A DNA stretch of 30,220 bases from a virus, in the IMG/VR virus record IMGVR_UViG_3300042324_000444, positions 1-30,220 of that record. One strand, 5' to 3'. Made by a program: the position numbers and the translations under genes. This document shows, piece by piece, positions 1 to 30,220 of the stretch. Numbering within the stretch: the stretch's first letter is position 1; each line of letters starts with the position of its first letter. The notes beneath the pieces were generated by a model, which saw nothing but the letters and a program-made list of their open reading frames with translations, did not search any database and had not been told where the DNA came from.

Positions 1-86
1 ATCTTGGCCGATCAGAAGAAGTAACAATCAAAAAATCTAAATGGAACGGTTCTTTCCTCGGTTCCGTAAACGAAATATTCAACTAA
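1..86 (+). CDS. C-terminal end of a gene upstream of the capsid gene (partial)
   Basis: An open frame enters from the left edge (reading from position 3) and stops with TAA at 84-86. The visible tail is 27 residues, charged and then Ser/Gly-rich, ending in SVNEIFN. The stop lies 15 nt before the capsid start, as in tightly packed phage head operons. In this gene order the preceding gene is normally a scaffold, a maturation protease or a decoration protein, but the fragment is too short to say which. The other two forward frames stop earlier, at 24 and 40, which is why this frame is preferred. Confidence 0.5.
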   Translation, partial: LGRSEEVTIKKSKWNGSFLGSVNEIFN

Positions 87-101
87 GGTAGGTATAAAAT
101 A

Positions 102-1151
102 ATGAGCAATGAAACATTAGAAAAAGCCGTAAACGCTGGTACTCAGTTATCAACAGGATTCGGCTCCGCAACTGGTGGAACAGGAGTACACGTAGCTTCA
201 GAAAATGGCAACGGCGGACTTCTTAACCCAGAACAGTCTGCTCGCTTCCTTGATTATATGTTCGACGCAACCGTTATCGGTAAGGTCGCACGTACAGTTC
301 GTATGAAGTCAGACACAGCCGAGATTGACCGTATGTCCGTTGGTGAGAAGCTTATGAAGCTTGCAACCGAGGCAGACAACACCGCAACAAACAGTGGTGT
401 AACTTTCTCAAAAATCTCTTTAACAACAAAGAAACTCCGCATGGACTGGGAGCTTTCAACAGAATCTCTAGAAGATAACATCGAAGGTGCAGATCTAGAA
501 GATCACATTGCACGTTTGATGGCAACACAGGCAGGAAACGACATCGAAGATGTTCTTCTTAACGGTGACACAGCTCTTTCAGGAGACGCACTTTACAAGT
601 CATTTGATGGCGTTGTAAAGAAGGCAAAGGCATCAGGTCGTGTCGTAGACGCAGCTGGCGCTGGAGTTTCTCGTGAAGTATTCAACAAGGCACTTAAGGC
701 TATGCCACGTAAGTACAAGCAACGTCGTGGAGACCTTCGCTTCCTTGCTGGATCAAACTTGATTCAAGATTTCCTATATGCTAACAGCATTGGAACAAAC
801 CAAACAATTCCACAAGATATCGCTTCAAGCGTTATCCGTGGTGGAGTTGCACCACTAGGTGGACCTGCAGGATATGTGGCACCATTCGCATTCGGTATTC
901 CGATTGTTGAAGTTCCACTTCTTTCAGAGACACAAACTGGAACACAATCAGGAGCATCAGGCTCACACGGAGATATCCACTTGACATTCCCAAATAACGT
1001 AGTTATTGGTATCAAGCGTGATGTAACTGTCTACCGCTTCTTCCAGCCACGTAAGGACACAATTGAGTACACAATGTATACTCGTGTTGGCGTTCAGATC
1101 GAGCAGGCAGACGCTTGGGTAGTTGTAAAGAACGTTAAGGTTGCTTCTTAA
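102..1151 (+). CDS. Major capsid protein, HK97 fold
   Basis: This 349-residue protein builds the icosahedral head shell. It shows the layout of HK97-type capsid proteins: a flexible Gly/Ser-rich N-terminal arm (about residues 12-40), an E-loop region (about 88-110), a long acidic spine helix (about 119-150, with ESLEDNIEGADLEDHIARLM) and a C-terminal beta-rich part ending near residue 349. The length is typical of the family. The start has an AAGGTAGG ribosome site at 85-92. All 17 arginines are CGT or CGC, unlike most neighbours, which prefer AGA; this is a usual sign of very high expression. The gene is followed directly by a strong terminator. The family is assigned from the sequence pattern and gene order; no search was run. 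Confidence 0.9.
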   Translation: MSNETLEKAVNAGTQLSTGFGSATGGTGVHVASENGNGGLLNPEQSARFLDYMFDATVIGKVARTVRMKSDTAEIDRMSVGEKLMKLATEADNTATNSGVTFSKISLTTKKLRMDWELSTESLEDNIEGADLEDHIARLMATQAGNDIEDVLLNGDTALSGDALYKSFDGVVKKAKASGRVVDAAGAGVSREVFNKALKAMPRKYKQRRGDLRFLAGSNLIQDFLYANSIGTNQTIPQDIASSVIRGGVAPLGGPAGYVAPFAFGIPIVEVPLLSETQTGTQSGASGSHGDIHLTFPNNVVIGIKRDVTVYRFFQPRKDTIEYTMYTRVGVQIEQADAWVVVKNVKVAS

Positions 1152-1173
1152 TTAATTTAAGATAAAACCCCCG

Positions 1174-1204
1174 AAAGGCCCCTAATTAATTTTAGGGGCT
1201 TTTC
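1174..1204 (+). terminator. Rho-independent terminator after the capsid gene
   Basis: The arms AAAGGCCCCTAA (1174-1185) and TTAGGGGCTTTT (1192-1203) pair over 12 bp, including one G-T pair, around a 6-nt loop TTAATT. The 3' arm itself ends in TTTT. The hairpin starts 23 nt after the capsid stop. It should end the capsid transcript, so genes downstream need their own promoter or read-through. Confidence 0.88.
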
Positions 1205-1228
1205 ATTTTAATTTATCAATGCTATAAT
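1200..1228 (+). promoter_or_regulatory. Extended -10 promoter for the connector genes
   Basis: TGCTATAAT at 1220-1228 is a perfect extended -10 element. A partial -35 (TTTTCA, 1200-1205, 4 of 6 consensus bases) lies 17 nt upstream of the hexamer, inside the end of the capsid terminator. Predicted transcription starts near 1235, leaving a leader of about 20 nt with an AAAGGAG ribosome site (about 1242-1248) before the ATG at 1254. Confidence 0.7.
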
Positions 1229-1253
1229 TAAAGGACCTAACAAAGGAGAATAT

Positions 1254-1661
1254 ATGTCATTTGAGACATTGAAAGTAGCAGAACTCAGAAAAGTTGCAGA
1301 GGACTTTGCAGTTGATACTGATGGAATTAAGAGTAAGGCAGATATTGTTGCCGCCCTTGCAGAAGAGGGAGTCACATGGTCTGTTTATCAAAAAACAATT
1401 AAAGATATTGAAGACGCCACAGACGAATTCAGCGAAAACGCAGAAGAGATTCTGCCTAGATTTAATCCAGATGCTCAGCCAGAAGATACGGTTCTAGTTA
1501 GAATGACTAGAGAAAATTTTAGGTATGATATACAAGGATTTACATTCACAAAAGAGCACCCATTTGTTGCAATGACAGAAGAAGATGCTCAAGAAATTTT
1601 TGACAAGGAGGAGGGTTTCCGCTTAGCAACTCCAAAGGAAGTTCAGGAGTACTACGCTTAA
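1254..1661 (+). CDS. Small head protein with N-terminal Rho-N/HeH-like motif
   Basis: This 135-residue acidic protein is the first gene after the capsid terminator. Its first 40 residues (LKVAELRKVAEDF, then KSKADIVAALAEEG) have the helix-loop-helix pattern of Rho N-terminal, SAP or HeH-type domains, which are common in small proteins just after phage capsid genes and can bind nucleic acid or protein. The rest is acidic (about 50-80), then a region ending in TPKEVQEYYA. The ribosome site AAAGGAG sits just upstream. Its position suggests a head-completion or head-associated role, but the exact function is not known. The domain call rests on pattern only. Confidence 0.7.
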   Translation: MSFETLKVAELRKVAEDFAVDTDGIKSKADIVAALAEEGVTWSVYQKTIKDIEDATDEFSENAEEILPRFNPDAQPEDTVLVRMTRENFRYDIQGFTFTKEHPFVAMTEEDAQEIFDKEEGFRLATPKEVQEYYA

Positions 1662-1671
1662 CCTTTATTAA

Positions 1672-2652
1672 ATGGAAATTCTAGTAGGTTCAAATTCACC
1701 AATAACACATAAGGTGTTTTGGCAGGGACAGCTAACTGATTCAGATAGCCTTCCAGTTGTAAGACTATATGACATTACAGAAGATCCAGGAGTATCTCCA
1801 GCAATTAATCCTGCCACGATACTTTCAACATTAACCCCTGTCAAGTCAGAAGTAGATGCAGGAACGTATATTGTATATATTCCTTTAGCCTACACAGACA
1901 GACAAAGACAATTAAAATTAAGCTGGACATATTCAGTTGGCGGAACCTCTACACAAAAAGATAATAAAATATTTGTGCAGACCCCGTATACCGATATGAG
2001 CCAGGCAATCGAATCTTTAGGATTGGGGTCTGATTATTCAGATCCTAACACTAAGTCATATGCCGAATTGGCAAACGCTGAAAGATATGCAAGAAAACTT
2101 ATTGAGGCTTACACAAGGCAGCAATTCTTTTTATATGATGATATTCAAACTGCGTATGGCTCAGGATCCGATGTGCTTCCACTTCCATACAAAATATCAA
2201 CCTTATACAAACTATATCAAAACGACATCCTGCTACTAGACACATTAAATTCAGTTAATAATTGGAATTTTAATACAGTAATTTCTGAAAGCGGATTTGG
2301 CATAAGAGTTAACAGGGCCAACATGCTAGACAATACGGTATATATAGCAAACGGAATGGTCCCTCCAACTATAAGTGATACGTGGGGTGGATCCTTTAAT
2401 ACAGGTGGAACATATCGTGTGCAAGGTAAATTTGGATGGAAAGAAGTTCCAGATGAGGTTGATCTTGCATGTATTGAATTAATGAAAGATTATTTTTCAA
2501 AAGACAAGGTCTGGCGTAATAAGTATATGAAGTCAATACAGACATTTGACTGGAAATTTGAGTACAATTCGGGGGTATATTCAGGAACGGGTAATCTCTA
2601 TGCAGATCAATTACTTCTCCCATATGTTCTCAATCAAATGGTTGTTATATAA
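1672..2652 (+). CDS. Head-tail adaptor (connector) protein with N-terminal Ig-like extension
   Basis: This 326-residue protein probably forms the adaptor ring under the portal. The central part (about residues 110-190) resembles gp6/gp15-type connectors: a helical stretch SYAELANAERYARKLIEAYT followed by a beta segment with a YGSGSDVLPLPY turn. The N-terminal 100 residues look like an added beta-sandwich (VVRLYDI, GTYIVYIPL). At 326 residues it is much longer than the 100-200 typical of simple adaptors, consistent with that extension. The start at 1672 has no good ribosome site, so it may depend on translation of the preceding gene, which stops 11 nt upstream. The next gene overlaps its stop (TAATG). 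The assignment is supported mainly by gene order. Confidence 0.7.
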   Translation: MEILVGSNSPITHKVFWQGQLTDSDSLPVVRLYDITEDPGVSPAINPATILSTLTPVKSEVDAGTYIVYIPLAYTDRQRQLKLSWTYSVGGTSTQKDNKIFVQTPYTDMSQAIESLGLGSDYSDPNTKSYAELANAERYARKLIEAYTRQQFFLYDDIQTAYGSGSDVLPLPYKISTLYKLYQNDILLLDTLNSVNNWNFNTVISESGFGIRVNRANMLDNTVYIANGMVPPTISDTWGGSFNTGGTYRVQGKFGWKEVPDEVDLACIELMKDYFSKDKVWRNKYMKSIQTFDWKFEYNSGVYSGTGNLYADQLLLPYVLNQMVVI

Positions 2653-3080
2653 TGTATGCTCTTGTTGACTCGATACTCCCAATGTTTATGGATGTCTATA
2701 AGCCAGTTGATTCGCAGGATCCAGATACAGGCTCAATAAAAAAAGAATGGCAATATGACAGAACTGTATCCTGTAGCGCAAAGGGCAACATAAGCAACTC
2801 TGCTTCAAGCATTACTAAAGACGGACAAAAGTTTTCCAATAAGTATACTAATGAAGAAGTGTTACAGATTAGAACATCAGAGCAAGTAACATTAAGAGAA
2901 AAAATTACAAACATTAGAGACCATGATGGCAACACTATATGGGAAGAATTAAATTTTCCAACCAACACTCCTACAGTTTTTGAGGTAATAGGAACAACTC
3001 CAATGACAGACCCGTTCGGCGGCACAGTGGGATATAACTCTACTGTCAAGAGATCGGAAAACCAGACAATTGGACAATAG
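2652..3080 (+). CDS. Head-closure (stopper) protein
   Basis: This 142-residue protein sits in the usual slot for the head-closure ring that seals the portal after DNA packaging. It is beta-rich, with an early MFMDVYKPVDSQDPDTG stretch like the start of many SPP1 gp16 or HK97 gp7-type stoppers, followed by strands and a C-terminal VFEVIGTTPMTDPFGG segment. The length fits the family (about 100-150). Its ATG shares a base with the previous stop (TAATG), so the two are likely translationally coupled. It overlaps the next gene by 11 nt. The call rests on length, order and pattern. Confidence 0.65.
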   Translation: MYALVDSILPMFMDVYKPVDSQDPDTGSIKKEWQYDRTVSCSAKGNISNSASSITKDGQKFSNKYTNEEVLQIRTSEQVTLREKITNIRDHDGNTIWEELNFPTNTPTVFEVIGTTPMTDPFGGTVGYNSTVKRSENQTIGQ

Positions 3081-3852
3081 TACACTATTAGTTACGGCAG
3101 CCAGCGGTCTACAAAAAGGTATGTCTGGCACTAGCGGAACTATTTTGAAGGATAGCACAGTAGCCCAAATATCTGCTGCGATATATTATCAAGCTCAAGT
3201 TGTGTCTAGACTAACAACAAGTAAAGCATTTGAAAAGAAATTTCAATCTGTTATATTTAAACAGATAGATCAAGACTTTGGGCTATATGTAGATTCTCAG
3301 TCAAGAATAAATCCTAAGTCATTACACCACGTGTACGAGTGGAATAAAGTCGGAAATAAAGGATCTAGGCTATTTAAATTAAACGTATTATCAACAGACG
3401 GTCTTTCATTTAAAATTGCCTCTAGTTTCTTGCCATCTAAGTCAGCAGTGCCTAATGAATTTGGAAGTAGAAAACACGTATTTATTAGTAAAGCTTCTGT
3501 GATGGAAGCTGGAATGCCTCTAGTAATCCGCCCTAGGTTCGCAGAGCGCCTAGTATTTGAAACTAGTACTGGCGTAGTCTACATGCCTAAAGGCGCCTCT
3601 GTGACCGTTACAAGGCCAGGAGGAGGCAAGGCAACAGGAAGATTCCGAATCGCCTATGCACAATTCTTTACAGGTAATCTAGTAAGTTTGTCAATTAAAA
3701 AATCTGGATTTCAACAAATATTTAATTCATCATTAACTAAAGCAATGAAGGTTCCAGGTGACGTAAGAAAAGTTAAATATTCATTTAGCCCTAATGCATT
3801 AAGAACGCAGGCAGACTCAGCAGTAGAATTAGCATTTGGAGGGGTATCATGA
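3070..3852 (+). CDS. Neck / tail-completion protein (HK97 gp10-like slot)
   Basis: This 260-residue protein lies between the head-closure and tail-terminator genes, where phages place the neck (Ne1, HK97 gp10-like) protein that joins head and tail. It has an N-terminal helical part (about 35-70) and a basic beta-rich middle and end. The best start is TTG at 3070, with a weak GGAAA 9-14 nt upstream; an in-frame stop at 3004 excludes a much earlier start. ATG at 3121 (residue 18) is the alternative. It overlaps the upstream gene by 11 nt and the downstream gene by 4 nt. The role is inferred from order; the length is above average for this slot. Confidence 0.6.
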   Translation: MDNSTLLVTAASGLQKGMSGTSGTILKDSTVAQISAAIYYQAQVVSRLTTSKAFEKKFQSVIFKQIDQDFGLYVDSQSRINPKSLHHVYEWNKVGNKGSRLFKLNVLSTDGLSFKIASSFLPSKSAVPNEFGSRKHVFISKASVMEAGMPLVIRPRFAERLVFETSTGVVYMPKGASVTVTRPGGGKATGRFRIAYAQFFTGNLVSLSIKKSGFQQIFNSSLTKAMKVPGDVRKVKYSFSPNALRTQADSAVELAFGGVS

Positions 3853-4358
3853 CAGATTATAAAGCAGACGTAATGATTGATTTAAGAAAGTTCCTGTGGA
3901 GCCAATTAAAGTCAAATAACATTTTTGAACAAACTGACTACTATTCAGATAATATAGGGGAAGAGATTATCCCAATTATTCCTGTACAGCAATCTCCAGA
4001 ATTAAATCAATTCTTGAGCGGAAAGAAACACATAGTCTATGACAAGATCGGTTTATCCTATGAGGAAAACTGGGCTATATGCTGTGAGCAAATTCTATTT
4101 ACCATCTACTCAACAGATGTTTCAGAGATTAATGAGATTAGAAACTTAATGACGGACCTATTTAGAAGAATGGATGAGTCCGCTAGGGATGCAAATGCCT
4201 ACTCTGGCATATCTAAAAAGTTTAAATTCTTTAGTATATTTGTGGCGGATATTTCCCCAACGGCTCCATCAGAAGAGTTGGCAGGTTTCCTGTCCGCAGA
4301 TGTGATCCTTGAGGTCAAATACGCAAGACATATAGACACAGCTGGCCGATTCCTGTAA
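3849..4358 (+). CDS. Tail terminator protein
   Basis: This 169-residue protein lies immediately before the tail tube gene, the normal place for the tail terminator that caps the growing tube and connects it to the neck. The pattern fits: an N-terminal helix (DVMIDLRKFLWSQLK), a strand-rich middle, a helix (ISEINEIRNLMTDLFRRM near the middle) and a final strand ADVILEVKYARHI that matches how such proteins end. It starts with an ATGA overlap with the preceding gene. Seven arginines are AGA or AGG except one CGA, in contrast with the tail tube gene that follows. Confidence 0.7.
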   Translation: MTDYKADVMIDLRKFLWSQLKSNNIFEQTDYYSDNIGEEIIPIIPVQQSPELNQFLSGKKHIVYDKIGLSYEENWAICCEQILFTIYSTDVSEINEIRNLMTDLFRRMDESARDANAYSGISKKFKFFSIFVADISPTAPSEELAGFLSADVILEVKYARHIDTAGRFL

Positions 4359-4473
4359 TTTGCCTTTGGGCGAATTATACTCTATTATTGTACATAGAGG
4401 AAAGGCCTAGCCAGCCAAGATTTAATGATTTACAATTATATATATATATTTTGAAAACAGGAGGTACGAAATA
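4359..4473 (+). promoter_or_regulatory. Untranslated leader before the tail tube gene
   Basis: This is the only sizeable gap in the connector region (115 nt). It holds nested inverted repeats: GCCTTT (4362-4367) with AAAGGC (4401-4406) outside, and CTCTAT (4380-4385) with ATAGAG (4394-4399) inside, loop TATTGTAC. An alternating T/A tract follows at 4436-4449, then a strong CAGGAGGT ribosome site and ATG at 4474. I see no convincing -35/-10 pair; TATACT at 4376-4381 and TACAAT at 4431-4436 are possible -10 elements without good partners. A folded leader or processing site for a highly expressed gene is plausible. Confidence 0.5.
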
Positions 4474-5196
4474 ATGGCATTTAACTCAGCCAAAAATATT
4501 CTTGTAGGAGCTTCACCGCTCTACATTTCAACAAGCGATTCAACAGTAACTGGATATAAGGAAAACCTTTTAGACAGAGCAACTGGTGGAATTTCTTTCA
4601 CAGCAAGAACAAAAGCAGCAGCAGCTCTAGACGCATCTACAGATGTTCGTAACGTAGGATTTACAAACAATGGTCTTCAGATCACTTACAATCCAACTTA
4701 CGATTCAGTAACAGTGGATCAGCTTCTAGATACAGCAAAGCTTTTCAAGTCTGCTATGGAGGTTATGATTGCAACTGAAATGTCCGAAGGTACACTAGAA
4801 AACGTTCTAGTAGTATTCGGTCAAGGAGGAGCAACACTAACCAAGCAAGGAGCAGCAGGTGCTGCAACAGATGATTACCCAACAAAGGGTGCAACTGGAG
4901 CAGATGACAAGACCCTTACATTGGGACTTGAGGCAGGATCACTTGGTATTGCCCCAACAGAGCGTCAGCTATTTGCAATTGGTCAAGCACCAACAGTAGC
5001 AACTACAACAACAGGAGAAGCAGACGCAACAACAGAGCGTGTATATTATGCACGTCGTGTTTTGTCAGTACAACAGTCACAATTCTCACTTGCACGTAAC
5101 GCAGCAACAACTTTCCCAGTAACATTCCGTCTTCTTCCAGACGCTAACTATAGCGGCTCAGAATACGGTAAGATTATTGACCGAGTTCTAGCTTAA
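4474..5196 (+). CDS. Major tail tube protein
   Basis: This 240-residue protein should form the stacked hexameric rings of the flexible tail. It has the right length, is Ala/Thr-rich, lies between the tail terminator and the frameshifting chaperone genes, and is predicted to be mostly beta. It starts from a strong CAGGAGGT ribosome site. Seven of ten arginines are CGT, a bias shared with the capsid gene and opposite to the AGA-rich neighbours, pointing to high expression. A strong terminator follows within 15 nt of the stop. The function is inferred from order, length and expression signals rather than a recognised motif. Confidence 0.8.
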   Translation: MAFNSAKNILVGASPLYISTSDSTVTGYKENLLDRATGGISFTARTKAAAALDASTDVRNVGFTNNGLQITYNPTYDSVTVDQLLDTAKLFKSAMEVMIATEMSEGTLENVLVVFGQGGATLTKQGAAGAATDDYPTKGATGADDKTLTLGLEAGSLGIAPTERQLFAIGQAPTVATTTTGEADATTERVYYARRVLSVQQSQFSLARNAATTFPVTFRLLPDANYSGSEYGKIIDRVLA

Positions 5197-5209
5197 ATAA
5201 TTAAATAGG

Positions 5210-5235
5210 AAAAGCCCCCTTTTTGGGGGCTTTTT
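5210..5235 (+). terminator. Rho-independent terminator after the tail tube gene
   Basis: AAAAGCCCCC (5210-5219) pairs perfectly with GGGGGCTTTT (5225-5234) around a TTTTT loop, and the T tract continues to 5235. It lies 14 nt after the tail tube stop. It has the same design as the terminator after the capsid gene. Confidence 0.92.
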
Positions 5236-5238
5236 CAT

Positions 5239-5267
5239 TTGTGCTGATAATCTGTATATGTTATAAT
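5239..5267 (+). promoter_or_regulatory. Extended -10 promoter for the chaperone/tape measure genes
   Basis: TGTTATAAT at 5259-5267 is a perfect extended -10. The -35 region is poor (TTGTGC at 5239-5244, 3 of 6, 17-nt spacer), as is usual for extended -10 promoters. Transcription should start near 5274, with a CTAGGAGG ribosome site at 5283-5290 and a TTG start at 5297. Confidence 0.65.
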
Positions 5268-5296
5268 AATTAAGACTAGATCCTAGGAGGATTAAA

Positions 5297-5629
5297 TTGG
5301 CAACAACAGTATATAGCGTAGAAGAACTAACGCTTCAGAATGGCTCAACAGTTAAGTTGAAGCCATTAAGCATTAAAGAGCTAAGAAAATTTATGCTCGT
5401 ATTACAGGCAGCAAGCGATTCAACTACAGAAGATCAAACACTTAATGTGTTAATTGATGCGGTTGCAGTAGCACTTGAAAAACAACTACCAGACTTGGTA
5501 GCAGATAGAGATGCACTAGAAGATGCACTTGACGTCCCCACAATCAATCGTATACTTGAAGTATGCGGTGGGATTAAGATGGACGACCCAAACCTTCTAG
5601 CGGCAGCGGTTCTGGCTGGTCAGAACTAG
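5297..5629 (+). CDS. Tail assembly chaperone, short form (gpG-like)
   Basis: This 110-residue product is the short form of the tail assembly chaperone, which coats the tape measure during tail building and is absent from the finished virion. It starts with TTG, six nt after a strong CTAGGAGG ribosome site. The start of the protein (SVEELTLQNGSTVKLKPLSI) followed by KELRKFM is characteristic of this family. The frame contains CCCAAAC near its end, at which part of the ribosomes shift by -1 to make the long form. Its place between the tail tube and tape measure genes is the conserved one, as with lambda G and GT. Confidence 0.88.
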   Translation: MATTVYSVEELTLQNGSTVKLKPLSIKELRKFMLVLQAASDSTTEDQTLNVLIDAVAVALEKQLPDLVADRDALEDALDVPTINRILEVCGGIKMDDPNLLAAAVLAGQN

Positions 5630-5964
5630 ATTTAGCCGCTTTAGAGGGTGAAGTATTTCTTCTGGGACACTGGAAGAATTACGAAGAACTAGAAGAAAGT
5701 CTTTCAATGCCAGAACTTATTCAAACATTGAAATCTTTTAAGAAACAAAAGTCGGAAGACAGAAAGTTTACGGCAAGTCTTAAGGGAATAGATTTAGATG
5801 TAGATGAGGAAGACTCCGAACCACAGGCAAAAACTTTTGACGATGTTAAAAGAAAAGCCCTAGGCATAGAAGCTTCAGGTGATGATATAGTTTCCCTACA
5901 AGGAAGCTTAGCAGCACAAGCAGGGTTTGGAATTGGAGCAGGTCTAGGCTACACAAAGGAGTAA
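5297..5964 (+). CDS. Tail assembly chaperone, long frameshifted form (gpGT-like)
   Basis: The coding region continues in the -1 frame beyond the short form. The first 99 codons (5297-5593) are read in the original frame, the ribosome then slips back one base on CCCAAAC, and 123 codons (5593-5961) follow to TAA at 5962-5964, giving 222 residues. The new frame is open from before the slip and encodes a plausible T-like domain (WSELDLAALEGEVFLLGHW, then a coiled-coil, Lys-rich and acidic region). An ATG at 5707 lies inside this extension but has no ribosome site and would drop the conserved part, so it is not the real start. Lambda gpG and gpGT are the established model. Confidence 0.85.
5587..5627 (+). 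promoter_or_regulatory. Programmed -1 ribosomal frameshift site
   Basis: C CCA AAC at 5587-5593 is a perfect X XXY YYZ slippery heptamer in the frame of the short chaperone; slipping gives CCC AAA. The zero-frame stop TAG follows at 5627-5629. A 6-bp hairpin, GTTCTG (5609-5614) with CAGAAC (5621-5626), extendable by a G-T pair at 5608 and 5627, lies about 15 nt downstream. That is farther than the usual 5-9 nt, so its role as a stimulator is uncertain. Confidence 0.88.
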
Positions 5965-5975
5965 TGTAAAGATAA

Positions 5976-8900
5976 ATGGCTGATGAAAATATTGTAACTA
6001 ATATAGTTGCTAATGCAGATTTCTCAGGTCTTATTGCAGATGTCAATAAGGTTGCAGCCTCTCTTTCAAAACTTCAAGCACAAATAATTCAATCGGACGC
6101 AAGGCTTGCAAGTCAAGTAGCGACGATGAACAGATCCTTTGGTGAAAACCTAAGAAGAACTGGTCAGTTTGCAACACACTTTGTTACTTTAACATCGGAT
6201 GTTGAAAAGTTTGGCACCAACCTAGACAGGGGCCAAATGAAACTGAAGCAGTACTTTCAGACATTTAGTGAGCACACAAGGACGCAAGGCGGCTTAATCA
6301 GAGATCTTGCTAAGCAGCAAGTAGCATTACAAAATGCAATCATTCAGCCAATGGGTAAAAATGCTCAAGGGCTTATGCAATACAGCGTACATATTCCACA
6401 GGGTCTTGATGCTGTAAAAAACAAAACTGCTTTAGCAAGACAAGAACTACAGATTATGAACAAGGTTGTTCAAGACGGTGGAGTTCAGCTTATTAACTGG
6501 GGTAAAAATACTCAGTGGGCAGGTCGTCAGTTAACAGTAGGACTTACAGTACCTCTTGCGGCATTTGGTAAAGCTGCAGCAGATGCATTTAGAATGGCAG
6601 ATGCAGAGTTAGTCAGACTTACAAAGGTATACGGCGGAGTAGCAGCAACATCCGCAGCAGATCTTGAAAAAGTAAGAAGAGAAGTTACTCAAACAGCTAA
6701 AGAGATTTCAAAAGCATACGGAGTTTCATTTAAAGATACAATTACTCTTGCCGCAGATATTGCAGCGACGGGCAAGCAAGGCGACGATCTTCTTAATTCT
6801 GTTAAAGAAACAAGTAGACTTGCCGTACTTGGAGAAGTAGATAGACAAGAAGCAATGAAGGCCACCCTGGCAATTCAAACTACATTTAAGCAAAATACAG
6901 ATCAGCTTTCTGAATCTATTAACTTTCTCAACTCAGTTGAAAACCAAACATCAACAACTCTTAATGACCTAGTAGAAGCAATTCCAAAAGCGGGTCCAGT
7001 TATTCAAGGTTTAGGCGGAAGCGTACAGGACTTAGCATTGTATCTAACTGCAATGAAGGAAGGCGGAATTAATGCTTCAGAAGGAGCTAACGCTCTCAAA
7101 TCAGCACTAGCATCTTTAATTAATCCTACAAAGGTAGCAAAAGAAAAGTTTTCTGAAATGGGAATTGACCTTGGCGGGATTGTAGCAAAAAATGCTGGAG
7201 ATCTAACAGGAACACTTTTCGCTCTTCAAGCAGCACTAGATAACCTAGATCCACTACAAAAGCAACAGGCAATTGAACAGTTGTTTGGTAAGTTTCAGTT
7301 CTCTAGACTTAATGCTTTGTTTGCAAACCTAGGCAAGCAGGGAAGTCAGACCCTTCAGGTAATGGATTTAATGAAAGCAAGCTCTGAAGAGTTGTCACAG
7401 GTAGCAGGTCGAGAATTATCAATGGTAACAGAATCCGCTTCTGGAAAATACAAAAGAGCAGTAGAAGGCTTAAAGGCAGATCTTGCAGGAATTGGCGACG
7501 AGTTCCTAAAGATTCAAACATTCTTTATTAATATTGTAGATGGTATTATTAAGTTTATAAATAAATTGCCAGACCCAATTAAATCTTTGTTGACATTTGT
7601 TACAGGATTTACTGCAATCATCGGACCAGTAATTATGTTAACTGGTGTACTTGCCAACTTCTTTGGATATATAATTAAAGGAGCATCACACTTCAGGGCC
7701 TTGTTTAAGGGTGGAGAAGGATGGAAGATGCTTACGCCAGAAATTTTGGCAGCACAAAAAGCAGGATCACTTGTTGAGGCTACATTTTATAGTGATGCTC
7801 AAGCAGCCACAGTATTAAAAACTGCAATTGCAGGCCTCGTAACAGAATTTGAATTACTTCAATCTAAAGCTATGACGGGTGCAGTATCTGCAGCACCAAC
7901 AATTTCAACCTTGGCGGGTAACGTTGTTAAGGGCAGCGGGGCAAGAGTTGTTGATCCAAATCACCCACTAATTAGCCCAGAAGATACAAGATCAATGTCT
8001 CATCTTAATCCAGTTGCTGGAATGACGATGGATCAAAAATCAACACAAACAATTTTCGGAGTAGTACCTGGGGCACCAAAAGTAAATCAAAAGATTGGAA
8101 ATAATCCTCAGATGTATATGTCTGGTGATCTTCCAAAGATTCCAGGACTAACATCAATCGGAGGAGCTTCAACTGGTATTGTTGCAGCAGAAGCTGCAAA
8201 ATGGCATGCAATGACAGGCGCACTTGCAATGCAATCGCAAGCAGAAATTGCTTTACTTAAAAAAGAAGTTGCCTCTACTGGGCTTATAACAGCATCCTTG
8301 TCCGACTCTTATCAAGCACTGCTTCCAACAATGACTAAGCTTACTGCAAATGCAGCAGCAGAATCTGCAGCAATTGTTGCACAGTTGCAGGCTGGCAAGC
8401 TAACAGTAGATCAAGCAAGAGCTAAGATTATTCAATTAAATGCTCAGGTAGAATCTATGATTGCACAGGCTTCTGTAGATATTGCGGGCCAACAAGGAAG
8501 AACAATAGGGCTAACAACAGTCCCTCTATTAAATCAGCCAGTTGTAAATGCCGCTGGCAAAACTAATATGAAAGAGCTTCTTCGCCCAGGAAGAACTAGA
8601 AGCCTTCTTAATAAAATTGCACAAGGTCTAGGTGTAAAAACATTTGGTGCTGGATACAGTACAGAAACAACTATACCTAAGAGATTAAATGCTGGAAATA
8701 TTGTTCCAGGAACTGGAAATACAGACACAGTTCCAGCAATTCTTACTCCAGGTGAATTTGTTGTAAACAAAGAAGCCACAGCAGCAAATCTACCATTGCT
8801 TCAAGCAATTAACAATGGTCAGCAGTCTACTAACGGCGCATATAATTTGGGCGGAATGGTCCAGGCATTTTTAAAAATGACCCGTGGCGGCGGATCAAGA

Positions 8901-11900
8901 CCAATGGTTTCAAAAAAACTAATAGATAAATTATTTCCAGGAAGGCTTACAGATCGTGCAACTGCTGATTATTATGAGCCAAAAGGCAACGCTGGTGTTT
9001 TTGGAGGCAATGTTTCTAGCAGAAAAATTTCTGCATCAACATCAAAAATAAATGCGGACATGACAGGAGAAGGCGTAGACCCAAGAACGTTGCTTGCCTC
9101 TATAAATGCAAGAGGTGGAGGGTCAAGATTATCTACTGATGTATTTTTAGATGGCCTAGCTAACGCAGGAGTAATTTCAAAAGCAGAAAAAAGAAGACTT
9201 TCAAAATTAGTATTTAATTCTTATGCAAAAAAGATTCTTTCAATGGGTAAGGTTAATGACTCTAATAACCCAGTTTATTCAGTATCTGAATCTTTGTTGA
9301 GAAAAGAACTAGGCGGCAATGCACTAGGTTTAGAAGCTTGGAGCAAATGGTCGAATTCTCCAGGAAGTTTTGCACACCCTACACGTAGAGCCTCCACTGG
9401 ATGGCTAAATAAAATTGATGTAAATGGAAAAACAATAAAATTTGCAAACCTAGAAGCTTCCGCAGCTGGAGGCAATCCAAATAAATTTTATCATTCAAAA
9501 GAAGCGTCAAATCCATTTATACAGACAATAGCGTCCTTGTTTGGCGCAACAAAATTAAACAGAGGTGGGCCAGTAGGTAATATATTAAAGAGTACAGCTT
9601 TTAAAAACGTAGGAGCTAAGTTTGGAAAAATAGGAGAAAAGTGGGGCGCTACTTCTCTATCTATTGGTATGGGAAGAAAGCTATTCGGAAGCTCTGGCCT
9701 AACACCTAAAGCACAAAACTTAATGTATGGCAAGATGATTGAAAATCTTGAAAAAGAAAGACCATACGGATACGTAAAGGATGCTCAGGGAAGTCTTCAA
9801 AAAGCTCTAGAGCCAGATATTGTAGATACACTTCTTAAATCCGCCGCTGGGGATGTTCTTAGCACAGGAGGAAAAAGTTTAAGTAAAATAGACAGAGAGA
9901 TATTGAGAACCAAGTTTGCAAACTGGGATTCAAAGTCATGGACACCTGCAACTACTAAAGTAAGAAAACAAATGTTCGGAATGAACAAGGGCGGAATGGT
10001 GCCAGGAGTTCAGTACTTTAACAAAGGAACTAAAAAGCCAGTTCAGCCAATAACATTCGGATCTGCTTATAGGCAAGAAAGAGCAAAGGGTAACATAGGA
10101 GCTGGAATGATGAGCTCTGGTCCAATGGCTGGTATGGGCATTGGTATGGGAATGGGTATGGCAGGACAAGCAATCGGCGGACAAGCAGGACAAATTATGC
10201 AATTTGCATCAGTGCTTCCAATGCTTGCTCCGAATATGCTAGGATCTTTAGGTAAGCTTGCTGGAGGATTTAAAGGCGTTGGCGGCGCAGCAGGAATTGC
10301 TGGTAAAGCAATTGGAATGGCAATGAGATTTGCACTAGGACCTATCGGATTACTTCTTACAGCGCTTACTGCGGGATATGCAATATTTAAGAAGTTCCAA
10401 AAAGAACGAGAGCAAGATAGAATTGAAAAAACTAACTCAGTTGGAATTACTGAAAAGTCTGCAGCTGAAGCGGGAATTAAATACAACAATCTTTCTAATT
10501 CTATTAAAGCGGTTAATGATCAACTTGAGCTAACTAGGGCAAAGGGAAGAAATGCCTATGAAGCCCTCAACTCAGCGGGAGTTCAAGGTCTAACTCTAAG
10601 CATTAAAGAGTTAAGAGCAGGAATAAAGAATGCAAAAGAAAACCAGAAAGAGCTAGTTTCAACCTTTACTGACATAGATGTATCTGGAGATGCTAACAAG
10701 CAGGCAAAAGTTACTGAAATTGCTACTAACTTAAAGGCACAATTTATAGCAGCAGGCATTTCTGCTCAAGAAGCAACAAATAAAATTTATGCAATTATAT
10801 CTGCATCAGATAAAGCCGATATGGCATTTAATGCAATATCTAGTAAGGGCTTTAGAGAAATCACAGATTCTGCATCAGCAGCAATTGCTATGGTTAAAAC
10901 TTTAAATAAAAATATGTATGACCCAGCTTCTGCAGGATACGATACAGACGTCCTATACGGAAAAGATTTAGGTGTAGTTATTTCAAATACTACAGATGCT
11001 CTTGATGATAATTTACAAACATTAATGAAAACTAAAAAGGAAAATGGGGAATTGATGACACAGCAAGAAGCTATGTCAGAAATCCTAGCTAGCATTAATG
11101 AAAAAGAAGGATCTAAACTAACACTAACTCAAGCGCAGATTAATTCTCTTAAAGAAACACATCCAGCACTTGCTGAAATACTTAATCAATCAGACAACGT
11201 TGCAGGTATGTATTCTAAATGGCGACTACTTCTTTCTGGAGTTAGAACTGATTTAAAGAATATAACATCCGAGCAAGCCCAAGCACTAGTAGCATTTGAG
11301 GCAGCATTAGATTCTGCCTTAGCTGCTTCGGAAGCAAAGTCTTCAGGAAGCGGAATTGCAGCTAAATCACAAAAGTCTATTGTTGCTTTGCAAAAATTAA
11401 TTGCATCTGGTGGAGCCAAAGCAGCGGCTAATGCACAAAAAACTCAAGATCAGATTAAAGAAGAAATTAAACTTATTGACAAAAAAATTGATAAGATTAA
11501 TGAAGAGGCTGATGCCCGAAAGAAAGCACTTGAGGCTGCCCAGAACAAAGAAAACCTATCTTTAGAAATTCAAAAAGCTCAACTAGAATACGCAGACAAG
11601 ATGGCTGCAGGAGATATGGCGGGAGCAGCACAAGCACAGCTAAAGATTAAGCAGCTTGTTGGCGAAAGAGAAAATCAAAAAGCTATTGATGCAATTGAAG
11701 AAAATAGAGCTAAGCGTGAAAAAGAATTAATTGCTCAAAGAGAAAAGCTGCAAGCTCAGTCAGATAAGACTGCAAAAAATTTAACTAACGCTCAAAACAA
11801 TGCTACTTCAGCAGGCGAAAGAATGAATAAAGTTGATCAGTATCAAAACGAATATCAGAGACTAGTAAAAGAACAAGCTAGAATAGATGTAATTCTAGAA

Positions 11901-12803
11901 AAGGATCCATCAAACAAACAAGCATTAAAGGATCAACAGGAGCTAGTAAGAGGGCCTTTGGGAGATCTTGCAAAGCAAATTGCTGCAGACGCAAAAGGTT
12001 CTGATAAAGTTTTAGCAACAGAGCTAAAGAAAATATTTACTGGCACATTGATTAATGAAAAGGGAGAGTCTACTGCAGGCAGAGTTATGACTGCGACTCA
12101 TCCAAAGGGATCGGCCACCTACAAACCTGGTGCAGCAGATGCAGCATTAAAAAAGGATTCAGCAGCTGCACTTGCAAATGCTAAGGCCATCACAGGAGGA
12201 AAAACTATTGCAGATCTTTATAATGCATATATGGGAATAGGACCAGCTGGCTCTAAGACTAAAGATACTGCATTTGAAGTTACAAAAACAACAACTAAGA
12301 CTGGCGTGTCACTTGGAGGAAATACAAATAAAGATGGCCTTGAGCAATGGGCTAAAGAGCAAATTGTTAGAGAGTATAATTTACAGCCAGGGCAATTCTT
12401 TAAATACAATCAAAGAACCTACAAGGTAAATTCTGCAACCGATATTATTAGACAGAAATGGGGAGGCGGACCATTTGCTGCTGGAGATCTGTTAAGGGTA
12501 AATGATAGAATTAATTCCCTGGGTGCACAGCCAGAGGGTATATTAATGAAACCTAATTTCTCAGGAACAATTTATCCTAATGCTGCAACAATGCCAACAT
12601 ACGATGTTCCTTCATACTCTACAGCAGGTGGATTCAAGAGTGGTACTACAAATTCAAGTAGTTCTAATGTTACTATTAATGCTACACTTAATTTTGGAGA
12701 ATCTCCTAAGAGTGGTAGAGATCTTTGGAAAGAGTTTAAGCAGATTGCTAAAGCTGAAGGCGCAAAAGTTGGAGAAAATATTGTTATCGGGGGATCATAT
12801 TAA
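5976..12803 (+). CDS. Tape measure protein
   Basis: This 2275-residue protein sets tail length and is probably injected with the DNA. Visible parts are an N-terminal coiled coil (about 1-150), a PhageMin_Tail-type domain (about 199-400), a hydrophobic stretch (about 538-570), a second hydrophobic stretch (about 1451-1472), coiled coils rich in Lys/Glu/Ala (about 1810-1990) and a helical C-terminus (LWKEFKQIAKAEGAK). Between them lie Gly-rich motifs typical of long tape measures: TPGEFVVNKEA (924-934) after a VPG turn, LNRGGPVG (about 1193) and MNKGGMVPG (1336). A Met/Gly run (about 1378-1396) precedes the second hydrophobic region. At about 0.15 nm per residue (the lambda-type ruler) it predicts a tail near 340 nm. 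An AAAGGAG lies 14 nt before the ATG. Its stop overlaps the next start (TAATG). Confidence 0.95.
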   Translation: MADENIVTNIVANADFSGLIADVNKVAASLSKLQAQIIQSDARLASQVATMNRSFGENLRRTGQFATHFVTLTSDVEKFGTNLDRGQMKLKQYFQTFSEHTRTQGGLIRDLAKQQVALQNAIIQPMGKNAQGLMQYSVHIPQGLDAVKNKTALARQELQIMNKVVQDGGVQLINWGKNTQWAGRQLTVGLTVPLAAFGKAAADAFRMADAELVRLTKVYGGVAATSAADLEKVRREVTQTAKEISKAYGVSFKDTITLAADIAATGKQGDDLLNSVKETSRLAVLGEVDRQEAMKATLAIQTTFKQNTDQLSESINFLNSVENQTSTTLNDLVEAIPKAGPVIQGLGGSVQDLALYLTAMKEGGINASEGANALKSALASLINPTKVAKEKFSEMGIDLGGIVAKNAGDLTGTLFALQAALDNLDPLQKQQAIEQLFGKFQFSRLNALFANLGKQGSQTLQVMDLMKASSEELSQVAGRELSMVTESASGKYKRAVEGLKADLAGIGDEFLKIQTFFINIVDGIIKFINKLPDPIKSLLTFVTGFTAIIGPVIMLTGVLANFFGYIIKGASHFRALFKGGEGWKMLTPEILAAQKAGSLVEATFYSDAQAATVLKTAIAGLVTEFELLQSKAMTGAVSAAPTISTLAGNVVKGSGARVVDPNHPLISPEDTRSMSHLNPVAGMTMDQKSTQTIFGVVPGAPKVNQKIGNNPQMYMSGDLPKIPGLTSIGGASTGIVAAEAAKWHAMTGALAMQSQAEIALLKKEVASTGLITASLSDSYQALLPTMTKLTANAAAESAAIVAQLQAGKLTVDQARAKIIQLNAQVESMIAQASVDIAGQQGRTIGLTTVPLLNQPVVNAAGKTNMKELLRPGRTRSLLNKIAQGLGVKTFGAGYSTETTIPKRLNAGNIVPGTGNTDTVPAILTPGEFVVNKEATAANLPLLQAINNGQQSTNGAYNLGGMVQAFLKMTRGGGSRPMVSKKLIDKLFPGRLTDRATADYYEPKGNAGVFGGNVSSRKISASTSKINADMTGEGVDPRTLLASINARGGGSRLSTDVFLDGLANAGVISKAEKRRLSKLVFNSYAKKILSMGKVNDSNNPVYSVSESLLRKELGGNALGLEAWSKWSNSPGSFAHPTRRASTGWLNKIDVNGKTIKFANLEASAAGGNPNKFYHSKEASNPFIQTIASLFGATKLNRGGPVGNILKSTAFKNVGAKFGKIGEKWGATSLSIGMGRKLFGSSGLTPKAQNLMYGKMIENLEKERPYGYVKDAQGSLQKALEPDIVDTLLKSAAGDVLSTGGKSLSKIDREILRTKFANWDSKSWTPATTKVRKQMFGMNKGGMVPGVQYFNKGTKKPVQPITFGSAYRQERAKGNIGAGMMSSGPMAGMGIGMGMGMAGQAIGGQAGQIMQFASVLPMLAPNMLGSLGKLAGGFKGVGGAAGIAGKAIGMAMRFALGPIGLLLTALTAGYAIFKKFQKEREQDRIEKTNSVGITEKSAAEAGIKYNNLSNSIKAVNDQLELTRAKGRNAYEALNSAGVQGLTLSIKELRAGIKNAKENQKELVSTFTDIDVSGDANKQAKVTEIATNLKAQFIAAGISAQEATNKIYAIISASDKADMAFNAISSKGFREITDSASAAIAMVKTLNKNMYDPASAGYDTDVLYGKDLGVVISNTTDALDDNLQTLMKTKKENGELMTQQEAMSEILASINEKEGSKLTLTQAQINSLKETHPALAEILNQSDNVAGMYSKWRLLLSGVRTDLKNITSEQAQALVAFEAALDSALAASEAKSSGSGIAAKSQKSIVALQKLIASGGAKAAANAQKTQDQIKEEIKLIDKKIDKINEEADARKKALEAAQNKENLSLEIQKAQLEYADKMAAGDMAGAAQAQLKIKQLVGERENQKAIDAIEENRAKREKELIAQREKLQAQSDKTAKNLTNAQNNATSAGERMNKVDQYQNEYQRLVKEQARIDVILEKDPSNKQALKDQQELVRGPLGDLAKQIAADAKGSDKVLATELKKIFTGTLINEKGESTAGRVMTATHPKGSATYKPGAADAALKKDSAAALANAKAITGGKTIADLYNAYMGIGPAGSKTKDTAFEVTKTTTKTGVSLGGNTNKDGLEQWAKEQIVREYNLQPGQFFKYNQRTYKVNSATDIIRQKWGGGPFAAGDLLRVNDRINSLGAQPEGILMKPNFSGTIYPNAATMPTYDVPSYSTAGGFKSGTTNSSSSNVTINATLNFGESPKSGRDLWKEFKQIAKAEGAKVGENIVIGGSY

Positions 12804-13285
12804 TGGCAAGCACAGTATATTTACCAGTAGGCTCACTTCTATATATTGATACATCTGCTACAGACACCCCTACTTGGGCAAAACTTTCAGAGCACAATAG
12901 ACAGCCAATGTCTATTAATCAAAACCGTTTTCAAAAAGTAACAAGAATGAGCAATGGAACACTTAGAAAGTTTTTTATTGCCGATAAAAGAGAATTTAGC
13001 ACATCCTGGGAAATGCTACCATCATTTTCAAATATGACGGTAGACGCAGGGTATGGAGCAGTAGATTTAAAATCATACTTTGAAAGCACTAAAGGCCAAG
13101 GTGTTTTTAAGATTAAAATTGTATACGGTAAGAATCAGACAGCACCATTTGCAGATAGAGAAGAAATATTTACGGTGTCTTTTGCGTCTTGCAGTTTTGA
13201 GGTAATAAAGAGAAACGTTAAAGATTCTTCAAGCAATCCCGCTCAAGAATTTTGGAATGTATCTATTTCAATGGAACAAGTATAA
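12803..13285 (+). CDS. Distal tail / minor tail protein
   Basis: This 160-residue beta-rich protein follows the tape measure directly and shares its first base with the tape measure stop. In siphoviruses this slot usually holds the distal tail protein that closes the tube at the tip, or a minor tail protein. The sequence has alternating strands (REFSTSWEMLPSF, FKIKIVYGK, EEIFTVSFASCSFEVIKR) and ends EFWNVSISMEQV, a pattern seen in tail-tube-like folds. It is shorter than a typical Dit (over 200), so it may correspond to a Dit N-terminal ring domain only. Role inferred from order. Confidence 0.6.
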   Translation: MASTVYLPVGSLLYIDTSATDTPTWAKLSEHNRQPMSINQNRFQKVTRMSNGTLRKFFIADKREFSTSWEMLPSFSNMTVDAGYGAVDLKSYFESTKGQGVFKIKIVYGKNQTAPFADREEIFTVSFASCSFEVIKRNVKDSSSNPAQEFWNVSISMEQV

Positions 13286-15525
13286 TGATTACCACAGTAC
13301 CTTCATCAAATAATAATACTGTTAAAAATTTATTTAAGCAGCAATCTTCTGTTAAGATAAATACAGGATGCACAATAGAATACAATATGAACTCTATGCT
13401 AGACAATATTACCGTTACTTATCCATCCACAATGGATCAATATTATGCTAAGTCAGCAGATGGCAAAATTAATACGTACAAAAAGCTTTTCCCAATTGAT
13501 TCAATCATCAAGCCATTTAGACCGCTGTTTTCTGGAGTAAAATATCTTATTTGGACAAAACTACAAACAGATACTCCTGCAAATAGTTTTTATGCTCCAA
13601 GAACATTAACCTATCCACGAGCAACATCTCCGCAAACAGATGGATACGAGTCTGCCGCAACAACACTATATCCAAGACTTTACTACCCTGGAGTAACAAC
13701 TTCATATAAATATTGGGTAACACCAATAAATCAAAGCGCAGATCTAACTGTTAACTATTCTACTCTTTCTGCAACAGTTAAAGAGGCTTCTTCTTCGGGC
13801 TCCATTGTTACATACAAAACATTAAATAACCACGGATTTTCTTCAGGGCAAACGGTAACTATTACTGGTCTTTCAACTGCTGCCTTTAATTTATCTTCAG
13901 GCGTAATTGCTTCTACCCCAAGCCCAACATCTTTTACTATTGCTTCATCTGCTACTGGAGCGTGGTCAAGAGAGCAATCAGCAACAGCAACACTATCTGC
14001 AGCAACAAAGCCTGCTGTATCAAATAAAATAGTTGCAAGATTTGAAAAAAATCATGCCTTCCCAAGCAACTACACAATGACAATTACATATTCAGATGCA
14101 ACAACAGCAACGGTAGGCCCATCTTCCGTAGACGCATCTGGACAGATTGTGTTATATTATAACGGAACGACATGGACTTCTACAGAGCCTGCCGCCTACG
14201 CTACACCTAAATTAATTAAATCAATTAGACTTCAAGCAACAAATCCAGGCGGGGGTAAAGTATTAGGAGTTATTGAATTATCAGCAAGATGGATTAAGGA
14301 TATATCTTCAGACATAGCTTCTCTTAATATAGAAAAAGAATCTTCTTCAAGCTCAGAGGACATACTCCCTGTTGGAAAGATTACCGCAAACAGTCTAAGC
14401 ATGGACATAGTTAAATATAATCAATCTGCACTTGAATATGTTTCATATAATAGAGAAGCAAATTTTGATATAACAAAAACATATCTAGTTAAGAATGCAG
14501 AAATGAAGCCTTATTTTTCAGTATATCACTCTGCAGGAACATATGGTTCAGCGGGAGAATTATTTGACAAGGTCCCACAGGGATCATTCTATATAGATTC
14601 TTGGGAGATAGCGGACACTGGAGAGGTATCTTTAAATGCACTAGATGCTGCTAAATATCTAATGGATACAGTAGCACCAGATATTCTATGCGAATCATAT
14701 CCAGTTACCAGTATTATAAGAAGGCTCTTAGACTCTATAGGGTTTACAAGCTATGAAATTAGAACTGCAACAGACGATAAGTCTATCCCAGTTATTAACT
14801 ATTGGTGGACAACAGGGTCTAAAACAGTCTGGCAAGCTCTTCAAGAGTTGTGCCGTGATATACAAATGAATGCTTTCTTTGATGAAAATAACATTTTGCA
14901 GTTCGCAAGCCGTGACTATATTTACAAGAAAACAAACATAGACTGGGTATTTACATACGACACAGATGGAACAACGCTTGCCAATATAGTTGATTTTAAT
15001 AAGCAAGAAATTCCTTCTGCAAACCAGGTTAAAATTTTATGGCAAAGTCAACTTACATCTAATTATGCTGGAAACTCAGGAGATCTTTGGACAGACGAGG
15101 TTTCATACTTGAGTGCTGGTGGATTGAGATCAAGCATAGCAGCAGACACGTCCCCAGAAAACACAATACTTGCAGTTGATGTAGAAACATTAGACGACTA
15201 TAGTAGCGCAACATTATATAATTTTTCAGGATATGTTATGATTGATTCAGAAATATTTGAGTATGATGCAATACAATACCAGTACACTCCAATTGGCTCA
15301 AGCACATCGCAGAACGTCTGGATTACTTCATCGTCAGATGTAAATAAATACAGATATTTATCAAGACCAGGTTATGATTATATATCAAAAGAAACATTTT
15401 TTAAGCCAACAGGTTTATACCGTGTAAAAGCAAGAGGAGCCTTTGGAACGAGTCCAGCATATCATGCAGCCTCTGCCCTTACTGGGTTAGCGGACTGGTC
15501 TCAGAGAAAGGCTACGTGGGCATAA
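13285..15525 (+). CDS. Large minor tail (baseplate) protein with inserted Ig-like domain
   Basis: A 746-residue tail-tip protein. ATG at 13285 overlaps the previous stop (TAATG) and is preferred to an in-frame ATG 33 nt upstream. Residues about 156-238 look like an inserted beta-sandwich with the motif HGFSSGQTVTITGLS, common in phage tail proteins. The second half (about 345-660) includes a run typical of tail hub proteins (VWQALQELCRDIQMNAFFDENN, split here only by reading) and ends with Tyr-rich turns. The region around residues 430-560 resembles baseplate upper or hub proteins, so it may combine with the next gene to build the tail tip. It overlaps the next gene by one base. The exact role is not certain. 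Confidence 0.65.
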   Translation: MITTVPSSNNNTVKNLFKQQSSVKINTGCTIEYNMNSMLDNITVTYPSTMDQYYAKSADGKINTYKKLFPIDSIIKPFRPLFSGVKYLIWTKLQTDTPANSFYAPRTLTYPRATSPQTDGYESAATTLYPRLYYPGVTTSYKYWVTPINQSADLTVNYSTLSATVKEASSSGSIVTYKTLNNHGFSSGQTVTITGLSTAAFNLSSGVIASTPSPTSFTIASSATGAWSREQSATATLSAATKPAVSNKIVARFEKNHAFPSNYTMTITYSDATTATVGPSSVDASGQIVLYYNGTTWTSTEPAAYATPKLIKSIRLQATNPGGGKVLGVIELSARWIKDISSDIASLNIEKESSSSSEDILPVGKITANSLSMDIVKYNQSALEYVSYNREANFDITKTYLVKNAEMKPYFSVYHSAGTYGSAGELFDKVPQGSFYIDSWEIADTGEVSLNALDAAKYLMDTVAPDILCESYPVTSIIRRLLDSIGFTSYEIRTATDDKSIPVINYWWTTGSKTVWQALQELCRDIQMNAFFDENNILQFASRDYIYKKTNIDWVFTYDTDGTTLANIVDFNKQEIPSANQVKILWQSQLTSNYAGNSGDLWTDEVSYLSAGGLRSSIAADTSPENTILAVDVETLDDYSSATLYNFSGYVMIDSEIFEYDAIQYQYTPIGSSTSQNVWITSSSDVNKYRYLSRPGYDYISKETFFKPTGLYRVKARGAFGTSPAYHAASALTGLADWSQRKATWA

Positions 15526-17237
15526 TGGGTGTAGACAGATTCCTTGATATGTACTTAGCTCAATCAACAACCAATATTGGCGGCATACCAGAAATAACTT
15601 TTACTTCAACGTCATCAATTTCTGTAAAAATTTCTAAAACAAATATGACAACCGAGCCTGTAAATTATTCTGTTACTTACTACAAGATTGATGCATCAAA
15701 TAATATTGTCTCTGGAACCTCTCAAACTGTATTAAAAACTCAAAATCCATTTACAATAGAAAACCTTTCAACAAATACATCCTATGGAATTTCTGTAAAA
15801 GCTGGAAACGGAACCTCGTTTGGTAATAGTGTTTACAGGTCGTTTACTACCCCAATTGAATATAATGTGGCTGGTTATAAAGGCATGGTCGTGGATCCCA
15901 CTAAGGCAGCAGCCGCAAAATCATTTTTAAGAATGAGCAACAGCTCTTCTAATCCAAAAGAATTTTCCGTAGCCTATAGAACATTTGATGCAATATCCCT
16001 GCCAACAAATACATTGTTTTACTCTGGCCTACCTTCTTTTATTCAAGAAGCCTATCCATCATATGCAACAAGCCATTATGCATTTGGCACAAAAATGTTT
16101 TTAGAGTCTACTATTGATAGAACAAGGCAGTCAGCGGGGCTAGGCTTTTTTGTAGATGGTCAGGGTAATGACGGATATTATATTATCATTAACAGCACAG
16201 AAACAGCAGGGGCTGTTAATAAAAAAGAAGTCAGAATTTGCAAGGTAAAAGGTGGAGATATACGTGTATTAAATGATAGTCAAAAGAATACGGTAACTAG
16301 CCTCAATGGAGTATACGGAGGAAGGTCTTATGATATTGATGTTAAGATTAAAGTAAGTCAGGCATCTATAAAAATCAACGCATACATTAATGGATTTTTA
16401 ATTACCGCTACAGACAGCACGGCAATATATGAAGATGAAGATGGTAAAAAAACTTCTACCCCAATGCTAAAGCCAACAAAAACAATTGCCCTAGTATGTC
16501 AACATGGAGAGGCTATATTTGATTACGTGTATGGCACCGATATAGATGCAAAAAAATACAATGATTCTGAATTTGTAAGCAACATGTATAGGGGATCTTT
16601 TTCTAACGACTATTTAGATATTGGTTTCGGAGACATTATTTACAACAACTCTCTAGAACAAGACAATGCTGCCAAGCCAGCGGGCATAGATGAATTTGGA
16701 ACCTCGGTTAGAGAAATAAGAAAGGTGTCTTTAAGATACAATAGCGCACCAGCTTACCCAATTAAATTTTCAACAGGCTTAAATACTTCTGTAAAAATAT
16801 TAGGATCAAAGGTTAGCAATTTTGGCGGAGAGACCTACGTATTAAATAACAGCTCTGCTCTTACCCCATTAAATGATGAAAAGGCAGCAACCTTTTATAT
16901 ATACGGAGACACAATTGCTCCGTCTGGGACCCTAGAGTATAACTCAGATATATTGTCAGATTATATTAATCAAGAGCCAATAATCTTTGAATCATCTTGG
17001 CTACAAAATCTTTCAGACGTTGAAGCACTTGGCGCTTGGATTAAAAATAACATTGTGAATAAGGGTAAGCTAATTAATTTATCGGTATTTGGAAATCCAT
17101 TTATTGCAGTTGGAGATATTGTTTCTGTTAAATACTCATATCAAGGTCTAGACGGAACACAGAAATTCATAGTTACAAACGTTAGACATTCGTTCAGCGA
17201 TGGACTAGATACGGAGATCACATGTCGATCATTGTAG
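15525..17237 (+). CDS. Tail hub-like protein with Fn3 and lectin-like domains
   Basis: This 570-residue protein starts at ATG 15525, overlapping the previous stop; a GTG at 15516 in the same frame is less likely. Domains visible by eye: an Fn3-like module (about 28-108, ending in YGISVKAGNG then a TTP linker), a LamG/concanavalin-like beta-sandwich (about 140-340, with AGLGFFVDGQGNDGYYIII) and a C-terminal hub-like segment (about 480-570) with FGNPFIAVGDIVSVKY and VTNVRHSFSDGLDTEITCRS. The last motif is typical of baseplate hub or tail endopeptidase-like proteins, where a ring domain contacts the tube. The lectin-like domain suggests sugar binding on the host surface. No catalytic motif is evident. 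Confidence 0.65.
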   Translation: MGVDRFLDMYLAQSTTNIGGIPEITFTSTSSISVKISKTNMTTEPVNYSVTYYKIDASNNIVSGTSQTVLKTQNPFTIENLSTNTSYGISVKAGNGTSFGNSVYRSFTTPIEYNVAGYKGMVVDPTKAAAAKSFLRMSNSSSNPKEFSVAYRTFDAISLPTNTLFYSGLPSFIQEAYPSYATSHYAFGTKMFLESTIDRTRQSAGLGFFVDGQGNDGYYIIINSTETAGAVNKKEVRICKVKGGDIRVLNDSQKNTVTSLNGVYGGRSYDIDVKIKVSQASIKINAYINGFLITATDSTAIYEDEDGKKTSTPMLKPTKTIALVCQHGEAIFDYVYGTDIDAKKYNDSEFVSNMYRGSFSNDYLDIGFGDIIYNNSLEQDNAAKPAGIDEFGTSVREIRKVSLRYNSAPAYPIKFSTGLNTSVKILGSKVSNFGGETYVLNNSSALTPLNDEKAATFYIYGDTIAPSGTLEYNSDILSDYINQEPIIFESSWLQNLSDVEALGAWIKNNIVNKGKLINLSVFGNPFIAVGDIVSVKYSYQGLDGTQKFIVTNVRHSFSDGLDTEITCRSL

Positions 17238-17246
17238 TCGACTAAA

Positions 17247-17262
17247 TGATATAATAATAAAA
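17247..17262 (+). promoter_or_regulatory. Extended -10 promoter making a leaderless transcript
   Basis: TGATATAAT at 17247-17255 is a perfect extended -10; no -35 match is present. The hexamer ends 6 nt before the ATG at 17262, so transcription should begin at or next to the A of the start codon. There is no Shine-Dalgarno sequence in this gap, which fits a leaderless mRNA. Confidence 0.6.
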
Positions 17263-18062
17263 TGGCAAACGATAATAGAGTTGACGGTAAATCAGTTGTT
17301 ACTGGTTCTCCTATTGTCTTGCCAAAAAATTCCCCAGATCGTGTGTTCTTAAGAAAAACAGTCGGAATAGATATTGAAGAGGGTACTAAAACAGAGGGAG
17401 TCACCCCATTTGTTATGGGATCATCAGGTAGCGGATCTCCTGGATCATCATCTGTAAGCGAGGCAAATAAAAAATTACCACCAGATCCAAATCCACCTGC
17501 AGAGATTATAGATATACCTCAATTAACAGATATAGAGAATATCACCTATCAACAATACTTTGATACATTTAATTCTGTTAGAATAAAAGCAATTATAAAA
17601 ATTAGAAATTCAAGTCTAAAAAAGAAAGACGTAGTTGGAGTGGATGCCAGAAGCCAACAAAGCAATCAGGCTCCAGCATTAGCATCAGCCACACCAACTC
17701 CAGTAGCATTTATTGCCCCCTCTCCTTCAGTTCCATCGGTTGCTTTTGACAGAACTGGAACAGCAGTAGCTTGGGGATGGAACAATGTATCTGGATTAGG
17801 ATCTTATCAATCAGTTACTTATCAGTGGGAAATAAGATCATCTTCAAGTGTTACAAGTACAAAGATAAGTTCTGGATCAAAAACATATGTTTCTGGTGGA
17901 TTGTTATCAATAGGAAACAGCGGAAAGACTAGAAACTATAGGGTTAGCTCATCACAAGGAGATACTCCTGCAACAGCCTCTGGAAGATGGCTAAGAGTTA
18001 GGGCAGTTGTTGTGGCAACAGACGGCAAAACATATTATTCAGGATATTCTACACCAATTTAA
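17262..18062 (+). CDS. Tail protein with C-terminal Ig-like domain
   Basis: A 266-residue protein with no motif I recognise outright. The N-terminal 60 residues are polar with a Gly/Ser linker (GSSGSGSPGSSS, about 51-62), followed by a Pro-rich and helical segment (about 70-120) and a Pro/Ala-rich linker (ATPTPVAFIAPSPSVPS near 144-159). The last 110 residues look like one Ig or Fn3-type domain (VTYQWEIRSSS, WLRVRAVVVA, YYSGYSTPI). Linkers between folded parts fit a tail-tip or fibre component. It appears to start its own transcript without a leader, so its level may be set apart from the upstream tail genes. It is followed by an AAGGAGA ribosome site for the next gene. Confidence 0.6.
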   Translation: MANDNRVDGKSVVTGSPIVLPKNSPDRVFLRKTVGIDIEEGTKTEGVTPFVMGSSGSGSPGSSSVSEANKKLPPDPNPPAEIIDIPQLTDIENITYQQYFDTFNSVRIKAIIKIRNSSLKKKDVVGVDARSQQSNQAPALASATPTPVAFIAPSPSVPSVAFDRTGTAVAWGWNNVSGLGSYQSVTYQWEIRSSSSVTSTKISSGSKTYVSGGLLSIGNSGKTRNYRVSSSQGDTPATASGRWLRVRAVVVATDGKTYYSGYSTPI

Positions 18063-18070
18063 GGAGATAT

Positions 18071-18994
18071 ATGATAAAAGGAACATATGTATATTATGAA
18101 GACGGTAAGGAAATTTTTCGTTCTTCAAATGTTATTACAAAGTATGGCAAAAGATTCCTAACGAGTTTCCTTGCTGGAAGAGACTCATTCAATTCAAAAA
18201 CAATGGCATTTGGAATTGATAGCACCTCTGCAACAGATGCAGACACAAGGCTGGGATTTGAATTTTATCGAACTCCAGTTGAATTTGGTAGCACTGATAT
18301 ACAAACATTAAATGACACCACTACTTATTCTGTAGTTTATAAAACCACAATACCACAAGATGTGGCTGGATACATTACAGAGGTAGGAATTTACCCAGAG
18401 TTTAGAGACTCCATTACTTCTTACGACAGCAAGTTTATTGCAGATTTTGAAAGCCAACTAGATTGGACAAACAACCCATCTATATCTTTAAATAATTCTA
18501 GAGTCGGGCAATATACTTTAAGCATGTCTTCTAACGGAACTGCGGCAAGAGAATATAAAAGTAATGTACAGCAAATAGACTTGTCAGGTTATAGCGTAAA
18601 CGATACCCTAAGACTGGCTTACTTTAAGGAAGATGAAAACTTAAGTAGCATTATTATTAAATTTTATAGCTCTCCGTCTGACTATTACTCTATCACAATT
18701 ACTCCAGAGTCTGGGACGGGATACAAGATAACTCCTGGTATACCGCTAAGCAATCTTTTTTCAAATGCCAGTACATTAAATGTAGACTCTTCTAATATTA
18801 ACCAGATAGGTATTACAATTACTCCAGCGGCTGGAGTATCAACTTCGGTAGATATGGACGCATTAAGAATTAATGACGAAGATACATTCAGTCCAGATTT
18901 TGGTTTGATAAGCAGGTCTGTATTATCTACACCGCTTGTAAAATTGTCTGGAAGACAGGTAGAAGTCGAATACAAATTGGATTTAGGATTCTAG
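18071..18994 (+). CDS. Tail fibre/adhesin component with carbohydrate-binding-like domain
   Basis: This 307-residue protein begins with a segment (about 1-115) typical of tail-tip proteins: FRSSNVITKYGKRFLTSFLAG and AGYITEVGIYPEF, a pattern of receptor-region proteins that start a fibre. Residues about 120-290 form a second beta-rich domain (DFESQLDWT, YTLSMSSNG, LRLAYFKEDENLSSIIIKF) resembling a jelly-roll carbohydrate-binding module. It ends in a strand VEVEYKLDLGF. It has an AAGGAGA ribosome site ending about 4 nt before the ATG, and the next gene starts one base after its stop. It probably contributes to host recognition, but no specific sugar can be inferred. Confidence 0.6.
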   Translation: MIKGTYVYYEDGKEIFRSSNVITKYGKRFLTSFLAGRDSFNSKTMAFGIDSTSATDADTRLGFEFYRTPVEFGSTDIQTLNDTTTYSVVYKTTIPQDVAGYITEVGIYPEFRDSITSYDSKFIADFESQLDWTNNPSISLNNSRVGQYTLSMSSNGTAAREYKSNVQQIDLSGYSVNDTLRLAYFKEDENLSSIIIKFYSSPSDYYSITITPESGTGYKITPGIPLSNLFSNASTLNVDSSNINQIGITITPAAGVSTSVDMDALRINDEDTFSPDFGLISRSVLSTPLVKLSGRQVEVEYKLDLGF

Positions 18995-18995
18995 T

Positions 18996-21509
18996 ATGGC
19001 TTTTGAAGATCTAGGTGACTATAGCGTAGGCGCTGCTGGCAGCGATACGTTTGATGTTGTCATCCCAGATTTAGATCCAGGAAGAATAGTTCCTATACAG
19101 TTTAGATGGAAATTTGCAGACGGGTCTTATGGTCTTTGGTCTGCTTCTAAGAATCTTAGTACCCCAGAAATTTCTAGACCAGAGGCAAGCAATATAACTT
19201 CTGTATGGAACGGAATTAATTTAGAAATATCGTGGGAAGCCCCATTACTTTCTACTCTATTTACTATTTATATAACTTCGGGAGCAGTTACAGTTCCTTT
19301 TGCATATTCTATTGATAAAACAAAACCTCAACAAAAAGCTATCATCTCGTCACAAGAATTAATTAATAATTTTGCAGGCGTTCTTCCAACTACTTTGACG
19401 GGCCTATTAAAAACCGTATATATAGATACATCTACTACTGGAACAGCATTTGCAATACCTCCTTATGCAGATGCAATCTCAGGTCAAAATGTTTCTGATA
19501 CAGATTGGTCAGTGCTTTCTGTATCAAATGGATTTACAGTTTCATGGTCTGGTGCATTAGCTTCTTCCCCTACATACAACTACACAGAGGTTCACACTTC
19601 ATCCTCACAGTCTGGAACATACGATCTAGTGTACTCTGGCAAAGGACCAGCAATTATAACGGTTGCATCTTTGTCTACAAATTATATTAAAATTAGGCAC
19701 GTATCTATTACAGGATTAAAGTCTAGCTTCTCAAGCGTTAAAGAGGCAGTACCATTTGATCCAATAGTTTTTGACAGTACTCCACCAGTCAATACGTTTA
19801 ATGTTGGTACTACTACGGTAACTGATGATTCAAATGGATTATTTTCTTTTGACAAAAAGGTTTTGTTTACATGGACAGAAAATGCAGACGCTAGTACATC
19901 TGGATATAGAATAAGATTTAGAATAGCTGGCTCTAATTCTTCTTATACATACATGTCTGTTCCAGGTAAAGAAAAAACATCTTCGTACATCTATGGCCTT
20001 AAAGGCGGAAAGTCTTATGAGATTGCAGTAAGTACATTTGATATTTATGGCAATACTAATGAAACGCAATGGCGTACCTATCAAGACATAGTAGTTCCAG
20101 TAAGTAATTCTCTTTTACCAGATGTTGCAATCACAGCGGGAGATATGAAATTAGGATATGGAATCAGTTCAGATAATTCTAAAAAAGGTCTTTATATTGC
20201 CCCAGATAACTACTGGTACGTTCAGGGAAATACAAATTTATCAAGTGCTGCATACTTATCAGTTGGTGGTGCAACAGATAAACTTGTGTGGGACGGAAGT
20301 AACCTATCAGTAACTGGAACTGTCAATGCAAATGCTGGTAATTTTACTGGCGCCATACAGGTCGGAAGCGCTACAGCATATGGTCAATTTAAACTTAATA
20401 CTCCAACGGGCACCAAAATTGAAATGGGAGCTTTTACGAATGCTCAAGGCGCATACACAGGAGGAGTTGGTATTCAAGGAACAGATGCAGGCGGCACCCT
20501 ATTTCAGCTAGACACGGCATCTGGAATTACTGTTAATAAAGGAACAATAGGCGGATGGTCAATTACAGCAAACGCTATCAGCAAGGCCAACACAACCCTG
20601 GGCTCAGATGGATCTATTACTGCAGGATCTGGCGGGCAGTTTATAGTAACAGCAGCAGGAGGACTTACTGCAACATCTGCTGATATAACAGGTGTTATAA
20701 AAGCTTCCAGCGGATATCTGGGTAACACTACAAGCGGATGGCAAATAAATTCAGAAACAATTACATCAAAGGCTGGATCTACAAATGGAGTAATTACTTT
20801 AAACTCTAACACTGGAACTATTTCTGGCGGGCTTATAACTGGAACTAAAGTTACTGGAACTACAATTGAGGGTGGTACGGTTACTGGAGCTACAATCAAC
20901 CTTAGTGGAAAACAGACAGCAAGTACAAACGTTTCTGGAGGTCAGACAGAAACTGCAGATGACTCTACAAGATTAAACTTTACTAATATAAGATATACGA
21001 TAATGCCAGCATCCCAAACTACTACAGAGTATGTTTCTATTCCTACATACGACCCCATAAATGATGAGTGGGGTTCAACTACAACCACGAACACCATTGT
21101 GTCAAATACAGTAAAATTTACAGATAGCCTATTTGAAGGAGGGCTCCCAGATTCAACATTTTATTACGGAGAGACCTGGTATGCATCAGGAACTTCAGGT
21201 GGCGCAGTAACAAACTATGTAAACTATCTTGGTGGTGCAGGGTACATGGGATTTGAAATAAGAGCCAATACTACCGAAAAGGGATTTTACTTTATAGGAG
21301 ATGAAAATATATCTGGACAAAACTGGGGAGTAGAGCATTTAACTACTTCATCAAAAGATCAGCCAGCCATGTTACAAACAGATGCAACTGGAAAGGTAAC
21401 ACGAGGAAGAGCAATTTTTACTACAGGCTCAAGCTCTACAACCATTCTAGGTTCAACCTGGAATAGCGTCGGTCAAAACGGCGACCTAGCGTTTAGCACG
21501 AATAATTAA
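18996..21509 (+). CDS. Large tail fibre / receptor-binding protein with Fn3 and beta-repeat regions
   Basis: An 837-residue tail fibre-like protein. The first 365 residues hold two to three Fn3-like modules (for example SGYRIRFRIAGSNSSY, then GLKGGKSYEIAVSTFDIYG). From about 380 to 690 the sequence becomes Gly/Thr-rich and repetitive, with GGWSITANAIS and SGWQINSETI units and a run of GTKVTGTTIEGGTVTGATI, the look of a beta-helix or trimeric fibre shaft as in lambda J-type tail proteins. The last 150 residues form a separate end domain that may be the receptor-binding tip (EMGFEIRANTTEKGFYFIGDE-like strands). Its start lies one base after the previous stop. Host binding is inferred from architecture. 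Confidence 0.7.
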   Translation: MAFEDLGDYSVGAAGSDTFDVVIPDLDPGRIVPIQFRWKFADGSYGLWSASKNLSTPEISRPEASNITSVWNGINLEISWEAPLLSTLFTIYITSGAVTVPFAYSIDKTKPQQKAIISSQELINNFAGVLPTTLTGLLKTVYIDTSTTGTAFAIPPYADAISGQNVSDTDWSVLSVSNGFTVSWSGALASSPTYNYTEVHTSSSQSGTYDLVYSGKGPAIITVASLSTNYIKIRHVSITGLKSSFSSVKEAVPFDPIVFDSTPPVNTFNVGTTTVTDDSNGLFSFDKKVLFTWTENADASTSGYRIRFRIAGSNSSYTYMSVPGKEKTSSYIYGLKGGKSYEIAVSTFDIYGNTNETQWRTYQDIVVPVSNSLLPDVAITAGDMKLGYGISSDNSKKGLYIAPDNYWYVQGNTNLSSAAYLSVGGATDKLVWDGSNLSVTGTVNANAGNFTGAIQVGSATAYGQFKLNTPTGTKIEMGAFTNAQGAYTGGVGIQGTDAGGTLFQLDTASGITVNKGTIGGWSITANAISKANTTLGSDGSITAGSGGQFIVTAAGGLTATSADITGVIKASSGYLGNTTSGWQINSETITSKAGSTNGVITLNSNTGTISGGLITGTKVTGTTIEGGTVTGATINLSGKQTASTNVSGGQTETADDSTRLNFTNIRYTIMPASQTTTEYVSIPTYDPINDEWGSTTTTNTIVSNTVKFTDSLFEGGLPDSTFYYGETWYASGTSGGAVTNYVNYLGGAGYMGFEIRANTTEKGFYFIGDENISGQNWGVEHLTTSSKDQPAMLQTDATGKVTRGRAIFTTGSSSTTILGSTWNSVGQNGDLAFSTNN

Positions 21510-21518
21510 GGTAAGATC

Positions 21519-23822
21519 ATGCCAAAAGCATATTTAAAGAAAGACGTAAACGGCACAAGCAAATGGGTACAGCTTAAGAAGATATACTTAAAAAAGAATG
21601 GAAACTGGACATCTTTAGCTACTGTGTATGTAAAAAAACTTGTGGGCACTACAAGCAAATGGGTGCAAGTTTTTTTGGGTGCTGGCCCATCACTTAATAG
21701 CTCTCCAACAATAACTCCAAGATTAGGCGGAAAAACGTTTGATATATATGACAGCACAAATGGAAGCTGGGATGGCGCAACTACTTTTACTAGACAGTGG
21801 GTTAGATCAGACGCAGAAGCAGGCCCATTCGTAGCCATTGGTGCAGCAACTTCAGCGGCATACACAACAACAGATGATGATGATGGTAAATGGATAACAG
21901 TAACTGTACGTGCATCAGACGGCACACTTTTTAACGAAGCAAATGCTACACCAGTTAAAATAGTTAAGTATGCTCCAGTATCACTAACAACTAATGGAGG
22001 ATATTATATTGGAGTAACCTCTCCTGGATCCCCACAACCTGGTCAGACGGTAGGAATTTTTGCACAAACAGACCCCGACTGGAAAGTAACTACAGATAGA
22101 ACAAATGATACTTCACCAGACTCATCTCTTTTTGAGTACGAATGGAAGTGGGAAGATACTGGAGCTATACGCACAGATTACACTGACAGCACATATTTAA
22201 TTTCAGAGGATGATTTAACACATAAGATATCAGGAAGAATTAAAGCTGTAAATACTGGTGGATCAACATTCAGTGCTTGGGCTACTCCTACTGGTACAAT
22301 TGCAACAGCCCCAGTAATTGTTACGATGCCATCATGGAAAACAACTGGTGTACAAATTGGCAATACAATAACAGCAAATACTGGAACATACTCACCAGAG
22401 CCAGACAAAGTTTATTGGATGTTCCAGTACTATAATACTAACCGTTCAGCCTGGATACCTATATACAACTCTGATGGGACAGTACTGGGCAGCGGAACTG
22501 ATACATCACATAACCAAGATCACTCGGTAGTTATACCAGCAAAATTTTATCTTGACGGAACAAGCACTAATGTGACCGCTGTAGGTAAATTAATTAGACT
22601 TGTTAGCGATTCCTCACTTGGATCAGCTGTGTCTATACAGCATAGCACTCCAAACTTAGGGCCAATAACTGCAGTTGTAGAGACTCTTGAGAATAGAGTG
22701 CCTACTGCTGTTTCTAATATATATAGAAGAATAGACGGAACCTGGACAAAATTTGGAACTGCTACTACCAACGTAACTCTCCTTTGGCTAAATACCAGAC
22801 TTAGAAATACCAGTACAGGGGGAACTGCAAAACATACATTTTATACAACAGATGCAGAAGATAAAACTACAGATTTTTTTAATGACATCGGAGGAACTGG
22901 ACTTACAATGACCTCTTATAGATTCGGGGTTCAGGCACATGGTGTAGGCGATTACACTGGAGATGACTTTTGGTCGATAGGAACAGAAGATGAAGGGGCT
23001 TATTCTGAAAATACATCTAACGTAAATCCACAGTTCCCCTCTAGACCAACTGGACTTACAGCAACAAGAATGTCTAATAGCAGAATTGATTTGGCTTGGA
23101 ATGCAGCAGGAGGATCACCAACTAATTACCATTTATATTATAGTACTGTGGGAGATTATAGTGACATTATAGATAAAAACACTACAGAAGATTATGAAAT
23201 AGGAAATGTAACTAGCTCTAATAGAACTGGTTTAGCTGGAAATACACAATACTGGTGGTGGGTTCGTTCAAAGAACGCTACTGGAGTAAGCAGATGGTCA
23301 GCATTTGCAACAGCAACAACTGAAGCAAATCCTACTACAACTACTACAACTACTACTACACCCGCACCAACTACTACCACGACTACCACGACTACTACGA
23401 CTACTACGACTACTACAACTACTCCAGCACCTACTACTACGACAACTACGACTACTACGACTACCGCAGCTCCAACTACTACGACAACTGCTTTGCCAGC
23501 AGCGGTATTTACAGTAAACAGCGTAGGAAGAAGCGCCAGTGGTAGAACTATAACTATGACCTGGACTTCAACAAGAACAAGTGTTACATTTTTATGGTGG
23601 AATACACGTCTACAACGTACCACTTCAACCGCAAACGTTAAACATACACTGTTTGACGAGACACCTAGAAGCGATGTTTATACTGACGTTACAAACGGTA
23701 CTTTCAGGATGGGAGTTCAAGGTAGAGGCAGCAGAGTAAGCAATGGAAACGCCATTTACACAATTGGAACATCTGACGAGGCAGCTTACACTGAGTCTTC
23801 AAACATTACCATTAACCAATAA
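21519..23822 (+). CDS. Modular tail fibre protein with duplicated domain and threonine-rich stalk
   Basis: A 767-residue protein built of repeats. The N-terminus (1-50) holds three WVQL/IYLKKNG-like short repeats common in phage tail proteins. Ig-like modules follow (about 55-400). Residues 418-504 and 688-767 are two copies of one domain, each with LWxNTRLxxT, KHTx and FGVQ/MGVQ followed by SIGTEDEGAYSE or TIGTSDEAAYTE. Between them are an Fn3 domain (about 506-600) and a linker of four threonine blocks (9, 18, 11 and 5 Thr) separated by PAP, PAP and AAP (residues 606-657). Such Thr/Pro linkers are extended and, in other systems, often O-glycosylated. Two glycosyltransferase genes lie just downstream. 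It probably acts as a spaced adhesin on the virion. Confidence 0.75.
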   Translation: MPKAYLKKDVNGTSKWVQLKKIYLKKNGNWTSLATVYVKKLVGTTSKWVQVFLGAGPSLNSSPTITPRLGGKTFDIYDSTNGSWDGATTFTRQWVRSDAEAGPFVAIGAATSAAYTTTDDDDGKWITVTVRASDGTLFNEANATPVKIVKYAPVSLTTNGGYYIGVTSPGSPQPGQTVGIFAQTDPDWKVTTDRTNDTSPDSSLFEYEWKWEDTGAIRTDYTDSTYLISEDDLTHKISGRIKAVNTGGSTFSAWATPTGTIATAPVIVTMPSWKTTGVQIGNTITANTGTYSPEPDKVYWMFQYYNTNRSAWIPIYNSDGTVLGSGTDTSHNQDHSVVIPAKFYLDGTSTNVTAVGKLIRLVSDSSLGSAVSIQHSTPNLGPITAVVETLENRVPTAVSNIYRRIDGTWTKFGTATTNVTLLWLNTRLRNTSTGGTAKHTFYTTDAEDKTTDFFNDIGGTGLTMTSYRFGVQAHGVGDYTGDDFWSIGTEDEGAYSENTSNVNPQFPSRPTGLTATRMSNSRIDLAWNAAGGSPTNYHLYYSTVGDYSDIIDKNTTEDYEIGNVTSSNRTGLAGNTQYWWWVRSKNATGVSRWSAFATATTEANPTTTTTTTTTPAPTTTTTTTTTTTTTTTTTTPAPTTTTTTTTTTTAAPTTTTTALPAAVFTVNSVGRSASGRTITMTWTSTRTSVTFLWWNTRLQRTTSTANVKHTLFDETPRSDVYTDVTNGTFRMGVQGRGSRVSNGNAIYTIGTSDEAAYTESSNITINQ
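23334..23489 (+). repeat. In-frame ACN triplet tract encoding a poly-threonine stalk
   Basis: Four runs of ACT/ACA/ACC/ACG codons (23334-23360, 23370-23423, 23433-23465, 23475-23489) encode 43 threonines, broken by PAP, PAP and AAP. The runs mix synonymous codons, so it is not a pure dinucleotide or trinucleotide slip tract, but changes in unit number would stay in frame. The opposite strand reads as a long valine run, which is only a shadow. Confidence 0.92.
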
Positions 23823-23834
23823 TAGGGAGAAAAA

Positions 23835-24266
23835 ATGACAAATATAGATAAATTAAATAGAATACAAGAAATTGAGATTCAGCAGAGATTATTAAATGAT
23901 GAAATAAAAATACTTTATAGCACAATAACAAAAGAAATAAATGATGAATCATATTTAATTGCTCAAGAGATTTACAATGAAAAAACATTGCTAATGAAGT
24001 CGCTAGTTTTAGAAAAAATTGATATTATGATTAGTTTGGGATTTACGCCAGATAATGGGTCGGTAAACGAGTCATTAAGGGAAACGAGTTTATGGAAACA
24101 AATAGAAAAAGGTGAGGTTGGGCCAGAAGTTGCAGACAGCAGATACTCTATCTGTACAAATTGCCCAGAATTTGTTACAATATCTAAGCAATGCAAACCG
24201 CTGGGCGTATTTGCAAAAGAGTATTCATCGTTTGAGTCCTCAACTTGCCCTATAGGAAATTGGTAA
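23835..24266 (+). CDS. Small protein with C-terminal Cys-rich (zinc-ribbon-like) motif
   Basis: A 143-residue protein. The first 100 residues are helical and charged, a likely coiled coil. The end holds CTNC, then KQCKPLGVF and a closing STCPIGNW. This matches a Cys-rich tail seen, from memory, in many phage proteins near tail fibres, which usually has a second CxxCxC cluster (KQCKKCGCF). Here the middle cluster keeps only one cysteine, leaving four in all (CxxC, C, C). Four are still enough for one zinc site. AGGGAG lies before the ATG. The stop shares its last base with the next start, so it is coupled to the glycosyltransferase genes. Function unknown. Confidence 0.65.
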   Translation: MTNIDKLNRIQEIEIQQRLLNDEIKILYSTITKEINDESYLIAQEIYNEKTLLMKSLVLEKIDIMISLGFTPDNGSVNESLRETSLWKQIEKGEVGPEVADSRYSICTNCPEFVTISKQCKPLGVFAKEYSSFESSTCPIGNW

Positions 24267-25132
24267 TGTCAAAAATAGCTATTACGGCTTTTGTAGATAA
24301 AGGCGGGAATTTTGTAAATGAGGCAAATCAAATGACCCTAAGTGGTAAAGATCTGGATGAAAGATTTACTTTTGTACTTTTTGCAGAGCCTGAAATAGCC
24401 AGTCAAATAAAAAAAAGACACAACGTGTTAGTATATGAGTATGAGTCTCCAAAGAATGTGTATTATGAAACATATAGGTATGCTAAATCTTTAAAGTTTA
24501 TGGAATCAAATAAACATATACTTAATCAATATAAATACTTAATAAAAACAGACACTGATGTTTTTGTTACCAATAATTTAAATAATTATGTATTTGACGA
24601 CAAGATTTCTTTTAGGCCTGGATTCTATTCATTAACTGAAAGATGTATCGAGCAAACCTATGAGTTGGCAAATATATTTAATTACTCGGGATACAAAAAA
24701 ATATTTAATGCGGGTGCAACATTAATTGGTCCCTCTTCAGACATTATCAGGGTAATGGGTCTTTCTGATATTTTATGCAAGGATATATTTTACTATCTAT
24801 GCCCAGATGGCAAGTATGGAGACACCATAGAAGAGACTTGGCTAAAATCATTATATTCTGGAACATCAACGCTTATTGCTACAGAAATTGTTATTTCATC
24901 TTTATTTAATGAAGAAAAATTTATTACTACTGATTCCATTGATGCTAATTGCTTTTCAACAGATAGTTTAGACGGAATATTTCATATACATCAGTGGCAC
25001 GGAGTAGGTATGTATTCAAAATTTGATGCTAGAGACGGACACTACGACAATATGGATTATGCAGATCCAAATACTATATCGGGATACTGCCTTAATATGT
25101 TTTTAGAGAATAAAAAGGAAATAAATGTCTAG
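24266..25132 (+). CDS. Putative GT-A type glycosyltransferase
   Basis: The best start is ATG 24266, which overlaps the previous stop (TAATG) and gives 288 residues; an ATG 21 nt upstream in frame is less likely. A DTD motif (residues 96-98, in YLIKTDTDVFVT) after a Rossmann-like first half is the DxD metal/nucleotide-sugar site of GT-A enzymes. Later come FNAGATLIGPS and a segment near the end (FHIHQWHGVGMYSKFDARDG) that fits an acceptor or metal-binding histidine region. This suggests transfer of a sugar from a nucleotide donor; the acceptor is unknown. It is cytoplasmic, with no signal peptide or membrane segment. It overlaps the next gene by 8 nt. Confidence 0.75.
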   Translation: MSKIAITAFVDKGGNFVNEANQMTLSGKDLDERFTFVLFAEPEIASQIKKRHNVLVYEYESPKNVYYETYRYAKSLKFMESNKHILNQYKYLIKTDTDVFVTNNLNNYVFDDKISFRPGFYSLTERCIEQTYELANIFNYSGYKKIFNAGATLIGPSSDIIRVMGLSDILCKDIFYYLCPDGKYGDTIEETWLKSLYSGTSTLIATEIVISSLFNEEKFITTDSIDANCFSTDSLDGIFHIHQWHGVGMYSKFDARDGHYDNMDYADPNTISGYCLNMFLENKKEINV

Positions 25133-26027
25133 TATATTTGTACAAATATCTTCTTTTCAAGATCGGGAACTTCCGTTAACTATATTAGACTGCATGAGTA
25201 AGTCTTCTGGGAAACACACAATTAGCTTTGGAGTATTTAATTGTTATTTTAAAGAAGATAAAATTAGCATTCCAGATATGCCTAATATTAAGTTTGAAGA
25301 GTCTATTGCGCCAGATAAAATTGGGGTAGGGATAGGAAGATTCATAGCGAATTCTTTTTATAGCGGAGAAGATTATTATTTTCAAATTGATTCGCATAGC
25401 AGGTTTGAAGAAAATTGGGACGAGCATTTAATATCAGATTATATATATTATAAAGAAGCAGGCCTCAATCCAATCTTAACGACATACCCAGCGGTCTATC
25501 TTTATGAAGACGGTCAAGTTAAATATCTGCCAAACGATGATACACCATACATAGGGTACCCTAATACCCCAGAAGCCCAAGCACAATTTTTAAAAGACAA
25601 AATATTACCGCAGGCCTCTATGCACAACAAAGAAGGTAATATATTTACAAAAGGTGTGTCTGGAGCTCAGATATTTGGCCCAGGAGATCTTCATCTGATT
25701 GAGCCAAACAAAAAAATACTTCATTGGGGAGAAGAGACATTATACTCAGTTAGATTTTATACACACGGGTATGACCTATTGATTCCTAGAAAAAATAATA
25801 TATATCACCTATACTATAATTCAGAGAATGAAGATATGAGTATGAGAAAATTGCCAGGTAATTATTTTAAAAAGGAAGTTGAAGATCTGCTGGTAGATTC
25901 TTTAGCAGAGTTGGCTAGGATTGTGGGCAATAATATTGTAGGGTATCAGGCGCTTGGAGACAAAAGGACACTTGACGAATATGAAAGATATGCTAATATT
26001 AATTTTAAGACTGGAAGAATAGGATAA
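25125..26027 (+). CDS. GlcNAc-family (PF11397-like) glycosyltransferase
   Basis: A 300-residue enzyme resembling the GlcNAc transferase family that includes eukaryotic Skp1-type UDP-GlcNAc:hydroxyproline transferases and bacterial homologues. Signature parts: FVQISSFQDRELPLTILDC at the N-terminus, GIGRFIANSFYSGEDYYFQI before a DSH triad (89-91, the DxH-type metal site), then RFEENWDE, and a later SGAQIFGPG segment with HWGEETLY. In this family the protein attaches GlcNAc to a protein or sugar acceptor. Its start lies inside the previous gene (8-nt overlap), so the two enzymes are probably made together. The donor and acceptor here are inferred, not shown. No membrane segment is evident. Confidence 0.85.
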   Translation: MSSIFVQISSFQDRELPLTILDCMSKSSGKHTISFGVFNCYFKEDKISIPDMPNIKFEESIAPDKIGVGIGRFIANSFYSGEDYYFQIDSHSRFEENWDEHLISDYIYYKEAGLNPILTTYPAVYLYEDGQVKYLPNDDTPYIGYPNTPEAQAQFLKDKILPQASMHNKEGNIFTKGVSGAQIFGPGDLHLIEPNKKILHWGEETLYSVRFYTHGYDLLIPRKNNIYHLYYNSENEDMSMRKLPGNYFKKEVEDLLVDSLAELARIVGNNIVGYQALGDKRTLDEYERYANINFKTGRIG

Positions 26028-26029
26028 AA

Positions 26030-26314
26030 ATGAACACAGAATTCTCAGAAGAAGATGCCTTAAGATTTGCAGAAATTGAAAAGCAACAGGCGATTGTAAT
26101 GAAGGCTATTAACGCAATTATGGGAGCAATTAATCCATACGAAGATGGTCAAGACCAGATCCCTATTTTGAAAAAGGCTAATGATGAAATGAAGTCTTTA
26201 ATAGTTGAAAAACACAAGATAGGGCGCAGGAATGGGGTTCTGATTAAAGTGTTGCCAGACGGAGTCAGGCATGATCCTTTTCCCGCAGATCCTAGTAGCC
26301 AGCAAGACCAATAA
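26030..26314 (+). CDS. Small coiled-coil protein, function unknown
   Basis: A 94-residue protein, mostly helical (about 8-70, with EIEKQQAIVMKAINAIM and ILKKANDEMKSLIVEKHK), ending in a polar Pro/Asp/Gln tail. No motif I recognise. It starts 2 nt after the second glycosyltransferase, so it belongs to that transcription unit. It resembles, by size and shape, two neighbouring small helical genes. Confidence 0.6.
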   Translation: MNTEFSEEDALRFAEIEKQQAIVMKAINAIMGAINPYEDGQDQIPILKKANDEMKSLIVEKHKIGRRNGVLIKVLPDGVRHDPFPADPSSQQDQ

Positions 26315-26324
26315 ATGATATAAT
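26296..26324 (+). promoter_or_regulatory. Extended -10 promoter with partial -35
   Basis: TGATATAAT at 26316-26324 is a perfect extended -10. A partial -35, TAGCCA (26296-26301, 4 of 6), lies 17 nt upstream, inside the end of the preceding gene. Transcription should begin near 26331, leaving a leader of about 10 nt that is little more than the AAGGAGG ribosome site before ATG 26341. It could provide extra expression of the small coiled-coil proteins. Confidence 0.65.
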
Positions 26325-26340
26325 AAGAAAAGGAGGAATT

Positions 26341-26559
26341 ATGGCAACCACACTCACAAAAGAAGAAAAAACAATTATTATTGATCAACATATTAAGAGC
26401 TTAGACTTTTCAATTTACGGATTAGAATTAGAAATAATTCAATACGAGGCGGGATCAACCGTAGACCCAGAAGGTCTAGAAAGAATAAACAATAACCTTA
26501 GCACCTTGAATGCAAAAAGGGATGCTCTAAATGCAGAGAAGTCCTCACTAGTCGAATAG
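26341..26559 (+). CDS. Small coiled-coil protein, function unknown
   Basis: A 72-residue, mostly helical protein with two heptad-like helices (ILKs at 10-40 and ERINNNLSTLNAKRDALN at about 47-64) separated by a short turn, a likely helical hairpin. It is preceded by an AAGGAGG site and has its own extended -10 promoter. No domain is recognised. It is one of three consecutive small helical proteins; a role as virion-associated or regulatory oligomer is possible but not shown. Confidence 0.65.
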   Translation: MATTLTKEEKTIIIDQHIKSLDFSIYGLELEIIQYEAGSTVDPEGLERINNNLSTLNAKRDALNAEKSSLVE

Positions 26560-26566
26560 GAATAAA

Positions 26567-26740
26567 ATGGCAGAGAAGATTGAGCTGGTAGTTACAGCTT
26601 TGCAACAAAGAATAGGCGAGATTGTCTCAAATTATGAGACTCAGATTGCTATCCTTCGTGCAGAAATTACAAAAATGACAGAAGAAAAGCAAGAAAAAGA
26701 AAAAGCGGTAAAAGAATACGAAAATTCTTTACCTTTATAG
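26567..26740 (+). CDS. Small coiled-coil protein, function unknown
   Basis: A 57-residue protein running from ATG 26567 to TAG 26738-26740. It is almost entirely one amphipathic helix with heptads (TALQQRIGEIVSNYETQIAIL, then a Lys/Glu-rich end), a strong coiled-coil candidate. It starts 7 nt after the previous stop, with only a weak AGGAAT before it. It is followed by GGGAGA and the next gene. Its size made it easy to miss. No function can be given. Confidence 0.7.
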   Translation: MAEKIELVVTALQQRIGEIVSNYETQIAILRAEITKMTEEKQEKEKAVKEYENSLPL

Positions 26741-26751
26741 GGAGATAAAAT

Positions 26752-27198
26752 ATGGCAACAAATGAGTTTATACCCGTTACCTTTAATGACGGCGAGCCCT
26801 TGGATCCCACAAAGCTCAATAAGCTAGTACAAAATATAAATAATATATATCAGTCCAACGCCTTATCTTTATCTAATGCGGGGTCTTCTGGCGAAACAAC
26901 CCTTCAAGTACCAATAATATTTACCTACAGATATACTTTCCAAAATGTTAAAGCAGGCGCAGCAGCGCAAACACACACTTTTAATTTCAATAATAAGTTT
27001 AAGGATACTGATTTAAATGCAAACAAGGTATTCGTTACGACAGGCATAACAAATGCAGTAGGAGACAACGACAACGTTAATATTGCCATATCAGACATAA
27101 AAACAGGAAACCCTAAGATATTTTGCAGCATGACTGGAACTGGAACAAGAAATGTGTCCGTAGACGTCATAGCCATATGCATGAAGGATATAATTTAG
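26752..27198 (+). CDS. Small probable virion (fibre-associated) protein
   Basis: A 148-residue protein whose start, FIPVTFNDGEPLDPTKLNKLVQNI, has the look of the attachment segment of small phage fibre proteins (a DGEPLDxxKLN pattern). The remaining 110 residues are beta-rich (IIFTYRYTFQNV, THTFNFNNKF, VNIAISDI, NVSVDVIAIC), consistent with a trimeric or sandwich tip domain. It is the last gene of the structural side; its stop lies 3 nt before the consensus -35 of the promoter of the replication module. It could be a short tail fibre or decoration subunit. Role inferred. Confidence 0.55.
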   Translation: MATNEFIPVTFNDGEPLDPTKLNKLVQNINNIYQSNALSLSNAGSSGETTLQVPIIFTYRYTFQNVKAGAAAQTHTFNFNNKFKDTDLNANKVFVTTGITNAVGDNDNVNIAISDIKTGNPKIFCSMTGTGTRNVSVDVIAICMKDII

Positions 27199-27201
27199 CC
27201 C

Positions 27202-27229
27202 TTGACAAGCCCCACAAATATGTTACAAT
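27202..27229 (+). promoter_or_regulatory. Consensus promoter at the structural/replication boundary
   Basis: A perfect -35 TTGACA (27202-27207) lies 16 nt before TACAAT (27224-27229), which also carries an extended -10 TG (27221-27222). This is the best promoter in the window. The start should be near 27235-27236. It drives the replication genes beginning with ATG 27284 (AAGGTAG ribosome site). It begins 3 nt after the preceding stop. Confidence 0.82.
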
Positions 27230-27240
27230 TGCTGTAACAT
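27220..27240 (+). promoter_or_regulatory. Perfect 8-bp dyad over the promoter: candidate operator
   Basis: ATGTTACA (27220-27227) and TGTAACAT (27233-27240) are perfect inverted repeats around the 5-nt centre ATTGC. The dyad covers the -10 hexamer and the predicted start site, from about -16 to +5. This is where a dimeric repressor would block polymerase. No regulator in the window can be assigned to it. Confidence 0.65.
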
Positions 27241-27241
27241 C

Positions 27242-27266
27242 AAAGTCACGTACCCGTGACTTTTTT
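27242..27266 (+). terminator. Terminator-like hairpin in the leader of the replication operon
   Basis: AAAGTCACG (27242-27250) pairs perfectly with CGTGACTTT (27255-27263) around the loop TACC, followed by TTT (run of six T, 27261-27266). It lies after the promoter start (near 27236) and before ATG 27284. It could end the upstream late transcripts, or act as an attenuator or mRNA-stabilising 5' hairpin for the downstream operon. Confidence 0.75.
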
Positions 27267-27283
27267 ACATATTAAGGTAGAAA

Positions 27284-28084
27284 ATGAGCAACGATTTAAA
27301 ATGGATGTTATCATCCGACCAGCAGTTCCCATATCAAGATGATAAGATGATAGCCCTTTGGTTTAAGGTTATGAAGTGGTTTAAGCCAGACGTTGTTGAC
27401 TACCTTGGCGATACAGATGATCAGGCATGCTATAGCAAGTATACAGAAGGCAAGTCTGCAGAGTTTTTAAACTATCATAAGAATGATAGTAAGGATCTAA
27501 TTGTTCCAATGATGCGCCATGAAGCAAAAGGTGCAAGAGATTTCTATGCCAAGACAAGAGAGATGCTTCCTGATGCACAATTGTTTTCAGCTCTAGGCAA
27601 TCATGACATCCGAATATTTAATTATGTAGATGCAAAACTTCCAGAGTATATTTCTGAGGTAACTCCAGAATCTATGTGGAGCCTAGACTCATTGGGATAC
27701 GAATATATTTATTACAACGAATTGCCTAAGCGTCGCTTTGGAGATATTCACGTACACCATGGACTTTCAATTGCAGCAGGCGGAGCAGTAAGAAAGGATA
27801 TGGAAGACCTACAAGTTTCACTTATCCGTGGACACTCACACAGAATTGCCTCACATATGGTAACATATGAACTTAGAAACGGCGGAGAAGGAGAAACCCT
27901 TCGTGGCTATGAAATTGGACATATGTGTGATGAAAAGAGTGATGGAATGAAATATAGCCAGCACCACGATTGGCAAAAGGGATTTGCCGTTGCCCATATA
28001 GTAAATGACTATCCACATATTCAAATGATTCATATTGCACCAGACTACTCATGCGTAGTTGATGGAAAGGTATTTACTTTATAA
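27284..28084 (+). CDS. Calcineurin-like metallophosphoesterase
   Basis: A 266-residue protein with the metal-binding motifs of the calcineurin-like phosphoesterase family: D12 within SSDQQFPYQD, GDTDD (42-46), GNHD (105-108), HVHHG (156-160) and GHSH (183-186). The first motif is D-x-Q rather than the usual D-x-H, so a metal ligand may differ. Such enzymes hydrolyse phosphodiester or phosphomonoester bonds; members in phages can act on nucleic acid ends or nucleotides. It is the first gene of the replication operon and shares a base with the next start (TAATG). The exact substrate is unknown. Confidence 0.88.
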   Translation: MSNDLKWMLSSDQQFPYQDDKMIALWFKVMKWFKPDVVDYLGDTDDQACYSKYTEGKSAEFLNYHKNDSKDLIVPMMRHEAKGARDFYAKTREMLPDAQLFSALGNHDIRIFNYVDAKLPEYISEVTPESMWSLDSLGYEYIYYNELPKRRFGDIHVHHGLSIAAGGAVRKDMEDLQVSLIRGHSHRIASHMVTYELRNGGEGETLRGYEIGHMCDEKSDGMKYSQHHDWQKGFAVAHIVNDYPHIQMIHIAPDYSCVVDGKVFTL

Positions 28085-28269
28085 TGTGGTGTGGCAAATG
28101 CAGTGGAAGAGTTTTTGTAGATAGAGTATTTTCTCAAAAGCTACATGTAGAGTTATTTTGTATCATGTGCGGCAAACGCTGGATGTGCAATAAAGAGACG
28201 AGTGCTTTCGGAAGATGGCTAGAAAAAAAAGAAACAGCAACCTTAAAAAACTACGGTATTTCTTCTTAA
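28084..28269 (+). CDS. Small zinc-ribbon protein
   Basis: A 61-residue protein with CGKC at 3-6 and CIMCGKRW near residues 26-33, giving a CxxC...CxxC zinc ribbon. The region after is basic and aromatic (WLEKKETATLKNY). It starts inside the preceding stop (TAATG) and overlaps the next gene by 55 nt. Short zinc ribbons like this often bind DNA, RNA or a polymerase subunit, but no target can be given. From memory, very similar proteins occur in large Streptomyces phages next to the same HTH gene. Confidence 0.75.
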   Translation: MWCGKCSGRVFVDRVFSQKLHVELFCIMCGKRWMCNKETSAFGRWLEKKETATLKNYGISS

Positions 28270-28697
28270 ACGATAAAATACATAAAGTTATTAGGTCGTC
28301 CAGATCAAAGGATGAATTAGTCGCTTGGTGCTATCCAGATAAAAAAAGAGTTATGTACTCATACTCACAGGTCGATAAGAATATGGGTAAGGCTTACGGC
28401 ATGAAAGATGTCTCGGCATTATTAAATAAGCATACTGTTACCCTGCATGATTATATTCTAGACGGGAAAATTAAAGCCCCTCAAAAAATATATCCTATAG
28501 GAGATCCAGATAACAAGCATTGGTCTAAGTATATGTTTTGTGAAAAAGATATATTAGAACTGCATGAGTTTATATTAGATTCAGGACACTCTGGAAATGT
28601 TCCTTCAAGAACAGAGCTTATAGGTCTTCTCAAACACAACATTATATTGTATACTAAGACAGATAGCGGATTTATACCAGTATGGAAGGCGGAGTAA
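28215..28697 (+). CDS. Helix-turn-helix DNA-binding protein (MerR/excisionase-like)
   Basis: A 160-residue protein. Residues about 60-93 (AYGMKDVSALLNKHTVTLHD, then YILDGKIKAP) match a winged HTH of the MerR or excisionase type, followed by a wing and KYMFCEKDILELHEFIL. The basic N-terminus may add DNA contact. The long C-terminal part (VPSRTELIGLLKHN... PVWKAE) is characteristic of a family of actinophage HTH proteins as I remember them. The start at 28215 is 55 nt inside the previous gene and has only GGAAG directly before ATG; a later start (for example ATG 28353) is possible but would shorten the conserved N-terminus. It could regulate phage genes or act in replication. Confidence 0.75.
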   Translation: MARKKRNSNLKKLRYFFLNDKIHKVIRSSRSKDELVAWCYPDKKRVMYSYSQVDKNMGKAYGMKDVSALLNKHTVTLHDYILDGKIKAPQKIYPIGDPDNKHWSKYMFCEKDILELHEFILDSGHSGNVPSRTELIGLLKHNIILYTKTDSGFIPVWKAE

Positions 28698-28807
28698 TGG
28701 CAAGTAGCAGAATTGTAATTTGCCCAGTTTGTAATAAAGAATTAGAAGTCAGATCAGATTTTGCCCATATGACATTATCTAACCATACAAATAAGGAGCA
28801 CAAGTGA
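28697..28807 (+). CDS. Very small zinc-finger protein
   Basis: A 36-residue protein, ATG 28697 overlapping the previous stop (TAATG) and TGA at 28805-28807 overlapping the next GTG. It holds CPVC at residues 9-12 and histidines at 24, 30 and 35, so it can form a C2H2-type or zinc-finger-like site. It lies in an unbroken overlap chain between conserved genes, which supports it being real. Function unknown; a nucleic acid or protein contact is the usual role for such fingers. Confidence 0.7.
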   Translation: MASSRIVICPVCNKELEVRSDFAHMTLSNHTNKEHK

Positions 28808-29007
28808 CAACGAGAGTTAAGGTGGACCTTTCGTTCACACGCAATTTAGGCAATTACGAAAGCATTAAAATTGGTGTTGGCGTTGAAGATGATCTCCGAG
28901 CTGGAGAGAATGTAGATACAGCCACAGAGAGAGTATATAAGTTTGTTGAAGACAAGCTTATTGAAAAGACTCGTGAGGTGGAAGAAGAATTAAAACGTGG
29001 CAAATGA
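28804..29007 (+). CDS. Small conserved phage protein, function unknown
   Basis: A 67-residue acidic protein starting with GTG, overlapping the previous TGA by 4 nt (GTGA). It has the pattern VKVDLSFTRNLGNYESIKI, then VEDDLRAGENVDTATERV, and a charged C-terminal helix. From memory, short proteins with a TRNLGNYES-like segment recur next to replication genes of actinophages; no function is known to me. A small beta-hairpin plus helix is expected. It overlaps the next gene by 11 nt. Confidence 0.65.
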   Translation: MTTRVKVDLSFTRNLGNYESIKIGVGVEDDLRAGENVDTATERVYKFVEDKLIEKTREVEEELKRGK

Positions 29008-29314
29008 GAAAGAGCCATACGTTCTAATTGGATTATACCTATCTCTATACAAAGAGAAGTATAATAAATCACTTACTGTAAACAAGTTTAGAGAGAAGTG
29101 GGCTATGAATGATGTCATAGAGAGTGTTGGATTCCAACGTGCTCAGGAACTTTTGATATACTATTTTTCTACCAACAAGCAGGGCCACCCATTAAATTTC
29201 TTCTACAACAACTTTGACAGAATTGATGCCCTAAATAAAGAAATTAAGAAGGATAAGTTTAACCGTAGCATTCTATTGAATGAGACTAAGAAGATGGTGG
29301 AGGGCGAAGAGTGA
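28997..29314 (+). CDS. Small helical protein upstream of helicase; candidate helicase loader
   Basis: A 105-residue mostly helical protein. The start is GTG 28997, 11 nt inside the preceding gene; no nearby ATG is in frame. Segments such as LIGLYLSLYKEKYNKSLTVNKF and FYNNFDRIDALNKE show alternating helices with conserved aromatic and acidic residues. It lies directly before and overlaps a DnaB-type helicase gene (GTGA), the common position of a helicase loader or accessory factor. That role is inference from position; the sequence itself has no ATPase motif. Confidence 0.6.
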   Translation: MANEKEPYVLIGLYLSLYKEKYNKSLTVNKFREKWAMNDVIESVGFQRAQELLIYYFSTNKQGHPLNFFYNNFDRIDALNKEIKKDKFNRSILLNETKKMVEGEE

Positions 29315-30220
29315 ATACAGAAGCAACATTAATCTCTGCTGTATGTAAGAATAAAGATATTAGCACACTGCTTGCAGATAACGTTGATGATCTGTTTACA
29401 TCCCATAGAGATATCTGGGAAAGCCTAAAGTCATACTACTATAAGTTTAAAGCAGTTCCTGAAGCAGGCGTACTTATGGAGCGACATAAAGATTTTGAAC
29501 CAGTTGAGGCTAAGGCAGAGACTGGTTATTACCTAGACATATTAAAGAATGAGTTTATCTCTAACAAGCTTAAGACAATTATTATGCGTGGCGGATCTGC
29601 CCTGAAGGAAGATGCAGCATCTAGAGTTCTTGCACAAATGCAAAGCGACCTTGCTGGACTAAGCCGATACACAAACAACGTAAGAGACTTAGATATTATT
29701 GATGTTGAGAATGCTGCACGACATTATCAATCAGTTAAAGAGCGTTCATCTGTAATGGGCGGAGCCCCAGGAATCCTTACAGGATTTGAAGCGATTGACA
29801 AAGCATACCCAACAGGTATGGCCCCAGGACATTTAATTGTAGCAATTGGTTGGCCAGGAAAGGGTAAGACTTGGTTCACATCATATCTTGCCTGTAAGGC
29901 GTGGGAGCAAGGCTTTAAGCCAATGATTGTATCCCTTGAAATGTCTCCAGAGAATATGCGTGACCGTATCTTTACTATGCTTGGCTCTGGTATATTCCGT
30001 GCAAGCGATTTGTCAAAGGGTGATATTAACATTGATGATTTCCGAAGTTGGGGAAATAAGAAGTTTGAGGGAAAGAATAGTTTTGTTCTTATCTCAAATG
30101 AAGGTGCATCAGAAGTTACTCCTGCAACCATTCAAGGTAAGATAGATCAGCATAAACCAGACTTAGTTATCTTAGATTACCACCAGCTATTCAATGACAA
30201 CAAGCGCTCTAACTCTGAAG
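29311..30220 (+). CDS. DnaB-type replicative helicase (partial, runs off the right end)
   Basis: The first 303 codons are visible. It starts with GTG 29311, overlapping the previous stop. The N-terminal 130 residues are helical (DnaB N-domain-like), then a linker, then the RecA-like motor: Walker A GWPGKGKT (residues 180-187), the DnaB-type SLEMSPENMRDRI motif after it, and Walker B DLVILDYHQLF with its acidic residue at 289. In DnaB helicases this motor unwinds the lagging-strand template as a ring, coupled to primase and polymerase. Arginines are largely CGT/CGA. The rest of the gene, including later motor motifs, is outside the window. Confidence 0.92.
   Translation, partial: MNTEATLISAVCKNKDISTLLADNVDDLFTSHRDIWESLKSYYYKFKAVPEAGVLMERHKDFEPVEAKAETGYYLDILKNEFISNKLKTIIMRGGSALKEDAASRVLAQMQSDLAGLSRYTNNVRDLDIIDVENAARHYQSVKERSSVMGGAPGILTGFEAIDKAYPTGMAPGHLIVAIGWPGKGKTWFTSYLACKAWEQGFKPMIVSLEMSPENMRDRIFTMLGSGIFRASDLSKGDINIDDFRSWGNKKFEGKNSFVLISNEGASEVTPATIQGKIDQHKPDLVILDYHQLFNDNKRSNSE

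Follow-up and report, generated by a model that had tools for sequence, protein, structure and literature searches.

The window, a 30,220-nucleotide stretch of viral DNA, probably carries a phage-encoded mucin-type O-glycosylation cassette acting on a threonine tract of the phage's own tail-region protein, as proposed from sequence and structural models. Four genes on the plus strand form a nearly overlapping chain encoding a 767-aa fibre-like tail-region protein that bears the tract (21519-23822), a Cys-rich protein (23835-24266), a DUF7164 glycosyltransferase (PF23741; 24266-25132) and a GT60/PF11397 polypeptide glycosyltransferase (25125-26027). The locus belongs to a widespread cassette that combines a Thr-tract protein, a Cys miniprotein and GT60 and can additionally include DUF7164, radical-SAM, 2OG oxygenase or GalE-like epimerase proteins. 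The earlier note had suggested that the phage glycosylates its own stalk, and this suggestion is supported by linkage of tract and enzyme in multiple lineages, a matched control, a predicted fold similar to that of mucin transferases and the biochemistry of the GT60 family.

To quantify the linkage, we assembled 117 GT60 loci; the viral search matched at least 581 loci of which 80 were retained, the window relatives L001-L003 lie outside the set and L156, whose matched stretch contains a stop, was omitted from A5. A tract was defined as 20 residues with at least 8 Thr and at least 17 Thr, Pro, Ala or Ser, a definition picked after a simpler one (at least 10 Thr in 20 residues) gave false positives. 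After dropping 27 of the 117 loci with less than 3 kb upstream, 78 of the 90 counted loci possess a mucin-like Thr tract that lies upstream of GT60 and on its strand, with 0/90 downstream on that strand and 8/90 on the opposite one. No tract was found in 27 bacterial GT60 loci or in 30 random viral loci, the latter drawn by one 15-mer and not matched to tail modules. The simpler definition also yields 78/90 loci, representing 48 of 57 clusters at 90% identity and 25 of 30 at 70%, with 0/30 random and 1/27 bacterial loci positive, the latter on the opposite strand; a downstream tract is additionally called in 4/80 loci, each of them precisely at the threshold and none low-complexity. Tract and GT60 are separated by 313-4290 nt (median 1777, n=92), and tract carriers belong to 17 sequence families, the largest accounting for 49/92. 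Even seeds picked for having no visible tract led to new contigs that carry one anyway (24 of 31 with at least 3 kb upstream); among these eight seeds, L188, L191 and L193 have less than 3 kb upstream and L198 carries a weaker Thr/Pro/Phe tract. At the DNA level, (ACN)6 runs are present in 20 of 24 large GT60 records, on one strand only in each; a reversed-pattern control matched as many as 4 times in a record, and in some records on both strands.

The matched control consisted of 80 loci fetched by one tail gene, 66 of them with at least 5 kb downstream. A tract is present in 9/9 loci with GT60 downstream versus 6/57 without (Fisher 1.4e-7), or in 9/10 versus 14/56 using the simpler definition (p 1.7e-4). 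These P values overstate independence, as many loci share ancestry: the nine with GT60 represent approximately four lineages, and L365, L367 and L368 are near-identical. L394, in which GT60 lies upstream, was scored without downstream GT60 in the first count and with it in the second. All nine GT60 proteins are GT60-like by phmmer and none is DUF7164.

The reverse association is looser. Among 54 TTTTTPAPTTTTT records that extend 2.5 kb or more downstream, 43 contain a tract without GT60, leading us to reject the idea that GT60 marks tracts in general. Another DCH/DSH-motif transferase is found downstream in 14 of these 43 and neither enzyme in 29, the DXH-type HMM having been built from the same loci it then counted, minus L059. 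The 11 GT60 records include the window relatives L031 and L078. L017, L081, L082 and L096, which share records with other loci, are omitted from this count together with L021, L050 and L089; the L081 record is thus uncounted, though its stored piece is long enough, the L021 and L050 records do have GT60 and L089 is the window's twin. The earlier note had named separate occurrence of enzyme and tract as a ground for rejecting self-glycosylation. As far as this comparison went, the enzyme without an upstream tract is uncommon (12 of the 90 loci that extend 3 kb or more upstream) and the tract without GT60 is common; both kinds of exception count against the proposal.

Tracts lacking GT60 would also fit a scheme in which other virion proteins such as capsid or tail tube are glycosylated and the tract is only an adjoining flexible linker. 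There is precedent in Mycobacterium phages, whose capsid and tail-tube subunits are described as bearing C-terminal glycans (Freeman 2023, cited in PMC12619734). This scheme predicts neither the association of tract and GT60 within a single tail module (9/9 versus 6/57) nor that 17 carrier families have a tract upstream of GT60, and we consider it improbable. Glycosylation of the tract itself is the reading we prefer, and since tract and GT60 travel together through several phage lineages, genomes alone could predict glycosylated virions and the site of modification. To our knowledge, the pair is found in uncultured phages only. The cultured phages XacN1, CM1 and RAS14 encode GT60 relatives with 22-30% identity (by tblastn, 8e-10 for two jumbo phages and 2e-6 for one, the same three being recovered by a second query), and no Thr tract is located within 8 kb in the GT60 regions of XacN1 and RAS14.

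The enzyme encoded at 25125-26027 clears the curated PF11397 cut-off (4.7e-33, 115.6 bits versus 21) and contains a DSH motif (aa 89-91) and an HWGEE motif. D89 and H91 of this DXH motif, which we take to be metal-binding, are invariant in a 61-row alignment. Profile search and alignment thus bear out the previous assignment to the PF11397 GlcNAc family with a DSH motif, and structure prediction, also proposed as a check, yielded a model of pLDDT 96 whose top matches are mucin-type polypeptide GalNAc-transferases (ppGalNAc-T). VIA structural ranks 1-29 are all ppGalNAc-T (Z 18.8-22.4, 248-267 residues, 9-14% identity) and Foldseek ranks 1-34 are polypeptide transferases. The predicted fold therefore best resembles mucin-type polypeptide GalNAc-transferases, a likeness that is no proof of function. 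The resemblance to GT27, the animal mucin initiators, extends to the DXH and WG-E motifs, presumably GT27 family motifs. In contrast to GT27, the phage enzyme belongs to another CAZy family, shares just the above low identity and has no ricin-type lectin domain; the catalytic-domain alignment occupies all 300 residues and, as this leaves no room for such a domain, the enzyme is not classed as GT27. A C-terminal ricin-type lectin domain is usual in GT27 and, as described in PMC8724618, missing from GT60. PDB sequences gave nothing for GT60 with either a single query or the 61-row profile.

From rank 38, the Foldseek matches include TarP, a wall teichoic acid GT-A enzyme of prophage origin, in line with a role of the two transferases in altering host surface glycans or teichoic acids for serotype conversion or superinfection exclusion. 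Such a role appears distinctly unlikely given that polypeptide transferases fill Foldseek ranks 1-34 and VIA ranks 1-29, that the VIA Z score drops from 18.8 to 16.9 beneath rank 29 and that the genes are located in a tail module adjoining the tract.

Self-glycosylation is also consistent with what is reported for GT60 enzymes. The phage enzyme shares the PF11397 domain, detected by profile, with Trypanosoma cruzi TcOGNT1/2 and Dictyostelium Skp1 Gnt1, both of which we take to belong to PF11397. T. cruzi GT60 is reported to form GlcNAc-alpha-Thr on mucins, TcOGNT being CAZy GT60 (PMC9472816), and pp-alpha-GlcNAcT activity, as described in PMC3769586, was assayed on KPPTTTTTTTTKPP and required Mn2+. 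The proposed phage acceptor, a Thr run with Pro/Ala flanks, resembles this assay peptide. Unlike the eukaryotic enzymes, the window's enzyme is phage-encoded, its putative acceptor is a tail-region protein and its activity is a prediction.

The product of 24266-25132 matches PF23741 (DUF7164) at 4.5e-18 and a galactosyltransferase profile weakly (0.013, below cut-off). Its DTD motif is invariant in a 14-row alignment. For the DUF7164 model (pLDDT 79, two loops of low confidence), the best 50 Foldseek matches are all blood-group or alpha-1,3-galactosyltransferase entries, with a best E of 2e-9, a TM of approximately 0.5 and 9-13% identity. The Pfam profile search lists no GT6 match. By predicted fold and invariant DTD motif, the enzyme resembles GT6 (ABO, alpha-1,3-galactosyltransferase), and low identity and TM set it apart, so that we describe it as GT6-like and not as a GT6 member. 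Sequence searches of the PDB returned chance-level matches only and tblastn of cultured phages none at 1e-5. Two contigs (L144 and L314) carry a fusion of DUF7164 and GT60. The relative L100 retains tract and GT60 without DUF7164. The DTD glycosyltransferase named in the earlier note is supported by motif and profile, with the amendment that GT60 is the constant partner of the tract and the DTD enzyme an optional extra.

The tract has the layout P-T9-PAP-T18-PAP-T11-AAP-T5, confirming the 43 threonines in four blocks (9, 18, 11 and 5) with PAP/AAP spacers noted before, and the Thr blocks span 23334-23489 on the plus strand. Its composition is mucin-like (43 Thr, 7 Pro and 7 Ala in 59 residues), and as only 114 of the remaining 708 residues of the protein are Thr (157 in total), the blocks do not result from chance composition. 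Corresponding tracts contain 42 Thr in L005 and 36 in L100. The carrier gene is the second one downstream of that for a phrog_9983 tail protein (18071-18994); this position and weak Ig-like matches (Ig_J_second, 1.3e-4, below cut-off) suggest the label of tail fibre. Past the tract, the 104-aa C-terminal tip (23508-23819) differs among relatives. It is 52-53% identical to those of L005 and L100, compared to 97% (L005) and 86% (L100) for the N-terminal part, and shows 40% identity to aa 401-520 of its own protein, an internal domain. The tract uses all four Thr codons (ACT 26, ACG 8, ACA 6, ACC 3) and Tandem Repeats Finder (TRF) detects imperfect 3-, 9- and 42-nt arrays, indicating that repeat slippage probably helped build the tract.

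These imperfect tandem arrays, together with the drop in identity to L005 from 97% to 52% at the tract, would suit a repeat that serves chiefly at the DNA level, as an expandable and recombinogenic linker for exchange of the C-terminal tip, with unrelated glycosyltransferases. We regard this as very unlikely in its exclusive form, which leaves unexplained both the linkage to the enzymes and the recurrence of Thr/Pro/Ala in different carrier families; a role as tip-exchange linker may well hold alongside glycosylation. That the enzymes glycosylate phage DNA has next to no probability, since the predicted fold is polypeptide-transferase-like, the genes lie in a tail module and no base-modification gene was found among the scanned part of the ORFs of the window, itself a fragment, even though phage DNA glucosylation exists (as described in PMC12619734).

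Sequence features, gene order, conserved motifs, predicted folds and the linkage in several lineages are shown; from them we infer a substrate, a sugar, an order of the two enzymes, a role of the Cys protein and a benefit to the virion. Stiffening of the stalk, shielding from proteases or masking, as put forward in the earlier note, are candidate benefits. GT60, a GT-A enzyme with a predicted build like that of mucin initiators, would transfer HexNAc, most likely alpha-GlcNAc from UDP-GlcNAc, onto tract threonines during virion production as the first sugar. The GT6-like DUF7164 enzyme would probably extend this glycan by a second sugar. Together they would yield a stalk coated with glycan directly before the variable tip. 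An NAD epimerase, present in 38/117 GT60 loci and GalE-like in the representative scanned (1.4e-28), reads as donor supply.

Phage virion glycosylation has been described for a few actinobacteriophages. Mycobacteriophages resemble the proposed system in encoding glycosyltransferases that target virion proteins. They differ in that the modified sites are capsid and tail-tube C-termini (according to PMC12619734) instead of, as proposed here, the Thr tract of a fibre-like protein served by a GT60/Cys-miniprotein cassette. No description of such a cassette was apparent from titles and abstract beginnings of the open-access literature on GT60, polythreonine, TTTTTTTT and phage fibre or mycobacteriophage glycosylation. 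The cassette would represent a compact mucin-type glycosylation system tractable in E. coli and a possible tool for producing O-glycosylated proteins, and gives reason to search environmental phages for glycans directly behind their variable tips.

A 2OG-Fe(II) oxygenase similar to prolyl hydroxylases is found in 11/11 loci with Thr-Pro tracts versus 19/79 others (Fisher 1.3e-6), a link that at 70% clustering comes down to one Thr-Pro cluster (p 0.23). In the GT60 tree, the Thr-Pro/oxygenase state needs 2 changes and just 5 independent pairs are supported. Clustering and tree led us to keep this seemingly strong link as a lead only. We tentatively propose, as a possibility short of an even chance, that uncultured phages possess a widespread modular system for tail-protein O-glycosylation in which interchangeable transferases (GT60, a GT2-like DXH enzyme and others) serve dedicated tracts of Thr or Thr-Pro; the Thr-Pro repeats, paired with the oxygenase, would form a hydroxyproline branch. 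Eukaryotic GT60 enzymes have two acceptors, Thr in trypanosome mucins and hydroxyproline in Skp1, and the proposed phage branches echo both. If this modular reading is true, phages would produce genuine mucins, and the origin of eukaryotic GT60 could be viral or bacterial.

The gene at 23835-24266, located between the tract gene and the DTD enzyme, is absent from the earlier note. Its 143-aa product, encoded on the plus strand, has a C-terminal domain that is rich in Cys and ends in CPIGNW. The C-terminal 49 residues match phrog_13558 at 4.5e-7, and a profile search returned no Pfam match of its own. The protein groups with the DUF6171-like Cys miniproteins of the cassette, one of which matches PF19668 at 5.6e-6. 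This family, found in 102/117 GT60 loci, is the most constant small partner of the cassette and may function as adaptor or carrier.

The window's fibre-like protein precedes two predicted glycosyltransferases in a compact gene chain. This protein (21519-23822) contains a tract (23334-23489) of 43 threonines in four blocks (9, 18, 11 and 5 residues) with PAP, PAP and AAP between them, as the earlier note had described. Three genes follow, overlapping by 1 and 8 nt: 23835-24266 encodes 143 aa whose C-terminal domain is Cys-rich (phrog_13558), 24266-25132 a member of DUF7164 and 25125-26027 a member of PF11397. This arrangement bears out the claim of two enzymes in an overlapping chain. The 30.2-kb viral record looks like that of a tailed phage: upstream lie genes for head and tail, one for a head-tail adaptor, and an ORF whose 2275 aa would suit a tape measure. 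Proteins identical to the window's at the cassette locus are encoded by an 87-kb record (3300042327_000544). An actinobacterial host is possible because the adaptor protein matches, among cultured phages, only those of Streptomyces (127) and Rhodococcus (3), all at less than 60% identity. A metallophosphoesterase-like gene (27284-28084; phrog_221, 1.5e-54) is found 3' of the cassette. Overall, sequence comparisons and structural models make it likely that the phage glycosylates its own Thr tract. Phage virion glycosylation is of an already known kind; here the pairing of acceptor and enzyme is unusually clear, and we found no description of it in the open-access literature, judged mostly from titles and abstract openings.

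Predicted folds and motifs agree with the earlier note's assignment of the DTD and DSH proteins as glycosyltransferases. The DSH enzyme belongs to PF11397, which corresponds to CAZy family GT60. Its AlphaFold2 model (61-row alignment, pLDDT 96) is closest to polypeptide GalNAc-transferases, which occupy ranks 1-34 in Foldseek and 1-29 in VIA-align searches of the PDB (Z 18.8-22.4, rmsd 3.0-3.5, 248-267 residues), with a step down to Z 16.9 below rank 29. D89 and H91 (DSH) and E203 and E204 (HWGEE) are invariant in 61/61 rows; DXH and WG-E are motifs of mucin-type transferases. For DUF7164 the model has pLDDT 79, with two weak loops, and resembles GT6 enzymes (ABO and alpha-1,3-galactosyltransferases). 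GT60 would place alpha-HexNAc on Thr, DUF7164 would extend the glycan, and the Cys protein may assist, as its co-occurrence suggests; the coat might stiffen the stalk, confer protease resistance, or serve in masking or binding. The GT60 set includes 12 further contigs with DUF7164 relatives, five of which (L138-L142) carry them on the opposite strand. In L144 and L314, DUF7164 and GT60 are fused into a single 594-aa protein, which links the two enzymes to a common pathway. DUF7164 is an optional cassette member, since L100, a fibre relative of the window, retains tract, Cys protein and GT60 without it. The Trypanosoma cruzi TcOGNT proteins belong to GT60, and the TcOGNT1 product in mucins is GlcNAc-alpha-1-O-Thr (PMC9472816). 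PMC3769586 describes a pp-alpha-GlcNAcT activity that requires Mn2+ and uses UDP-GlcNAc as donor and KPPTTTTTTTTKPP as acceptor, an assay peptide resembled by the phage tract TTTTTTTTTPAPTTT. GT60 pp-alpha-GlcNAc transferases occur in several protist groups and are without a ricin-like domain, according to a review (PMC8724618).

Viral GT60 genes are usually preceded by a Thr tract. A first scan took a GT60 alignment as query and kept the best 80 among 581 or more viral relatives. Because its seeds had originally been found through tracts, a second was seeded with eight GT60 proteins for which no tract (10 Thr in 20 aa) had been seen, and the contigs of three of these reach only a little way upstream; of its best 80 of 348 relatives, 35 lay on contigs new to the set. 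Pooling gave 117 loci including the window and L100, 90 of them with 3 kb or more upstream. A stretch of 20 aa with 10 or more Thr lay upstream in 78/90 loci (48/57 clusters at 90% and 25/30 at 70% identity) and in 24/31 loci of the second set alone. Under a mucin-like definition set after the first results were known (at least 8 T and at least 17 T/P/A/S in 20 aa), tracts lay upstream on the same strand in 78/90, on the opposite strand in 8/90 and 3' of GT60 in 0/90. Such tracts were found in 0/30 random viral loci, a rough control from one arbitrary 15-mer (228 kb total), and in 0/27 bacterial GT60 loci. The latter (L238-L264; Magnetococcales, SAR86, Halomonas and others) encode GT60 relatives of 26-30% identity on 27 contigs, and mucin-like tracts are absent from the fetched DNA.

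The reverse association is looser. DNA coding for TTTTTPAPTTTTT occurs as 90 stretches in 86 viral records, with the Thr frame open in 90/90. Whole-record searches detected PF11397 in 4/4 records of the window's group, in 5/42 and 6/41 tract records outside it and in 0/14 well-known control genomes. GT60 is near the tract whenever present, 364-2334 nt after it on the same strand in 9 of 11 GT60-bearing records and, from coordinates, ~2.3-2.4 kb after it in the remaining two; most tract records have no GT60. Of 54 tract records whose stored DNA extends 2.5 kb or more downstream, 11 encode GT60, 14 a GT2-like enzyme (PF00535) with a DCH/DSH motif, none both and 29 neither; 0 of 30 random viral loci encode either enzyme. 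The comparison of phages suggested in the earlier note largely holds from the enzyme side, but tracts often occur without GT60. The GT2-like transferase may represent a second family of tract-modifying enzymes. It follows poly-Thr tracts without GT60 at loci L014, L016, L029, L036, L038, L041, L042, L047 and L049, and also at L057, L060, L063, L077, L080, L093, L094 and L097.

A set matched by tail gene gave a similar association. In 12 loci GT60 is preceded, at a distance of ~4.4 kb, by a small tail gene, and fetching loci by this gene whatever their GT60 state (best 80 of at least 587) yielded 66 with at least 5 kb downstream. Mucin-like tracts lay 3' of the tail gene in 9/9 loci with GT60 downstream vs 6/57 without (Fisher 1.4e-7), and under the 10-in-20 definition in 9/10 vs 14/56 (p 1.7e-4), several of these 14 being ordinary Thr-containing repeats by eye; because the loci are related, these P values serve as a guide only. 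The nine loci with GT60 represent about four lineages, and the contigs of five had already entered the GT60 set. Among the six exceptions, L394 does not look like a real tract by eye, and the other five consist of Thr-Pro-rich repeats; four of these five (L376, L379, L391, L392) encode the Cys protein and an epimerase and have a 2OG-oxygenase match. Different ORFs occupy GT60's expected place in L376, L379 and L391. That a different transferase has taken over from GT60 is conjecture, since only one (L379:7208-7972) of five ORFs scanned there in L376 and L379 besides the epimerase has a transferase match, weak and below cut-off. A second protein in L376 and L379 is oxygenase-like by eye, with no Pfam match. 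Hydroxyproline may be a second acceptor, to judge from this Thr-Pro/oxygenase branch, which has no phylogenetic power in the present set.

The tract also looks, from sequence, like a joint for tip exchange. The N-part of the fibre is 97% and 86% identical in the window's relatives L005 and L100, while the tip after the tract (23508-23819) is 52-53% identical; against L005, identity falls from 97% to 52% with the break at the tract. The tip is similar (40%) to an internal domain of its own protein. Tip exchange does not conflict with a glycan coat. With tracts masked, the carriers fall into 17 sequence families, the largest with 49/92, and the tract is therefore not simply inherited along with one fibre gene. 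The C-terminal domain of seven carriers (L145, L147, L149, L150, L151, L158, L159) resembles Hint/intein by eye; PF13403 scored 0.0008-0.0025, below cut-off, against three such ends scanned. The same seven tract proteins contain Phe-Pro segments such as FPPFFPPFFP.

Across the 117 GT60 loci, purpose-built HMMs, with family names from one representative per group, detected the Cys miniprotein in 102 (PF19668, 5.6e-6), radical SAM/SPASM in 54 (PF04055/PF13186), NAD epimerase in 38 (PF01370; GalE, 1.4e-28) and 2OG-Fe(II) oxygenase in 33 (PF13640, 1.4e-18). The radical SAM/SPASM enzyme beside GT60 (e.g. L138:4997-5998) falls below every NCBIfam cut-off and could act on the tract or on a sugar. Seven loci encode a fusion of a GT2 domain with TPR repeats ~3.3 kb before GT60 (e.g. 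L171:1-1077), and their tract proteins are short, roughly 100-115 aa.
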